A DNA stretch of 64,000 nucleotides from Mycobacteriales bacterium (GTDB lineage Bacteria; Actinomycetota; Actinomycetes; Mycobacteriales; QHCE01), in contig JABFVL010000014.1 in assembly GCA_013362805.1 (NCBI GenBank), forward strand, positions 1-64,000, written 5' to 3'. The position numbers and the translations under genes are program-made. Positions 1 to 64,000 of this stretch are shown here, one piece after another; within the stretch, counting starts at the first letter, position 1, and each line of letters opens with the position of its first letter. The notes below the pieces were generated by a model. That model ran no database searches, was not told where the DNA came from, and saw only the letters and a program-made list of their open reading frames with translations.

Positions 1-332
1 AATATCCAGCCCAGCTCTCTGGCGGACAACAACAACGTGCCGCTATCGCCCGGGCATTGGCCATGAAACCCAAAGCCATGCTCTTCGACGAGCCCACCAG
101 TGCGCTCGACCCGGAAATGGTGAGTGAAGTCCTGGAAGTCATGACCTCACTCGCTCGAGAGGGCATGACCATGGTGGTCGTGACCCACGAAATGGGATTC
201 GCCAAACGAGCGGCGAACCGTGTCATTTTCATGGCCGACGGCCAAATCGTGGAACAAGCCGCCCCCGGTGAGTTTTTCGACAACCCACAGAGCCCACGCG
301 CTCGAGACTTTCTTTCCAAGATTTTGCACTAG
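1..332 (+). CDS. gluA: polar amino acid (glutamate-type) ABC transporter ATPase, 3' part
   Basis: This is the C-terminal part of the ATPase that powers an amino-acid importer. The gene begins before the window, and its frame is open from base 3. The signature LSGGQQQR, Walker [12 protein letters not shown] and H-loop VVTHEMGFA are visible in order, as in GlnQ/GluA proteins. It is followed by a binding-protein gene and two permease genes on the same strand, so it is the first visible gene of a gluABCD-type operon. The specificity for glutamate is inferred from this gene order and from the permeases; another polar amino acid is possible. Confidence 0.9.
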
Positions 333-392
333 GCGACCAGTTGTCCAGCAGCCGTCAAACATCAGCGGGGGCTGGCTTTAAAAGGAGGAGAA

Positions 393-1277
393 ATGCGCAT
401 CAAGAACCTGGTGGCGGTCGCCGCGATCGCCGCCCTGGGGCTCGTAGCCGCCGCCTGTGGGGACGACAGCGACGACAGCTCGGACGTGGAAGTGGCGGAC
501 AACCCCACTTTCGCCGCCGGCACCACTATGGAGCGGCTCGCCAACGCGGGCACCATCAACATCGGCACTAAAATCGACCAGCCCGGATTCGGGATGAACA
601 ACCTCGACGGCAAGCCCGAGGGCTTCGACGTCGAAATCTCGAAGATTATCGCCGGCAAGCTCGGCATCTCGCCCGACAAGATCAATTGGGTAGAAACCCA
701 GTCGGCGGTCCGCGAGGAATACATCGAGCAGGGCAAGGTCGACTTCATTACGGCGACCTACACCATCAACGACAAGCGTAAAGAGCGCGTCGACTTCGCC
801 GGACCTTACTACGAGGCCGGTCAATCACTCATGGTCCGCAAGGGCGACGACTCCATCAAAGGCCCGGAAGCTTTCCGCGCTGGCGATAAGACCGTGTGCT
901 CAGTGACCGGGTCGACCCCAGCTGAAAACATCAAGCAATACCTAGCCAATGAAGCTAGCCAGCTGGTGCTCTTTGACACCTACGACAAGTGCCGCGACGC
1001 GCTCCAAAATGAGCAAGTGGACGCGGTAACCACGGACAACGTCATCCTCTTGGGTTACATCTCCAAGGCCGAGGACGCTTTCCAGCTCGCCGGTGACACC
1101 TTCACCACCGAGCCTTACGGGGTCGGCTTGAAGAAGGGCGACACCGAATTCCGCAATTTCATCAACGACGTCCTTGAAGAAGCGGCCGAAAGTGGCGCTT
1201 ACGAAGAGGCATGGAAGAACACGGCAGGCAAGTTCGACTCGAACACGCCAGAACTGCCGCAGATTGACCGTTACTGA
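393..1277 (+). CDS. gluB: glutamate-type ABC transporter substrate-binding lipoprotein
   Basis: The 294-residue protein is the extracellular solute receptor of the importer. A lipoprotein signal ends in VAAAC at Cys22, with a somewhat unusual Ala at -3, and an acidic linker (GDDSDDSSD) follows. The rest is a bacterial extracellular solute-binding family 3 domain, with the typical early segment INIGTKIDQPGFG and the segment DFITATYTI. The start is supported by a strong Shine-Dalgarno AAAGGAGGAG at 381-390. It lies 60 bases after gluA and is followed by a hairpin before gluC. Ligand identity (glutamate or another acidic or polar amino acid) is inferred from operon type. Confidence 0.92.
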   Translation: MRIKNLVAVAAIAALGLVAAACGDDSDDSSDVEVADNPTFAAGTTMERLANAGTINIGTKIDQPGFGMNNLDGKPEGFDVEISKIIAGKLGISPDKINWVETQSAVREEYIEQGKVDFITATYTINDKRKERVDFAGPYYEAGQSLMVRKGDDSIKGPEAFRAGDKTVCSVTGSTPAENIKQYLANEASQLVLFDTYDKCRDALQNEQVDAVTTDNVILLGYISKAEDAFQLAGDTFTTEPYGVGLKKGDTEFRNFINDVLEEAAESGAYEEAWKNTAGKFDSNTPELPQIDRY

Positions 1278-1283
1278 CACACG

Positions 1284-1318
1284 CGGGTGGGTGGAACCTC
1301 ATTGGTTCTACCCACCCG
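1284..1318 (+). terminator. intercistronic hairpin between gluB and gluC
   Basis: A 15-bp stem (1284-1298 with 1304-1318, one G-U type mismatch) closes a 5-base loop. No good T-run follows. It could be a partial terminator or a 3' stabiliser that keeps binding-protein mRNA in excess over the permease genes, as is common in binding-protein-dependent importer operons. The role is inferred. Confidence 0.7.
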
Positions 1319-1343
1319 TCTCTTCGGTTAAGGAAGAAGTTGC

Positions 1344-2072
1344 GTGAATACGATCTCCGAATACTGGGAAACGATCTGGCAGTACCGAGACACTTTCCGG
1401 TCTGGTTTTTGGGTCACCCTGCAAATTTGCGTGCTCTCGGCCACCGGTGCGCTGCTCATCGGTTCTTTGGTGGCGATCGCTCGCATCTCCCCCGTGCCCC
1501 CGTTGCGTGCCGCCGGCACCGCATATGTCACGATTTTTCGTAACACCCCGCTGACCGTGATCATGTTCTTCGCAGCGTTCGCGCTCCCGGAATTGGGTTC
1601 CAACGCAGACTTCCTTCGCATCCCCGGGCTCGACAAAATATTCGGGCGACTAGGCACCGATCTTCCATATTTTCGGTTCGCGGTATTGGCACTAAGCATG
1701 TACACCGCCGCGTTCGTGTGTGAAGCCATCAGATCAGGTATCAACGCGGTACCAGCTGGCCAAGCTGAAGCGGCTCGCTCATTGGGTTTGACCTTCATAC
1801 AAAACCTGCGGCACGTGGTTTTGCCGCAGGCGTGGAAAGCGGCCATTGTGCCGTTGGGCTCAGTGATCATCGCGATGATTAAGAACTCCGCGCTCGCGGG
1901 CTTCTTCGGTGTGGTGGGTGACCTTTCCCAAAGCGCCAACAGTTTGACATCAGCGGGCGGTGAGCCGGTCATCCCGATCTTTATTGGCATTTCGATTGGC
2001 TATCTGATTTTGACCGTGCCTTTGGGTTTGCTGCTAGACCAGGTTGAGAAGCGACGGGCGGTAACCCGATGA
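1344..2072 (+). CDS. gluC: glutamate-type ABC transporter permease, subunit 1
   Basis: The 242-residue inner-membrane permease belongs to the His/Glu/Gln/Arg/opine family. It shows FWVTLQICVLSATGALLIG in the first membrane segment, the FRNTPLTV motif, and an EAA loop (AEAARSLGLTF...LPQA) that docks to the ATPase. The GTG start at 1344 follows AGGAAG at 1331 with normal spacing. A downstream ATG overlaps its TGA by four bases, so gluD is probably translationally coupled to it. The two permeases should form a heterodimeric channel with the ATPase dimer. The family assignment is firm; the substrate is inferred. Confidence 0.92.
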   Translation: MNTISEYWETIWQYRDTFRSGFWVTLQICVLSATGALLIGSLVAIARISPVPPLRAAGTAYVTIFRNTPLTVIMFFAAFALPELGSNADFLRIPGLDKIFGRLGTDLPYFRFAVLALSMYTAAFVCEAIRSGINAVPAGQAEAARSLGLTFIQNLRHVVLPQAWKAAIVPLGSVIIAMIKNSALAGFFGVVGDLSQSANSLTSAGGEPVIPIFIGISIGYLILTVPLGLLLDQVEKRRAVTR

Positions 2073-3052
2073 AAAAAGATAAGCCACAAGCCACTGTTCT
2101 ATATGACGCTCCTGGGCCACGTGCACGCACGATTAACCTGGTCGGCAGCGTTGTTATCGGCATATTGCTGATTTTCCTTGCGTACCAGTTCGTTTACGTT
2201 CCTCTTGATGAGAAAGAACAATTCAGCGGGGAACTGTGGGGGCCACTGCTAGATCCATCGAACGAAAACTTCGATCGGGTATGGCGGCGATTGGGCGATG
2301 GGCTGGTCAACACGTTGAAAGCCGCCGCGTTGGCCATCGTCGCGTCATTCATCTGCGGCATGGCGCTGGCCGTGTTGCGCATCCAACTCAAGTCCCTCAT
2401 GACGCGCCGCTTCCTGTCGCTGCACCCCGTGCTTCGCTATACGTTGCGCACTTTGAGCTGGATCTTGAATGGGGTCACGCGGTTCTGCGTCGAGGTTTTC
2501 CGTGGACTGCCGGTCATCATCACGATCTTCTTCGTCAGCCGACTCACGCCCGAGATCGCGAACGAGGTTTGGTACAACCCTGTTTCGTATATCCCCGAAG
2601 ATCCCATGTGGTACGTGGTCATTGGTTTGACGATTTACAACATGGTGGTCATCGCGGAAATTCTCCGCTCGGGCATGGAGGGCTTGCCCGGCGGGCAGAA
2701 AGAAGCCGCTTCGAGCCTGGGTCTGTCTTCGTTCCAGACCACGCGACTGATTTTGCTCCCCCAGTCGCTGAAGATCATGCTGCCAGCGTTGATTAGCCAA
2801 CTTGTCGTAATTTTGAAGGACACCTCACTGGGTGCGCTAATTTCGTACACCGAATTGCTGAACGTCGGCAAGCAAGTGATTGGTGTGCTGGATAATCCCT
2901 TGCAGACCTACACGGTTGTCGCAGTTATCTACATCTTGTTGAACTATTCGCTGTCCAAACTCGCCCAGTACGCGCAATACCGGCTTTCCCGGTCCAGAAA
3001 CCGGCCAAAGAAGCTGCCTAAGGCGCCGCCCACCGTGGCTCCGATGACCTAG
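2069..3052 (+). CDS. gluD: glutamate-type ABC transporter permease, subunit 2
   Basis: The 327-residue second permease is longer than GluC because of an N-terminal cytoplasmic and first-helix extension and a basic C-terminal tail (RSRNRPKK). It carries FRGLPVIITIFF and the EAA loop (KEAASSLGLSSFQ...LPQS). It begins inside the gluC stop codon (ATGA) and ends ahead of a strong terminator, so it closes the operon. A long GluD with extended ends is typical of actinobacterial gluABCD systems, which supports the naming. Confidence 0.92.
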   Translation: MKKDKPQATVLYDAPGPRARTINLVGSVVIGILLIFLAYQFVYVPLDEKEQFSGELWGPLLDPSNENFDRVWRRLGDGLVNTLKAAALAIVASFICGMALAVLRIQLKSLMTRRFLSLHPVLRYTLRTLSWILNGVTRFCVEVFRGLPVIITIFFVSRLTPEIANEVWYNPVSYIPEDPMWYVVIGLTIYNMVVIAEILRSGMEGLPGGQKEAASSLGLSSFQTTRLILLPQSLKIMLPALISQLVVILKDTSLGALISYTELLNVGKQVIGVLDNPLQTYTVVAVIYILLNYSLSKLAQYAQYRLSRSRNRPKKLPKAPPTVAPMT

Positions 3053-3060
3053 CCGATTGA

Positions 3061-3096
3061 CTGAGGTGCCCTTACCCAAGGGCACCTCAGTTTTTT
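3061..3096 (+). terminator. Rho-independent terminator of the glu operon
   Basis: A perfect 13-bp stem (3061-3073 with 3078-3090) has a 4-base loop (ACCC) and is followed by six T residues (3091-3096). The stop codon of the convergent acetyltransferase gene lies in the T-run, so the hairpin may also serve that gene. Confidence 0.93.
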
Positions 3097-3382
3097 AGTC
3101 CCGCTGGACGATCAGATCTTGATATTCCGGGTGCGCGGCCAAATAGCGAAGAACAAATGGGCAGGTGGGGTACACCGTTTTGCCCTGGGCCCGAGCTTCA
3201 CCCAAGGCGAAAATGGCTAGTTTTTCGGCTAGGCCTTGGCCCCGCATCCTGGCATCCACTTGGGTGTGAAAGAGCTCGATTGTGTGCTCCGAGTCGCGAT
3301 ATTGCAGTTCGCCGAGCATCTCGTCATTGACGGTTATTTCGTATCGCTGCTGGTCAGCGTGGTTAAACACCCGCGAATCCAT
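3095..3382 (-). CDS. GNAT-family N-acetyltransferase (YjdJ type)
   Basis: This small protein of about 95 residues resembles the short GCN5-related acetyltransferases of the YjdJ/Gtn10 type. These have a short beta-sheet and an acetyl-CoA loop; here the loop is RMRGQGLAEKLAIFAL. The C-terminal segment CPFVLRYLAAHPEY is typical of this group. Two upstream in-frame ATGs exist (3397 and 3388). The ATG at 3382 is preferred because GGAGG lies 8 bases upstream of it, inside the longer reading frames. The substrate is unknown. The gene is convergent with gluD and divergent from the CBS gene. Confidence 0.8.
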   Translation of the reverse strand: MDSRVFNHADQQRYEITVNDEMLGELQYRDSEHTIELFHTQVDARMRGQGLAEKLAIFALGEARAQGKTVYPTCPFVLRYLAAHPEYQDLIVQRD

Positions 3383-3487
3383 GCCCATTACCTCCATATT
3401 TGCGTAGATAAAGCATAGAAAATGCTCTTATCACACCATATTGTTAACTGGGTACACAGCTGCCTTGCTTCACGACAAGGAGATCAC

Positions 3488-3922
3488 ATGACTACCGTTC
3501 GCGACGTAATGAGCACCAACGTTCAGTGCGTAAAAGACACGGCCACACTACGTGAGGCGGCCGAACAGATGCGCGACCTCGATGTCGGTGCTCTTCCCAT
3601 CTGTGGGCGAGACGACAAGCTCGCCGGCATGATCACCGACCGCGATATAGCCGTGCGCTGCGTCGCCGAGGGTCTCGACCCATCAGGCACCCAAGTCGCC
3701 AGCTTCGTCAGCGGACGACCCTTCATGGTGGACGCCTCAGACCCGCTCGAAGACGCCGTGGCACTGATGGCCGCGCAACAAATTCGGCGCGTGCTCGTGC
3801 TCGAAAACAAAAAGCTTGTCGGCATCATCAGCCAAGCCGACATCGCTCGACACGCCGAACCAGACGCCACAGGCCAGATGGTCTCAGCGATCTCGCAATC
3901 GGGCTACGACCTCGCCCGATAG
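3488..3922 (+). CDS. CBS-domain protein
   Basis: The 144-residue protein consists of two CBS domains in tandem (about residues 8-60 and 75-128), with the typical motifs VRDVMSTNV, GALPICG, GMITDRDIAVR and LVGIISQADIA. CBS pairs bind adenine nucleotides or related ligands and regulate a partner. No catalytic domain is attached, so this is a stand-alone sensor of unknown target. The ATG at 3488 follows AAGGAG; a longer in-frame reading from 3422 lacks a ribosome-binding site and has no CBS content. It ends directly against the convergent RsbW-like gene. Confidence 0.85.
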   Translation: MTTVRDVMSTNVQCVKDTATLREAAEQMRDLDVGALPICGRDDKLAGMITDRDIAVRCVAEGLDPSGTQVASFVSGRPFMVDASDPLEDAVALMAAQQIRRVLVLENKKLVGIISQADIARHAEPDATGQMVSAISQSGYDLAR

Positions 3923-4372
3923 CTACTGCGCCGGCGCCGTAATGATGCACCACACCACTTTCGCGGCGCCGGTGTACTCATCAGGAGAAACCAAACGGCT
4001 CCCCCACTGACGACCCAGCTGCTGCACCAAATACAAACCCCGACCAGACTCCTCGCCCGGATTCATCATTCGCAACTGCGGAGCCCTGATCGAATTGTCA
4101 ACAACTTCGATGCAAATATCGCCAGGCTGCCTAATCAACACCGCCCGCAAAGCCCGGCCAGCATGCAGCGCCGCATTCGTGACCAGCTCACTCAAAATGA
4201 GCACCACATCGTCAACGGCCTCCGGAGCGACCCGCCACGTCGCTAATACAGACCGAGCCCAATGGCGTACATGGCGCGTGGGCTCAGTAACCCCACGCAA
4301 ATCAAGAGCAACCCGTGGATACACGACGGCATGCTGGCCCTTAGTTGGCTGCACCGCGCACTCCCCCCGCAC
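3923..4372 (-). CDS. RsbW-like anti-sigma factor kinase (HATPase_c_2)
   Basis: The 149-residue protein has the GHKL ATPase fold of anti-sigma factor serine kinases. It has an N-box (ELVTNAALHA), a G1 box (VVDNS) and a G2 box (GRGLYLV). The N-terminal part (LRGVTEPTRHVRHWARS) is of the actinobacterial stand-alone type. Such proteins bind or phosphorylate anti-anti-sigma factors or sigma factors, but no partner sigma or STAS gene is adjacent, so the target is unknown. Its stop is immediately next to that of the CBS gene. Confidence 0.82.
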   Translation of the reverse strand: MRGECAVQPTKGQHAVVYPRVALDLRGVTEPTRHVRHWARSVLATWRVAPEAVDDVVLILSELVTNAALHAGRALRAVLIRQPGDICIEVVDNSIRAPQLRMMNPGEESGRGLYLVQQLGRQWGSRLVSPDEYTGAAKVVWCIITAPAQ

Positions 4373-4439
4373 TGTGATTTACGTCAGCCTACGCCGCGCT
4401 CACGTTCAGTCCGTCTCGCACAACGAGTAGCGTAAAGAC

Positions 4440-5771
4440 GTGACAAAAACATCGGCTCAGCCAGTGAAAACAAGAATAGTCATCGCTGGCACTGGCTACG
4501 TGGGTATGTATACGGCGTGGCGTTTGCAAAAGAAGTTGCGCCGGGCGCTCAAAAAGGGCGAGGTCGAGATTGTTCTCGTTGGCCCTGACTCATACATGAC
4601 ATATCAGCCGCTGCTACCCGAAACCGCTGCCGGTTCCCTAGAGCCCCGACATGTGGTCGTCAACCTGCGGCAACTTCTAGATCGTTGCACATTGATCAAC
4701 GGTCGCGTCACCTACATATCCAGCAAAGACCATCGCATCAGCTTCACCTCAGCCGCCGGCGAAGACCACACACTGCGCTATGACCATCTCGTCATCGCCT
4801 TGGGTGCGATCACCCGCACCTTGCCCATTCCTGGACTCGTCGAACACGGCATCGGCATCAAAACCGTGGGCGAAGCCGTGTGGGTTCGTAACCACGTGCT
4901 CGAACAGCTCGACATCGCCGCCGCCACCGAAGACAAAGAAATTCGGAGCCGCGCCCTCAACTTCACCGTTGTTGGTGGTGGATTCGCGGGCATCGAAACC
5001 ATCGCGGAGATGGAGAACCTGACCCGCTATACCATCCGCAGCTATCCAAACCTGGATCGTTCCATGGTCCGGTGGGTGCTCGTTGAGGCCAGCGGACGCA
5101 TCTTGCCTGAGGTAGGCCCAGAGCTCGGCAAGCGAACGGTGAACATGCTCCGAGATAAAGGGGTGGAGCTTCACCTGGAGACATTCCTAAACTCAGCCGA
5201 AGACGGGCACGTGGTGCTGTCCGATGGAACGGAATACGACACTGGCACCCTGATTTGGACCGCCGGCGTGAAACCAAACCCGGTGCTCGCCAACTCAGAT
5301 CTGCCGCTGCATGAGCGAGGCCACGTTAAAGCCGGGCTGACCCTGCGGGTGCCGGACACCGACAATGTGTGGGCGGCCGGTGACTGTGCCGCCGTGCCCG
5401 ACCTCACCCAGCCCGAAAAGATTTGCGTGCCCAACGCACAACACGCCATTCGGCAATCAGCCACCCTTGTTCACAACCTGGTCGCGGTAATGAACGGGAA
5501 GAACCCAAAGCCTTACAAGCACAGCTACTTGGGTTCGATCGCCGGGCTAGGCCTGTACAACGGGGTCGCGCAAATCATGGGCATCAAGCTTCGTGGCTTC
5601 CCCGCCTGGGTAGCTCACCGTGGCTACCACGGCATGTACATGCCCACGTTTGGCCGCAAGTTCCGGGTCTTTACCGACTGGACATTGGCTTTGTTCGCCC
5701 GCCGGGACGTTGTCTCGCTCGGCGAGATCCATGAGCCACGCGCTGACTTCACTCGGGCGGCGAAATCTTAA
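4440..5771 (+). CDS. ndh: type II NADH dehydrogenase (NAD(P)/FAD-dependent oxidoreductase)
   Basis: The 443-residue flavoprotein oxidises NADH and passes electrons to menaquinone at the inner face of the membrane without pumping protons. The first Rossmann motif (VIAGTGYVGMYTA) binds FAD and the second (FTVVGGGFAGIETIAEM) binds NADH. TAGVKPNP and AAGDCAAVP complete the family pattern. A C-terminal stretch (GIKLRGFPAWVAHRGYH) is typical of membrane-associated Ndh. The start is GTG at 4440 without an obvious strong Shine-Dalgarno. It feeds the same quinone pool as the bc1-aa3 genes at 43-50 kb. Related family members may use other donors. Confidence 0.85.
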   Translation: MTKTSAQPVKTRIVIAGTGYVGMYTAWRLQKKLRRALKKGEVEIVLVGPDSYMTYQPLLPETAAGSLEPRHVVVNLRQLLDRCTLINGRVTYISSKDHRISFTSAAGEDHTLRYDHLVIALGAITRTLPIPGLVEHGIGIKTVGEAVWVRNHVLEQLDIAAATEDKEIRSRALNFTVVGGGFAGIETIAEMENLTRYTIRSYPNLDRSMVRWVLVEASGRILPEVGPELGKRTVNMLRDKGVELHLETFLNSAEDGHVVLSDGTEYDTGTLIWTAGVKPNPVLANSDLPLHERGHVKAGLTLRVPDTDNVWAAGDCAAVPDLTQPEKICVPNAQHAIRQSATLVHNLVAVMNGKNPKPYKHSYLGSIAGLGLYNGVAQIMGIKLRGFPAWVAHRGYHGMYMPTFGRKFRVFTDWTLALFARRDVVSLGEIHEPRADFTRAAKS

Positions 5772-5828
5772 ACCTAGCCCGCTCGTTAGTGAACGTTCCG
5801 CGACGGTGAACGAATCACATTCGGTTGG

Positions 5829-5865
5829 GGGGAGCGGATCGCCCGGATAACTCGATCTGCTCCCC
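5829..5865 (+). terminator. hairpin downstream of ndh
   Basis: A 13-bp stem (5829-5841 with 5853-5865, one G-U pair) has an 11-base loop and no T-run. It is probably the end of the ndh transcript. The remaining bases of the 287-base gap up to 6058 show no convincing gene; a short open frame at 5825-6013 overlaps the hairpin and lacks a ribosome-binding site. Confidence 0.5.
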
Positions 5866-6058
5866 ATTCAACTTAGAAACCTGTCGAATTGCGCCTGGTT
5901 TCGTAAGTGTTGAAAATGCGTTACCGCTCCTCAGCCCTCAACACGCCACCAGTCAGATGAGAATCAACTCACAAGCAACCGAAGCTTTCGGAAAGACCCG
6001 TGCTCCTGCGTAACCTGGATCATGTTGATTTTGCACGTTAGCCCCAGGGAGCAATCGC

Positions 6059-7204
6059 GTGACTGACTGGCGAGAACGCCACGACGATTTGGCGCGCAGA
6101 GTTTGGCTCTCGAACGACGAACGGATTCAATGGGCGCTCTCACTTCGTGATCGTTCGATACAACGTGGAGACGAACATCCGATCAGCGTTCGCTTGCTAG
6201 AACGGGGCATCGTTGCCATCCAGCTGGGTTCCAAACCAGATCAGGAGGGCGTGAAGCGAGTCGCTGTCATCGCCGATCAACACGGCGCACCAGAAAAAGA
6301 TAGCGAACGGTTCGCGCGCGATTTGGCGAACACAATGAGTCGGCCGGGCGCACTACCCGAAAACCTTTCACTGACCGTGTATCCGTGCCTAAATACTCGG
6401 GGCTATGCCCTGGGAACTCGCCTTAATGGCGACGTGATCGAGCCCAAAGATACGTTTGTTGGCTGGGAGATCGAAGGTGCAGGACACCCCGAAAAGTTCT
6501 ACATGTGGACGAAAGACGAGCGCAATCCCGAACTTTCTGGAGTGAACCTCAATGGCGCTTGGGGAAGAGTAGACGTACCTGAGATCGTTGCGGTCAGCGC
6601 AGACTTGAGAAATTATGTCGATCCTCAATGGGCTCTTGATGTGCATTCTATGAGTCGCACGCCCAAGGTTGAAACAGCGAACTCGCCCATCGAACTACCG
6701 GACATACAAGCAGCTGTCGGGTGGTCCGCGTCTGCGCAAGAACGAGCATCAATTGCGGCTGAGCTCGAGAAAACCCCCAGAGACCGGGAAGCAGCACAAT
6801 GGATTGCTTCCGCCACAACAAGCAGCGAATGGCATATCAAAGCCGCGAAACGATTGGCAGCGGCCGTCGCTCAATCGGCGCCAGGAGGAGTAACTCAATA
6901 TCCTCGCGGCATGGGCACGGGGGGAACCTTCCTGAGCTACTGCCCCACCGGTTTTGACGCGGTGCCTCTGCTGATTGAGTTAAACGAGAAATACGCACCC
7001 GTTAAAGGGCAACGCTGGCCCAACGCCTCACGTCTCATCGGTCCTACCCTCGAGGCCATAGCAGACGACACCATTTGGGACATCAATCCATCTGACGCTG
7101 ACAGAATTCCACCTCTCGCATACACATTTGGGCCACGAAAGCCACTATCAGCACGGCAACTACGTCTCGCGTCTGGCAACAAGAAGCCCTATCTCAGCTA
7201 CTGA
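6059..7204 (+). CDS. orphan protein with M14 metallocarboxypeptidase-like motifs
   Basis: I do not recognise this 381-residue protein as a named family. Its first half has a zinc-carboxypeptidase-like layout: an H-x3-E pair (His75 and Glu79 in ADQHGAPE), an Asn/Arg-rich stretch (NTRGYALGTRLNG), a GVNLNGAW segment like the DLNRNF block of M14 enzymes, and DVHS with His196 as a possible third zinc ligand. The second half (220-381) has no recognisable motif. No signal peptide or membrane segment is seen, so it should be cytoplasmic. The GTG start follows AGGGAG with 7-base spacing. It ends 8 bases from the convergent ABC exporter gene. The peptidase or amidase idea is inference. Confidence 0.5.
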   Translation: MTDWRERHDDLARRVWLSNDERIQWALSLRDRSIQRGDEHPISVRLLERGIVAIQLGSKPDQEGVKRVAVIADQHGAPEKDSERFARDLANTMSRPGALPENLSLTVYPCLNTRGYALGTRLNGDVIEPKDTFVGWEIEGAGHPEKFYMWTKDERNPELSGVNLNGAWGRVDVPEIVAVSADLRNYVDPQWALDVHSMSRTPKVETANSPIELPDIQAAVGWSASAQERASIAAELEKTPRDREAAQWIASATTSSEWHIKAAKRLAAAVAQSAPGGVTQYPRGMGTGGTFLSYCPTGFDAVPLLIELNEKYAPVKGQRWPNASRLIGPTLEAIADDTIWDINPSDADRIPPLAYTFGPRKPLSARQLRLASGNKKPYLSY

Positions 7205-7212
7205 TCCGCCCC

Positions 7213-8955
7213 TCACACGGCATGGGCGCTGGCCCGCCAAGAGGCGTGCAGGTTCGCATAAATCGAGCCTTCCTCGGCGACGAGCTCGAGGTGATGCCCG
7301 CGCTGCACCAGAGCACCCGCTTCAAACACCAGTACCTCATCGGCTTGTTCGGCCGTGCTGAGTCGGTGCGCGATTGTGACGGTCGTCCGGCCATGGGTGA
7401 GCGTGTCCAAGGCGCGGGCTAGCCGCTGTTCCGTTGCTGGGTCAACCGCAGATGTCGCCTCGTCGAGCACAAGAAGCGCTGGGTCCGCCAAATATGCCCG
7501 CACAATGGCAACGAGCTGCCGCTCACCCGCCGATAGCGATTCTCCGCGCTCACCTACCTCGGTATACAAACCCGCGGGTAGCCCAGACAGCCAATCGGCC
7601 AATCCCAGCACCTCAAATGCGAGTTCAATATCCTCATTGGAGGCGTCTAGTCGACCAAATCGTACATTTTCCAAAATGGTGGCATCGAACAAGAACCCGT
7701 CTTGCGGAACCATCACAACAGATTTACGCAGCGAGTTGAATCGAATTTGCTCTAGCGGGACAGCGGACAGGGTGATGCGCCCAGCGCTTGGATCCATCAG
7801 CCTGGTCAGCAGCTTCGCAAACGTCGTTTTTCCCGAACCGGTTTGTCCGACGATAGCCACCCGGGAACCCGCTGCCACGTTCACCGTCACATCAGTGAGA
7901 ACGGGCCGGCCCGAAACGTATTCAAAAGACACATCGGCGAACTCAGCGCGCACCGGCCCAGGCGGCAGATCTTGCCCAGTTTCCCCCGGATCTACCACGT
8001 CAGGTTCCATGTCCATGATTTCCAGCACCCGACGGTACCCGGCCGCCGCGTTTTGCGCTTCGTTCAGGACTTCTGTCGCCAGCTGCACCGGCGCGACGAA
8101 CAAAGTGACAAGGAACAAGAACGCGGTGAACTCACCCAAAGTCAGCTTTCCGCCCACCCCGAGCAACACACCCGCCACCACAATCGCCACCATCGCCACA
8201 CCGGCGGCAAGCTCGCCAGCCGAGAAAGCGAACACTCCGAGCCGCTGGGTTCGAATCTGTGACTGTTGCACCTTCCTCACGGTCTTGTCGATCGTCGCCC
8301 CAACCTGCTCGGTGACTCCATAGGACCGCACGACCGGACCACCGATAACCGCCTCGGAGACAGCACCCAGCATGTCACCGGTCTCCTTGCGGACTTCCAG
8401 CGATGAAGCCGCCAGCGGCCGCAAAATGCGGGGCAAAATCCAGATAAGCGGGGCGAAGGCCGCCAGCACCAGCAACGTCAAAACCGGCGAATACCAGGCC
8501 ATCGCAATAGTCGCCAACACCAACTGGGCGACACTGATGAGCAGAAACACCCCGTTGTTCTGCAAAAATTGGCTCACCGTGTCGACATCGCCAGTGACTC
8601 GAGAAACAAGCGAGCCGCGTTGTTGTTCTTGTTGGTGCCTCATCGACAAATCATGAATTCGCCGGAAAGCCATAGCGCGCAACTTGGCAAGTGAGCCTTC
8701 GGCGACTTTCACCAACTGCACACTCATCGCATACGCGGCAACAAGCGTGGCCACGATAGCTACAGCCGCCGCGGCGGCGTATCCAGCGGCTTGGGAAACA
8801 TCGTCGGCGCCATCGTCCAACACCAATTGAACGACCACGGGAACAGCGACCCGACCCAAGGTGGCGATGAGCGCCAAAATCACAGCGACGCTGAGCCCTT
8901 TTGCTAGACCCGGGGTGAGCGCCATGCCACGTTTCAAACTTTGCCACGTGCTCAT
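7213..8955 (-). CDS. heterodimeric ABC exporter, catalytic half (membrane domain + ATPase)
   Basis: The 580-residue protein has an N-terminal six-helix exporter domain and a C-terminal ATPase. Walker A is GQTGSGKTT (370-378), Walker B ends LVLDEATS with catalytic Glu499, and the switch His530 sits in IAHRLST. The signature is degenerate (LSAGE, 474-478). The start codon overlaps the stop of the upstream partner gene by four bases, so the two are coupled. Together they should form a type IV heterodimeric exporter in the cytoplasmic membrane. The substrate (drug, lipid or peptide) cannot be told from sequence. Confidence 0.93.
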   Translation of the reverse strand: MSTWQSLKRGMALTPGLAKGLSVAVILALIATLGRVAVPVVVQLVLDDGADDVSQAAGYAAAAAVAIVATLVAAYAMSVQLVKVAEGSLAKLRAMAFRRIHDLSMRHQQEQQRGSLVSRVTGDVDTVSQFLQNNGVFLLISVAQLVLATIAMAWYSPVLTLLVLAAFAPLIWILPRILRPLAASSLEVRKETGDMLGAVSEAVIGGPVVRSYGVTEQVGATIDKTVRKVQQSQIRTQRLGVFAFSAGELAAGVAMVAIVVAGVLLGVGGKLTLGEFTAFLFLVTLFVAPVQLATEVLNEAQNAAAGYRRVLEIMDMEPDVVDPGETGQDLPPGPVRAEFADVSFEYVSGRPVLTDVTVNVAAGSRVAIVGQTGSGKTTFAKLLTRLMDPSAGRITLSAVPLEQIRFNSLRKSVVMVPQDGFLFDATILENVRFGRLDASNEDIELAFEVLGLADWLSGLPAGLYTEVGERGESLSAGERQLVAIVRAYLADPALLVLDEATSAVDPATEQRLARALDTLTHGRTTVTIAHRLSTAEQADEVLVFEAGALVQRGHHLELVAEEGSIYANLHASWRASAHAV

Positions 8956-10715
8956 GAGGGCGCCTCCGCCATGTTCGTTTCGTAGGCGGTGACCACCGCT
9001 GCGTACCCTGGCACAGTGGCCAGCAATTCGTCGTGGCTGCCTTGGGCGAGGATCCGCCCCTCTTCCAAATAAGCGACTTCGTCGGCCAAACTGATGCTGG
9101 CTCGGCGGTATGCCACCAATACGACCGTGGTTTCGCTGACCCCAGATCGCAAACCTTTGAGAATCGCACGCTCCACCTTGGGGTCAACGGCGGACGTCGC
9201 ATCGTCGAGCAGCAACAAGGCCGGGCGGCGCACGAGGGCGCGAGCCAAGGCGAGGCGCTGTCGTTGCCCACCGGACAGACTTACGCCGCGCTCACCAAGC
9301 CTGGTATTCAACCCATCTGGAAGAGCCTGCACAAATTCGGCGGCATGCGCCAGCTCCAAAGCCCGCCAAATCTCGTCTTCTGAGAAGGAGCCGTACAGCG
9401 TGATGTTTTGCGCCACGGTGTCATCGAAAAGGAATGTGGACTGGCCCACCCACGCCACCCGCTCAGAAAGCGAAGCGGGCTCGATGTCACCGAGCGGCAC
9501 ATTGTCCAGCTGAATCTCACCTCGCTGCGGTTTCAGCAGGTTAATCAGCGACTGCACAAGTGTGGTTTTACCTGATCCAGTCGCACCGACCAAAGCAATC
9601 GTCTTACCGGCGGGAATCGCCACATTCACATCGCGCAGCACTGGTTGTTGGCCGTCATAACTCAGCACCAAATCTTTGACATCCACTCGAATGGGCTGGC
9701 CGTTGTTAGCCAGTGGAGTCGTTCCCGGCGCTGGCCCCTCGGAGGCGTCTAGTACTCCACGTATCCGCTCCCACCCGGCAATGCTGCGTGGGAGCTCACC
9801 GAGCACCCAGCCAAAGGAACGAAGTGGAAACGCCACAGCGGTCAACAGGTAGGCCACGGTGACTAGATCAGCGATGGTGACCGCTCCAGATTGGAGTCTG
9901 ACTACGCCCACGAATAGGGCAGCAACGGTGGCAAGTGCCGGCAAGGCGTCCATCGCGGGGTTGAACAAACCACGAATACGACCGACCGAGACTTGGGCGT
10001 CGCGCAATTGGTTCACTTTGGTTTCAAAGCGAACGGATTCGTGTTCACCCCGGCCCAGTGCTTTGACAATGAGCGCGCCGTCGAAGCTTTCATGCGCTAC
10101 GGCGGAAACTTCACCACGGAGTTTTTGGGCGGTCCGGGTGCGTGGAGTCAGCACCGAGGAATACAGCATGTTCATAAAGAAGATGAGCGGGAAGAGCGCA
10201 AGCCCAAATAGTGCGAGCGCCCAGTCAGTAACGAATAGGGCGACAATAGCCACGACAACCATCGCCACCGTGCCCACCGCGAACGGCAAAGGCATGATGA
10301 TGAACCAGGCGGCTTCGACATCGGAGTTCGCGACGGACAGCAGGTCACCGGTGGGCCGCCCCTGGGCGGGTAGCCGAACTAGTTTGTTGGCGACGCGGCG
10401 GCGATATCGAGCGAATTGCCGGAAGGCCATCACTCCGCCGGCCAGACGCCGACCCAAGATTCCGATGATCTTGAGGATTGATATCGCCAGCACCACAAGC
10501 CCCGCCGATACCAACGCGGCGACATCTACCTCATCGCGTTTCAGGGCTGGCTGCACCACATGTTCGGTAATCGCGCCGAAAGCGTAAGCGGTGCCTACGG
10601 TTACCAAGCTGAAGAGCACACTTCCGGCTACGGCGAGCGAGAAAATGCGCGGCTCATCGGCAATCGCGCGGCCCATTAACCGCATGCCTCGGCTCGTAAT
10701 ATTCGACGACTCCAC
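8952..10715 (-). CDS. heterodimeric ABC exporter, degenerate-site half
   Basis: The 587-residue partner has the same layout: six-helix membrane domain, then ATPase. Walker A is GATGSGKTT (377-385) and the signature is a perfect LSGGQ. The catalytic glutamate after Walker B is replaced by Asp505 (LLLLDDATS) and the switch histidine by Tyr536 (VAYRRAS). With the LSAGE signature of the partner this builds one inactive and one active composite ATP site, as in other heterodimeric exporters such as TM287/288. It is translated first, about 60 bases after the phosphatase-like gene on the same strand. Confidence 0.93.
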   Translation of the reverse strand: MESSNITSRGMRLMGRAIADEPRIFSLAVAGSVLFSLVTVGTAYAFGAITEHVVQPALKRDEVDVAALVSAGLVVLAISILKIIGILGRRLAGGVMAFRQFARYRRRVANKLVRLPAQGRPTGDLLSVANSDVEAAWFIIMPLPFAVGTVAMVVVAIVALFVTDWALALFGLALFPLIFFMNMLYSSVLTPRTRTAQKLRGEVSAVAHESFDGALIVKALGRGEHESVRFETKVNQLRDAQVSVGRIRGLFNPAMDALPALATVAALFVGVVRLQSGAVTIADLVTVAYLLTAVAFPLRSFGWVLGELPRSIAGWERIRGVLDASEGPAPGTTPLANNGQPIRVDVKDLVLSYDGQQPVLRDVNVAIPAGKTIALVGATGSGKTTLVQSLINLLKPQRGEIQLDNVPLGDIEPASLSERVAWVGQSTFLFDDTVAQNITLYGSFSEDEIWRALELAHAAEFVQALPDGLNTRLGERGVSLSGGQRQRLALARALVRRPALLLLDDATSAVDPKVERAILKGLRSGVSETTVVLVAYRRASISLADEVAYLEEGRILAQGSHDELLATVPGYAAVVTAYETNMAEAPS

Positions 10716-10775
10716 GTCTTACCCCAAGCGTGAACGCCACTCTCGTATTCCCACGAGCGAAGAATTACACCGTGA

Positions 10776-11207
10776 TTATCGGCCGAACTTTGCGACATAA
10801 CGGCGTTGCCAGGGCGTTTCGACCGCGTGCCGTGAATAGTGCTGCCGAACATAGGAAACTGCATTACGCGCCGGAACCCCGTCAAGCACCGCGAGGCAAG
10901 CCAGCGCGGTTCCCGTGCGCCCCCTGCCACCGCCACAGGCGATCTCGACCCGTTCCCGATCACTGCGCTCCCAGGTCTCCCGGAAAGCGTCCACCGCGTC
11001 GTCACGATGGGTTGGCAGCCAAAAATCTGGCCACCGCAACCACCGCACCCGCCAGGACACCTCAGGTGGTTGACGACCCAACAGATACAACGCAAAAGTG
11101 GGATCAGGCCCCGGCGGCGCCTCTTTGCGCAGCCCCCGGCCTCGCACCAGCCGCCCCGACGGTAACCGCAACACCCCAACATCATCGGCATTCCACATCA
11201 CAGACAT
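10776..11207 (-). CDS. protein-tyrosine-phosphatase-like protein
   Basis: The 143-residue protein carries a CX5R phosphatase loop (CGGGRGRTG, Cys91 to Arg97) and an upstream WPDF sequence (59-62) that matches the general-acid loop of tyrosine phosphatases. The usual His before the Cys is Ala90. The C-terminal segment AVETPWQRRYV is familiar from small actinobacterial phosphatase homologues. An in-frame start at 11261 would add 18 residues; the ATG at 11207 gives the usual family start. It precedes the ABC exporter pair in the same direction and may be cotranscribed. The substrate is unknown. Confidence 0.72.
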   Translation of the reverse strand: MSVMWNADDVGVLRLPSGRLVRGRGLRKEAPPGPDPTFALYLLGRQPPEVSWRVRWLRWPDFWLPTHRDDAVDAFRETWERSDRERVEIACGGGRGRTGTALACLAVLDGVPARNAVSYVRQHYSRHAVETPWQRRYVAKFGR

Positions 11208-11297
11208 AGCCCCGAGCCTAACTACACGTGCACACCGAATGTGCCCAATGCGGCGGGGCACTCACCTGAACGCGAAGCTTTGTTATCGTGAGGCCTC

Positions 11298-11981
11298 ATG
11301 ACTCGCTTTGCTCAGGACGAACGCCACGCACTGGCCCGGCTGATGCTCGACGTCGGGTCTTTCGCCCCCACTCTTTGTCAAGGCTGGACCACTCACGACC
11401 TGGCCGCGCACCTGGTAGCCAGGGAACGTCGGCTCGATGCCGCACCTGGCTTGATGTTCGAAAACGCGTCCGGGTGGACCGAACATGTGCGTGAAAAATA
11501 CAAAGCGCGCTACGACTACGAGCAGCTCGTCGAAATGGTGCGCAAAGGTCCACCATTGTGGAGTCCAATGCGCATTCCTCGCGTAGACGAAGTGGTCAAC
11601 CATATTGAATTCTTCGTGCACCACGAAGACGTGCGCCGCGCCGGATCTACTTGGGCACCACGCGATCTCACGGGCGAGCAAGAAGCTGTTTTGTGGAGTG
11701 GCCTGCGACGCATGGCCCCGCGGCTGGTGCGAAATGCCCGAAGTGGTGTGATGTTGGAAGCTTTGGGAGTAGATCAACTCGTGATCAGCGACGTGCCTGA
11801 AACAACGCCACTCGCCGCGAACGAGTTCGTGGCCAAAGCCGGACAACCCGAGGTCACCGTTCGTGGCTTGCCCAGCGAACTACTGCTGTTTTGTTACGGA
11901 CGAACCGGGGCCACCCGCGTTCAGCTGCGCGGCGACGCCACCGCGGCCGAGCTGCTACCGAAATCCGGTTTGGGTCTTTGA
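11298..11981 (+). CDS. TIGR03085-family metal-binding protein
   Basis: The 227-residue protein matches the actinobacterial TIGR03085 group. It has an N-terminal DinB/mycothiol-dependent maleylpyruvate isomerase-like bundle (CQGWTTHDLAAHLVARERR) and a middle segment VVNHIEFFVHHEDVRRA. The histidines are candidate metal ligands. Members are thought to be thiol-dependent or metal-dependent enzymes, but the reaction here is unknown. It starts at an ATG 90 bases from the divergent phosphatase-like gene and lies 52 bases before the phosphodiesterase gene, so the two may share a transcript. Confidence 0.8.
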   Translation: MTRFAQDERHALARLMLDVGSFAPTLCQGWTTHDLAAHLVARERRLDAAPGLMFENASGWTEHVREKYKARYDYEQLVEMVRKGPPLWSPMRIPRVDEVVNHIEFFVHHEDVRRAGSTWAPRDLTGEQEAVLWSGLRRMAPRLVRNARSGVMLEALGVDQLVISDVPETTPLAANEFVAKAGQPEVTVRGLPSELLLFCYGRTGATRVQLRGDATAAELLPKSGLGL

Positions 11982-12033
11982 ACACCGCACCCGCTAATGC
12001 GACGAACATCGTCGCGGCATTGAATGGAGAGTA

Positions 12034-12798
12034 ATGGCTTTTTACGGCGCGCCAGCCGCGGTTATCGGACACCGCGGGTCGGGGAAAACCGACATTTGGG
12101 GAGATCGTAAACCCCTGGAAAACACCGCCGAATCATTGATTCTCGCGGTAAAAGAGGGCGCCGATGGAGTCGAAATCGATGTGCAGCGCACCGCCGATGA
12201 CGCGCTCGTGGTTTATCACAACGCTCGCACCCCCGACGATCGGCGCATATATGACGTCACATTCGCGGAGCTTTCCGAGCGATACGCGATCGCATCATTG
12301 AACAACATCATGGCCGCGGTACCCGCCCCCACCGCCGTAAACATCGAGATAAAAACTGGTTACGACGCCGAGGAAACCGTGCTGGAACACGAGGTAGCCG
12401 AGCTCGTTCTGGACTACCTCGCTCGAGCGAAACTCACCCAGCCCATTGTCGTCTCCTGCTTTGACCCCACGATCGTGAAAAAGTTCGCCGCCACTGAGCA
12501 CGTTGTTGGCCTGCTGGTCGCCCCAGTGGACGTACGAACTCGAGAACCCATGCGGCTGCATGACGCCGCGTCGTGGGCAAGCGAACTGGGCGCCCAGCTG
12601 TTGCACGCGCACACCGAACAGTTCCCACTGGCCGACGAACTGGCTCTAGAACGCAGCATCGCCGATGTGCATGGGGCGGGCTTGGAACTGCTGGTGTGGT
12701 GCCCAAAACCTAAACACGCTGTGCACCTCTTGAACGCAGGTGCCGACGCGGTATGTGTGAACTATGTGGCTGAAACCGTGGCTGGGCGAGGGCGCTAA
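12034..12798 (+). CDS. glycerophosphoryl diester phosphodiesterase
   Basis: The 254-residue protein is a GDPD-family TIM barrel that hydrolyses glycerophosphodiesters to glycerol-3-phosphate and an alcohol. Diagnostic blocks are GHRG near the N-terminus, [19 protein letters not shown] and the later VNIEIKTG. It lacks a signal peptide and should be cytoplasmic, like UgpQ. The ATG follows GGAG at short spacing. Its last four bases overlap the end of the convergent priA gene. Confidence 0.88.
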
Positions 12799-13517
12799 TC
12801 GTTCACCGCGCGCAGCGCCTCAGGCAACGTGAACGCGCCGGCGTACAAGGCCTTGCCCACAATCGCGCCTTCCACTCCGAGGGTGTGAAGCTGGGCAAGG
12901 GTGCGCAGGTCGTCGAGGGTGGCAACACCACCACTGGCGATGATCGGACGATCCGTTGCTTCACAGACGCGGCGCAGCAACTCAACGTTCGGCCCGGTGA
13001 GGGCGCCATCACGATCCACATCGGTGAGAATGTATCGAGCGCACCCGGCATCATCAAGCCACTTGAGCGTTTCGAAAAGTTCACCGCCAATGCTCGTGCC
13101 GCCACGAGGCGCCAATGTGGTGCCTTTGACATCGAGGGCGACCGCGATACGGTCGCCGTGCTGGGCGATGACTTTCTCACACCATTGACGGTCGCCGAGA
13201 GCAGCGGTGCTGAGATTGATGCGAGCGCAGCTGGTGCGCAATGCCGAATCTAGCGTGGCTTGGTTTTGAATTCCGCCAGACAATTCGACTTTCGCGTGCA
13301 GCTGGGTGATCACGTCGGCGAGCAAAGGCGCGTTGTCACCCCGTCCAAAAGCCAAGTCCAGGTCGACGAGGTGTACCCAGTCCGCTCCGTCGTTTTGCCA
13401 GTTCCGGGCGGCTTCGAGCGGATCTCCGTAACTGGTTCCCGAGCCCGCTTCTCCACGAACTAGGCGCACGGATTGCCCGCCAGCCACATCGACGGCGGGC
13501 AACAAGGTCAACGACAT
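12795..13517 (-). CDS. priA: phosphoribosyl isomerase A (HisA/PriA)
   Basis: The 240-residue TIM-barrel enzyme isomerises ProFAR in histidine synthesis. In actinobacteria the same protein (PriA) usually also isomerises phosphoribosyl anthranilate for tryptophan synthesis. It opens with [20 protein letters not shown] and ends with [14 protein letters not shown], with the catalytic-site segments DLDLAFGRG and [14 protein letters not shown]. The dual function is inferred from taxonomy and would complement the trpD gene at 42 kb. It follows hisB with only 72 bases between, so the usual hisH is absent from this position. Confidence 0.9.
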
Positions 13518-13589
13518 CGCAACTCCTGGGCTTAGAACGCTCCGGGCCGAACTATCGGCAAAGCGTGTGGATCAGCCTAGCAATATCGT

Positions 13590-14261
13590 TTACGTGGCTG
13601 GTTGGGCTAAGCGCTCGACTCGAACGGCGTCGCGCAGCGCCCGCCCGACCGCGCAAAATTGGGCTTGGGCGATGTGGTGCGTGTCGCGCCCAGCCTGAAC
13701 GTTGACGTGGAGCGCCACTTGAGCGTGGCGAACAAATGATTCCCATACGTGACGCACGAGGGTGCCCGGGAAGTTCCCGCCCATGACAACGCATTCCATG
13801 ACGGCTGGCTCGGTGTGCACCAAGTATGGGCGTCCGGCGACATCGAGGGCGACTTGGACGAGCGCCTCGTCTACTGGAACGAGCGCACTGCCGAATCGCC
13901 GCATGTTGACGGTCCCGGCGAGCGCGTCACGAAATGCCTCACCGAGCGCCACGGCGGTTTCTTGCACACTGTGGTGGGCATCAATTCGCAGATCTCCCAC
14001 CGTGTGAACCGTGAGATCGAACCCGGCGTGCCGCCCTAGCTGGTGCAGCATGTGGTCGAAGAATCCGACACCGGTTTCGACATCGACGATGCCCGAGCCA
14101 TCGAGGGCGAGTTCGACGAGTGTTTTCGTTTCGCCGGTGGCTCGTTCCACTCGCGCGGTTCTGGTTATTTCCCCTGAGTCATCCAATGACGAACCTGCGT
14201 AGCCGTCATATACCGGATCTGGGGCGGCGCGCCGCCCGCTTCGCATTCGGCTTTGTTCCAT
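13590..14261 (-). CDS. hisB: imidazoleglycerol-phosphate dehydratase
   Basis: The enzyme dehydrates imidazoleglycerol phosphate to imidazoleacetol phosphate in histidine synthesis. The metal-binding blocks GFFDHMLHQLGRHAGFD, DAHHSVQETA and DTHHIAQAQ are intact. The 223-residue reading is about 30 residues longer at the N-terminus than usual. The position where family members have their Met (before TRTARVER) reads ATA, so the true start is unsure; the nearest ATGs are at 14261 and 14246, without a clear Shine-Dalgarno. hisD and hisC do not precede it here and hisH does not follow. Confidence 0.87.
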   Translation of the reverse strand: MEQSRMRSGRRAAPDPVYDGYAGSSLDDSGEITRTARVERATGETKTLVELALDGSGIVDVETGVGFFDHMLHQLGRHAGFDLTVHTVGDLRIDAHHSVQETAVALGEAFRDALAGTVNMRRFGSALVPVDEALVQVALDVAGRPYLVHTEPAVMECVVMGGNFPGTLVRHVWESFVRHAQVALHVNVQAGRDTHHIAQAQFCAVGRALRDAVRVERLAQPAT

Positions 14262-14379
14262 AAGAATCGTGCCGGTACCGCAGCGCCGAAGCGGGCTGAT
14301 TCTCCGCCTCGGCGAGGGTAACCAGATGGTCAGCCACGGCCACCGGCGCCTCCTCCAATACGTTCAACGATCTACTCAT
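14206..14379 (-). CDS. possible small ORF overlapping the hisB start
   Basis: A 57-codon frame from an ATG at 14379 to a TGA at 14206-14208 overlaps the first 56 bases of the long hisB reading. Its product begins MSRSLNVLEEAPVAVADHL and ends in a basic tail. No Shine-Dalgarno or homology is evident. It may be a leader or a remnant of a lost upstream gene, or chance. It fills most of the 212-base space between hisB and the neighbouring gene. Confidence 0.2.
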   Translation of the reverse strand: MSRSLNVLEEAPVAVADHLVTLAEAENQPASALRYRHDSYGTKPNAKRAARRPRSGI

Positions 14380-14453
14380 CACAAGGCAACGAGCGGGTTT
14401 TGAGTAGTGAAAGGCTAGATGTCGCCGATGTTGGCAAATGGGCGATATAAGCT

Positions 14454-14479
14454 AACTAATCGGCCTAGGCCGATTAGTT
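14454..14479. repeat. 26-bp perfect palindrome at the end of the membrane-protein gene
   Basis: The two 13-base arms (14454-14466 and 14467-14479) are exact reverse complements with no spacer, and contain the stop codon of the minus-strand gene at 14474. As RNA it would form an 11-bp hairpin with a CUAG loop followed by an AU-rich stretch, so it probably ends the dnaE-side transcript. It could also be a protein-binding site. Confidence 0.6.
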
Positions 14480-15058
14480 CGTTATTCGAGTATCCCGTGG
14501 ATACAAATCCGGATCACGGCTCCAAGCCGCACACAACAAGTATGCGATCACCGACAAAAGGACCGGGATGAGCATCAATCCTGGCAACCGCAGCTCAATC
14601 ACCATCCAACTAGTTGTGCCCCCATCAGCGGTCTGTTGAATAAGCTCAGAAACCCGCTCATCGGAAGGGTTAAACAGCTCCCCCAGCTTCCAGGCAATGA
14701 GATAACAGCTCAACAAACCGCCAGCCAGAGCAACGAGCATCGCGGGCCCACGCCAGCGTCGAGCGAACCACCACACCGTAGGCGTTACCACCGCCGCTAC
14801 CGCGAAAGCTGCCACCAAAAAAGCCATATCCGAACTGAAATAAGGCTCCTGGCTCGGATCGAGCATGTCGACCGACTCGGCGGTCACCTGTACTTCGGTG
14901 GTGGGGGCGAACAGATACCACAGCAGAGCCATCGGCGCCCCGCACGCGGCAATCAGCAGAAAAACCACAGTGGCGGCCCGGCCATCAGCCGCGGTAAAAG
15001 CTGGCCGCACTGGGCCCGGTGGAAGTTCCTCCACACTCGCTGGAATGTCGCTGCTCAT
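14474..15058 (-). CDS. four-helix membrane protein (DUF2567-like)
   Basis: The 194-residue protein has a short Pro-rich N-terminus and about four membrane segments (near 27-50, 78-98, 104-124 and 157-178), with a short extracytoplasmic loop after the first. It resembles actinobacterial DUF2567-type membrane proteins, though that assignment is tentative. Its start overlaps the dnaE stop by four bases, so it is cotranscribed and probably coupled with dnaE. Function unknown. It ends in a perfect palindrome. Confidence 0.6.
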
Positions 15059-18000
15059 CCTCCAACACTCGCAGGACCCAGCAAGGCTTTAAGGTCAGCC
15101 ATCAGCGCGGGAGTCGCATCGACTCGAAGCTCATCCCCCAAGCGCATCACCGTAGTGCGCTTGCCCTCCGTCAGCTTGACGTGCACATCTGTCCCTCCCG
15201 GGTGAGTGGCGAGCACATCTCGCATCTTCTCCACCAGGCCAGGTGTGCATCGGTTCGTGGCCACCGACACGACCACCGCTTTTGCGGCTGGCGCACCCAA
15301 ATCGGGGATCGACAGGTCAAGGGCGATCAAGCGAGGAGTGTCCTCACGCTTATCCACTCGAGCTTTGACCACAACGATCGCGTCGGGAACCACATATTCC
15401 CCGACCAGTTCGTACGTGTTTGGGAAGGCGAGCACCTCAACCGAACCATCAAGGTCTTCCAGCTGGGCCATCGCCCACACCTTGCCCTGCTTGGTGACCT
15501 TGCGGGTGACGCTCGCGAAAATGCCCGCCACCGTCACGGTTTTGCCGTCTTCTATCCCACCATCGGCTAGTCGAGACAGCGGCGTATCCGCGACACTTGC
15601 CAGCACATGCTCCACTCCCAACAGCGGGTGATCGGAGACATATAGCCCCAACATTTCTCGCTCAAAAGTAAGTAGTTCTTTTTTCTCCCACTCCCCCGGC
15701 GGGATAGCCGTCGTGACGCTGGACGTCAGGTCGGCACCACTGTCAGTGAGGCCACCGAAGAGGTCAAATTGCCCGACCGCTTCATTGCGCTTGGTGTGCA
15801 TATAAGCGTCAATGGCTTCGGCGTGAATAGTAAGAAGCCCTTTGCGCATATGACCGAGTGAGTCGAAAGCACCGGCTTTAATGAGCGATTCCACAGTTCG
15901 CTTGTTACACGCGACAGCATCTATTTTGGACAGGAAGTCGTGGAAGTCAGTGAACCTGCCTTTTTCTTCACGAGCTCGGGCGATGGACGCGACCACGTTG
16001 GCACCCACGTTACGAACCGCGCCGAGCCCAAAGCGGATATCCGTGCCTCGTGGGGTGAAGTTCGCGTCTGATTCATTCACATCCGGCGGCAACACCTTAA
16101 TGCCCATGCGTCGGCATTCACCGAGGTAGATCGCGATTTTGTCCTTGTCGTCGCGGCAGCTGGTGAGCAGGCCAGCCATGTATTCAGCCGGGTAGTTCGC
16201 CTTTAGATATGCCGTCCAGTAGGACACCAACCCGTAGCCGGCGCTGTGCGCCTTGTTGAACGCGTAGTCCGAGAAGGGAACGAGAATTTCCCACAAAGTT
16301 TTAATGGCTTCGGGAGAGAACCTCTCGCTCATTCCAGCCGAGAAAGGTTCAAATTCTTTGTCTAGAATCTCTTTTTTCTTCTTACCCATCGCCCGGCGCA
16401 ACAGGTCGGCTTGCCCAAGTGTGTATCCGGCCAATTGCTGGGCGATCGCCATAACTTGTTCTTGATAGACAATCAGGCCATAGGTGTCGCTGAGAATTTC
16501 TGCGAGCGCGTCTTCGAGGTCCGGATGGATCGGCGTGATTTTCTGACGCCCGTTTTTACGGTCGGCGTAGTCGTTGTGTGCGTTCGCACCCATCGGGCCC
16601 GGGCGGTACAAAGCGATGACAGCGGAAATGTCTTCGAAGTTGTCTGGCCGCATTGAGCGCAACAACGAGCGCATCGGCCCACCATCGAGCTGGAACACCC
16701 CGAGGGTGTCTCCGCGCGCGAGCAGTTCGTACGCCGCTTTGTTGTCCAGCGGCAACTCTTCGAGCACCACATCTTCGTCACGGTTCGCTTTGATGTTCAG
16801 CAAACAGTCGTCCAACACGGTGAGGTTGCGCAGCCCCAAAAAGTCCATCTTCAACAAGCCCATGGACTCACAAGCGCCCATGTCGAACTGTGTGATGATC
16901 GCGCCGTCTTGTTCCCGTTTGTGCACCGGGATTACGTCAAGCAGCGGCTCAGCCGACAGGATCACACCAGCGGCGTGCACACCTGACTGACGGATCAGCC
17001 CCTCAAGGCCACGGGCGGTGTCGACAACTTTGCGGGCGTCGGCATCTTCTTCATAGATCTGCCGGAATTCGACGGCTTCTTTGTAGCGAGGATGGGAAGA
17101 ATCGAAAATGCCCGATAGCGGAATGTCTTTGCCCATTACCGCTGGTGGCATCGCTTTGGTGATGCGATCACCTACCGCGTATGGGTAGCCGAGTACACGG
17201 GCCGAGTCTTTCACCGCGGCTTTGGCTTTAATCGTGCCGTAGGTGATGATCTGCGCGACGCGCTCTTCGCCATATTTCTCGGTGGCGTAGCGAATCATGT
17301 CGCCGCGCCTACGCTCGTCAAAGTCCATGTCGATGTCGGGCATGCTGATGCGGTCGGGGTTCAAGAACCGCTCGAACAGCAGACCATGGGCCATCGGGTC
17401 CAGCTCGGTGATACCTAGTGCCCAAGCGATCACCGCGCCCGCCGCTGACCCACGGCCGGGCCCAACCCGAATGCCAACCTCATGGGCGTGACGCACCAGG
17501 TCGGCGGTCACCAAGAAGTAGCCGGGGAAACCCATCTGACAGACCACATCAATTTCGTAGTCGGCCTGCTTGGTGTGCTCCGGGGGGACGCCTTGCGGGA
17601 AACGCTTTTCTAGTCCTCGGTGTACTTCTTTACGAAGGTAAGTTTCTTCAGTTTCACCTTCTGGCACGTCAACGCGAGGCATGAGGTCTCGCTTCGCGAA
17701 GACCTCGGCATAACTTTCGACTCGCTCGGCGATGAGCAAGGTCGAGTCGCAGCCCTCTTGCCATTCCTCATCGGTGTAAATGCCCCGCATATCAGCGGGA
17801 GATTTGAGGTAGTAGCCAGAGCCGTCAAACTTGAAGCGGTTGGGGTCGCTGAGGTTCGAGCCCGTTTGCACGCACAGCAGCGCCTCATGTGAAGTGGCGT
17901 CGGCTTCGTGGGTGTAGTGGAGGTCGTTGGTGACCACATAGCGCAGGTTGAGTTTGTTGCGGATTTCCCGCAGACCGTCTCGTACACGCTGCTCAATTTC

Positions 18001-18591
18001 GAGCCCATGGTCCATCAGCTCGACAAAATAGTTCTCGGGGCCGAAAATGTCGCGGTAGGCCGCCGCGGCCTCCAACGCTTTGTCGGGTTGACCGAGACGC
18101 AAGCGGGTTTGCACTTCGCCGGAGGGGCAGCCAGTGGTCGCGGTGATGCCCGCGGCATGTTCGGCGATCAGTTCCCGGTCCATGCGGGGTTTACGCAGGT
18201 AGCCTTCAAGCGAGGCGCGACTGCTGAGCCGAAACAGGTTGCGGAGACCTTCGGGGGTGCGGGCCAGCAAAGTTTTGTGCGTGTAGGCGCCCGCACCAGA
18301 AATGTCATCACGCTTTTGGGAAGGGTCCCCCCATTTCACGGGCTGTTTGTGAAATCGACTTTCTGGAGCCACATAGGCTTCGATGCCGATGATGGGGGTA
18401 ACCCCGGCCTTGGTGGCTTTGCCGTGAAAATCGTAGGCGCCATAAAGGTTGCCGTGGTCGGTCATCGCTACCGCTGGCATGCCCATGCGGTCGGTTTCGG
18501 CGAACAGATCTTTCAACCGAGCCGCGCCGTCGAGCATGGAATATTCGGTATGCACGTGCAGGTGAACAAATGAATCCTGCGCCGTTGCCAC
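15055..18591 (-). CDS. dnaE: DNA polymerase III subunit alpha
   Basis: The 1178-residue protein is the replicative polymerase, close to the usual DnaE1 length. It begins with a PHP domain ([19 protein letters not shown]). The palm carries [16 protein letters not shown] and the catalytic aspartates in PDIDMDFDE (around residue 420). Fingers, tandem HhH and a C-terminal OB-fold ([10 protein letters not shown]) follow. The GTG start at 18591 has GGAGG 7 bases upstream. The first gene on the other side is a permease, not rluD as is common, so accessory genes have moved in here. Confidence 0.97.
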
Positions 18592-18800
18592 CGCTACACC
18601 TCCGCTGCTGAGCTTGCCGAAGCCAGCCTAAAGGGCGCCGCCCACCGGCCGCATTGGGGCACGCCCAGCAAAGGTACGCATCACGTTTTCTTGTTCTTGA
18701 GTGTTCAGTGTGTGACCGCCGCACAACAAATTCGCGATGGCTCTACGATGCTGAGGGCGGTCGATGAGCGACATTCCCGAAATATGACGGTGGAGACAGC

Positions 18801-20234
18801 GTGACAGTGGACAGCGGTAAACCGGACCAACCCGAAAAGCTCACCACGCCAACGCCACACAACCTGCCACCCGACGAAGGTTACGAGCAATCGCTTGGCA
18901 ATCGCCAAGTGCAAATGATCGCGATGGGCGGAGCAATCGGTGTCGGATTGTTCCTCGGCGCCGGCGGGCGTCTTCAAGCGGCCGGCCCAGCGCTCATCCT
19001 GTCGTATAGCTTGGCGGGCATCGCCGCCTTCTTTGTGATGCGCGCGCTTGGCGAACTCGTTCTCTACCGCCCCACCTCCGGCAGCTTCGTGGACTACGCG
19101 CACGAATTCATCGGCCCATGGGCCAGCTTTGCTAGCGGCTGGATGTACTGGCTTAACTGGGCGATGACTGGCATCGCCGAGCTCACCGCCATCGCGCTTT
19201 ATATGCATCGCTGGCTACCCGATGTGCCCCAATGGGCCACGGCACTCGTCGCGCTATTTATCGTCGTCGCCGTTAACTTGATATCGGTCAAGCTGTTCGG
19301 CGAACTCGAGTTTTGGTTCGCGCTCATCAAAATCACCGCGCTGGTGACATTCCTGTTCGTTGGACTATCCCTGGTCGTTACCGCCACCAACATTGGCAGC
19401 GACCCAGCCAGCCCCGCCAACCTCACCGCACACGGCGGATTCTTCCCCGAAGGATTCCCCATTGTGCTGATGAGTTTGCAGGCCGTCATCTTCGCTTACT
19501 CCGCGATTGAAATCGTGGGCATCACCGCCGGTGAAACCAAAAACCCTCGCAAAGTGCTACCCAAGGCGATCAACGGCGTGGTGTGGCGCATCGCGATTTT
19601 CTACGTAGGTTCAGTGATCTTGCTGTGCATGCTGATGCCGTGGACCGCGTACAAAGAAGATGAAAGCCCCTTTGTCACGGTGTTCAGCGCGCTCGGTGTG
19701 CCGGGCATCGGCGATGTCATGAATCTGATCGTGCTCACCGCCGCCATGTCTTCTTGCAACTCGGGGCTCTACTCCACTGGTCGCATCCTGCGCTCGATGG
19801 CACGCAAAGGTGAAGCTCCGGCGATCACTGGAAAGTTGAACTCCAACAAAGTTCCCTACGGCGGGATTCTCTTCACCGCCAGCGCATACGTTGCCGGGGT
19901 GGTCTTGAACTATGTCGTGCCCCAAAAGGCCTTCGACATCGCCACCGCTATCGCCTCGCTCGGCGTTATCACTACCTGGGCTGTGCTCGTTATTTGCCAA
20001 ATGCAGCTGCGCAAATCCGCTTTGCGCGGCGAACTTGAACGTCCCGATTTCCGCATGCCCGGCGCGCCCGTGACGGGCTGGCTCACTCTTGGGTTTCTCG
20101 CGCTGATCCCGATTTTGATGGCCTTCGCCGACATCGAACAACAAATCGCAGTTGCGTCCATCCCCGCAATTGCTGGTGCTATCGCATTGGGCTGGCGGTA
20201 CGTCACCAACAAACGACAACGAACAGCCAGTTAA
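18801..20234 (+). CDS. amino acid permease, AAT family (asparagine permease-like)
   Basis: The 477-residue transporter has about 12 membrane helices and the APC-superfamily start motif MGGAIGVGLFLGAGG in helix 1. SAIEIVGITAGETKNP is the typical conserved block after helix 6. The pattern fits the AAT family of proton-coupled amino-acid importers. The closest type by eye is the L-asparagine permease AnsP, but proline or aromatic permeases cannot be excluded. The GTG start follows GGTGGAG. The 209 bases upstream of it, shared with divergent dnaE, hold a possible -10 (TACGAT) and no gene. Confidence 0.85.
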   Translation: MTVDSGKPDQPEKLTTPTPHNLPPDEGYEQSLGNRQVQMIAMGGAIGVGLFLGAGGRLQAAGPALILSYSLAGIAAFFVMRALGELVLYRPTSGSFVDYAHEFIGPWASFASGWMYWLNWAMTGIAELTAIALYMHRWLPDVPQWATALVALFIVVAVNLISVKLFGELEFWFALIKITALVTFLFVGLSLVVTATNIGSDPASPANLTAHGGFFPEGFPIVLMSLQAVIFAYSAIEIVGITAGETKNPRKVLPKAINGVVWRIAIFYVGSVILLCMLMPWTAYKEDESPFVTVFSALGVPGIGDVMNLIVLTAAMSSCNSGLYSTGRILRSMARKGEAPAITGKLNSNKVPYGGILFTASAYVAGVVLNYVVPQKAFDIATAIASLGVITTWAVLVICQMQLRKSALRGELERPDFRMPGAPVTGWLTLGFLALIPILMAFADIEQQIAVASIPAIAGAIALGWRYVTNKRQRTAS

Positions 20235-20236
20235 CT

Positions 20237-22483
20237 TCAACTGGGACGAGCTCTCAGCGGCCTAGTTTCTCGAGCAGGTCCGCTCGGGAGTTGTGACTGT
20301 GCCGAACTCGCATGACGACTCGCCGACATAATCATGGGCAATAGTTCGAGAATCGCGGACGCGCGCTGCGGCCATTTCCATCGGTTCGCCCAATCCTGTT
20401 CTCGTATCGCATCACTTTCCGTAACGGTGAGCGCTTCGCGCAACGACGCCGGATAGGAAGCGGTTATCTGAGGATCAGCCCGGGCTATTCGACCAACAGC
20501 ATTGCTTGCCTGCTGGTCATTTCCAGGCACAACAACGATTGGCCGCCCCGGAAATATGTCTCGAACACGTTCTAAAGCCTCAGCAAGTTGTGCATCGACA
20601 CCTGCCCTGTATGAAAGACCAGGACCGTCACCCGGACGATAGTACGGCGCCTCGCTGAATCCACACTCAACCACATCAGCCGTCGTGCCGGATAGGAATT
20701 CAACGGCCGCATGGTCAAGACTTCCGAAGTCGGATGATTTACCCCCTCGGGCTACAACAATGACCGGTAGGGGCGAATCCGCAGCGAATTCAGCTTCCTC
20801 ACTACGAGCCTTCCAAACTCGAGAAAAAGATCCGTTATATATCCCAGTCGCGGATTTCCCTAGGTACAGCAGGCGTGATTCATGAGAATCGATTGTGGGC
20901 GGTTCGGACAGAGCTCTCATTGCCTCAGCTAGCCTGACCTCCGCCCGCAGGTTCTTCGTCGAAGGTTCAACCTTCGGAGCAACATGGCCATAGGTGGTAT
21001 TTAACTCCGACAGCCGCTGCTTGTGCCTGTCCCGAAAATCGGGTTGCGCCTCAGGCATTGCGGCGAGCGCCGTGAGCGACTGGTGCTCAAGGCGAATAAT
21101 CGCCGCTCGATGAACCCGATCGGCAAGATCAATAGGGACGCCATCAGGCATGATCGGCAAGCTGTGCAGCCAAGCCATTGCTTGGCGTTCGCTGAGTCCG
21201 TCGCATATTCCCCGGACAACGGGTGGAAGGTTTTCACTAACCACCGAAATGTACTGGGGCAAATCTTCCGGCGATCCGACCAAGTCACGTTCGATATTCG
21301 CCGCTCGCCTACGCGCCTGTTCCGCGATTTGCTCGGGTGTCTCAATCGATGGCTCTTCCTCCCCTTGAGTTCCTTTAGCCAAATCAACTACAGCAAGCGG
21401 GGAATGACTATCCGTCTTAAGTTCACGGGCCAACTGTGAGGTACCAAGTGTGAGCCGGATCGCTTGATCATCACGCACCCATAAATCGTTAAGAACCGCA
21501 TGCGCGTATGGCGGCGCTAAAGCCCCGGGGTGTACTCCCACCGTGCCAAACAGCCGGACGAAATTAGCGGCACGCCAGGTGGCGCCAGTTGGGTCTACGG
21601 CAGAGGCAAGGGGCAGAACCTCAACTACCAGTCTTTCGGGGGCCTCGGCGTTCTCACGGGCCATCACGCGTGAAGTGTTGTCACTAGCTTGTAAGAAATT
21701 CGCGCTCTCAGCGGGAGTGTCCGCCGCGTCACGGACCACGATGACCGCGCTTTCCCGATTGATGGCACGGAGATCAGGATTTGGCCACTCATGATCCATC
21801 GGGACTACCCAGTCGACATTCAACGGAACCCAATGCGCGACAGCGATATGTCCATTGTGTGCGGCGATAATCCCGAGGCCAGGACGCCGTGGGCTTAATG
21901 TCGCGGCCAGTTGGCCCGCCCGTGCGGTCAGCACTTGAACGTTAGCGTCGCTCATCATCATGCCGCTCTCGCCAGTCCAACGCACGCCTCGCGGCCGGTG
22001 GGTCCCCAGGTCATCGTAAATTTGCTGCAGCTCAGGCTCGATGGAAGCATCTTGGTTCCGCAGCTGATCTATCGTGCGCACGAACGCCTCGCTCAGAACA
22101 GCGCGTATTGAAGGTTCAGCCACCCCCGGGGGAACACCGGGCAGCGCGGCTACGGTCTCAGGGCTTAAATTCGCCAACGCCTCGGCGAATTGTTGAATCC
22201 GCTCAGCCGTTTTACTTTCATAGCTGTCCCTGACAAGCCAGGAAAATATTAGGCCCGCGTTATATATGGCCGCTTTGGGAGTTTCCTCCCGGCGAGCAAG
22301 TGTCAGAAATACTTCAGCTGCCTGTTCTGGGAGCTGAGGAGCAATGGCACGCATATGCTCAGCCCCATCTGAATGAGCGGCTCTATCTCCTCGCGAAAAC
22401 CGGACGCCGCCCTCAGTATCTGGTAGGCGGAACCCCAGTTCACTTGCTAATTGCCGATACGTGAGCCCCACTGCCACTGCCAT
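20237..22483 (-). CDS. orphan 748-residue protein of unknown function
   Basis: I do not recognise this protein. It has no signal peptide or convincing membrane helix. The N-terminus contains LTYRQLASELGF, which could be a helix-turn-helix start. A region around 360-410 is acidic and helical (PSIETPEQIAEQARRRAANIER). The C-terminal third has alternating strands and helices (LPVIVVARGGKSSDFGSLDHAAVEF, then GRPIVVVPGNDQQASNAVGRIA), suggesting a Rossmann-like or phosphoryl-transfer fold. The start has AGGGGG upstream and a 13-bp inverted repeat 17 bases before the ATG. It lies between rluD and a convergent permease gene. The two stops are 2 bases apart. Confidence 0.6.
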   Translation of the reverse strand: MAVAVGLTYRQLASELGFRLPDTEGGVRFSRGDRAAHSDGAEHMRAIAPQLPEQAAEVFLTLARREETPKAAIYNAGLIFSWLVRDSYESKTAERIQQFAEALANLSPETVAALPGVPPGVAEPSIRAVLSEAFVRTIDQLRNQDASIEPELQQIYDDLGTHRPRGVRWTGESGMMMSDANVQVLTARAGQLAATLSPRRPGLGIIAAHNGHIAVAHWVPLNVDWVVPMDHEWPNPDLRAINRESAVIVVRDAADTPAESANFLQASDNTSRVMARENAEAPERLVVEVLPLASAVDPTGATWRAANFVRLFGTVGVHPGALAPPYAHAVLNDLWVRDDQAIRLTLGTSQLARELKTDSHSPLAVVDLAKGTQGEEEPSIETPEQIAEQARRRAANIERDLVGSPEDLPQYISVVSENLPPVVRGICDGLSERQAMAWLHSLPIMPDGVPIDLADRVHRAAIIRLEHQSLTALAAMPEAQPDFRDRHKQRLSELNTTYGHVAPKVEPSTKNLRAEVRLAEAMRALSEPPTIDSHESRLLYLGKSATGIYNGSFSRVWKARSEEAEFAADSPLPVIVVARGGKSSDFGSLDHAAVEFLSGTTADVVECGFSEAPYYRPGDGPGLSYRAGVDAQLAEALERVRDIFPGRPIVVVPGNDQQASNAVGRIARADPQITASYPASLREALTVTESDAIREQDWANRWKWPQRASAILELLPMIMSASRHASSAQSQLPSGPARETRPLRARPS

Positions 22484-22500
22484 TCGAGCCCCCTATTGAC

Positions 22501-22528
22501 ATCCGCTCGCTGTTGACAGCGAGCGGAT
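22501..22528. repeat. 13-bp inverted repeat between rluD and the 748-residue orphan
   Basis: Arms 22501-22513 and 22516-22528 are exact reverse complements with a two-base spacer. The site is 17 bases upstream of the orphan's ATG and 37 bases past the rluD stop, on the same strand. No T-run follows, so an operator for the orphan is as likely as a terminator for rluD. Confidence 0.6.
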
Positions 22529-22565
22529 AGTAGCCGCGAAGAACACACTAATGCCACCACGAGTG

Positions 22566-23507
22566 CTAAGAGGATTCACGCGTAATGATTTCCAGTGAAT
22601 GCGCGAGGTCTTGGGGGTATGGCGCTTCAAAGCTCACCCATTCGCCGGTGTCTGGGTGAGCGAATCCCAACGTGCGAGCGTGCAGCCACTGTCGGGTTAG
22701 ACCAACACGTTTGGCCAAAGTGGGATCAGCGCCGTAGGTGATGTCACCAACGCATGGGTGGCGAATCGCTGAGAAATGCACTCGGATTTGGTGCGTGCGT
22801 CCTGTTTCAAGCTTGATTGCCAATAGGCTGGCGGCTCGGAACGCTTCGAGTGTTTCGTAGTGGGTAATGCTGTCCCGTCCACCGGCCATCACCGCGAATT
22901 TCCAGTCTTGGGAACGGTGTCGGTCGATGGGGGCGTCGATGGTGCCGCGCGACGGGTCGGGGTGGCCCTGCACGAGCGCGTGATAGCCCTTTTCAACGGT
23001 GCGTTCCTTGAAGGCCCGTTTCAGAACTGTGTAGGCGTTTTCGCTTTTGGCCACGACCATGAGGCCAGTGGTGCCCACGTCAAGCCGATGAACCACGCCT
23101 TGTCGCTCGGCGGCTCCACTAGTAGAAATGCGGTGTCCCATCGCGGCCAACCCACCGATGACAGTCGGTCCAGTCCAGCCCGGGCTTGGGTGTGCGGCCA
23201 CCCCAACGGGCTTATTCACCACGATGATCGAATCGTCGTGATACACCACTTCAAGACCCTCGACCGGTTCGGCGATGACGCTGGGAGGGGCGGGCGGCGC
23301 CGGAAGCGTGATTTCCAGCCAGGCGCCAGCGGTCGCTTTTGTCGATTTCGCCGCGACGCTGCCATCAAGGAGGGCATCGCCGGATTCAATGATTGTCGCG
23401 GCGACTGTACGAGACAATCCGAACATCCGAGCCAAAGCGGCATCAAGGCGCTGGCCGGCGAGCCCATCGGGAACGGGCAGGGCGCGGTATTGCGGGTTAG
23501 CTTCCAT
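22566..23507 (-). CDS. rluD: RluD-family 23S rRNA pseudouridine synthase
   Basis: The 313-residue protein should isomerise uridines of 23S rRNA. An N-terminal S4 RNA-binding domain (residues about 14-70) is followed by the catalytic domain with the RLD motif ([13 protein letters not shown], catalytic Asp143), then [13 protein letters not shown] and the C-terminal block. In most actinobacteria rluD follows lspA directly; here a regulator and an ABC exporter lie between them. The exact target positions are inferred from the family. Confidence 0.92.
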
Positions 23508-23567
23508 CGCCCCTTACGTTACGGGCGTGCGTTTGCTTGCCTGCGCACGGTCCCGGATCTCATGTTT

Positions 23568-24068
23568 TTATTGAGTTTCGCTTGCCCAGGTGGCTTTCTT
23601 ATGTGCTTCCCAGCGTTCCAGCACATTCACCAATTCTTCTTGCATGAATATGAAGAAGTCACGCATTTCAGCGACCCGTGCGCCGGCTGGCGTGTCAGGT
23701 TTGAGCGCGGCAACCCCCTCATCAGTGAGTCGAATGAGGTGTTCGTAGATGGAACCTTTGGTCATGGTCGCCTCATACCAGCCGTCGGTGGGGAGGCGGT
23801 AGCTGTCACGCCGGGAACCGGGCACTGGTTCTCGAATGAGCATGCCCATCTGGCCCAAATAGCGAACTGCTCCCGAGATGGCGGCAGGGCTGACTTGCAT
23901 GCGTTCGGCTAGTTGAGCCGCGGAAAGCACTGGTTCGTCAGCGGCCATCATTGCCATCAAGACTCGCGCGGCCATGCGGGGAAATCCATAACTGGCGAGA
24001 GCCATGGCGGTGCGGTCTACGAACTGCTGGGCGCCGGTTTCGTCGCGTTGGGCGTGGGCCCGAGGCAT
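23568..24068 (-). CDS. GbsR/MarR-type winged-helix regulator
   Basis: The 166-residue protein is a dimeric winged-helix transcription factor of the GbsR/MarR group. The recognition region is LAERMQVSPAAISGAVRYL and the wing is PVPGSRRDSYRLP. A C-terminal helix (EMRDFFIFMQEELVNVLERW) would make the dimer. The ATG has a strong AAAGGAGG upstream. It is divergent from the ABC exporter genes with a 128-base gap containing a perfect palindrome, so it probably represses that exporter and responds to an exported compound. This last step is inference. Confidence 0.88.
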   Translation of the reverse strand: MPRAHAQRDETGAQQFVDRTAMALASYGFPRMAARVLMAMMAADEPVLSAAQLAERMQVSPAAISGAVRYLGQMGMLIREPVPGSRRDSYRLPTDGWYEATMTKGSIYEHLIRLTDEGVAALKPDTPAGARVAEMRDFFIFMQEELVNVLERWEAHKKATWASETQ

Positions 24069-24160
24069 TGTTGTCCTCCTTTAACCCGCCCAAGTGGCGG
24101 ACATGTTCATCTTGCCGGGTCTAGATGTTGTGCCGTTTTCACCTCCGACTCTACACAGGT

Positions 24161-24196
24161 TTCACAAATTTGTGAATTTACTGTAACGTCTAAAAC
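24161..24196 (+). promoter_or_regulatory. operator palindrome overlapping a promoter, with leaderless start
   Basis: TTCACAAATTTGTGAA (24161-24176) is a perfect 16-bp palindrome, the expected form of a MarR/GbsR site. Its first six bases also read as a -35 box (TTCACA), 17 bases from a -10 box TAACGT (24184-24189). Transcription would begin at or next to the ATG at 24197, giving a leaderless mRNA. That agrees with the absence of a Shine-Dalgarno there. Repressor binding would block the -35. Confidence 0.6.
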
Positions 24197-25105
24197 ATGG
24201 AGAACGTCATTGAAGTTTCGAAGCTCCACAAACGCTTCGGACAAACCCACGCGCTGAACGGACTCGACCTACACGTCAAGCCAGGAGAAATCCACGGCTT
24301 CCTTGGGCCCATCGGGGCCGGAAAATCAACCACTCTACGCGTACTACTTGGGCTGCTCAAGGCCGACTCCGGCACCACCCGCCTACTCGGCGGCAGCCCA
24401 TGGAAAGACGCCACATCGCTGCACCGCCGACTCGCCTACGTGCCTGGAGATGTCACCCTGTGGCCAAATCTCTCCGGAGGCGAAGTCATCGATCTGCTCG
24501 GACGACTCCGTGGAGGACTCAACGCACAACGCCGCGCCGAGCTCGTCGAAAAGTTCGAGCTCAACCCAAAAAAGAAAGCCCGCACGTACTCCAAAGGCAA
24601 CCGGCAAAAAGTAGCTCTCATCGCGGCCCTATCCTCAGAAGCCGAACTGCTCATCCTCGACGAACCAACCAGCGGACTAGACCCGCTCATGGAAGCGATC
24701 TTCCAAGAGTGCGTAGCGCAAGAACGGCACAACGGGCGGACTATCTTGCTGTCCAGTCACATCCTCGCCGAAGTAGAAAAGCTCTGCGATCGCGTCAGCA
24801 TCATCCGAGAAGGCCGCACAGTCGAAACCGGCACACTCGCCCAGCTGCGACACCTCACCCACACTTCAATATCGGCCCACCTAAACGCGAGCCCCAACGG
24901 CATAGCCCAACTCAAAGGCGTACACGACCTACGCATCGACGGCGATCACGTGCATTGCCAGGTAGAAACAGCCCACCTAGAAGAGCTGCTTCGCTACCTC
25001 GTCAATATCGGAATCAAAAATTTGGTGAGCCAGCCGCCAACACTCGAAGAGCTATTCCTACGTCACTACGAAACGAAAAACGAACCCCAAAAGGTGAGCG
25101 CATGA
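24197..25105 (+). CDS. ABC-2-type exporter ATPase
   Basis: The 302-residue ATPase energises the permease encoded next. It has a Walker A with Ile instead of the usual Asn (GPIGAGKST), Walker [14 protein letters not shown] and H-loop [13 protein letters not shown]. The signature is an atypical YSKGNRQK rather than LSGGQ, as seen in some ABC-2 exporters of the drug and polyketide type. A C-terminal regulatory region follows residue 220. The last codons overlap the permease start (ATGA). The divergent GbsR-type regulator is its likely controller. The exported substrate is unknown. Confidence 0.9.
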
Positions 25106-26709
25106 CCACCTTCACCGGGACATGGAGCCTCGCGCGGCTCATCGTGCGACGCGACCGCCTCATCATGCCGCTATGGATCCTGGTCCTGGGCATATTGCCC
25201 GCCAGCTATGCCAGCGCCATCGCCGGCCTCTACGACACCGCCAGTGAACGCCAAGAATATTTCGAAAGCATCCAAAACAATCCCGCCGAACTCGGGATGC
25301 TCGGCCCGATATACAACTCAAGCCTTGGCTCCCTGACCAGCTGGCGCGCCGGAATGCTCCTTGCCATCACTGGCCTGGCCAGCATCCTAACGATCATCCG
25401 GCACACCCGTGCCGAAGAAGAAGCGGGCCGACGTGAACTCGTCGGGGCAGCCGCTATTGGCCGCCAAGCCGGGCTCGCCGCCGCCATGCTGGTGACGACA
25501 ATCGCGAACCTCCTGTTGGGACTCCTGTGCGCGGTTGGGCTCCTCGGGCAAGACCTGCCCGCAACCGGCGCGTTCGCCCTAGGGCTATCTATGACAGCTA
25601 TCGGTATTTTCTTCGCCGCGATAGGAGCGCTGTCCGCGCAACTCACCGAGACAGCTAGCGGGGCTCGTGGAATCGCCATCGCATTCCTTGGCGGCGCATA
25701 CCTGCTCAGAGCGGCTGGCGACGCAGGAGGAAAAGATGCCCAGGGCTGGCTCAACGCGCTACCGTGGTTTTCGCCCCTTGGCTGGGCCCAACGAATACGA
25801 CCCTTCGCTCAAGAACGCTGGCCACTGCTTATCTTGCTTTGCGCGATGGCCGCTCTCGTATTTATTCAAGCTCAACGCATCACAGCGCAACGTGATCTTG
25901 GCGCTGGACTGCTGCCACCCAAGCTCGGGCCAGCTAACGCCTCCCCCAGCCTGCGTACCCCACTTGCTCTAGCCTGGCGACTTCATCGAGGTGCTCTAGC
26001 TGCTTGGGCCGCCGGCTTCGCGATCTTTGGCGGCGTTCTAGGGGGTGCCGCGGATAGCATCGCCAAACAGCTCGAGGAAAACGACAACGTCAGTGAAATC
26101 GTTGAAAAGTTGGGCGGCACCGGAGCACTCTCAGACACCTTTCTGGCACTGCTGATGGGGCTGCTCGCTCTCGCCGCTTCCGGTTATGCCGTGGCCGCCG
26201 CCTCACGACTACGGGCAGAAGAAACAAGCGGACGGCTGGAACCCCTACTCGCCACCGCCACCGGACGGCGTTCCTGGCTGGGCAGCCACCTCACATTCGC
26301 ACTCATCGGGCCCACGGTCATCCTGACCGCTGCCGGCATCAGTGGAGGTCTGGCATACGGGCTAGCCCAAAACGATGTGGGGCACGAACTTCCCCGTGTG
26401 GTCACCGGCGCCTGGGTACAGTTGCCCGCCGTGTGGGTATTGACGGGCATCACCGTGGCGCTGTTTGGCATCGTGCCGCGCTATCTGCCGGTGGCTTGGG
26501 GCGCGCTAGCGGGTTTCGTGCTACTCGGGCAAATCGGCAGCACTCTGGAGCTGAGTCAATGGGTGCTCGATGTGTCGCCCTTTACGCACATACCCAAGAT
26601 TCCCGGCGGCGATTTCTCGGCCGCTCCCCTGCTGTGGCTCAGCGCCATCGCGGGTGCCCTGATTTTGATTGGGGCGGGGTCATTCCGACGGCGTGACCTC
26701 ACGTCTTGA
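25102..26709 (+). CDS. ABC-2-type exporter permease (polyketide-antibiotic exporter-like)
   Basis: The 535-residue membrane protein has about 12 helices in two similar halves, the layout of permeases annotated as exporters of polyketide antibiotics. [13 protein letters not shown] in the first half and [15 protein letters not shown] in the second are the repeated conserved cytoplasmic segments. The start is the ATG overlapping the ATPase stop codon. The same frame stays open upstream to 24400, but that part is antisense-like filler within the ATPase gene. The 3' end overlaps the convergent lspA gene by 30 bases, which is unusual and suggests recent insertion. Confidence 0.88.
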
Positions 26710-27282
26710 CGAGGGCTTCTGCTGCTTCTTCGCATCACCGGCGTGGGTGCCATCAATGCGGCGCCCACGCAGCTCCAGGAAAATCGCGAGCAGCACGCCA
26801 GTCACCAGGGCAGAGTCAGCGATGTTGAACACTGGCCACGGCGGATCGTAGGGATCGAGCAGGCTGATGAAGTCAACGACTCCGCCCCGACCCGGGCCTG
26901 GGTCACGCAAAATTCGGTCGATAAGGTTTCCGAGCGCACCACCCAGAATCAGCCCCAATGACACAGCCCATCCGGGGCTGGCCAACCGACGGGCGACCAC
27001 CACTATAAAGATCGAAACCCCTACGGCCAGCAGCGTCAGCACCACGGTAAAGCCCGAAGCCAAACTGAATGCCGCTCCGGTGTTTCGGGTGTGCACGACA
27101 TAGACGATCCCGCCAAAGAGCTTCACTGGCTCGGCGTCGACTCGAGTCGCTACTACCCAAAGTTTCGTCGCGATATCAGTGACCAGCACCAATACCGCGA
27201 CGATTGAGAACAGCATCAAAACCCGGCGAGAACCTGTGGGTTTGTCTGGCTCGGTCAGCGACGTTCCTGCTTCTGTTTGCAC
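26680..27282 (-). CDS. lspA: lipoprotein signal peptidase
   Basis: LspA cleaves prolipoprotein signals in the membrane. The four-helix core carries NTGAAFS, GNLIDRIL with one catalytic Asp, VVDFISL, and FNIADSAL with the second catalytic Asp. The start is uncertain. The longest reading begins with GTG at 27345 but overlaps the TraR-like gene by 91 bases. GTGs at 27291 and 27282 are more plausible, and 27282 is used here (200 residues). The protein should mature GluB, CtaC and other lipoproteins. It overlaps the convergent exporter permease gene by 30 bases at its 3' end. Confidence 0.92.
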   Translation of the reverse strand: MQTEAGTSLTEPDKPTGSRRVLMLFSIVAVLVLVTDIATKLWVVATRVDAEPVKLFGGIVYVVHTRNTGAAFSLASGFTVVLTLLAVGVSIFIVVVARRLASPGWAVSLGLILGGALGNLIDRILRDPGPGRGGVVDFISLLDPYDPPWPVFNIADSALVTGVLLAIFLELRGRRIDGTHAGDAKKQQKPSSRREVTPSE

Positions 27283-27848
27283 GTCACGCACAGCGTCGCC
27301 GCTGGGAAGGCTTCCAGCCGTGCCTTCGGGATCGGATTGCCGCACTGTTCACACTGCCCATACGTTCCGTTGTCGATGCGTCCAATGGCATGCTCGACTT
27401 GATTCATCCGGTCAAGAATGCCATTAGCCAAGCCTAGTTCTTGCTCACGCTCGAAGCTTTGCGTGCCGGCGTCGGCCTGATCTTCACCCGATCCTTCACC
27501 GGTGCGCTCGCTCTGCAGCTCCTGCAGATCCGCCATCGCACGCTGATATTCAAGTTCTAGATCTCGCAGGCGCGTTGTGAGCTTAGCGCGAATCTCTTTG
27601 TGCTCGTCCGTGAGCTTGCCTGGTGCCTGTTTGGTTTTAGCCAGAATTTTCTTTGCGGCGTCCTTTTTTGGCGCGCTTTTTCCCGTGTCTCGTTTCGCTG
27701 GGCTTCCGGTCGCCTGGTCCTCAACGCCTGCTACTTTGCTGGCAATTTTGTTACCACGAGTTGTGGCTTTCTTAGCTGGAGGTTTGGTACGAGTAGCCGT
27801 CTGCTTACGCGTCGCAGTTGTACCGGCGCTACTTGTTCTTGCAGCCAT
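27255..27848 (-). CDS. TraR/DksA-type zinc-finger protein with basic N-terminal tail
   Basis: The 197-residue protein ends in a four-cysteine DksA/TraR zinc finger (CEQCG...CVTC) preceded by a coiled-coil-prone helix pair (about 90-160). Its first 85 or so residues are rich in Lys, Ala, Thr and Pro, resembling a histone-like tail. The ATG at 27848 has AAGGAGGGG 8 bases upstream; an earlier ATG at 27872 sits upstream of that ribosome-binding site and is rejected. DksA-type proteins bind the secondary channel of RNA polymerase, but actinobacterial versions near lspA and wag31 are little studied. Confidence 0.88.
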   Translation of the reverse strand: MAARTSSAGTTATRKQTATRTKPPAKKATTRGNKIASKVAGVEDQATGSPAKRDTGKSAPKKDAAKKILAKTKQAPGKLTDEHKEIRAKLTTRLRDLELEYQRAMADLQELQSERTGEGSGEDQADAGTQSFEREQELGLANGILDRMNQVEHAIGRIDNGTYGQCEQCGNPIPKARLEAFPAATLCVTCKQKQERR

Positions 27849-28022
27849 TGCCGATCCCCTCCTTTGAGCCACGTCTCGATCATTGACGTTGATGGCGTTT
27901 TGTCGGAATTAACGTATGCGTAGATACCCTTTGAAACAATTTGCACATCGTTGACATGCACAACTTTTATTAATGCCGCTAGCGCGGACAGGATACGTAA
28001 CTGTACGTCGACCACCCAAGAA

Positions 28023-28080
28023 GTCCAGGCCTACCGACGGGGAATTTCTAAAATTCCGACAAAGCTGCCCGAACCTGGAC
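28023..28080 (-). terminator. nested hairpins after the wag31-side membrane-protein gene
   Basis: GTCCAGG (28023-28029) pairs with CCTGGAC (28074-28080) and encloses a second stem GGAATTT-CTA-AAATTCC (28041-28057). A moderately T-rich stretch follows on the minus strand. It may end the ftsZ-to-membrane-protein transcript. The rest of the gap 27849-28088 shows no gene. A weak TTGTTT/TACGTT pair near 27905-27935 may be the promoter of the zinc-finger gene. Confidence 0.35.
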
Positions 28081-28088
28081 GAAAATCT

Positions 28089-29558
28089 TTAAAGGTCCCG
28101 CATGAGAAGCGAGGTCGCTGCACTACACATCGAGCAAGGCGTGAAGCCCAACTCGGTGGCCTCACCCACTGGCAACGACTGGTTCGCCTTATCGGCCAAA
28201 TGACCGCAACCAGCCAAGTGGTAGCGCGGACGTCCATCTACCACAAGAACCTCATAAGACATTTCCGCGAGACGACGCTCTTCACTACTCAGCAACAATT
28301 CGCTGGCTGGCTCGTCAGGCGGATCATCGTCTGTATCGTCGGCATGCAGCAAAACAGTGGGCTCAAGCTCCACATCAACCTCAGCAGAGGCGGGATCAAC
28401 GCTCTCTGCCATCTGACTCGCTGGCGACACATGCGCCTCATCAGATATTGCAGTCTCAACCGAGCCCCGAGCAGGCTGCCCCGCTGAGATGCCGCTCGCG
28501 GGGCTCTGGCCCGTCAAGTTCTGTCCATACACAGCTCCCGAATTCGTGGGAGGCGCGGAGGCAACAGAGGTATAGGCAGCCGGCGCAGATTCCACGCTGG
28601 GATCGGCGTTAGGCGTCTTAGGCATCACCGCGGTCATATCCGCGGGCAAAGGCTCCGGAGCTGCGACCGAAGATTGATCCGGCGGAGCCCACGAGGTTCG
28701 CGGCCCCGGGTCTGTAGGACTGACTGGGGGAAGCCAGGGTTCAGAATCTGTGTGAGCTGGCTCGGAAAAAGCGCCTTGCGGCCGCCTTGGCAACCCGGCA
28801 GCAGAGGCCGTCCCAACGTCGTCCGATTCGGCCGAATTCGTCGCTGGAATCATTTGAGTTGGAGCATGGTTTGAGCGCACGTCAGCTGAGGCTGGCGTCA
28901 CTTGTCCAGGCGAGCTCGAGGAAAAGTGTTGTTGCCCTGCAGATGTCCCGTAATGAGAACGGCTTTGCGGCACGCCGTGCATGTTTGGTTGGTCCCCGCC
29001 AACATGCGACGTGTCCTTCGAAGAGTCCCCAGGAAATAGCTGCGTGGTGCGTTCGGGGTCAAACCCCGATGACTGGGCATCGACGCTGGTGAATTGCCGA
29101 TCGCCTTGGAAATGGCTGGGGCGAGACGGGTAGTGCTGACTGCGATCTTCTGCTTTGACCTGCGGTTCGTGACTCGCCGAATAACCCACCCGCTGATTGT
29201 GTTGTCCGATGCTCTTCAGCGCGGGAATCACTTGGGTGGAGTCGTCCATCGAGGAACGCGATGGATCTGGAGCGGCACCATATGTGGTGCCGCGTGGTGG
29301 GCCGCTCACAGAATGGTCACCCTGGTGATACATCGTTTCGTAATCACGATACGGCGCATCGTCATATGAGGCATCGAGATCGTATTCGTCATCGAAAGAC
29401 TCAGCCCGACGTTGACGGGCAACACCGATCAACAACGCGACGCCGGCGAACACACACAGCCCGATGGAGCAGATGACAAGCAGATCATTGCCCACCCAAA
29501 TGCCGAACATCAATGCTGCGGCCGAAGCCAAAATTAGTAGCAGGCTTGCCACAACCAC
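28089..29558 (-). CDS. two-helix membrane protein with C-terminal Cys/His motif
   Basis: The 489-residue protein has two N-terminal helices (about 3-20 and 24-46), then roughly 390 residues of Pro/Ser/Thr/Gln-rich, low-complexity sequence. A conserved C-terminal module follows: RYHLAGCGHLADK...LGFTPCSMCSA. The His/Cys spacing (HxxxC, then CxxC) suggests a metal-binding site. Related genes occur next to wag31 in other actinobacteria, so a role in polar growth or division is plausible. The reaction or partner is unknown. With two N-terminal helices the long tail and module face the cytoplasm. Confidence 0.72.
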   Translation of the reverse strand: MVVASLLLILASAAALMFGIWVGNDLLVICSIGLCVFAGVALLIGVARQRRAESFDDEYDLDASYDDAPYRDYETMYHQGDHSVSGPPRGTTYGAAPDPSRSSMDDSTQVIPALKSIGQHNQRVGYSASHEPQVKAEDRSQHYPSRPSHFQGDRQFTSVDAQSSGFDPERTTQLFPGDSSKDTSHVGGDQPNMHGVPQSRSHYGTSAGQQHFSSSSPGQVTPASADVRSNHAPTQMIPATNSAESDDVGTASAAGLPRRPQGAFSEPAHTDSEPWLPPVSPTDPGPRTSWAPPDQSSVAAPEPLPADMTAVMPKTPNADPSVESAPAAYTSVASAPPTNSGAVYGQNLTGQSPASGISAGQPARGSVETAISDEAHVSPASQMAESVDPASAEVDVELEPTVLLHADDTDDDPPDEPASELLLSSEERRLAEMSYEVLVVDGRPRYHLAGCGHLADKANQSLPVGEATELGFTPCSMCSAATSLLMRDL

Positions 29559-29629
29559 GGCATTCCTCAGCTTTCTACGGCCGGTCCAGCTGGTCGCCGC
29601 CCCCTATCGGTTGCGACCAGCGAAGACCT

Positions 29630-30391
29630 CTATCTACGTGACTCCGAAGATTCACTGAGCCCAAAGGACTGACCAAAGCTGCCACTGGGGGTGAGGCTGC
29701 CGTTGGCTCCACTGCGCGTGCTGGCTTCCGCTTCCATCTCTTGCGAACGGCCATCAAGATCATGCAGCTGGGTTTCCAAGAACGCCTTGAGTCGAGTGCG
29801 GTATTCGCGCTCAAACGCTTTGAGACCCTCGATGTGCTTTTGCAGCGCATTGCGCTTCGCGTCTAGGCCGCCCATTGCTTCTTGATGACGCTGACGGGCA
29901 TCGCGCTCGAGCGCCTCAGATTTGGCGCGAGCATCGCGGGTGAGTTCTTCGGCCTTTGTCCGCGCTTCCGACAGAAGTTTGTCCGCTTCTAGACGGGCAT
30001 CTGTGACGTGCTCTTCAGCGGTGCGTTGCGCGAGCATCAAAACTCGCAGCGCTTGCTGTTCGCCCGTGGTGTCGCTTAGACCTGAGCCCATCGGCTTCGC
30101 CGCGGCGGCAGGCGCGGCCTGCTTCTCTTGGCGGAGGCGCTCGATCTGCTGTTTAAGCTCGTTGTTCTCGGCGGCTACTCGACGGAGCTCGCCGTCTGAA
30201 CTGGGCGCACCAGCGGCAGCGCCACCTCGACCGGCTTGAGACTTAAGCTCATTGTTCTCTTCGATGAGGCGTGCGAGCTCCCGCTCCACCTCGTCCAGGA
30301 ATGCGTCGACATCGTCCTCATCGTAGCCCCGCTTACCAATCGGGGGTTTCTTGAAGATCACATTGTGGACGTCTGCGGGTGTTAGGGGCAT
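29630..30391 (-). CDS. wag31: DivIVA-family polar growth protein Wag31
   Basis: The 253-residue coiled-coil protein marks curved membrane at cell poles and recruits the wall-elongation machinery. The N-terminal lipid-binding domain has [20 protein letters not shown] followed by [15 protein letters not shown] Gly/Ala-rich linker and a long Ala/Glu/Arg-rich coiled coil (about 125-230) follow. Order ftsZ-yggS-sepF-yggT-wag31 is the standard actinobacterial division cluster. The tail ([18 protein letters not shown]) is Ser/Gly-rich. Confidence 0.95.
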
Positions 30392-30455
30392 TGCAACTCC
30401 TTCGCGCCTAAGCGAACACGATAGCAGTCACACGAGGGTAACTGTCCGCTCCGAC

Positions 30456-30755
30456 TCATGACGCTCCGATCATCATGGCTCTCACGATGTTCATGAGTAT
30501 GACCACGATTATGAACAACAACAAAAAACCGAGATCCAGGCTAACCCCGCCCAGTCGTAGGGGCGGAATAGCCCGCCGCAATACCTTAAGCGGCGGGTCC
30601 GTCGCGCTAAACACCACCTCAAGCATTGCGGCGGCGCCACGTGACGGAGTCCACCGCCGCGAAAACATCAACACATAATCGGCGACAAGTCGCGCCATCA
30701 ACAGCATCATGAAGAGGTACAGCACCAAGTAGATGAGTTGCCATACGTTCGACAC
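30456..30755 (-). CDS. YggT-family membrane protein
   Basis: The 99-residue protein has two membrane helices separated by the conserved stretch FSRRWTPSRGAAAMLEVVF and PPLKVLRRAIPP. The C-terminal helix reads DLGFLLLFIIVVILMNIV. YggT genes are almost always placed between sepF and wag31/divIVA in actinobacteria, as here, and are linked to division and envelope functions. The molecular role is not established. Confidence 0.9.
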   Translation of the reverse strand: MSNVWQLIYLVLYLFMMLLMARLVADYVLMFSRRWTPSRGAAAMLEVVFSATDPPLKVLRRAIPPLRLGGVSLDLGFLLLFIIVVILMNIVRAMMIGAS

Positions 30756-30808
30756 CGCTGCTACGCGTCCTTAAGGTGTGTGGGTCATCAGCAACAGGAA
30801 CCGACAAC

Positions 30809-31498
30809 CTAGCTTTGATTAAAAAATCCACCCTCGGCGATTCGCGCACGATCTTCAGCTGTGACAGTGACGCTAGCCGGTGAGAGCAGGAAGACCCTGT
30901 TGGTCACGCGCTCTATGCTACCCCGAAGCCCAAACGCCAATCCGGCAGCAAAGTCCACCAAACGTTTCGCGTCTGATTCATCCATTTCGGTGAGATTCAT
31001 AATCACCGGAATGGAATTGCGGAAATGCTCACCGATTGTGCGTGCTTCGTTATACGTCGTCGGATGCAAAGTTGTGATCCGGTACGAAGCTTCTTCAGTT
31101 GTTGCTGATTCGTTCACCCCAGCACGCTCCCGCAGTGCGACCTGCGGCGCAAGGGCAAGATTGTCTTGAGTCTGTGGTTCACCGTCGAGATCAGGCGCGA
31201 CTCCGCGCGCTGAGTTCGCTTGACTAATGGGTGATACCGTCGCCCCCCGGCTTCGCACGGCCGCCGCATGGTCAAGTCGGCTTGGCCGTTCCACACGCTG
31301 ACGGCGTGGCGGCTCAGCCTCATATTCGGCACCACTGTATTCAAGGTCGTCCTCGGCATAATCTGCGTCGTAATCATCTTCTTCGTAACGATCGGACGGT
31401 GCATTGTAGACCCGCTCCCGTTCGCTACGTTCATAGGCTGGGTCGCTGTCATCTTCAACAAGGCCCAGCCAGACGCCCGCCTTTCGCATTGCGCCCAT
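30809..31498 (-). CDS. sepF: cell division protein SepF
   Basis: The 229-residue protein links FtsZ filaments to the membrane. It has an N-terminal amphipathic membrane-binding helix ([13 protein letters not shown]), a long acidic and Arg-rich linker, and the C-terminal SepF domain (about 135-225) with [18 protein letters not shown] and [16 protein letters not shown]. The ATG at 31498 has a strong GGGGGAGG upstream. Actinobacteria lack FtsA, so SepF is the main membrane anchor of FtsZ. It lies 74 bases after yggS on the same strand. Confidence 0.94.
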
Positions 31499-31572
31499 CG
31501 GCGTACCTCCCCCGTCGGTGCCCGCTTGAGCAGTTCTGTAATGACAGTACTGTGATTTACCACGTCACCGTA

Positions 31573-32295
31573 CTATCCCTGTGCACGTTTCCCTAACAAA
31601 GCGCCGCCTATTCTCAGGTGTGTCGCTCCACATGAAATGGCGTCTTCCATATCTCCGCTCATCCCCGCAGAGAGCCAATTCGCCATTGGATATTCGACAC
31701 GAAGCTTTTTAGACAAAGCGCTGAGCTGCGAAAACGCGGGCATTGCTGGTGAATCGCGTGGCGCGACCGCCATTAGCCCCCGCAAACGCAGCCAACGACA
31801 TGGTTCCATCTGGCGGGCCAAGGCTTGCACCTGGGTTGGGATAACGCCCCCTCGCGGACCCAAAACCCCGGTGTCAGGCCGCTCATCCAGACTGACTTGC
31901 ACAAGAATGTCTAGTGTGCGTTGATAACGCGCGGCAGCTCGCTCCAAAGCGACTATCAACTCTGGACGATCCACACTGTGCACAACATCCGCATAAGCGG
32001 CAACGGAATTTGCCTTGTTCCGCTGCAACTGACCGACGAAGTGCCAGCGCGCATTAGGCACTGCGGCAGCCTTTACCTTTGCTTCCTGATCACGGTTCTC
32101 ACCAAGATCGCGCAGACCCAACTCGAGCAGGAGTTCGGCATCTGAGGCTGGGTATGTCTTGGTGATGCCGATCAAGGTGATCTCCGCCGAATCACGGCCG
32201 ACGCGCTGGCATGCGGTTTCAATGCGCTCGCGCACCTGCCCGAGCCGTTCCGCCAACTGCGCCCGCCGGGCCTGATCCGGTGGAGCTGCATTCAC
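31573..32295 (-). CDS. YggS-family PLP homeostasis protein
   Basis: The 240-residue protein is a single-domain alanine-racemase-fold protein (YggS/PLPBP) that binds pyridoxal phosphate and buffers its level. The PLP lysine is in LIGITKTYP (near residue 46). The C-terminal block MANWLSAGMSGDMEDAI is diagnostic. It starts only 3 bases after the ftsZ stop, so the two are cotranscribed. The pgeF (YfiH, polyphenol oxidase-like) gene that usually separates ftsZ and yggS in actinobacteria is absent. Confidence 0.92.
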   Translation of the reverse strand: MNAAPPDQARRAQLAERLGQVRERIETACQRVGRDSAEITLIGITKTYPASDAELLLELGLRDLGENRDQEAKVKAAAVPNARWHFVGQLQRNKANSVAAYADVVHSVDRPELIVALERAAARYQRTLDILVQVSLDERPDTGVLGPRGGVIPTQVQALARQMEPCRWLRLRGLMAVAPRDSPAMPAFSQLSALSKKLRVEYPMANWLSAGMSGDMEDAISCGATHLRIGGALLGKRAQG

Positions 32296-32298
32296 CTT

Positions 32299-33390
32299 TT
32301 ATGCACCGTTCTTCAAGAAATCAGGAACATCGACGTCGTCAAAGACGACTCGGCTTGGAGACTGAGTCGGTATTGGAGATTCGACAACCGGCTCGGGCTC
32401 TGGATTTTCCGCTTGCGGGAGTTCCATCCGCCGATAGGTGGGGGCTCCGCTGTCGAACCCGGCGGCGATGACCGTAACGCGAACCTCGTCACCTAGAGCA
32501 TCGTCAATAACGGTACCGAAAATGATGTTCGCATCGGGATGCGCCGCATCGCTGACCAGCGAGGCCGCTTCATTGATTTCAAATAGACCAAGGTCAGAAC
32601 CACCGGCGATAGAAAGCAAGACGCCGTGCGCGCCTTCCATACTGGCTTCCAACAATGGGCTGGCGATAGCGGATTCGGCGGCTTCCACCGCTCTGTTTTC
32701 GCCTTTGGCCGTGCCGATGCCCATGAGGGCGGTTCCGGCGCCACTCATGACGCTTTTCACGTCGGCGAAGTCTAGGTTGATCAGACCCGGTGTCGTGATG
32801 AGGTCAGTGATTCCTTGCACACCAGAGAGCAACACCTGATCTGCCATGCGGAAAGCATCCATCATGGAAATTTGCTTGTCACCGAGGGCCAGGAGTCGAT
32901 CGTTGGGGATGACAATCAGTGTGTCGCATTCACTGCGCAGTTCTGCGATCCCGGACTCGGCCTGAACCTGGCGTCGACGCCCCTCAAAGCCGAACGGGCG
33001 GGTGACTACACCAATGGTGAGCGCACCTAGCTCACGGGCGATTGTCGCGACAACAGGCGCGCCGCCGGTCCCGGTTCCGCCACCTTCACCTGCGGTGACG
33101 AACACCATGTCGGCGCCCTTGAGTACTTCTTCGATTTCTTCTTTATGGTCTTCGGCGGCTTTACGTCCAACCTCTGGGTTGGCGCCCGCCCCTAGGCCAC
33201 GAGTCATTTCGCGACCCACGTCGAGTTTGACGTCTGCGTCGCTCATCAATAGTGCTTGCGCATCGGTGTTGATCGCGATGAACTCGACGCCTTTTAGGCC
33301 GACCTCAATCATCCGGTTTACGGCGTTCACTCCACCGCCACCGATGCCGACGACCTTTATGACCGCCAGGTAGTTATGTGGAGGCGTCAT
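32299..33390 (-). CDS. ftsZ: cell division protein FtsZ
   Basis: The 363-residue tubulin homologue polymerises with GTP into the division ring. The nucleotide site contains [15 protein letters not shown] and the tubulin signature [17 protein letters not shown] is the T7 loop region that activates GTP hydrolysis. The C-terminal peptide [16 protein letters not shown] is the site bound by SepF and other partners. It begins with the typical actinobacterial [14 protein letters not shown]. The upstream gene is a glycosyltransferase on the same strand, not ftsQ, so the mur/fts cluster has been separated. Confidence 0.97.
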
Positions 33391-33420
33391 TCGTGAACCC
33401 TCACCCTCTAGTTGAACCTC

Positions 33421-33448
33421 ATAGTCATGTCAAGCTACTGACATGGAT
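33421..33448 (-). promoter_or_regulatory. possible ftsZ control region
   Basis: Between the glycosyltransferase and ftsZ an inverted repeat CATGTCA-N6-TGACATG (33427-33446) overlaps a TTGACA hexamer on the minus strand (33429-33434), about 40 bases from the ftsZ start. No good -10 was found at 17-18 bases, so promoter status is weak. GAGG at suitable spacing precedes the ATG. Confidence 0.3.
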
Positions 33449-33550
33449 AAACCGTAGGCGTGTCGTTGGCGTTGATTCAAGTACGTCCCCCGGCGTGTCG
33501 ATGCAGCTTAACGAGTTATCCCACACGTATGCGCGCTGCCACGAGAATAA

Positions 33551-34660
33551 TCAGCCGCGCAAAAGTTTGCTCATCCGGGCACCGATTAGTTCCCAAGTCC
33601 ACTCTTGTTCCACCCAAGCCCGCCCCTGGGCCCCCATACGCAGCGCCAATGACCGATCTGTCAACAAAGTACAGACCTTGTCCGCAATCGCATCCACATC
33701 AGACCCAGGCACCACAAAACCGGTTTCATTTTCCCGAACCGCATCGGGCGCGCCGCCCGAATCACCCGCTACAACGGGCAAGCCCAACGCCGACGCCTCC
33801 AGATACACGATGCCCAAACCCTCAACATCAAGTCCACCTCGGCGAGTGCGACACGGCATGGCGAACACATCACCCGCCGCGTAATGTTCCGGCAACTCAT
33901 CCCAGGGCACCGCACCGGTAAACACAACATCCAGACGACGAGCCAACGCGCGCAAGCGGCGCTCATAACGGCCGCCGCCCACTATCAACAAGGCGGCATC
34001 TGGCACCTTTTGCCGAATGAGTGGCAGCGCCGATATCAACCGATCCTGCCCTTTACGCGGCACCAAACGAGAAACGCAGACCACAACTGGTCGATCACCC
34101 AAACCGTATTTTTCTCGCACCCGAGCACCCGAAACGCCAGGGTGATAGCGCTCTATGTCTACCCCAGGCGCCAAGCGTTCCAAAGTGGTCACCCCACCCA
34201 GCACCGGATCAAGCCGAGAGCGGGTGTACTCCCCCAAATACGTCACCACATCAATGCTTCGGCCGATCCGCCGCAGCGCCGCTCGGGCGCCGGGCAAGGC
34301 CGCCCAACCCACCTCATGACCATGCGTCTGCGCCACACATCGACGCACCCCGGCTGCGCGCAATTTCGGCGCCATCGCACCCAAGGGCGCCATCGCACCG
34401 AACCACGCCGTGTCGATATTCAACTTCCGAACCAACTCAACGGCGCGAGCTGTCACCGCAGGAGTCGGAATCATGGGATACCGGGGCCATCGGAAAATCG
34501 GAAAAGGTTGAGCGGCATCAAAGACATCGTCGCCTGCGTGCGCAGAGGCAAACACCGCGAGCGAATCGGGCTCTTGGCGCAGCGCCAATTCGTGCACGAA
34601 AGCTTGAATACCCCCTGGGCGCGGCGGAAAGTCGTTCGTCACGATCAGCGTGCGGCTCAT
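33551..34660 (-). CDS. pimB: GT4 glycosyltransferase, PimB'-like mannosyltransferase
   Basis: The 369-residue GT-B enzyme resembles PimB', which adds the second mannose from GDP-mannose to phosphatidylinositol mannoside on the cytoplasmic side of the membrane. Typical blocks are TNDFPPRPGGIQAFVHELA at the N-terminus, VCVSRLVPRKGQDRLI and the donor-site segment GLGIVYLEASALGLPVVAG with the conserved E-x7-E-type pattern. The stop of the M48 gene upstream overlaps its start by four bases. PimB' or a related mannosyltransferase is the likely identity, but the acceptor is inferred. Confidence 0.8.
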   Translation of the reverse strand: MSRTLIVTNDFPPRPGGIQAFVHELALRQEPDSLAVFASAHAGDDVFDAAQPFPIFRWPRYPMIPTPAVTARAVELVRKLNIDTAWFGAMAPLGAMAPKLRAAGVRRCVAQTHGHEVGWAALPGARAALRRIGRSIDVVTYLGEYTRSRLDPVLGGVTTLERLAPGVDIERYHPGVSGARVREKYGLGDRPVVVCVSRLVPRKGQDRLISALPLIRQKVPDAALLIVGGGRYERRLRALARRLDVVFTGAVPWDELPEHYAAGDVFAMPCRTRRGGLDVEGLGIVYLEASALGLPVVAGDSGGAPDAVRENETGFVVPGSDVDAIADKVCTLLTDRSLALRMGAQGRAWVEQEWTWELIGARMSKLLRG

Positions 34661-35967
34661 CCAACTCCCTCCTGACCCCGGGTATCAGCGGATAGCACTA
34701 TTACGAGAGACTTCGCGAATTGCCGAGCATGACCTATTCGCTCGGACGTGGTCGGATGCGAGGCAAACAACGCGAAAAGCACCGGATTCGGTTCCAAATC
34801 TGAGCGATTTGTCACAGCAAGCCGCCGATGCATCGCGATAAACGTCGACGGGTCGCCGGTGAGTTGCAACGAATGTTCATCAGCTCTGGCCTCAATCCGC
34901 CTAGACACGATGTTCGCAATTGGCGTGGCTAGGAAACCCACCAGCGCCAACAAGGCCATAATCAAAGCCATCGAGCGAGGATCAGCCACACTACTCACCC
35001 CAGCGCGAGCCAACAACGACTGCCACCCCAACAGCAAAAAGCCGGCCACACACAACGCCGCCGCGGCGACCGCTCCCAAACTGGTACCTACCAAAACGTC
35101 ATTGCTCTTCGCGTGACCAAGTTCGTGCGCGACCACCAACTTCACCTCGGACTCCGGCGCATCATTGAGCAGGTTGTCATACACCACAATGCGTCGCGAA
35201 GAACCAAAACCAGAGACATACGCGTTCAACGCAGTAGTCCGCCGCGACGCATCGGCAACCAGCACTTCCCTCACCGGCACACCATCGGCCGCTGCCATCT
35301 CCATCAGATCCGACCGCAAAGCTGAATCGGGCATAGGCTTGAAATTATTGAAAATTGGCTCGATCAACACCGGATACAAAAACGAAGCCACAAAAGTTAG
35401 CAGTGCGGCGGCCGCTGACACTGGAATCCACCACCACCGCGGCAGCGCCCGCACCACCGCATAAAAAGCCCACAGAGCCAAGGCCGTGATCAACGCGCCA
35501 ACAAGCCACGACTTGGCGACATCCACCGCCCAGCCGCCCCACGTATGTGTGGACAGGCCATGTCGACGCAGCACCACTTCTGCTCGCGCCCGAAGGGGCA
35601 AGACAACGAGCTGGCCAATCAGCCCTAGGGCCACGCCACCCAACAGAGCGCGCCACACCCAACCACCGCCCAAAGGGCGAGCCACCAACTCGACAATGCG
35701 CGCACCCCACGGGGTGAAGCCCAGCACTACTGTGACGAGCAGACCGAGAGCAAAGGCTCCCAAAGTCCAAGGGCGCAGCTGCGAGTGATACCGCTGCTCA
35801 GCGTCGATTTGCGCCGAGATGAAATCAGCACTGGCCGGTTGGCGACCCTGCTGACCGGGCTCGGCAGCATCCCACGGGATGAGCAGCCATGCCAACACCA
35901 CCAGAAGAGCGACGAGCACGCCCAAGGTGATCCACGCCGCTTGTCGAGAAGTCACCGCGCGATTCAA
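34657..35967 (-). CDS. M48-family membrane metalloprotease (Ste24/CAAX-type)
   Basis: The 436-residue protein has several N-terminal membrane helices (about 11-30, 67-88, 106-128, 155-172 and 180-202), then a zinc protease domain. HELGH at 281-285 supplies two zinc ligands, and Glu359 in RRIEARADEHS is the probable third. Two further helices lie between. The layout is that of CAAX-protease/HtpX relatives. It may degrade or process membrane proteins; the substrate is unknown. It is coupled to the downstream mannosyltransferase gene. Confidence 0.88.
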   Translation of the reverse strand: MNRAVTSRQAAWITLGVLVALLVVLAWLLIPWDAAEPGQQGRQPASADFISAQIDAEQRYHSQLRPWTLGAFALGLLVTVVLGFTPWGARIVELVARPLGGGWVWRALLGGVALGLIGQLVVLPLRARAEVVLRRHGLSTHTWGGWAVDVAKSWLVGALITALALWAFYAVVRALPRWWWIPVSAAAALLTFVASFLYPVLIEPIFNNFKPMPDSALRSDLMEMAAADGVPVREVLVADASRRTTALNAYVSGFGSSRRIVVYDNLLNDAPESEVKLVVAHELGHAKSNDVLVGTSLGAVAAAALCVAGFLLLGWQSLLARAGVSSVADPRSMALIMALLALVGFLATPIANIVSRRIEARADEHSLQLTGDPSTFIAMHRRLAVTNRSDLEPNPVLFALFASHPTTSERIGHARQFAKSLVIVLSADTRGQEGVG

Positions 35968-35993
35968 TCACGGCACGTATGCGTGTAGCGCGT

Positions 35994-36953
35994 TCAGCCC
36001 GGCCGGGCCGCTCCCGACACCCTGCCAGGCGCGGACACCGGAACTACCTGCACGTTCTGACCTGGTTGCGGGGCGTGCACCACTTGACCGTCCCCGGCGT
36101 ATAGCGCCACGTGGTAGATCGGTTCGCCATAGAACACCAGATCGCCCGGCTGGAGGTCGTTGGGAGAAACATGGGGGAAAGACGCGTATTGTTGACGAGC
36201 CGAATGAGCCATCTGCACACCGGCCCTACCCCACGCCGCAGCGGTCAGACCTGAGCAGTCGTATGCCGAAGGCCCGGCGGCGGCGAATTGGTAGGGCTTG
36301 CCCTGCTGGTCGAACGCGAAACGCAGTACCACCGCGGAGAGTCCTTGGCCTTGCCCGTCGTACGAAACAATTTTCGCGCCTTTGGGACGACCAGAGAGTT
36401 TGTCACGCAACTTGCCCCATTTTGTGAGGTCCTCGTTGATCCTTGTTTGCTTCTCGCGAAGCACCCGCTCTTGCTCGGCGCGCGTACCCACTTGGGCGTC
36501 AATCTCGTCTTTCGCTTCCCGCATTTGCCCCCGGGTGTCGGAAAGCTCGGCAAGCTGGTCATGACGATGCGCGTGCAACATTTGCAGCAGAGTGAGTTGG
36601 TCCAGCGCGGTCTGCGGACTACCCGTGGAGAGCAACATGGCCATCGCATCGACACCACCCGTGGTGTAAGCGGCGCTGGCCAACTCGTCGACACCACGTT
36701 GGCGCTCGGCGTATTGCTCTTCAACAGTCGAATACTTCGGCATCAATTCATCGAGCCGGGCTTGGCTTTCATCCAAAAGCACCTTGGCCTCGTGGTAGTC
36801 CTCCGCCGCGGTGACCATTTCTTGCTCAAGGCGGATCACTTGAGCCTCGGCATCGCCCAAGCTTGGGGGTGCAGGGTCCGCGTGCGCGCTGCGCATCCCA
36901 GGTACACACAATGCGACAGCAAGGATTGCGACGAGCACAGGATTTCGCGACAT
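35994..36953 (-). CDS. secreted NlpC/P60 peptidoglycan endopeptidase
   Basis: The 319-residue protein has a signal peptide (cleavage after SAHA), a long N-terminal coiled coil (about 30-190) and a C-terminal C40 domain. Catalytic residues are Cys in YDCSGL and His in HVALYAG; VVHAPQ carries the third polar residue. Such RipA-like enzymes cut the gamma-D-Glu-meso-DAP bond during cell separation. The ATG at 36953 has GGAGG 6 bases upstream and is preferred over an in-frame codon at 36992. The coiled coil probably autoinhibits or docks to FtsX-like partners; this is inference from homologues. Confidence 0.9.
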   Translation of the reverse strand: MSRNPVLVAILAVALCVPGMRSAHADPAPPSLGDAEAQVIRLEQEMVTAAEDYHEAKVLLDESQARLDELMPKYSTVEEQYAERQRGVDELASAAYTTGGVDAMAMLLSTGSPQTALDQLTLLQMLHAHRHDQLAELSDTRGQMREAKDEIDAQVGTRAEQERVLREKQTRINEDLTKWGKLRDKLSGRPKGAKIVSYDGQGQGLSAVVLRFAFDQQGKPYQFAAAGPSAYDCSGLTAAAWGRAGVQMAHSARQQYASFPHVSPNDLQPGDLVFYGEPIYHVALYAGDGQVVHAPQPGQNVQVVPVSAPGRVSGAARPG

Positions 36954-37045
36954 AGTGAACCTCCGCCTCGCCAGCAAAGTGAGCTGGCGCACGCGAGGTT
37001 AGAGAAATAGCTCCCGACCAACAAGACCCTGTGGATAACCACGTC

Positions 37046-38359
37046 CTACGCGCGGGACAACCGCTCAATCAAGGCTTGCGAGGGCACAGCGTGTCCGCCA
37101 GCGCGCAATGCGGAATTCGCGACCGCCTTGTCAGACGACACCACCAACAGTGGTCGGCCCGCCGGTTCGGCTCTGACGAGCTGTTCAATCAGTTCATCGG
37201 CAATTTGCGCCCCTTGGCTAAACAACACCCGCACACCGCGCGCGCTAGGAGCTATCCCCACCAAATGGTGGGTGCCGTCGAAAACCACTGTGATCTCAGC
37301 TCGGGTTTGCGCTGCCAGCCCCGCCAGTCCTTGCACCAAACGGTTTCGTTGGCGTTCCAATGAGATACCGCCGAACCCAGTCTTCGTCACGTTGTATCCA
37401 TCGACAATGACGTGCACTTTAGGCAGCATCAAAAGCTGTTCCAAGCGGGCCAACTCATCGGTGCCGCCTACTCGGCCCGGTTCGCCAGGTGTGGCGCCCC
37501 ACTGGGTCGCCACCAGATCCGCTGGCGAACCCGAGTCCTCAAGCGACAATTCGTCACGCAGTCCACGGGTGGCTTCGTTAATCGTCGCCAGCAACACCGC
37601 CAAGCGGGCGCTGTGAACATGACGCCCCACTCGCTCGGAATCTCGCACCGCGTGCGCCGCGACATTGGCGGCTTCAAGTTGAGCACGCAATCGACGTATT
37701 TCCGCCGCGTGAGTGCTGGAATCGGCAGCACGTCGGCCTCGTTCGGCGGAAAGATCACCGGTGAGTTTCGTCAGGTCACGCTCGGCTTTTCGCAGCTGCT
37801 GAGCGAGCTGTTTAGATTCTTCTCGCATATGCTCGAGTTCTCGGCGAGCTAGCGCGAGATCTTTTCGGGCTTTGTCCAGGTCAGAACGAGCCGTGCTTTT
37901 CGCTTTCTCCAACTGTTGTTCAAGCTGTTGAGTAGCCCGTTCCACTTCGGTGTGGGAATCGGTTTCCGGGGTCGCCAACCTCACCCACTCTTCCCATCCC
38001 TCAGCCTGGGTGAGATAGGCGATGGCGGCGACATCCACCGGATCGGCCGCCTCGACGGGCGCACCCGCCATCACGGCCTCGCCCAGAGCACCCGTGGTAA
38101 GAACGACCTTTTCAGCCACGTGGTCCCGAAATTCGGTGTCGGTGGCAAGGGCCGCAACAAGCGGAGTAGCCGCCATTTTGGCCCGTCGACTTGCCGTGAA
38201 TCTTCGAAATTTACGGAGATTTCCCGGTATTTGTGCAGGTGAAAGCGCAGGAAGCACCCCCGATGCCAGCGAGATCACTCGAAGTCGGACAGCATCGGGC
38301 AAACTCACCGAACCCGCGTGATGAGTGGCGGCGTCGCTAGATGATTCGGATTCGGCCAT
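37046..38359 (-). CDS. NYN-domain (YacP-like) RNA-binding protein
   Basis: The 437-residue protein has an N-terminal helical domain (about 20-130, with IPGNLRKFRRFTASRRAKMA), a coiled coil of 100 or more residues, and a C-terminal NYN/PIN-like nuclease domain. The last begins VHVIVDGYNVTKTGFGG and contains VVFDGTHH and VVSSDKAVAN, whose aspartates would bind metal. YacP/Rae1-type proteins cleave or bind RNA at the ribosome. The coiled-coil N-terminal form is specific to actinobacteria and its target is unknown. It is divergent from the exonuclease gene. Confidence 0.85.
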   Translation of the reverse strand: MAESESSSDAATHHAGSVSLPDAVRLRVISLASGVLPALSPAQIPGNLRKFRRFTASRRAKMAATPLVAALATDTEFRDHVAEKVVLTTGALGEAVMAGAPVEAADPVDVAAIAYLTQAEGWEEWVRLATPETDSHTEVERATQQLEQQLEKAKSTARSDLDKARKDLALARRELEHMREESKQLAQQLRKAERDLTKLTGDLSAERGRRAADSSTHAAEIRRLRAQLEAANVAAHAVRDSERVGRHVHSARLAVLLATINEATRGLRDELSLEDSGSPADLVATQWGATPGEPGRVGGTDELARLEQLLMLPKVHVIVDGYNVTKTGFGGISLERQRNRLVQGLAGLAAQTRAEITVVFDGTHHLVGIAPSARGVRVLFSQGAQIADELIEQLVRAEPAGRPLLVVSSDKAVANSALRAGGHAVPSQALIERLSRA

Positions 38360-38418
38360 AGTTCAATCATCGGTTACTAGCGCACGAGTGTCCCGTAAGG
38401 GGCAACGAAAAAGCGTCA

Positions 38419-39054
38419 GTGGCGCCCCGTACTGTGTGCTCCGTGCAATCTGGACTTGATGCTGCGGCCCTTTCTCAACAGACGCTCCAGGACGTGATGT
38501 TCGTCGTGGTCGATCTGGAAACCACGGGCATGAATCCAGAAACCGATCGCATCACCGAAATCGCGGCGGTGCAGGTGCGTGGGGAAAACGTCCTCGCCGA
38601 ATTCAGCACATTGGTAAATCCCGAGGTAGAAATCTCGGAGTTCATCACCCGTTTGACCGGCATCACGAACGAGGCTGTCGCGAGCTCTCCCAGTGTGGAA
38701 CACGTCTTGCCAACATTTGTGGAATTCGCACGCGCCGGTGTGCTCGTCGCCCACAACGCACCATTTGACGTGGGGTTTTTGCGAGCCGCATGCGCCCGCT
38801 ATGGCCTGAGGTGGCCCACGATTCCCGTGGTAGACACTGTCGCGCTGGCCAGGCGGCTCGTTTCTCCAACCGAAGTTGAAAACCACAAACTGTCCACCTT
38901 GGCTGGGCTTTTCAACGCGAAGACAACGCCTAACCACCGAGCTTTAGATGACGCCCGAGCCACAGTCACGGTGCTTCAACATTTACTCGCCCGGGCGGCT
39001 CCCATGGGGGTGCGTAACGTCGACGAGCTATGCGCATACGCTGAAGCGTTATGA
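38419..39054 (+). CDS. DnaQ-like 3'-5' exonuclease (DEDDh)
   Basis: The protein of up to 211 residues has the DEDDh exonuclease fold: VVVDLETTGMNPE (motif I), HNAPFDVGFL (motif II) and NHRALDDARAT (motif III). All metal-binding acidic residues and the His are present. It could be a stand-alone proofreading-like subunit or a DNA repair nuclease. The start is uncertain: GTG at 38419, GTG at 38443 and ATG at 38497 are all in frame and none has a good Shine-Dalgarno. The stop overlaps the start of the NUDIX gene. Confidence 0.88.
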   Translation: MAPRTVCSVQSGLDAAALSQQTLQDVMFVVVDLETTGMNPETDRITEIAAVQVRGENVLAEFSTLVNPEVEISEFITRLTGITNEAVASSPSVEHVLPTFVEFARAGVLVAHNAPFDVGFLRAACARYGLRWPTIPVVDTVALARRLVSPTEVENHKLSTLAGLFNAKTTPNHRALDDARATVTVLQHLLARAAPMGVRNVDELCAYAEAL

Positions 39055-39593
39055 GCCTTCCCCGTCGCCTCGCATATCGCTGTTATCGGATGATGCCCGG
39101 CAAACTGCGCACACGCATGGTGCGGATGTTCACTCCGAATTTCACCGTCGGCGCTGTGGTGCTGCTGCGCGACGAATCATCGCGCCTGTTGATGGTACGT
39201 AAGCCCGGCGAGCGGGGCTGGTCATTGCCCGGTGGATTGTTGAACCGCCACGAAAGCCCGGCAGCGGCCGCGCGGCGTGAGCTTTTCGAAGAGACCGGGG
39301 TCGAGGTGTCCGAGGTTACCTCGGCTCAACCCAATGCTCTGCTATATCCACGAGCTCAGCAGGTGGACATGGTCTTTACCGCGACTGTGGACAGTTCGGT
39401 GTCGTTGAAGCCGGATCGGGTGGAGATCGAGCAAGCCGCGTGGCACGATATGAGTCGTTTGCCTGAGGTCACCGTTGCGACGGCGCGTCTACTCGCCGCG
39501 TTTCAGTCTGGCCCCTATGCTGACTATCTCCCTGATGCCCCCGATTCCGCTCAAGCCATCGCGGCGCTGGTCAAACCGGCACCGAAAAAATAA
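39051..39593 (+). CDS. NUDIX hydrolase
   Basis: The 180-residue protein contains a complete Nudix box: GGLLNRHESP followed by AAARRELFEETGVEV, with the REx2EE core that binds magnesium. The N-terminus (RRLAYRCYRMMPGKLRTRMVR) is basic and often seen in actinobacterial members. It hydrolyses a nucleoside diphosphate linked to another moiety; the substrate is unknown. It overlaps the exonuclease gene by four bases, so they are probably made together, which would fit nucleotide sanitation or repair. Confidence 0.9.
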   Translation: MSLPRRLAYRCYRMMPGKLRTRMVRMFTPNFTVGAVVLLRDESSRLLMVRKPGERGWSLPGGLLNRHESPAAAARRELFEETGVEVSEVTSAQPNALLYPRAQQVDMVFTATVDSSVSLKPDRVEIEQAAWHDMSRLPEVTVATARLLAAFQSGPYADYLPDAPDSAQAIAALVKPAPKK

Positions 39594-39619
39594 CCCTTTA
39601 GTTGAAGTCGATACTTTCT

Positions 39620-40411
39620 ATGGTCTATACGTCTCACGCTGGGCAGCCGCGCTGTGCTGTTGTGCTCGCGGCGGGTCTGGGCACACGCCTTGCCCCACTT
39701 ACGACACTCCGCCCTAAACCACTATGCCCAATCGGAAATTCAACGCCACTGGATGACGCACTGACTCGCGCGGGTTCGCTACAGGTCGCCGTCAACGCAT
39801 CATGGCTGGCCGATCAAGTCCGGGAACATGTGGGCGACCGAGCGCATATCTCCCACGAACCCACGCCGCTAGGAACAGCCGGGGCGATCGGCAAGCTCAA
39901 CGACTGGATCGACGGACGCGACGTCACCATCTACAACGCAGATGCCTACATTCGAGGCGAAATTCCAGACCTAGACGCCGAAGCGATCACGGTTGACGGA
40001 CGCAGCGCCGACCCGGACGAGCCAATCTTGCTGGTTGTCCGGGACGACGAACGCGGAGACTTCGGCCCCTGGCGATTCATCGGCATTTCACACCTACCCG
40101 CCAAATACGCCGCCAAGCTGCAAGCGGTACCCAGTGGGCTATACGCCGAGGTGTGGCGCAAGGCCGCTACCCGTGGGCGCCTGCAGCTTGTGCCATTTCA
40201 CGGAACCTTCTACGACTGCGGCACGCCTCGGGATTACCTAATGGCGAACCTGCACGCCAGTGGCGGCGCCTCCGTGGTGGGACATGGCGCCGATGTTCAA
40301 GGGCAGCTCACCCGAAGTGTCGTCTGGCCGGACAGCTATGTGGGGCCAAAGGAACACCTGATCGAAACAATCCGTGCCGGAGACCTCACGGTCACTACAA
40401 TCGAAGCATGA
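39620..40411 (+). CDS. sugar-phosphate nucleotidyltransferase
   Basis: The protein (263 residues from the ATG at 39620, 269 from a TTG at 39602) has the nucleotidyltransferase signature AAGLGTRLAPLTTLRPKP and the metal-binding NADAY. A short C-terminal part (GHGADVQGQLTRSVVWPDSY) resembles the left-handed helix start of GDP-mannose or glucose-1-phosphate enzymes. It may activate mannose or glucose for envelope glycans. The specificity is not decided by sequence. Its TGA overlaps the ATG of the next gene. Confidence 0.82.
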   Translation: MVYTSHAGQPRCAVVLAAGLGTRLAPLTTLRPKPLCPIGNSTPLDDALTRAGSLQVAVNASWLADQVREHVGDRAHISHEPTPLGTAGAIGKLNDWIDGRDVTIYNADAYIRGEIPDLDAEAITVDGRSADPDEPILLVVRDDERGDFGPWRFIGISHLPAKYAAKLQAVPSGLYAEVWRKAATRGRLQLVPFHGTFYDCGTPRDYLMANLHASGGASVVGHGADVQGQLTRSVVWPDSYVGPKEHLIETIRAGDLTVTTIEA

Positions 40412-40698
40412 TCACCGCAATCGTGCATATTTCTTGCGCAAATGACATCATCCCGGAAGTGGCCGAGACGATAGCCGGGCACCCAGCTGTCAGCGAGGTG
40501 TACTCCGTGACGGGCGGAATGGATCTGATCGCTATGGTGCGTGTTCGGCACTTCGAAGACCTCGCGGACACCATCGCGGGCGGGATAAATAAAGTCCCAG
40601 GAGTGATTGAAACCTCCACCCACGTGGCATTTCGCACTTACTCACGTCACGACTTGGAAGCGACCTTTAGCCTAGGGCTGGAGGAATCTGACGGATAA
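40408..40698 (+). CDS. stand-alone Lrp/AsnC ligand-binding domain protein
   Basis: The 96-residue protein is only the C-terminal RAM domain of Lrp/AsnC regulators: ITAIVHISCANDII, then HPAVSEVYSVTGGMDLIAMVRV and ETSTHVAFRTYS. There is no helix-turn-helix. Such proteins bind amino acids and can modulate full-length partners. In many actinobacteria a gene of this type sits near trpD and the cytochrome oxidase genes, as here. The ATG at 40408 overlaps the preceding stop (ATGA); a longer frame from 40153 is not supported. Confidence 0.86.
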   Translation: MITAIVHISCANDIIPEVAETIAGHPAVSEVYSVTGGMDLIAMVRVRHFEDLADTIAGGINKVPGVIETSTHVAFRTYSRHDLEATFSLGLEESDG

Positions 40699-40745
40699 GT
40701 CGTCCCGTCCTGCTCGAGTCCCAGCGACTAAGCGAGAATAAACCT

Positions 40746-41858
40746 GTGACCCCAGAACAGCAGCACACAAACTTTGGGACCTTGCTGGCCGAGAAACGCG
40801 CCGCCGAGGATCCCTCCATGCTGCTCGCCAACTACTGGCATCGCCTAAACGAGAAAATCGCGGATAAAGAGGCGCAATACAGTCGGCAGCTGATAGACGA
40901 CATCGAACTCGCCGTGCTCGTCGAACAGCGCGAATGGCTCGGGCTGTTCTTGGCCACCGATCAACACGGGCAAGTCATTGCAAACCCGCACATCCCCATC
41001 GCGCACGCATTCATCGACGAACAATGCCCCATCATCACCTGCGCTTGGGGCCCAGCCGCTCCAAGCTCGGCAGTGTTTCTTCTGGTCAACGAATTGCCAC
41101 GAGACCATGAAGCACTGTATGAACTCCTTAACAACATCGCGACATTCATAGAAATCGGACCACCTGGCTGTGCGGCGGTAGCCCTATTCAGCAGCATCAG
41201 CAAACTCGGCACCAAACGCTTCGACTCCGCCGACGGCTTCACGATCATCGACCCAGCGACCGCTCTTCGGACCAGCTTGGACGTGCACCACATCCGCACA
41301 GCTCGACGGGTAGCCGCTGCCCGCATCGCACTACCCACCGCCATCGTCGGAGTTGGCGGTGGCGATCTCGTTCCCCGCACAGTGCTGGATTTCTTTAAGA
41401 AAAGAGAATTCTTCCGGCGACCCGCCCCACACACCGATGTGCGGACCTTCCTGTCCGCACCGTCTTCGCACCTGGACCTCGCCCTTTGGCGGCGGCTCAG
41501 CGCCTTCACCACTCGCGTCGAACGGCAAGAGGTATTGCGCGTCGAGAGTCTGTTGCGCGACTACGCCAATAAACAACAGTTTTGGCAGCAGCTTGATCCA
41601 GCCACCGCGAACGAATACGCGCAACGCACTGTCCGCGAGCTCCGGTTCAATCTGGGTTGGAACTCCGCCGTCATCGACTCCATTTTCACCTATGGCGTGC
41701 CAGCGGTTCAGAACTTGTTCACCACCTGGCGGGAAAGCATCGCAGACCGCCGCACAGCCGCACAGAAGGAAGAAGCGACCGTGCTGGCGACTAGACCCAG
41801 ACCAGCGATCAAACGCGCCGCTGGCCGCCCCTCAACGCCCGGGGACAAAAAAAGCTAG
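40746..41858 (+). CDS. hypothetical 370-residue protein
   Basis: I do not recognise this protein. It is hydrophilic, without signal peptide or membrane helix. Its N-terminal half mixes strands and helices (GLFLATDQHGQVIANPHIPI, SSAVFLLVNELPRDHEALYEL). The second half is helical (VERQEVLRVESLLRDYA) and the tail is basic (RPAIKRAAGRPSTPGDKK), possibly nucleic-acid binding. It starts at GTG 47 bases after the Lrp-like gene and its last four bases overlap the stop of convergent trpD. The tail and isolation give no function. Confidence 0.55.
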   Translation: MTPEQQHTNFGTLLAEKRAAEDPSMLLANYWHRLNEKIADKEAQYSRQLIDDIELAVLVEQREWLGLFLATDQHGQVIANPHIPIAHAFIDEQCPIITCAWGPAAPSSAVFLLVNELPRDHEALYELLNNIATFIEIGPPGCAAVALFSSISKLGTKRFDSADGFTIIDPATALRTSLDVHHIRTARRVAAARIALPTAIVGVGGGDLVPRTVLDFFKKREFFRRPAPHTDVRTFLSAPSSHLDLALWRRLSAFTTRVERQEVLRVESLLRDYANKQQFWQQLDPATANEYAQRTVRELRFNLGWNSAVIDSIFTYGVPAVQNLFTTWRESIADRRTAAQKEEATVLATRPRPAIKRAAGRPSTPGDKKS

Positions 41859-42892
41859 CGAGTCGCCACTACCCAACGTTCCAGAACCTTCGCCGGAGCC
41901 CCGGAAGCGACAACGTTACGCGCTGCGTCTACCTGTTGGCGCCACAGCGTCACGATATCGGCGTCAGCGGCAAACCGGTGATAGGCAACCAGTGCGGCGG
42001 CGGCATTCGCGATTACCGCATCCGAGATTGGGCTAGGAGTGCCCTCAAACACCTCACGAGCGATGCGCGCATTTACGCTAGCGTCGCCGCCCTTAAGCGC
42101 TTCGATCGGCGCCTCAGATACCCCAATATCCGCGGGCGTGACAGCGAACTGTCGGACCGATCCCTCACTGACCGCCCACACTTCCGTCGGTCCAGTCAGC
42201 GTGAATTCGTCCAAACCATCATGACCGCGCAACACCAGCGCGCTGGCCCCACGCGCGGCAAGTGCACCAGCCATAATGGGGGCCATTCGGACGTCGGCAC
42301 ATCCAATAGCTCCGGCTTGAGGCTGGGCCGGGTTCGTCAATGGACCCAGAAAGTTGAACACTGTTGGGACGCCCAAGGCCCGCCGAACCACGGCGGCGTG
42401 GCGATACCCAGTGTGGAATCGCGGGGCGAAGCAGAATCCGATGCCTGCCTCCTCCACGCTCTTCACCACGCCTTCTGGCATCAGATCTATGGCTACCCCA
42501 AGTTCTTCCAACAGATCAGCGGATCCGCACAGAGACGAGGCGGCCCGATTGCCGTGTTTCACCACTGGAACGCCTGCAGCGGCGATTACCACAGCGGCCA
42601 TGGTTGAGATATTGGCCGTGCCGGCTTGATCACCGCCAGTGCCAACGATGTCAACCGCGTCGGGAAACTGCGGCATGGGAGTGGCGTGTTGCACCATCAC
42701 TTGGGCAAACGCGGCAAGCTCGATTGGTGTTACCCCTTTTGCCCGCAACGCGACGGCAAATCCGGCGATCTGCACATCAGTGGCTTCACCGGTCATGATG
42801 GTTTGCATTGCCCACGCTGCTTGCTCTGGAGTGAGGTTCTCCCCGTTGAGCAGGACGGTGAGCAGAGCTGGCCAGTTGTTAGGGGCGTTCAT
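41855..42892 (-). CDS. trpD: anthranilate phosphoribosyltransferase
   Basis: The 345-residue enzyme transfers phosphoribosyl from PRPP to anthranilate in tryptophan synthesis. The PRPP site is visible as VGTGGDQAGTANISTM and the anthranilate region as KHGNRAASSLCGSADLLEELG. The N-terminal helix bundle starts ALLTVLLNGENLT. The reading frame continues upstream to 43108 but that extension crosses a hairpin and has no family similarity, so the ATG at 42892 is used. No other trp gene is nearby. PriA at 13 kb probably supplies the next isomerase step. Confidence 0.94.
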   Translation of the reverse strand: MNAPNNWPALLTVLLNGENLTPEQAAWAMQTIMTGEATDVQIAGFAVALRAKGVTPIELAAFAQVMVQHATPMPQFPDAVDIVGTGGDQAGTANISTMAAVVIAAAGVPVVKHGNRAASSLCGSADLLEELGVAIDLMPEGVVKSVEEAGIGFCFAPRFHTGYRHAAVVRRALGVPTVFNFLGPLTNPAQPQAGAIGCADVRMAPIMAGALAARGASALVLRGHDGLDEFTLTGPTEVWAVSEGSVRQFAVTPADIGVSEAPIEALKGGDASVNARIAREVFEGTPSPISDAVIANAAAALVAYHRFAADADIVTLWRQQVDAARNVVASGAPAKVLERWVVATR

Positions 42893-42945
42893 GAGTGGCA
42901 CTTTACTTCCTACTAGACGCCTGAACGAGATCACGGCTACAACGA

Positions 42946-42988
42946 ATCGGGGCGAATACACTCGTATTTTGAGTGCATTCGCCCCGAT
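42946..42988 (-). terminator. hairpin terminator of the ctaE-qcrCAB operon
   Basis: An 18-bp stem (42946-42963 with 42971-42988, one G-U pair) with a 7-base loop lies 16 bases beyond the qcrB stop. On the minus strand it is followed by a short T-containing stretch. It separates the cytochrome operon from trpD. Confidence 0.8.
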
Positions 42989-43004
42989 CTTCGGGTTTGA
43001 AACA

Positions 43005-44591
43005 TTATTCCTTGTGGCCGCCAGCGAGCGCTTTCTGCTCAGCTTCCACATCTGAACGCCGCTCGACGGGGAAGAAGACTCCTCGTGGTTGGGCGCCGGT
43101 CGCGCCAATCTTATTCATCTTCTTAGGCACTGGCGCGCCCGCATATTCCAAATGGGTGTGGCCATGCTCATCTACCTCACCCAGCGGCTGGTGAACCTCA
43201 ATGAACTCACCGTGCGGAAGCCGCTTGATAATGCCGGTCTCCAGACCATGCGCCAAGACTTCACGGTCGTGCTGTTGAAGCCCCAGGCAAATACGATATG
43301 TCACGAAATACACCAGCGGCGGCACGATGATCAGGCCTATTCGTCCAGCCCAAGTCATCGCGTTCAAGCTGATGTCGAATTTCTCGGCGATGATGTCGTT
43401 ACCACCCGAGATCAGCAGAATGAGCAGGACGCTGACGACCATCGCACCAAGACCGGTGCGCGCAGGAACATCTCGAGGACGCTGCAGCAGGTTATGGAAG
43501 TGCACATCCTTAGTGAACTTCGCCTCAAGGAACGGCCATAGCGCGGCGAGGGTAAACACCACGCCAGGGAAAACCACCGACGGCCAGAAGACAGCCGGGA
43601 TCGTGTAATCGAAGTTTCGGGTTTCCCAGGCAGGCCACAATCGAATCCAGCCGTCAATCCAGCCGACATAAAAGTCAGGCTGCGAACCAGCCGAAACAAC
43701 CTCGCCCTTATAGGGGCCAAACAACCAAATTGGGTTGATCTGGAACCAGCCACCAAGCATGGCTAGCACCCCGAAGACGATCATGAAGAACCCGCCGCCC
43801 TTGGCCGCGAAGCCAGGGAACATGCGCTCGCCCATCACGTTCTTCTCGGTACGGCCCTTGCCGGGAAACTGCGTGTGCTTTTGCTTGACCAGCAGCGCCA
43901 TGTGCGCGGCTACCAAGCCCACCAAAATGGCTGGAATAAGCAGCACGTGCGTGATGTACAGACGAGGAATGATCTCGCCGCCACCCGGAAACTCTCCGCC
44001 AAAAATCGCGTAGGCAACCCACGTTCCGACCAAAGGAATGGACAGAATGATGGCGTTCATGATTCGCAAACCGGTGCCGGAAAGCGCATCGTCGGGAATG
44101 GAGTATCCCGCGAAGCCTTCGAGCATGCCCAAGGTCAACAGACCAATACCGATCAGCCAGTTAAGTTCACGCGGCTTGCGGAACGCGCCGGTGAAGAAGG
44201 TGCGGAACATGTGCACCGTCATCGCGCCAACAAAAACCAGCGCGGCCCAGTGGTGAATCTGTCGCATGATCAGACCACCACGAACATCGAAAGAGATGTC
44301 TAGTGAGGTGGCGTAAGCGCGAGACATTTCCACGCCCTTGAGCGGGGTGTAGCTACCGTCGTAGACGACCTCGGTCATTGAGGGGTCGAAGAACAGCGTC
44401 AGAAATGTTCCAGTGAGCAGCAGAACCACAAACGAGTAGAGCGCGATCTCACCGAGCATAAAGGACCAGTGGTCAGGGAAGACTTTGTTGAAGATGCGCC
44501 GCATGGGCGTGGCTACCGTGAGCCGGTCATCAACAAACTTTGCCCCTGCAGCCGGCAATTGTGCCGGCTTAATTTTCGGTAGCAGTTTCAT
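43005..44591 (-). CDS. qcrB: menaquinol-cytochrome c reductase cytochrome b subunit
   Basis: The 528-residue subunit binds two b hemes and oxidises menaquinol in the bc1 complex. Heme ligand histidines are visible in [20 protein letters not shown] and in [22 protein letters not shown]; the quinol-site segment [17 protein letters not shown] follows. The long C-terminal extension after helix 8 is typical of actinobacterial QcrB. The gene overlaps qcrA by four bases, in the order qcrC-qcrA-qcrB. It forms a supercomplex with the aa3 oxidase. Confidence 0.97.
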
Positions 44592-45631
44592 GGGCGCTCC
44601 CAGAACGCTGGCCCGATGGCCTCAATGTAGTCGGACTTAGAGACGAAGAAACCTTCGTCATCCACAGTGATGGGCAGCTGCGGCAACGGACGAGTGGCCG
44701 GTCCGAAGATGGGCTTGCACCCCTCCAACACATCGAACTGCGATTGGTGACACGGGCACAGCAACTTTTGCGTCTGCTGTTCGTACAAACTCGCCGGGCA
44801 TCCAGCGTGTGTGCAGATCTTCGAGTAGGCGTAGAACGGGCCGTAGTTGAAGTCGCTCTGACCTTTGCGTGGCACCGCTTTCTTGGCATCGGCTGGACGC
44901 AAATGCACGAGCAAGGTGGGGCTGTCCGCGTAATGGTTTGTGGTGCCGCCGGGAATTCCGGGGAACACGGTTTCGATACCGCCAGCTGAGACATCGTCCG
45001 GGCGAATCGGCGAACCGTCTAGCCGCACCAAACGGGTGCCCTTCGAGAAGCCGGTGTCAAAAAGTTCGCCCCGTGGTTTCTTGATGAGCGCGCCGAGTGG
45101 AACAACAGCCATCGCGCCAACTGGCAATAGACCCACCGCTAGTGCGCCCTTGAGAAGCGGCCGTCGGGTGATCCCGGTTTCTTCAGCCATGTTTTCAAGC
45201 GTGGCGACAGTGAGTTGTTGCTCATCTTCAGCTGAGGCTCCACCATGATGAGCCTGGATTGAGGTCTCCTTGGGGAGCAATTTCTTCGCCCAGGTGATGA
45301 CAGCTCCACCAATACCGAATAGCGCGAGCCCCATACAGGTACCCAACAATGGTGTAAACCATTTGTCGGTTTCTCCGTCGAGTTCGTACTTCCAATCCCA
45401 CCAGCCGTAAATGACGACAAATGCGGTGGCGGCGACACCAGTGGTGAGCAGCATCAAAGCGATGACTCGCTCAATCCGCTTCTCGCGCTTGCCTTTGGGC
45501 TCGCTGGGATCAAACCGTGGCTCATAGTAGGCGATTTCCACGCCATCGCGACGAGCGCCTTCGCGAACCAAGTCGAATCGCGTGACGTCTTCGGCGTCTA
45601 GGTCCAACGGTTTTCCGTGTGTCTCACTCAT
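44588..45631 (-). CDS. qcrA: Rieske iron-sulfur subunit of the bc1 complex
   Basis: The 347-residue protein has three N-terminal membrane helices (about 57-80, 97-120 and 165-185), a feature of actinobacterial QcrA. The C-terminal Rieske domain carries the 2Fe-2S ligands in CTHAGC and [19 protein letters not shown] follows, near the hinge with cytochrome c1. It overlaps qcrC upstream and qcrB downstream by four bases each, so all three subunits should be made in balance. Confidence 0.96.
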
Positions 45632-46419
45632 GATTTACCCGCAATCCAGAGCGCGGCAAACATGCATGCCACAATTCCGACCAAGAAAGCGACCAAGCCC
45701 TCGGGCACGGGACCGGTGCGGCCGATGCCGAGACCACCTGGGTCTTTGCTTTCCTTCATCGACTGGACGTACGCGATGATGTCTTTCTTTTCCTGCGGGG
45801 TGAGTTGGTTGTCACCAAAAACAGGCATGTTTTGTGGGCCAGTCAGCATCGCCGCGTAAAGCTGGCGGTCGGTGGTCTCCTTCAGGGTAGGTGCGAACTT
45901 TCCAGAAGAAAGAGCTCCGCCGTTAGAGGAGAACGCGTGGCATGCGGCGCAGTTCGTGCGGAAAAGCACACCGCCAGCGGACATGTCGCCCTCGCGCAGG
46001 TCGCCATTGGGGATTTCCGGCCCGCCGCCAAGTGACTGGATGTACATAGCCAGCTGCGTTGTCTCGTCAGAGTCGTAGACCGGAGGCTTACGCTGAGCTT
46101 GAGCTTCTTGCCGCGCCATCGGCATACGCCCGGTGCTGACTTGAAACTCCACCGCTGCCGCGCCTACACCTATCAGGCTTGGACCACGATCGGTCACGCC
46201 CTCGGCGTTGCGACCATGGCAGCTAATGCAGCCCTCACTGTATAGCTTTTGACCTTCGCGCACATATGTCGCCTCGTCAGCAGCGGTGTTAACGCCGTCT
46301 TTAGCGGTCGAGGTTGGCGAGAAGGCGGCATAGAGCCCACCCAATGCGCCCAGTGCCAGCAGCAGCACAACGGCTCTGCGGAACCGCTCGCCCATCTTGG
46401 CGAAGACGGATGATTTCAT
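45628..46419 (-). CDS. qcrC: diheme cytochrome c subunit of the bc1 complex
   Basis: The 263-residue protein is the actinobacterial cytochrome cc subunit, which replaces cytochrome c1 plus soluble cytochrome c. Two heme attachment motifs are present, CISCH and CAACH. An N-terminal helix acts as signal anchor (VLLLALGALGGLYAAF) and a C-terminal helix (LVAFLVGIVACMFAALWIAG) anchors it in the membrane. The second heme domain passes electrons straight to CtaC. It lies 57 bases after ctaE; a small hairpin sits in that gap. Confidence 0.96.
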   Translation of the reverse strand: MKSSVFAKMGERFRRAVVLLLALGALGGLYAAFSPTSTAKDGVNTAADEATYVREGQKLYSEGCISCHGRNAEGVTDRGPSLIGVGAAAVEFQVSTGRMPMARQEAQAQRKPPVYDSDETTQLAMYIQSLGGGPEIPNGDLREGDMSAGGVLFRTNCAACHAFSSNGGALSSGKFAPTLKETTDRQLYAAMLTGPQNMPVFGDNQLTPQEKKDIIAYVQSMKESKDPGGLGIGRTGPVPEGLVAFLVGIVACMFAALWIAGKS

Positions 46420-46476
46420 CGGATCACCTATCGGATTACGAAACGGAAGACCCCCGCAGGTGCGGGGTTAAGACGA

Positions 46477-47097
46477 TTACTGAATGAGGTAGATCGTGGC
46501 GAATAGCCCGATCCAGACAATGTCGACGAAGTGCCAGTAGTAGGAAACAACAATTGCACTTGTGGCCTGGGCTGGAGTGAATCGGCCCATGGTTGACCGC
46601 GCCATCATCAACAAGAAGGCGACAAGGCCGCCAATGACGTGCAAACCGTGGAAGCCCGTGGTCAAGTAAAAGACCGAGCCATATCCATCGGAATTGAGCT
46701 TCACACCATCGTGCACCAAGTTGCGGTATTCGTTCGCCTGACCCAATACGAAGATCAACCCCATGATGAAGGTGATGGCGAACCACCGGCGCAGACCCTG
46801 CACGTTGCCTTTCTCTGCCTCAAAAACACCAAACTGGCAGGTGACAGAGGAGAGCACCAAAATGATGGTGAACGTGAGGGCATAGGGCAGGTCGAGGTGT
46901 TCGGTCTGAGTTTCCCATAGTTCCGGACTTACCGAACGGATGGAGAAATACATCGCGAACAAAGCCGCGAAGAACATCAACTCACTGGAAAGCCAGACGA
47001 TGGTGCCGACGCTCACCATGTTCGGTCGAGTAAGGGAATGCACTCGAGACCGGTCGTAAGGTTGCATCGCGTCGGCGGTTGAGGTCGCTGTCGTCAC
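46477..47097 (-). CDS. ctaE: cytochrome c oxidase subunit III
   Basis: The 206-residue membrane protein is subunit III of the aa3 oxidase. Typical segments are [37 protein letters not shown] and [19 protein letters not shown]. The open frame reaches 47283 but the first 62 codons overlap the divergent ctaG-like gene and lack similarity, so GTG at 47097 is chosen. It begins the ctaE-qcrC-qcrA-qcrB transcript. ctaC and ctaF are about 2 kb away on the same strand. Confidence 0.93.
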
Positions 47098-47233
47098 GGG
47101 AGCATTATGGACCTCATAGTGCGCTCTAGCTGCGCCGGGTCCGGTGTGTCGTCCGCTAGTGCAAGTTAGCCACGGCAAAGGGCGCGAATCACCGGAAAAT
47201 GCGAGCGGACTTGTCAGGGTAAGCTCGCTGTTC

Positions 47234-48112
47234 GTGCCCGCGTTTACCCCCGCCACGCTTTTTACTGCGGCTTCAGTCGACAACTGGCTGACACTTGCGC
47301 TGATAGTAGCGGGTGGACTCTACCTATACGGAGTTCACAAACTACGCGTTCGTGGTGATAGCTGGCCAATATCGCGCACGATCTTGTTTGTCGTAGCCGG
47401 ACTTGGCACCGTGGCGATCGCCACTATTTCCGGTCTCGGTTCGTATGACGAAGTCTCGTTCGCGGCGCACATGATGCAACACATGCTGCTAGCCATGGTG
47501 GCCCCCATTTTTCTAGCACTCGGCGCACCAGTCACGCTGGCGCTTCGCACATTGCCGACACGTCCACGTGGCTGGTTGCTTTCGCTCGTGCATTCGCGAT
47601 TCGCGCGAGTGCTCGCGTTTCCGCTTGTCGCGTTCGCTCTTTTCATCGCGAATCCATACGTATTGTATTTCTCGGATCTCTACCAACTGACCTTGGAGAA
47701 TCGGCTAGCCCACGAATGGATGCACGCGCATTTCATCATGGTTGGCTGCTTGTTCTTCTGGCCATTGATCGGAATCGACCCGTTGCCTGGTCGTTGGCCC
47801 TACCCCGCCCGGGCGCTTTTGATGTTCTTGTCCATGCCCATTCATGCGGTACTCGGACTCACCATCATGCAGAGCGACCAATTGCTTGCCGAATCCCACT
47901 ATCAGGCACTCGTGGCTACCGGTGATTACAGCTGGCTCGATCCCGCGCAACAGCAACAGATCGGCGGCGGCTTGCTGTGGGCATCCGGTGACATCATCAG
48001 CCTGCTGATGCTGGCCGCGCTAATTACCCAATGGATTCGCGCTTCAGAGCGGGAAGCCGCCCGAATTGATCGACAGCTGGACCGCGAGGAAGCCGCTCTT
48101 AGCGGCACATAA
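47234..48112 (+). CDS. cytochrome c oxidase assembly protein, CtaG/caa3-type
   Basis: The roughly 292-residue membrane protein has about seven helices and the conserved segments [20 protein letters not shown] and [20 protein letters not shown], whose histidines may bind copper for the oxidase. The frame is open from 47144, but GTG at 47234 is the likely start. A -10-like TAAGCT (47220-47225) would place transcription start at or beside that GTG, so a leaderless mRNA is possible. It is divergent from ctaE, as is usual for this gene pair. Confidence 0.86.
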
Positions 48113-48153
48113 AGCACCTGGCGCCCCTTCGGCTTTGCGCTACGATCGGCGAC

Positions 48154-48570
48154 ATGTCTGCGTACTCTCGTCGCTCCGCTGATTTCACCGTGTTGGTGTA
48201 CAGCGATGATCCCAACACCCGGCAAAAACTTCAGCTCGCGATCGGCCGCCGTCCGGCACCAGATGTCGGCACCGTCGACTACTTGGAGTGTTCGACGATT
48301 GAGGAGGCTGTAGCCGCTGTAGACGCCGGAAAAGTAGATTTGCTGCTGCTCGACGGGGAAGCGCAACCCACCGGCGGCATGGGCATCTCACGGCAGCTAA
48401 AGAACGAAATCGAGAACTGCCCACCCACCTGTGTAGTGGTGGCCCGAAGCATGGACCGTTGGCTTGCCGCGTGGTCTCAGGCCGATGCGACACTGTCACA
48501 CCCCTTGGATCCCATTAATGCCTCAGGTGTGGTCGCTGACCTGCTCCGCGCCCGGATGCCAGTCACATAG
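48154..48570 (+). CDS. orphan receiver-domain protein with degenerate active site
   Basis: The 138-residue protein is a CheY-like receiver with no output domain. The acidic pair Asp18-Asp19 and the phospho-acceptor Asp67 (LLLLDGEA) are kept, but the usual Thr/Ser is Ala97 and the conserved Lys before Pro is His116 (LSHPLDP). Normal phosphorylation switching is therefore doubtful. Related orphan receivers occur near ctaE/ctaG in other actinobacteria. It starts 41 bases after ctaG in the same direction and ends before a strong bidirectional terminator. Confidence 0.8.
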   Translation: MSAYSRRSADFTVLVYSDDPNTRQKLQLAIGRRPAPDVGTVDYLECSTIEEAVAAVDAGKVDLLLLDGEAQPTGGMGISRQLKNEIENCPPTCVVVARSMDRWLAAWSQADATLSHPLDPINASGVVADLLRARMPVT

Positions 48571-48590
48571 TTTTATCGGCGAACGCCAAT

Positions 48591-48636
48591 AAAAATGGGC
48601 TGAACCCACCGTTTGGCGTGGGTTCAGCCCATTTTT
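48591..48636. terminator. bidirectional Rho-independent terminator
   Basis: A perfect 19-bp stem (48591-48609 with 48618-48636) and an 8-base loop end in five A and five T residues, so it works on both strands. It separates the plus-strand receiver gene from minus-strand ctaF. Confidence 0.93.
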
Positions 48637-48673
48637 ACATGTAGATCCTGATTGGCGACATGTTTGTCGCCCT

Positions 48674-49096
48674 CTAGTGGTGCTCGACCCGACTGCCGGT
48701 GTAGTACTCGAAGAGCAGACCCGCGGTCGCGGCCAACACAGCCAAACCGCCGGTAATGATGAGCCAGGGAGCCCAGAAAGCCACACCCAGCCCGGTGATC
48801 GAGGCGGCAGCCGCCACACCCAGTGGCCAGTAACTGCCGGGGCTGAAAAAGCCAAGTTCTCCGGCGCCTTCGTGAATTTCGCCATCCGCCCGGTCTTCGG
48901 GGCGGGGCTCAATCCGTCGCGCAATGAAGACGAAGTACATGCCGCACATGGCACATAGCAAGCCGGAGAGGATAAGGGCTGTTGTGCCTACCCAGTCGGC
49001 TCCTTCATCACTGTTGTCTGTCCAGATGTAATACACAGCGGCAGTGATGAATAGGAAGACCGCGACGAGGTTGAAGATCCGGGATTCAGACTTCAT
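48674..49096 (-). CDS. ctaF: cytochrome c oxidase subunit IV
   Basis: The 140-residue protein is the actinobacterial-type subunit IV, with about four membrane helices. ESRIFNLVAVFLFITAAVYY and FSPGSYWPLGVAAAASITG are typical. The C-terminus ends EYYTGSRVEHH. It starts 23 bases after ctaC, where in many actinobacteria ctaD (subunit I) would lie. The catalytic subunit must be encoded elsewhere. Confidence 0.93.
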   Translation of the reverse strand: MKSESRIFNLVAVFLFITAAVYYIWTDNSDEGADWVGTTALILSGLLCAMCGMYFVFIARRIEPRPEDRADGEIHEGAGELGFFSPGSYWPLGVAAAASITGLGVAFWAPWLIITGGLAVLAATAGLLFEYYTGSRVEHH

Positions 49097-49119
49097 TTTT
49101 CTTTTGCTCCCGCTGGTGG

Positions 49120-50025
49120 TTAGCTTGCGCTGCGCTTAGTGCGCTCTGGGTTAAACGGCTCAGTGGTCGTGGCGTGGCCAGGTTGACCAATCGCTTCGAG
49201 CGCTTCTGACATCGAGAGCCCTTGAGAACGACTTTCCAGATATCTCTGGTAATCCGCCCAGCTAACCGCCCGCAATTCAAAGTTCATGTTGGCGTGGTAG
49301 GTGCCGCAGAGCTCGGCGCAACGACCAACATATGCGCCTTCACGCTCAATGGTGATCTGGAACGAGTTTGGGTGACCCGGGATAACGTCTCGCTTAAATA
49401 GGAGATCAGGAACCCAGAAGGAGTGGATAACGTCCTCGGAAATCTCGTCAAAGCGAATCGTTTTGTCCGTGGGAAGGACCAAAATCGGAATCTCATCGGT
49501 AGAACCGAGTGTGCTGATCTCTTCGCCATCGGCACCCTTGGTGTCGGGATATTCAAAGCGCCAGTTCCATTTGAAAGCCACCACTGTGACAGTCACATCT
49601 GGATTCTTGGTTTCTTTGTCGACATAGGTTTGTGCGATCGCCGTGTAGTAGAACAAAACGGAGATAATGAAGAAAGGCACCGCCGAGTACAAAATCTCGA
49701 TGGGCATGTTGTAACGCGTCTGTGGTGGAAGTTCCTCACCACGCTTGCGATAGGCACCGATGCACCAAAAGATTAGACCCCATACGAAAACACCCACGAC
49801 AAGCGCGGCCACAACAGACCAGGTCCAAAGCTGACGCATTTCTTCAGCTTGTGGGGTGATGCCCCGTGGCCAACCAAAGCGAAGGCTATCTTCCACGTCG
49901 CAACCAGTGAGCATGAGGCTGGCGGCGGCCGCGAGGGCCCCAAGGCGTAGATAGCGACGCTTGCTGTTGGCGCGAACTCTAGTGTCAGGCGCGTTCGAAG
50001 TATCAGCTTTGTGCGATGAGATCAC
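49120..50025 (-). CDS. ctaC: cytochrome c oxidase subunit II
   Basis: The 301-residue subunit carries the dinuclear CuA centre that accepts electrons from QcrC. It begins with a signal ending in LTGC, so it is a lipoprotein matured by LspA. Two membrane helices follow (about 72-92 and 115-132). The CuA ligands are visible: SFWVPDLLFKRD and CAELCGTYHANM. It is followed by ctaF on the same strand and faces the divergent desulfurase-like gene. No ctaD lies next to it. Confidence 0.96.
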   Translation of the reverse strand: MISSHKADTSNAPDTRVRANSKRRYLRLGALAAAASLMLTGCDVEDSLRFGWPRGITPQAEEMRQLWTWSVVAALVVGVFVWGLIFWCIGAYRKRGEELPPQTRYNMPIEILYSAVPFFIISVLFYYTAIAQTYVDKETKNPDVTVTVVAFKWNWRFEYPDTKGADGEEISTLGSTDEIPILVLPTDKTIRFDEISEDVIHSFWVPDLLFKRDVIPGHPNSFQITIEREGAYVGRCAELCGTYHANMNFELRAVSWADYQRYLESRSQGLSMSEALEAIGQPGHATTTEPFNPERTKRSAS

Positions 50026-50175
50026 GGCGGAAGACTACTCGACTGCGCTTGTTGGACCGGCCTGGGGGCGGGCGTGTTGCGACGACAGCTGTGCTGGTGT
50101 CCGGCATTACCGGCATGTACCCAACATGTCGCTTAGCTCCGGCACCCATCGTGCTTATGGTGGCAGGATCGAGAT

Positions 50176-51276
50176 GTGATTAGAACGTACTTTGACGCCG
50201 CAACAGCGGCTCCGCTCCACCCGGCCGCGCGACAAGCCTATGCGGCCGCGATGGAAGGCTGGGCCGATCCAGCTCGGCTCTATAGCGAAGCGCGGCAGGC
50301 CGCACAACTTGTTGACGCGGCCCGAGCGGTAGTCGCCGAAGTTCTTGATATCGCTCCTGAGGGCGTGTTCTTCACGCCCAGCGGCACTGCTGCCGCACAC
50401 ATGGCAATCCTTGGCACCGCAACCGCGCGACCTCATCATGGCGCATCGGTTATTCACTCCGCGGTGGAACATTCGGCGGTGATTCAAGCGGCCGAGCACC
50501 TTGGAAGCGCGAGAAGTGTGCCAGTGAGTCCGACTGGCGTAGTCGATGTTCCACACTTCATCCAAGCGCTGCGGTCCCCAGATGTGGTGCTGGCCGCATT
50601 GATGTCGGCGAATCATGAAGTCGGAACGGTGCAGCCAATTGTCGACGTCGCAGCGGCCTGCGAGTCGGCGAATGTTCCGCTCTATGTGGATGCTTCGGTC
50701 AGTCTTGGACACATGGACATCGCACCGGTGTGGTCATTGTTGACCGGCAGCGCTCGAAAATGGGGTGGCCCCACTGGTGTGGGAGTTTTGGCGGTCAAAC
50801 CACACGTCCGGTGGCGTTCCCCATGGCCTGGCGACGCGGTAGAGACCGGGCTTAACATTCCCTCTATCGTTGCTGCCGCTGCCGCACTTCGAGCCGTGCA
50901 TGCGGATAAAGAACAGCGCTCCGCTCGACTGCATGCGCTCATCAACCGCATCCGCGCGCAAGTGCCGACACTGTTGAATGATGTCGAAGTGGTGGGCGAA
51001 CCACACGAGCGAGCACCTCACATCGTGACGTTTTCGTGCCTATACGTCGATGGGGAATCGCTCGTGCACGAACTCAACAAGCGAGGCTTCGCGGTGTCAT
51101 CGGGCTCAGCATGCGTTGCTTCCACTTTGGAGCCTTCTCATGTGCTGGCCGCGATGGGTGCCCTCACTCATGGCAACCTTCGGATCTCGTTGCATGAGGG
51201 CAACACAGCCGAAGATGTGGAACGTTTCTTGGCTGTGCTGCCCGAGGTAGTACACGCTCAGCGCGGCGCCGTATGA
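50176..51276 (+). CDS. cysteine desulfurase-like aminotransferase (class V)
   Basis: The 366-residue PLP enzyme has the NifS/IscS layout: His99 (VEHSAV) stacks on PLP, Asp172 pairs with the pyridine nitrogen, and Lys195 (GSARKWGG) forms the Schiff base. Cys313 lies in SSGSACVAST. The residue before the lysine is Arg rather than the common His. It would release sulfur from cysteine for Fe-S clusters or thiolation. It may serve the ErpA-like and NadA proteins nearby, but this link is inference. The start is GTG with AGGATCGAG upstream. It ends directly against the convergent GT2 gene. Confidence 0.85.
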   Translation: MIRTYFDAATAAPLHPAARQAYAAAMEGWADPARLYSEARQAAQLVDAARAVVAEVLDIAPEGVFFTPSGTAAAHMAILGTATARPHHGASVIHSAVEHSAVIQAAEHLGSARSVPVSPTGVVDVPHFIQALRSPDVVLAALMSANHEVGTVQPIVDVAAACESANVPLYVDASVSLGHMDIAPVWSLLTGSARKWGGPTGVGVLAVKPHVRWRSPWPGDAVETGLNIPSIVAAAAALRAVHADKEQRSARLHALINRIRAQVPTLLNDVEVVGEPHERAPHIVTFSCLYVDGESLVHELNKRGFAVSSGSACVASTLEPSHVLAAMGALTHGNLRISLHEGNTAEDVERFLAVLPEVVHAQRGAV

Positions 51277-52506
51277 CTACTTTTCCACCAGTTCAGGTTG
51301 CGGAGCGGTGGTCTTTGTGTGTGCGCCTCGCAACGTCAGCAGGGATGCGAAAAAACCGCTGAACATGACGACGACGCCCAATGCGATAGCAGTCGCGCTG
51401 GGCACTACTGTCCGGATCGTGGCGCGCGGGTCCAGGTCACCAAAACTGGCATCACTCCACTTTGTGACCGCGACGGCTGTACCGATAGCACCCGCGATTA
51501 TCAAAGTGAGTCCAACGGCAACACAGACCTCAAGGTTTAGCACTTTCGTCCACTTGGCGAGGCGCTTTTCGGGTGTCAGACCTTCGGTGCGGCCATACAG
51601 TTTGGCGCAGCCACCGAATAGGAACAGTTGGGTTCCTACGAGCAAGGCGAGCTGGGCATATACCAGCGCGCTGATGTCCAGCCGCACATTCGCAAATGAG
51701 ACAGGGCCAAAGGACAACGCGACGGTGCCGATGAGACCGATGAGGCCCAGAATGAGACCTGGCAGCACCAATGTTTGACGGGGCGCGAAAACGAGAAGGA
51801 ACCTCAGGTGACGCCAACCATCGCGCCAGGTGCGCAGATGCGGTGGCCGGGACCGCCCATCTGGGGACAGAGTGGTGGGAACTTCCACGAGGTCATAGTT
51901 CGCCAATGAGGCGCGCACTACCAGTTCGGAGGCGAATTCCATACCTGGCATGCACAGGTCGAGTTCGCGAATTCTATCCCGGTTGAACCCGCGGATTCCG
52001 CAGTGGAAGTCGCGCACATTGTTGAGCTTGAACAGTCGACGCCCTATCCAGGACAGCACGGGATTTCCTAGATAGCGATGGAGTGGCGGCATAGCGCCAG
52101 GAGCAATTCCACCTTTGAACCTGTTACCCATCACTACGTCATGCCCTTGACGTAGTTTTTCCACGAATGGGCCTAGGTTGCCGACGTCATAGCTGTCGTC
52201 AGCATCAGCCATGATGATGTATTTGCCGCGGGCGCGTTCGATTCCGTTGAGGAGCGCTCCGCCATAGCCTCGGATGGGGGCGTGCACAACTCGGGCACCA
52301 GCGGCGGTGGCCAGTTGTTGGGTGCCGTCGGTGGATCCGTTGTCCGAAACGAGCACTTCCCCATCTACGCCAAGCTCGGCGAGAGACTTGAGTGCTTTCC
52401 GCACGCATATTTCGATCGTTTCGGCTTCGTTGAGCGCCGGCATCAGAACGGTTAGTTCGCAGCTGGGCGAGTCGTCCGTGACGGATTCCATCAACTGGTT
52501 AGGCAC
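51277..52506 (-). CDS. membrane GT2 glycosyltransferase
   Basis: The 409-residue protein has an N-terminal GT-A domain (LTVLMPALNEAETI, DNGSTDGT and the metal-binding DADDSYD) and a C-terminal set of about four helices from residue 245. This layout matches polyprenyl-phosphate mannose or glucose synthases and related envelope enzymes. It overlaps the upstream polytopic protein by eight bases; a second ATG five codons later would remove the overlap. The pair probably makes and uses a lipid-linked sugar for wall or protein glycosylation. Confidence 0.82.
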   Translation of the reverse strand: MPNQLMESVTDDSPSCELTVLMPALNEAETIEICVRKALKSLAELGVDGEVLVSDNGSTDGTQQLATAAGARVVHAPIRGYGGALLNGIERARGKYIIMADADDSYDVGNLGPFVEKLRQGHDVVMGNRFKGGIAPGAMPPLHRYLGNPVLSWIGRRLFKLNNVRDFHCGIRGFNRDRIRELDLCMPGMEFASELVVRASLANYDLVEVPTTLSPDGRSRPPHLRTWRDGWRHLRFLLVFAPRQTLVLPGLILGLIGLIGTVALSFGPVSFANVRLDISALVYAQLALLVGTQLFLFGGCAKLYGRTEGLTPEKRLAKWTKVLNLEVCVAVGLTLIIAGAIGTAVAVTKWSDASFGDLDPRATIRTVVPSATAIALGVVVMFSGFFASLLTLRGAHTKTTAPQPELVEK

Positions 52507-54139
52507 TGAGCTTCTCCGTGGTTTTGCGTGCCGGCGCCACCGGCTGCTGAGGGTCGTTAGTGGGCGGGGCCGCGAATATGTTTCGCAAAGCTAGGTACGC
52601 CAGAGCGGCACCCGGGGGAATGAGCACCAGTATGGGCGCTCCGTACCGAATATCAAATTGGGAGGTAGCAATCGCTCCAACAAGCAAAGCGAACGCACTG
52701 AATCCAAGAAGCAGCGCGTCCCCACGGAGCCGCCACGCTCCCCCTTTGCGGGGTTTCACGAATGGCAGCGCTGCGATCAACAACAAGCCGAGGAAAAGCA
52801 GTGGACCGGGGGTAACGCCAACTCCACCATACTTGTTCAAGAATGTGGCTTTTTTACTGAACCAGCCTTCGGGTATTTCCCCTGGCCAGGCCCCTGAGTA
52901 TCCGGTGAGTTTACCGCCGGGCCCCGGCACGTTCTCGTGTAGATGCGAGTCTTGGACGGGTCGTGGCGTGCAGCTGGGGTCGGAAATTTTCGCCGGGAAG
53001 CGCCACATCATTGGGCAGGTGGTGCCTTTGGGCTCTTCATGATGAATGTAGAAACTGGGGGAAAAGTACGCCCAGGTTTCGGTGGCGACGAGTTTCGCGA
53101 AATCGCCCGGTTGTTGACTAACGACTTTGCCGACGAAAGTGTACGAGTCTTTGCGGGTGACGCCGGTCTTCTTGTCGTTAATGGGGCTGTTGTGACTCCA
53201 TACGTAGAAGTCGACTTCGTAGGCGTAGGGCTCGTCGGCTCGCTGGCACAGTTTACGTTCGGCCGCGTTGAGTTTGAGTTCGGAACAGTCGGCGATGGAC
53301 ATAACCCGGCCGTACATCCACCGGTCTTGCCAGGTAGAGAAGCTGTATTGACCGTTGTAGTGGTTGAACCACATGAGATAGCCGATGAGCGGTAGTCCAG
53401 CTGCGGCGGCGAGCGCAAAGATTGGCTTCCAGCCAACTCGACGGATCAGCACATATAGGCCGATGAGGGCTACTAGCGGTAGGCCCACGGTGCGAGTCAC
53501 GAGAGCCGCGGCGAAGAAAAGACCGCCGACGATGGCGAACTTGACTGACAGTTTGTCTTCCCACATCACGGCGAGATATCCACCGAGCAGCAGGAAAATG
53601 AACAGAGTATCGGCAAGAAGGTAGTGCTCGAGCACGAGAGCGTAAGCGTCGAGCACGATGGGCGCCGCCGCCAGCACGGCAAGCCAGCGCGGGCCACCTT
53701 TGCGCAGGATGAACGCGTAGAGCGCGATTCCACAGGCTAGACCCAGGATTTGCTGAGTGATCACGATGGGCCAGATGGATCCGGTCCATTGCCACATGTT
53801 CAGCAGCAGCGAATAACCGTATGGGCGGATCGCGGAGGGTTGCATTTTGCCCGCGAAAACGAAGTAGCCTTCGGTGTCCGAGAAATAGAATGCCGACCGA
53901 TACGTGATGTCGATCAGGACGCGAAGTGCGACGCCGACCGCTAGAACGATCGCCATCGCCATGTGCACCTTGGCGAGCTTGCCGACCTTAGTCAGCCAAG
54001 AAGGCGTTGACACGGAATCAGATTCCACCGTTTTCGCGCTTTTCTCGCGAATCGGCTGAGGACTCTCATCTACGAGCTGAGCAGCCTTTTTGCCCGTTTT
54101 GGGAGTATTTTCTGCCGCGCTGGGACTAGGTTCAGGCAC
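52499..54139 (-). CDS. polytopic GT-C-like glycosyltransferase
   Basis: The 546-residue protein has a hydrophilic N-terminal tail of about 55 residues, then roughly 10-11 membrane helices with an extracytoplasmic loop near 275-420. The first loop contains FSDTEGYFVF, with acidic residues placed as in GT-C transferases that use polyprenyl-phosphate sugars. The large loop holds several cysteines (KLCQRADEP, TTCPMMW, SCTPRP) that may form disulfides. It overlaps the GT2 gene, whose product could supply its lipid-linked donor. Acceptor and sugar are unknown. Confidence 0.68.
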   Translation of the reverse strand: MPEPSPSAAENTPKTGKKAAQLVDESPQPIREKSAKTVESDSVSTPSWLTKVGKLAKVHMAMAIVLAVGVALRVLIDITYRSAFYFSDTEGYFVFAGKMQPSAIRPYGYSLLLNMWQWTGSIWPIVITQQILGLACGIALYAFILRKGGPRWLAVLAAAPIVLDAYALVLEHYLLADTLFIFLLLGGYLAVMWEDKLSVKFAIVGGLFFAAALVTRTVGLPLVALIGLYVLIRRVGWKPIFALAAAAGLPLIGYLMWFNHYNGQYSFSTWQDRWMYGRVMSIADCSELKLNAAERKLCQRADEPYAYEVDFYVWSHNSPINDKKTGVTRKDSYTFVGKVVSQQPGDFAKLVATETWAYFSPSFYIHHEEPKGTTCPMMWRFPAKISDPSCTPRPVQDSHLHENVPGPGGKLTGYSGAWPGEIPEGWFSKKATFLNKYGGVGVTPGPLLFLGLLLIAALPFVKPRKGGAWRLRGDALLLGFSAFALLVGAIATSQFDIRYGAPILVLIPPGAALAYLALRNIFAAPPTNDPQQPVAPARKTTEKLSA

Positions 54140-54195
54140 CGACTGAATCTAACAGTGCGGCCCCAACGGCCAACCGGGCGCCCAGCGACAAAGCT

Positions 54196-54792
54196 CTAGT
54201 AGGGCTCCCCAATTTTGACCATCGGTTCAGGGCTACGCATTCTGCGGAACACAACTGAGCGCATGACCCCGTAGAAACAATGCCCGACCATTTTCTTCGT
54301 GCCCGGATGACGCTCTTTGATTGTCCGGCGAAGTTTCAACGTCAAAAAGACGGCGTCAATGATGAACAAGGCCACCAATGCGATCCAAATCATGGTGGTC
54401 ACATACCGCACGTTCGATGGCATGAACTGCAGAGAACCTATGACCACAACAAACGTGCCGAAGAAAAAATATGTGCCCATATTTCTTCTCGAATCCACTA
54501 TGTCGCGGACCAAACGCCGAACCGGCCCCTGGTCACGGGCAAACATATAACGCTCATCGCCCTTTTTAGCGCCCTCATATTGGGCGGCACGCTCAGCCTT
54601 AGCACGCTCTTTCATGCGCAGCCGGGCTTCTTTATTCGTCGCTGGAGGCTCCACCGGGGCATTCGCCCGCTTGCGCCGTGGCGTTTCTTGGCCTTTGGGC
54701 GGGGTATAGCCCTTAGGCATTTGCTCTTGGACGTCCTCGAGCTCTTCCTCGGGGGAAGCAGCTTCTTTATCGCGACGAAACAGGGAGATCAC
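54196..54792 (-). CDS. DUF3043 membrane protein
   Basis: The 198-residue protein matches the actinobacteria-specific DUF3043 family. It has a basic, Pro-rich N-terminal tail (GYTPPKGQETPRRKR), a conserved segment KGDERYMFARDQGPVRR, and two membrane helices (about 108-128 and 131-152), followed by LRRTIKERHPGTKK. Function unknown. It commonly sits near the cta genes and erpA, as here. It lies 52 bases after nadA on the same strand. Confidence 0.85.
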   Translation of the reverse strand: MISLFRRDKEAASPEEELEDVQEQMPKGYTPPKGQETPRRKRANAPVEPPATNKEARLRMKERAKAERAAQYEGAKKGDERYMFARDQGPVRRLVRDIVDSRRNMGTYFFFGTFVVVIGSLQFMPSNVRYVTTMIWIALVALFIIDAVFLTLKLRRTIKERHPGTKKMVGHCFYGVMRSVVFRRMRSPEPMVKIGEPY

Positions 54793-54844
54793 GTCTCCAG
54801 TCTAGGGGCTCACCGCCCCACGACCGAGCTCAGCCCAGCTCAAG

Positions 54845-56014
54845 CTAAGGCAGCTCGAGCATCCGATCCAACGCGAGTTTGGCGTTCGCGGTGGTCTGCG
54901 GGTCCACCGTGATCTGGTTGACGGTCTCCCCCGCCACTAGCGACTCCAATGCCCACACCAAGTGCGGCAAATCAATTCGATTCATCGTCGAGCAAAAACA
55001 CACCGCTTTGTCGAGAAACACGATCTCTTTGTCGGGGTGACGCAACGCCAAGCGCCGAACAAGGTTCAATTCAGTGCCAATAGCCCACTTAGATCCCGCC
55101 GGCGCGGCATCAATGGTTTTGATGATGAACTCAGTAGAGCCCACCAAATCAGCGGCCTCCACGACCTCGTACCGACACTCCGGGTGAACTAGAACCCGCA
55201 CGTCGGCAACCCGAGAGCGCACATCGTTCACCGAATCCAGGGTGAACCTGCCGTGCACCGAACAGTGCCCCTTCCACAGGATCATCTTGGCTGACCGCAG
55301 TTGCTCCACGGTAAGCCCACCATTGGGTTTGTGTGGGTTGAACAACACGCAGTCGTCCAGAGTCAAACCCATCTCACGCACCGCCGTGTTCCGCCCAAGG
55401 TGCTGATCTGGAAGGAACAAAACCTTCTGCTTTTGCTCAAATGCCCATTCCAGCGCCCGCTTGGCGTTGGATGATGTGCACACCGCGCCACCGCGGGCGC
55501 CGGTGAACGATTTGATCGCCGCCGAGGAGTTCATATAGGTGACCGGAATGGTGTCTTGGGCAACACCCGCCTCGCGCAACACGTCCCACGCCGCTTCCAC
55601 CTGCGAGAACGTGGCCATATCAGCCATCGAACACCCGGCCGCGAGATCCGGAAGAATGACCTTCTGATTGTCACCAGTCAAAATATCAGCGGATTCAGCC
55701 ATGAAGTGCACGCCGCAAAACACGATGAATTCCGCGTCTGGCCGCGCGGCGGCCTGCTGCGCGAGTTTGAACGAGTCGCCGGTCACGTCCGCGAAGGCGA
55801 TAACTTCATCGCGTTGGTAGTGGTGGCCGAGAATAAAAGCGCGATCCCCCAACAGCGCACGAGCCCGACGGGCCCGCTCGACAAGATCGGGATCGCTCGG
55901 GGCGGGAAGAGCTCCAGGGCAGTCAACGCCCCGCTCGGAATCTGCGTCACTGGCTCGCCCCAACAGCAGTAAGGCGGTGGCCGTTGAATCCGGTTCAATC
56001 CATGCGGTGGTCAC
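54845..56014 (-). CDS. nadA: quinolinate synthase
   Basis: The 389-residue enzyme condenses iminoaspartate with dihydroxyacetone phosphate to quinolinate in NAD synthesis, using a 4Fe-4S cluster. The three ligand cysteines are visible in VFCGVHFMAE, HPECRYEV and CFCSTMNR. FILGHHYQRDEVIAFAD is the diagnostic N-terminal block. nadB and nadC are not adjacent. It is divergent from the erpA-like gene, whose product could insert its cluster. Confidence 0.95.
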   Translation of the reverse strand: MTTAWIEPDSTATALLLLGRASDADSERGVDCPGALPAPSDPDLVERARRARALLGDRAFILGHHYQRDEVIAFADVTGDSFKLAQQAAARPDAEFIVFCGVHFMAESADILTGDNQKVILPDLAAGCSMADMATFSQVEAAWDVLREAGVAQDTIPVTYMNSSAAIKSFTGARGGAVCTSSNAKRALEWAFEQKQKVLFLPDQHLGRNTAVREMGLTLDDCVLFNPHKPNGGLTVEQLRSAKMILWKGHCSVHGRFTLDSVNDVRSRVADVRVLVHPECRYEVVEAADLVGSTEFIIKTIDAAPAGSKWAIGTELNLVRRLALRHPDKEIVFLDKAVCFCSTMNRIDLPHLVWALESLVAGETVNQITVDPQTTANAKLALDRMLELP

Positions 56015-56170
56015 GCAACCATGCTGCCACTTTTACCCCACGCTCGCGCCCAGACGTGACCGGCGCCACTGCCACAGGTAAACGGAATCAACGTGTGCCC
56101 ATTGGTGCTAGCGACCTGGTGTGCAACCATAGGTACAGCAGAAACTCTATCGACAACGCAGGAGCTAGTC

Positions 56171-56533
56171 GTGACCTCGACCCACACCGTGGAAGCCACA
56201 AGCCAAACCCAGGGCATCACGTTGACCGACACCGCCGCCGAAAAGGTGAAAACCCTACTCACCCAAGAAGGCCGTGACGACCTGCAACTTCGTATTGCTG
56301 TTCAGCCTGGCGGATGCTCAGGTCTTCGCTACCAGCTCTACTTCGACGACCGCGCGCTGGACGGCGACCAGGTCACCGACTTCAACGGAGTTGAGGTCGC
56401 GGTAGACAAAATGAGCCAGCCCTACTTGATCGGTGCCAGCATCGACTTCGTCGACACCATCCAAAAGCAGGGCTTCACGATCGACAACCCGAACGCGGGT
56501 TCGTCCTGCGCCTGCGGCGACTCGTTCAGCTAA
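56171..56533 (+). CDS. erpA: HesB/ErpA-type iron-sulfur cluster insertion protein
   Basis: The 120-residue A-type carrier passes Fe-S clusters to target enzymes. Its three ligand cysteines are in GGCSGLRYQL and SSCACGDSF. ITLTDTAAEKVKTLL is the family start. GTG at 56171 with AGGAG 7 bases upstream is preferred; the frame is open from 56093 without family content. It is divergent from nadA, an Fe-S enzyme, and close to the desulfurase-like gene. Whether it is ErpA or another A-type protein cannot be told from one window. Confidence 0.92.
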   Translation: MTSTHTVEATSQTQGITLTDTAAEKVKTLLTQEGRDDLQLRIAVQPGGCSGLRYQLYFDDRALDGDQVTDFNGVEVAVDKMSQPYLIGASIDFVDTIQKQGFTIDNPNAGSSCACGDSFS

Positions 56534-56544
56534 CCACGCGACAT

Positions 56545-56582
56545 CAAGTAGGCGGTTACCCAATTGGGTAACCGCCTACTTG
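56545..56582. terminator. 38-bp perfect palindrome after the erpA-like gene
   Basis: Two exact 19-base arms (56545-56563 and 56564-56582) form a 17-bp hairpin with an AATT loop, 11 bases after the stop codon. TGTGTTT follows. It is very probably the transcript end of the erpA-like gene; its perfect symmetry would allow it to work on both strands. Confidence 0.85.
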
Positions 56583-56637
56583 TGTTTGAAGGGTTTTCAG
56601 GATTGGCGCAGACCCCATCGCCGCCTAGGGTCAAAGC

Positions 56638-57636
56638 ATGGAATTTCGTCATCTCGGCCGCTCCGGCCTCCGTGTCAGTGAAATCGCTTATGGCAACTGG
56701 TTGACCCACGCGTCGCAAGTCGAGGAAGAAGCCGCCGTCGCGTGCGTGCGGACGGCTTTGGAAGAGGGAATTACCACCTTCGATACAGCCGACGTATACG
56801 CCGCTACCAAAGCCGAAGAGGTGCTCGGCCGAGCGCTCAAAGGGGTCAAACGCGAGTCGTATGAGCTTTTCACGAAAGTTTTTTGGCCCATCGGGCCAGG
56901 CGAGAACGATCGCGGCCTATCCCGCAAACACATCATGGAAGGCATCAACGGCTCCTTGAAACGTTTGGGCGTCGACTATGTAGACCTTTATCAGGCGCAC
57001 CGCTACGACTACGCCACACCGCTTGAGGAAACTCTGCGCGCTTTCGACGACCTGGTGCGCCAGGGCAAAGTGCTGTACGTGGGCGTCTCGGAATGGCGGG
57101 CCGAAGAAATCGCGCAAGCGCTCGAAATCGCTGACGACATGGGCTTTGACCGATTGGTATCGAACCAGCCGCAATACAACATGCTCTGGCGAATCATCGA
57201 ATCCGAGATTGTGCCCTTGTGCGAAAAAGAAGGACTGGGCCAAGTTGTATGGTCTCCCATCGCACAGGGCATCTTGACCGGAAAATACAAACCTGGAGCG
57301 CCGCTCCCCGAGGGCAGCCGTGCGGCCGACCCCTCAGGAGGCGGCACCATCGCACGGGGCCTGCGTGATGAGGTACTCAACGCAGTGCAGGAACTCGCCC
57401 CATTGGCTGAGCAGGCTGGCCTGTCGTTGGCTCAACTCGCGGTGGCTTGGGTCTTGCAGAACCCGAATGTTTCTTCGGCGATCATTGGCGCTTCGCGACC
57501 GGAACAGGTGCGAGAGAACGTGAAAGCCGCTGGGGTGAAGCTTGATCAGGAGCTGTTGGATCAGATCGACAAAGTTCTGGCCCCAGTGATTGAACGGGAT
57601 CCAGCCAAGACGGTGAGTCCGCAAACACGCCCATAG
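56638..57636 (+). CDS. aldo/keto reductase
   Basis: The 332-residue TIM-barrel enzyme reduces carbonyls with NADPH. The catalytic tetrad is visible: Asp in FDTADVY with its Tyr, Lys in LFTKVFW and His in YQAHRYD. SSAIIGASRPEQVRENV is the C-terminal cofactor region. Overall it is like the potassium-channel beta-subunit/YghZ group. The substrate is unknown. It stands alone between two hairpins. Confidence 0.9.
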   Translation: MEFRHLGRSGLRVSEIAYGNWLTHASQVEEEAAVACVRTALEEGITTFDTADVYAATKAEEVLGRALKGVKRESYELFTKVFWPIGPGENDRGLSRKHIMEGINGSLKRLGVDYVDLYQAHRYDYATPLEETLRAFDDLVRQGKVLYVGVSEWRAEEIAQALEIADDMGFDRLVSNQPQYNMLWRIIESEIVPLCEKEGLGQVVWSPIAQGILTGKYKPGAPLPEGSRAADPSGGGTIARGLRDEVLNAVQELAPLAEQAGLSLAQLAVAWVLQNPNVSSAIIGASRPEQVRENVKAAGVKLDQELLDQIDKVLAPVIERDPAKTVSPQTRP

Positions 57637-57645
57637 TTCAGGATT

Positions 57646-57684
57646 TCGCTGGCATGACCCGCTCAGTCGCGGTCATGCCAGCGA
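57646..57684. terminator. bidirectional hairpin between convergent genes
   Basis: A 14-bp stem (57646-57659 with 57671-57684) with an 11-base loop lies just after the aldo/keto reductase stop and covers the stop codon of the convergent epoxide hydrolase gene. It lacks a clear T-run. Confidence 0.7.
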
Positions 57685-58833
57685 GCCCGCCCGCAACGGG
57701 CGAAAAAAGCTTCGAAGATCAGTGATGACCTGGTCGGGTTCTTCGTGTGCCATGAAATGCCCGCCACGTTCTGGCACATGCCAGAGACGCAGATCTGTAC
57801 AACGTCGTTCCATCAGGCTCTTTGGGAAATTCACGAATGCTGGCTCGTTGCTAAGCGTGACCGCCGCTGGCACGGTAATTGTCGGCACCGGATCGTTGAG
57901 CGGATAGTGGTAGTACTGCTGAAACGAAGAGGCAATTGTTCCGGTCGCCCAATACAACGTCGCGATAGTCGCCAAGGTGTCTTTATCCCAACTGTTTTCT
58001 AGCCGTCCTTGGCAATCGCTCCAATCGCGATATTTATCAGTAATCCAGGCGATGAGGCCCGCTGGCGAATCAATCAACGCCGCGCCAATGGTGTCCGGAC
58101 GAGTACACATGATTTCGCTATAGCCCTGGTCTTGCTCGTCGTACTTTTCCAAAGCCGCGAGAAACGCTAGTTCCCCTGCCGTGGCCGGTTGCTCCGAAAA
58201 GTCCGCGTTGACCACGGCTGAGGTGATGTGTATGCCCACCACTTCTTTCGGGTACAGCGCTCCGAGCCACTGGGTGACTCCACCACCGATATCGCCACCG
58301 AATGCCGCAAAACGCGGATATCCAAGTGTCTGGGTCATGAGCTGGTGCCACATGTGAGCAACGCCCTTCCGGGTGAAAGGCGTTGGCGGCAGTTCAGAGA
58401 ACAAAAATCCGGGCAGTGACGGAATGATGACATCAAAGGCATCCGCCGGGTCGCCACCATCGATGGCTGGGTCCGCCAACCGTCGAGCTACTCGCAGCAT
58501 CTCAACGAAACTGCTCGGCCAGCCGTGGGTAAGCATGAGGGGAAGCGGAGCGGGGCCGCCTGGCGGACGCTGGGCTTTGAGGTGAAGGTAGTGAATCTTG
58601 CGCCCTTCAACGTCCGCCAAGTAGTGCGGATAGGTGTTGAGTTCAGCTTCCGCGGCCCGCCAATCGAACCGGGTGGCCCAATATGACACGAGTTCCCGCA
58701 GATAGTCGGGGTCAACACCGGCCGTCCAATATTTACTGTCTGATGCCTCTATGAAGCGAGTGTGGTGCAGCCGCATTCGCAAATCAGCCAACACATCGTC
58801 CGATATTGCGATCCGAAAAGGCTCGATTGTCAT
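57673..58833 (-). CDS. epoxide hydrolase (EHN + alpha/beta hydrolase)
   Basis: The 386-residue protein has an N-terminal EHN domain (EPFRIAISDDVLADLRMRL through the first 110 residues) and an alpha/beta-hydrolase core. LMLTHGWPSSFVEM holds the oxyanion hole, GGDIGGG the nucleophile Asp, and GGHFMAHEEPD the catalytic His. It opens epoxides by hydrolysis. The frame reaches 58926, but that would overlap the DUF1772 gene by 82 bases; the ATG at 58833 leaves an 11-base gap and matches the family start. The physiological substrate is unknown. Confidence 0.9.
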   Translation of the reverse strand: MTIEPFRIAISDDVLADLRMRLHHTRFIEASDSKYWTAGVDPDYLRELVSYWATRFDWRAAEAELNTYPHYLADVEGRKIHYLHLKAQRPPGGPAPLPLMLTHGWPSSFVEMLRVARRLADPAIDGGDPADAFDVIIPSLPGFLFSELPPTPFTRKGVAHMWHQLMTQTLGYPRFAAFGGDIGGGVTQWLGALYPKEVVGIHITSAVVNADFSEQPATAGELAFLAALEKYDEQDQGYSEIMCTRPDTIGAALIDSPAGLIAWITDKYRDWSDCQGRLENSWDKDTLATIATLYWATGTIASSFQQYYHYPLNDPVPTITVPAAVTLSNEPAFVNFPKSLMERRCTDLRLWHVPERGGHFMAHEEPDQVITDLRSFFRPLRAGSLA

Positions 58834-58844
58834 GATTGGTGAAT

Positions 58845-59315
58845 CTATCCGAGCCGCCACGCCAAGGTGAACAACACCGCGCCGCCCAGGCACGTCAACG
58901 CACGAAGGTGGTTCCACAACATCCACGGCTGGTAGTAGTCGGTCCAGGTCTTCGCGATATTGGGTGAGTTAACGTCAACAAGCGCCAAAGCATCGTTGTG
59001 CGGAACGTGGTAGGTGATTGTGACGATGATGCCCACCAAATACACGGCGCAGCCGATCAAAAGATATATCGCACCTGGACTCCCCAGCCGCATAATCGCG
59101 TACACCCCGAGCACCAACGACAACAACGCCGGACCCAACAAAACAGTCATGAACCAAGGATTAGGCGCGAGTTTGTTGATGTGCTGCATCGCGGCCACAC
59201 CAGAGGAAGCTGGAAGTCGGCGGATGCCTGGCATAACAAATGTTGAAAAGGCGAGAAACACTCCGGCGGAAAGCCCCGCACCGATCGCCGCGAGAAGAGT
59301 CATAATCCTAAACAT
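58845..59315 (-). CDS. DUF1772 (anthrone oxygenase-like) membrane protein
   Basis: The 156-residue protein has four membrane helices and conserved polar positions typical of DUF1772: FSTFVMPGIRRLP, HINKLAPNPWFM, NDALALVDVN and WNHLRALTCL. Some members are anthrone oxygenases or noxB-like proteins, but most have no assigned reaction. It lies 11 bases upstream of the epoxide hydrolase gene on the same strand, so both may act on one compound. This is inference. Confidence 0.82.
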   Translation of the reverse strand: MFRIMTLLAAIGAGLSAGVFLAFSTFVMPGIRRLPASSGVAAMQHINKLAPNPWFMTVLLGPALLSLVLGVYAIMRLGSPGAIYLLIGCAVYLVGIIVTITYHVPHNDALALVDVNSPNIAKTWTDYYQPWMLWNHLRALTCLGGAVLFTLAWRLG

Positions 59316-59414
59316 GAGTGGTCCTTACCTTTGTATTTTCGCTGGTAAGAACGATTTAACCGGACGTCGCTAGCGGTGCACATAGCCCAAAAGCTCATCG
59401 CCATGCGAGTGCGT

Positions 59415-60299
59415 CTAGAGCAGCCTCAACCGCTCATCCGCCACGCTCACCTCGACCCGCTGACCCCAACCCGCCGTGAGATGGTCAGCCTCAATGCCAT
59501 CGGCAAATATGGTTAGTTCGTCCGATTCGCTCACGATGCGCAAAACGTGACCGCCCGACAAAACCCCATTGGTAACGGTGTTTCCAGTTGTCGGCGAGGC
59601 CCAAGCCTCGCGCACAAACCACCACAACGCGAGCTCATCCGGCTGCGGAAAACGCACCGCGTGTTGGCGATCGGCCGCGATAGAAGCCGCCCACCCCGTC
59701 GCTCCTGTTCCCGTGCCCACCACCAAGCCCGAGGAAGACTGTCTCTCTTGACGATCTTCACACCGCACCACATAACGAGCGGACTGATGACTCGGATGAC
59801 CTAGATAAATCTCATTAAGACCAATGAGGCGCTGCCCGTCATCAAGGGTCGCCGCGACCAATGTCCGCGACTGGCCAGCGCCACGCACCGCATCCGCCAG
59901 CAGATCGCGCACCGCGTCGGGCTCGTTTTGGACTAACACACCCGGGTTGTAGGTGTGATCAGGATTCACACCCACCACCGGCTGGCCATTCCGTAGATAC
60001 TTGGCCACATTGGCGACTAAGCCATCTTGGCCGACAACAATGACAACATCTTGAGGTGAAAACAGAAAACGCGACAGGTCGTCCCGGTTCACCGCACCGC
60101 GCCGCCAATCAGCGGGAATAGCGTGTGCGATCGCCGCCAACGCCGAGGACAAATTTTCATGTCGCTCACGCAAGAGCGCTAAGTCCTGGCCACGACCCCG
60201 CAAAAAGAACTGCGCCGCCGCCAATGTGCCGTGACGAACGGTCAATTCGGTTAATTCGCTGGGTCGTGAAACCACAACCGCACGTGGAGCCAATGCCAT
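59415..60299 (-). CDS. NAD kinase-like protein
   Basis: The 294-residue protein has the NAD kinase fold by motif order. GQDG (90-93) stands where GGDG is expected, keeping Asp92. GVNPD follows, then LNEIYLG (Asn162, Glu163), and SSGLVVGTGTGATGW (189-203) matches the glycine/threonine-rich loop. It could phosphorylate NAD or a related diphosphate such as a lipid or sugar. The altered GQDG motif makes canonical NAD kinase activity uncertain. It starts 9 bases after the SPFH gene stop, so the two are a unit. Confidence 0.75.
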   Translation of the reverse strand: MALAPRAVVVSRPSELTELTVRHGTLAAAQFFLRGRGQDLALLRERHENLSSALAAIAHAIPADWRRGAVNRDDLSRFLFSPQDVVIVVGQDGLVANVAKYLRNGQPVVGVNPDHTYNPGVLVQNEPDAVRDLLADAVRGAGQSRTLVAATLDDGQRLIGLNEIYLGHPSHQSARYVVRCEDRQERQSSSGLVVGTGTGATGWAASIAADRQHAVRFPQPDELALWWFVREAWASPTTGNTVTNGVLSGGHVLRIVSESDELTIFADGIEADHLTAGWGQRVEVSVADERLRLL

Positions 60300-60308
60300 C
60301 GGCGACCG

Positions 60309-61334
60309 TCAAGATTTCTTCACGCGGTTACCCGCGGCGGGTCTAGCCTGGGCCAAGCTAGTGACCAGGTCAGTAACCACATCAGGGGTGATGGTGAGCT
60401 GTCCAATCGACGGCAATTTACCGGCCGCTTCCCGCAACGCCAAGGCGTACAACACCCGGTCGCTCACACCCGCCGCCGCCTGCAGCCTCGAGCGCTCAGA
60501 TTCGGCTTCAGCGGCACCAATGGCTCGCACCCCATGAGCTCGAGCCTCCGCCAAGATCTGTTCCCGCTCCGCTTTACCCGCAGCCTCAATTCGCGCGGCC
60601 GCCGCCTGATCTTCAGCTTGCCGACGAGCATTAAGCCCCCGCTGCGTGACAAGCTCCTGTTCTCTGGTTGCCAAAGCGATCTGGTTTGCCAACTCGTTTT
60701 CGGCGATGGCCCGTTCACGTTCAACAGCAAGAGCCCGACGCTCATAGGTAGCCCGATCAGCGTCAATCTGGACAGCCTCGCGAGTAGGTGTTTGAAGAGC
60801 CCGCTCCAGTTCCGGCTCTGGGCGGATTGCCACCACCCGCACCGCCACGACCTGAAGCCCCATTTCCGCAAGTCGCTCGTCGCCGCGAAGGGCTTCGTCT
60901 AGATGTTCTCGCACTGGGATAACGGCGGCTAATGCCTCGGTCAATGTCAAACCAACTAATAAATCCAAGGCTGGTTGTTGGGCGAGCTCGGTGAGCGAGG
61001 TAGCCAATTGTTCGAGCGGGGTCGCGCGCCACCTACCCGTGACAGGATCGATGCCGAAGTCGAGGCGCCGCGCCGCTGTCTCAGGTTCAACGATGCGATA
61101 GGTGACCGCGGCCTGCACCGTGACGTCCTGAAAGTCACTGGTGCGGGCATGGAACAGTAGTGGTAATTCCCGGTCGTCCACTGGAACCTCGGCGAGCACA
61201 GCGCTTTGCGACCGGAACATGAAACTCAGCCCGGTGCCGCTTCTTTTCACCTGGCCTTTTTTGGTGTGGATGATGTGCATAGTCGGGGTTCCACGCAGCT
61301 GCTTCATAAAAAACAGCCGTAAAATGTCTGCCAC
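60309..61334 (-). CDS. SPFH/Band 7 domain protein
   Basis: The 341-residue protein has an SPFH domain (about 20-175; VPVDDRELPLLFHARTSDFQ and VTVQAAVTYRIVEPE). A long Ala/Glu/Arg-rich coiled coil (about 190-300) of flotillin/prohibitin type follows. No membrane helix is seen, so binding to the membrane would be peripheral or through partners. SPFH proteins form rings or scaffolds for other proteins. It is followed closely by the NAD kinase-like gene. Confidence 0.85.
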   Translation of the reverse strand: MADILRLFFMKQLRGTPTMHIIHTKKGQVKRSGTGLSFMFRSQSAVLAEVPVDDRELPLLFHARTSDFQDVTVQAAVTYRIVEPETAARRLDFGIDPVTGRWRATPLEQLATSLTELAQQPALDLLVGLTLTEALAAVIPVREHLDEALRGDERLAEMGLQVVAVRVVAIRPEPELERALQTPTREAVQIDADRATYERRALAVERERAIAENELANQIALATREQELVTQRGLNARRQAEDQAAAARIEAAGKAEREQILAEARAHGVRAIGAAEAESERSRLQAAAGVSDRVLYALALREAAGKLPSIGQLTITPDVVTDLVTSLAQARPAAGNRVKKS

Positions 61335-61366
61335 TTCTTTGATGCTCCTAACTCGACAGACTCACC

Positions 61367-61570
61367 TTACGCACCAGGCGAAAGCGCCATGGTGTATTCG
61401 ACCCGGGCATCCTCCACCAAACGCACGGACGACACGCCGTCTTCCGCCAAAGAACGCCAATGTTCACCCAACCAGGTTTCGGCATCGGACTGACTGGTGA
61501 ACGCCTCTTCCCCACTTTGCTCCGGAGCGTCCTGCGCGTTCTCATACAGGTATTCCCAGGACCAAGACAT
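61367..61570 (-). CDS. small conserved actinobacterial protein
   Basis: The 67-residue protein begins MSWSWEYLYENAQ and contains SDAETWLGEHWRSLAEDGV, a pattern I associate with small conserved proteins of actinobacteria with no known function. It is acidic, soluble and Trp-rich. AGGAGA (61577-61582 on the minus strand) precedes its ATG. It lies 32 bases upstream of the SPFH gene on the same strand and may be part of the same transcript. Confidence 0.75.
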   Translation of the reverse strand: MSWSWEYLYENAQDAPEQSGEEAFTSQSDAETWLGEHWRSLAEDGVSSVRLVEDARVEYTMALSPGA

Positions 61571-61618
61571 AACATCTCCTTTTTCACGCCGTCATCGCCT
61601 GCAGGTAGCCTGCCCGAT

Positions 61619-62404
61619 GTGAACCCAGATGCCCAGCGTTTCCCCGTGAATTCTTCCGCGCCACCCAGCACGCATCTTGGATCTCTGCAGCGATGGATCG
61701 ATTTCACCGCCGCCACCAGCGGTGAGGCGACACCGATCCGACATCCCCGAGCGGCGCTATTTGGCGGATTGACCGCACCTGAGGCACACCCGTGGCTACC
61801 CAACACGGTCATCGCCAGCCCAGTGGAGGACAAAGACCGAGCACGCCAATGGACCGACCGTGCCGTTGACGGCGGAGCGGACCTGATCATTCCGCTAGTG
61901 CACACCAATGAAGACCTCATCCGCGCCGCGTACGTAGTCGTTTCGGTGCTCACCGACACCGAGCCGGTGTGGGTACAGGGCTTCACCGAAGAACTGAGCG
62001 ACCAAGCGTGGGCGGACCGATGCGCGGCGGTGCGCGATGAGACGTGGCGCATGCGTCGGTACCGCATTGACCAAGCGGGCGTGCTGGCGGGCGCCACTAA
62101 TGCGACCTTCGGCGCGCTCGTCGATGTGCTTCACCAGGCGACAGTGCGCAAAACTCCGGTATTGCTGGATGGGCCGGTAGTGGCTGCGGCAGCGCTAGTA
62201 GTGAGCAAGCTAGACGCCGACGCGGCCACCTGGTTTTTCGTTCCACAACACACGGGCATTGCCTGCGAACGCATCGCCTTGGATGCCTGTGCCTTGCGTC
62301 CCTTGTTCGATTTGGAAATTAAAGGCGCATTCGACGGCGTCGGTGCGCTGGTGTTGCTGCCGCTACTACAAACCCTGTTACGGGGAGCCCACCAGGCTAG
62401 CTAG
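61619..62404 (+). CDS. CobT-like protein with altered active site
   Basis: The 261-residue protein is similar to nicotinate-nucleotide:dimethylbenzimidazole phosphoribosyltransferase in its C-terminal part (KTPVLLDGPVVAAAAL and FVPQHTGIACERIALDAC, then PLFDLEIKGAF and VGALVLLPLLQ). It is about 100 residues shorter than usual CobT. The catalytic Glu of the GEGTGA loop appears replaced by Asp239 (FDGVGA), and the N-terminal GNTT-type motif is not evident. It may act on another nucleotide or be inactive. GTG at 61619 is the chosen start; the frame upstream to 61460 overlaps the small minus-strand gene. Confidence 0.7.
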   Translation: MNPDAQRFPVNSSAPPSTHLGSLQRWIDFTAATSGEATPIRHPRAALFGGLTAPEAHPWLPNTVIASPVEDKDRARQWTDRAVDGGADLIIPLVHTNEDLIRAAYVVVSVLTDTEPVWVQGFTEELSDQAWADRCAAVRDETWRMRRYRIDQAGVLAGATNATFGALVDVLHQATVRKTPVLLDGPVVAAAALVVSKLDADAATWFFVPQHTGIACERIALDACALRPLFDLEIKGAFDGVGALVLLPLLQTLLRGAHQAS

Positions 62405-63269
62405 CGGCCTGCGGGTTCTGGTTAGTCAAGGTCGGGCTCGGACTAGGAGTAGTGCTGGATGAAGGCGTGGGAGTGGGTGTTACGCTCGGTGTCGGGGTGG
62501 GAGTGGGCGATTCCGAGCTCGGCTGCGGCGTTTCAGAGGGCGTTGGGCTCTCGGTCGGGTAGCTAGGGCCTGGCATCTGTGGCGTCTCGGTTGTCTTGCT
62601 GGGCTTGGGCGCGATGCGCTTATCACCCTCATCACGTCCGCCAATGACGCCACCAATGCTGGTGCCTTCTTTGTCATTGCCCCACAGCAGCGATGAAAGC
62701 GGTGCGCCGCCAACGAGTTCAACCGTGGTGACCGCTCCAACCGTGATGACAAATACGGCCGCAGCTGCCGCCGCGATGTGTTTCCAGTTCAATGGCTTGG
62801 CCGTGAACTTCTTTCGGAGGTTAGACACGGTACGCGGGGTTGTTGTGGCTTCGTCGGCTCTCGTCGTGGATTCTTCGGTGGCGGGCATGATCGCTGTGTC
62901 GGTGTCTGTCCGTACCGAGGTAACGTGCTGGGTGGGCGGCGTATCCTCGGCGGCCGCACTAGCGAGTGCCGCCCGACGCTCGGCCAGTTGTCGCGGCGTC
63001 CATGGCACGGTTTCGGCCGCGTTTTTTAACGCGACTTTGGATCTGTCCAGTGAATGTTTGTACAGCGCACTACCGACGGTGGCGACCACACTGATGATCG
63101 CGGCGCCGACGATCGTTCCGATGACGTTGAAGTATGACGCCGCGAACGACGCGGACACGGCAGCTAGAGCACTTGCGACGATTTGCGTAAAACTGAGGTC
63201 TTTGCGCAAAGTGTCGTCGTCTTTGGTGTTTTGCTGGCTGACTTCTTTCTTAACGGGCTCGGGGCTCAT
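62397..63269 (-). CDS. membrane protein with Pro/Ser/Thr-rich extracellular tail
   Basis: The 290-residue protein has hydrophobic segments near residues 27-45 and 48-68, a cytoplasmic linker, another helix (about 163-185), and a long tail rich in Pro, Thr and Ser with PTPTPTPS-type repeats (from about 220 to the end). The tail is probably outside the cell and could span the wall. No catalytic motif is seen. It overlaps the end of the CobT-like gene by eight bases in convergent orientation. Confidence 0.65.
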   Translation of the reverse strand: MSPEPVKKEVSQQNTKDDDTLRKDLSFTQIVASALAAVSASFAASYFNVIGTIVGAAIISVVATVGSALYKHSLDRSKVALKNAAETVPWTPRQLAERRAALASAAAEDTPPTQHVTSVRTDTDTAIMPATEESTTRADEATTTPRTVSNLRKKFTAKPLNWKHIAAAAAAVFVITVGAVTTVELVGGAPLSSLLWGNDKEGTSIGGVIGGRDEGDKRIAPKPSKTTETPQMPGPSYPTESPTPSETPQPSSESPTPTPTPSVTPTPTPSSSTTPSPSPTLTNQNPQAAS

Positions 63270-63454
63270 GACGTCCAGGCACTTGAAGTAAACGGCGATC
63301 AGGTTCGTCTAAACGGTACCCGTCTCGTGCCAGGTGTCTAGTTTTGGGATGTTCGCCAATTAGTCGCTTTGTCAGGATTTGCCGCGACAAATTGTGCGAT
63401 GACTATTTGAATAGCCACCATCGGACAGGTACATCCCCAAACACGTGAGGAAAG

Positions 63455-64000
63455 TCACTTCTGAGGCGATGCCTCAACAAACGGCGGTTTAACCACCCGC
63501 ATGTCGGCACGACGCCCACGGACATCCACCAGCACAACCGCGTCCAACTCAACAGCGGGATCCAACAACGCCCATGCGATCGCCGTCTTGCGCGTCGGCG
63601 AGAAGGTTCCACTGGTGATGACGCCAACCGATTGTTCCCCGTTAAAAACCGTCATTCCACTACGCGCGATCCCACGGCCCGTCGCGACCAAACCGCGAAG
63701 CGCACGAACCGGGCCAGCGGCTTTCTCAGTCAGCAAAGCTTCTCTTCCCCAAAAGCGCGGCTTCGACCAGCCCACCGCCCACCCCAGTCGGGCCTGAACC
63801 GGTGTGATGTCCGGAGACAAATCCTGTCCATGCAACGGATAGCCCATCTCGGTGCGCAACGTGTCTCGCGCCCCCAAGCCACAAGCCCGCGCTGGCACGT
63901 CCGTGGCAAACAACGCATCCCACACCACCCGCGCCGAATGAACTGGCACAACAAGTTCAAATCCGAGTTCTCCCGTGTAGCCAGTTCGACACACCGTCAG
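63455..64000 (-). CDS. gcvT: glycine cleavage system aminomethyltransferase, C-terminal part
   Basis: The frame runs past the window end, so only the C-terminal 181 residues are visible. [12 protein letters not shown], the [21 protein letters not shown] block and [11 protein letters not shown] are diagnostic for T-protein, which moves the methylene group of glycine to tetrahydrofolate. The tail is normal. The 185 bases between this stop and the start of the membrane-protein gene show no gene or clear signal. Confidence 0.93.

Follow-up and report, generated by a model that had tools for sequence, protein, structure and literature searches.

The best explanation found for the orphan gene P0001 is that it codes for a diverged, probably non-catalytic alpha/beta-hydrolase-fold protein serving as a binding or scaffold module. 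The statement as a whole has a probability of about 0.4 in our estimate; it overlaps with the rival explanations weighed below, and the probabilities of the readings need not sum to one. The genome of this Mycobacteriales bacterium is 3.05 Mb long and consists of 93 contigs; the window, by which the whole analysed stretch of 64,000 nucleotides is meant, begins at base 1 of contig C54. A sequence-only reading had described P0001 as a single gene with no recognisable family and as the best candidate for undescribed biology in the window.

20237..22483, minus strand: P0001, 748-aa orphan gene (ORF, translation, paralogue)
G000:C40:5908-8235, same genome: paralogue of P0001, 775 aa (28% identity, E 3e-40)
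21842..21862, minus strand: AHNGHIA, residues 208-214, among the best-conserved short motifs (AHDGHIA in the paralogue)

A pair of paralogues in one genome

P0001 and its paralogue are identical in 182 of 647 alignment columns, with an E value of 3e-40, so P0001 is not the single gene it had been taken for. As this second copy exists, P0001 is a real gene and not a chance ORF, and the two look like a lineage-private two-copy family. When aligned globally, identity is 33% at residues 1-59, 40% at residues 60-160, 24-33% at residues 161-652, and 16% at residues 653-748. The local score of residues 531-652 against the paralogue is 83, which none of 500 shuffles reached, while residues 653-748 score 24, a value as high in 380 of 500 shuffles, and the local score of residues 1-59 was equalled by 202 of 500. 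Since neither end stands above the shuffles, the conserved body comprises approximately residues 60-652, and neither the supposed N-terminal helix-turn-helix nor the tail is a detectable feature of the family. No helix-turn-helix profile of Pfam matched P0001, and this element of the sequence-only reading was not borne out.

The surroundings of the paralogue differ from those of P0001 and include a divergent 605-aa orphan, an AdoMet decarboxylase, a GNAT acetyltransferase, and a family 3 glycosidase. For the 605-aa orphan (L009; G000:C40:3651-5468, minus strand) Pfam gave nothing at E up to 0.1 and a search of 40 other genomes gave no relative; it does not resemble P0001 at E<=1.

In the family collections, the absence of a recognisable family was confirmed. 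A single Pfam row was obtained for P0001, with an E value of 0.23 and 11.9 bits against a cut-off of 23.4, and nothing exceeded the cut-off for either copy. NCBIfam, PHROGs, and PADLOC gave no match to the two copies at E up to 10, and no PDB sequence matched P0001 or the two-row profile of P0001 and the paralogue, so that no confident profile match to a known family was found. No relative appeared in tblastn searches of phages with P0001 and of plasmids with both copies, nor in pattern scans of viral contigs and GTDB genome contigs, scans that are sensitive to close relatives only.

The genome samples searched overlap, and each contains the genome of the window itself; in the rows listed for the samples of 397, 396, and 394 genomes, scoring was limited to two candidates per genome. 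The two-row profile found, among the matches listed, only the genome's own copies in 397 genomes of the order and in 396 genomes of the phylum. P0001 searched against 61 genomes gave its own two copies and one weak match in G043 (E 1.6e-4); on re-running P0001 against that locus no alignment was obtained at E<=1, and the first 300 bases of the locus look like another gene. Against the 396 genomes of the phylum P0001 gave, among the matches listed, its own copies and a 28-residue match in G775 (E 6.9e-4), which was set aside as chance-like. The paralogue, searched against 394 genomes of the class, gave its own copies and five matches with E values from 3.8e-4 to 0.009 among the matches listed. 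Three of these (L041, L044, and L045) recur locally, but each lies opposite a long ORF which by eye resembles another gene; the other two (L042 and L043) do not recur at E<=1, and all five were judged to be chance. There is no other credible relative of P0001 in what was searched, and its orphan status stands there. Unknown families of uncultivated taxa have already been catalogued (PMC10849945), and the orphan status alone is for this reason unsurprising. P0001 is an ordinary kind of orphan gene and not a new system.

According to the window ORF list and the translation, P0001 has 748 codons on the minus strand and an ATG start, with a Shine-Dalgarno-like AGGGGG five bases ahead of it. Third-position GC is 0.54 in P0001 and 0.53 in the paralogue, compared with 0.58-0.72 in most window ORFs and 0.53-0.55 in a few. 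A 381-aa ORF on the plus strand of the window (6059-7204) also has a third-position GC of 0.54, and Pfam gave nothing for it at E up to 0.1. The Kyte-Doolittle mean over 19 residues peaks at 1.07 in P0001, i.e., there is no transmembrane stretch, as had been read from the sequence. Of the acidic middle described earlier, a part remains: residues 381-530 have the highest Asp+Glu content of five segments (14.7%), but with a net charge of -4 the region is acidic to a mild degree only.

Two motif readings were discarded. GGKSS in P0001 lacks the first glycine of a Walker A motif, and the paralogue has GYKS there (by eye). WTG at residue 169 is unmatched in the paralogue, which has no WxG, so a conserved WxG motif of WXG100 type is absent from the pair. 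Across the genome PF06013 gave one match only at E up to 1, at C53 and not in P0001. This lone WXG100 gene (G000:C53:246464-246682; L066 9444-9710) lies beside a DinG-like helicase ORF (by eye), and inspection by eye of the ORFs listed in its surroundings showed no recognisable secretion genes.

Predicted fold, linker, and elbow

20312..20899, minus strand: predicted alpha/beta-hydrolase-fold domain, residues 529-724 (low-confidence AlphaFold2, Foldseek, VIA-align)
21080..21232, minus strand: DUF1023-like linker 'LSERQAMAWLHSLP..DGVPIDLADRVHRA', residues 418-468 (hhalign 31.5, E 0.0022, probability 13%)
22073..22234, minus strand: helical stretch with 'LSPETVAALPGVPPGVAE', residues 84-137, possible first copy of a DUF1023-type linker (hhalign 26.6)
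20504..20539, minus strand: predicted nucleophile-elbow site IVVVPGNDQQAS, residues 649-660 (Asp656 at the serine position; no GxSxG)

The AlphaFold2 model of P0001 was computed from the two-row alignment of P0001 and the paralogue. No hydrolase sequence was included in this alignment, and the hydrolase resemblance was therefore not put in by hand. Mean pLDDT is 38.5, with no residue above 70, and the strand-helix alternation noticed earlier in the C-terminal third is present in this low-confidence model. Against the PDB, the best Foldseek E value is 4e-3, with no row below 1e-3; 48 of the 50 rows listed are, judging by title, alpha/beta hydrolases, and the two remaining rows (ranks 21 and 42) are M17 aminopeptidases. 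VIA-align, which is a second look at Foldseek's own matches, gave Z 10.4 at rank 1 (rmsd 4.2, 176 aligned residues, model range 529-724) and Z 8.8 at rank 50, where the background stated for the tool, for models without a clear match, is Z 7-8 at best and 4-5 at rank 50. All 50 entries listed have the alpha/beta-hydrolase fold, again judging by title; most of them cover model residues from about 520 to 724, and identity is 6-17%. Foldseek against viral structures gave a best E value of 1.1e-2 and mixed rows, with several hydrolases. Structure prediction, which had been proposed for the C-terminal third, thus gave consistent fold matches at residues 529-724, but on a model of low pLDDT, and a C-terminal domain with the alpha/beta-hydrolase fold is supported by the predicted model rather than proven.

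A second line of evidence concerns the family DUF1023 (Abhydrolase_8, PF06259). The motif 'LSERQAMAWLHSLP..DGVPIDLADRVHRA' was taken by us to resemble the linker of actinobacterial DUF1023 proteins, and the likeness was then tested. DUF1023 was found in 30 of 41 genomes of the order, the own genome included, and the comparison set consists of 26 loci from these 41 genomes, with reading frames chosen by means of a 19-sequence profile; in that first set of 19 sequences, one (L019) is probably in the wrong frame. With the 19-sequence set, residues 418-468 and 84-134 were both placed on the same linker, with scores of 29.9 and 21.6, where 60 shuffles reach 20.3. With the 26-sequence set, the two-row C half scored 31.5 in hhalign (E 0.0022 for one comparison, probability 13%) and the two-row N half 26.6 (E 0.011, probability 4%; residues 107-147 covered). 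None of 100 column shuffles of the C half reached its score (maximum 20.7), and one of 100 of the N half exceeded it (28.0). Used as single full proteins, P0001 and the paralogue scored 21.8 and 23.9, in either case at the first linker rather than the second. Among 38 other window proteins, used as single sequences, the best decoy scored 22.9, above P0001 alone; as these decoys are single proteins and the tested halves have two rows, the shuffles are the only matched control. Both the single-protein scores and the unmatched decoys make the link weaker. No signal against the DUF1023 core came from the hydrolase cores, which scored 11.3 and 13.7 (the latter in the C core), where 60 shuffles each reach 18.8 and 20.0. 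The 19-sequence profile, run with hmmsearch, gave P0001 6.2 bits, where the highest-scoring of 100 shuffles had 5.2; the two domains of the paralogue, with -0.3 and -1.0, are noise. PF06259 itself matched neither copy at E up to 10; the three matches that it has in this genome fall on C29 and C34, away from both genes. The DUF1023-like linker of P0001 is thus weakly supported by sequence comparison, not proven, and as the link consists of one motif plus the fold, P0001 was not filed as a DUF1023 member.

The rival that survives best holds that P0001 is a fast-evolving cellular protein of a different or novel fold, and that its likeness to hydrolases arises only from the weakness of the model. 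The low pLDDT, the weak Foldseek E values, and the missing sequence signal in the core agree with it. Against it are the VIA-align rows, uniformly of hydrolase fold and reaching Z 10.4, and the separate, albeit weak, sequence link to the linker of a hydrolase family; on balance we regard an artefact as unlikely, though deserving serious weight.

A lower probability was given to a tandem of two degenerate, non-catalytic DUF1023-type units at residues of about 85-345 and 400-724, an arrangement which is compatible with the best explanation. The two-row N half (26.6) and C half (31.5) both match one DUF1023 linker, each full protein alone matches best at the first linker, and by eye the two halves of the model share a similar order of helices, a beta hairpin, strands, and a helix. 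Folded by itself, however, the N half has a pLDDT of 38.6, and its best Z of 6.0 lies on a helical part, with no hydrolase among the matches listed; moreover, the halves align to each other with E 0.29 only and the cores with 0.65, and one shuffle in 100 exceeds the N-half score. Lower again is the probability of the fuller version, in which two such units were fused, lost the serine, carry an aspartate at the elbow, and became a sensor or scaffold that one small lineage of actinobacteria retains in two diverged copies.

In the model, a strand at residues 649-653 is followed by GND and a helix at residues 657-669, with GNDQQ starting at residue 654, and Asp656 is predicted to occupy the place of the nucleophile. 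GxSxG was found by scanning in neither P0001 nor the paralogue, and as this canonical elbow is absent, the domain is most likely non-catalytic. The local alignment with the paralogue, in addition, stops at residue 652, at the predicted elbow. The similarity of the paralogue fades where the catalytic elbow should begin, whereas catalysis by a mechanism common to both copies would have left the reverse pattern; decay of the paralogue alone could also account for the loss in the tail.

Asp656 could instead be the nucleophile of an active alpha/beta hydrolase with a small-molecule substrate. Aspartate nucleophiles occur in haloalkane dehalogenases and epoxide hydrolases, Asp656 stands in elbow position between the predicted strand and helix, the paralogue has an Asp (HED) at the same position by hand alignment, and the Foldseek and VIA-align matches are of hydrolase fold. 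However, neither a catalytic His nor the acid of a triad was identified, the paralogue tail has no similarity detectable above shuffles (380/500), and the small residues usual around a hydrolase nucleophile are mostly missing (GNDQQ, HEDAA). An active enzyme of this kind appears improbable, clearly more so than an artefact of modelling.

We infer instead a non-catalytic role with a binding function. P0001 and the paralogue would be lineage-private soluble proteins in which the alpha/beta-hydrolase-fold domain, perhaps descended from DUF1023 (Abhydrolase_8) proteins of actinobacteria, comes after a long N-terminal and middle part that is mostly helical. Lacking GxSxG, the domain would be a pseudohydrolase that serves for binding or as a scaffold, with a ligand or a partner protein possibly bound in its pocket or on its surface, and the helical part may supply a second contact surface.

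Gene neighbourhood and inverted repeat

18801..20234, plus strand: amino acid permease, convergent neighbour (Pfam PF00324, ORF)
22501..22528: perfect inverted repeat, 13-bp perfect arms with a 2-nt spacer
22566..23507, minus strand: rluA-type pseudouridine synthase, upstream neighbour (Pfam PF00849, ORF)

The permease and P0001 are convergent, with stops 2 bp apart, and nothing points to a common pathway. Stretches upstream of dnaE were compared from six relatives, that of G009 being 615 bp only. In G001, G005, and G010 the genes traR, lspA, and rluA precede dnaE in that order, and neither P0001 nor the permease is present between rluA and dnaE in any of these three relatives in which rluA was found; no rluA was found upstream of dnaE in G007 (13.0 kb) or G012 (11.7 kb). 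As the interval of the relatives is without both genes, P0001 probably lies in a variable slot, and the slot between rluA and dnaE may exchange genes. The interval of G001, a member of the same family (L059 254-2803), carries an ATPase-like ORF and a Phd/RelE-like antitoxin/toxin pair (by eye).

The least probable of the rivals, that P0001 is a defence or other mobile cargo gene in a variable slot, could draw on its absence from the three relatives together with the permease, the ATPase-like ORF and toxin-like pair of G001, its lower third-position GC, and the other orphan (605 aa) adjoining the paralogue, but it is opposed by the lack of a PADLOC match for either paralogue at E up to 10, of a recombinase among the neighbouring ORFs (by eye), and of relatives in the phage, plasmid, and viral collections. 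The survey of neighbours in other strains, proposed with defence genes in mind, thus suggests a variable slot, which carries other ORFs in G001.

The inverted repeat, described earlier as private to P0001, is real and occurs in one place of the genome even when up to 3 mismatches are allowed, but a regulatory role for P0001 is not indicated, because it lies 37 bp beyond the rluA stop (22566), ahead of the P0001 start (22483), and resembles hairpins at gene ends. With a stem of 10 or more and a loop of 2-8 as criteria, five perfect hairpin sites are present in the window, all five at or within approximately 40 bp of an ORF 3' end according to a crude gene list. The other four are at 3060-3091, 14454-14479, 48590-48637, and 56545-56582; five T follow the hairpin at 3060 and none that at 14454. 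RNA of the interval between rluA and P0001 folds strongly (z -3.4; one of 200 shuffles equally strong). Most likely the repeat is the terminator of rluA. No T run follows it, however, and it is not among the finds of a terminator scan of the window, the four finds of which are not above shuffles (mean 4.9); for these reasons the repeat may have a role for P0001, and the operator reading was ranked second.

Comparison with known hydrolase-fold proteins

With a hydrolase-like fold suggested for its C-terminal domain, P0001 has a weaker claim to be the best candidate for undescribed biology; the mystery is probably smaller than it seemed, with a diverged hydrolase-fold protein as the most likely content. 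If this is right, an unknown protein of little-studied bacteria becomes readable, and a pair of natural variants is available for asking how an enzyme fold loses catalysis.

In 2005, Zheng and colleagues reportedly placed DUF1023 among the alpha/beta hydrolases. Its proteins carry the linker 'WW..L....Q.......P...G.L.G.PA..RD.ANR' ahead of the hydrolase domain. P0001 has a weakly similar linker and, likewise, a predicted hydrolase-fold domain at the C-terminus, but differs by the lack of a Pfam match, of the GHSYG elbow, and of detectable similarity in the core, and by a long N-terminal part of its own. A passage of a review mentions a lid insertion at strand 4 of the family (PMC11878206), and a mutation table of a Micrococcus luteus transformation study includes a DUF1023 gene (PMC8467076). 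No report of a serine-less DUF1023 relative was found among the open-licence papers listed. With esterases and oligopeptidases (such as 3nuz, 8vca, 2wtn, and 1qfm), the predicted fold of P0001 agrees at residues of about 529-724, but unlike these enzymes, P0001 and the paralogue have no GxSxG. GID1, the gibberellin receptor, is a hydrolase-fold protein serving as a receptor; its structures 2zsh and 3ed1 match the P0001 model with Z of 9.2 and 8.9, and while it has no specific sequence link to P0001 and is cited solely as a precedent, it is a precedent for the non-catalytic role proposed here.
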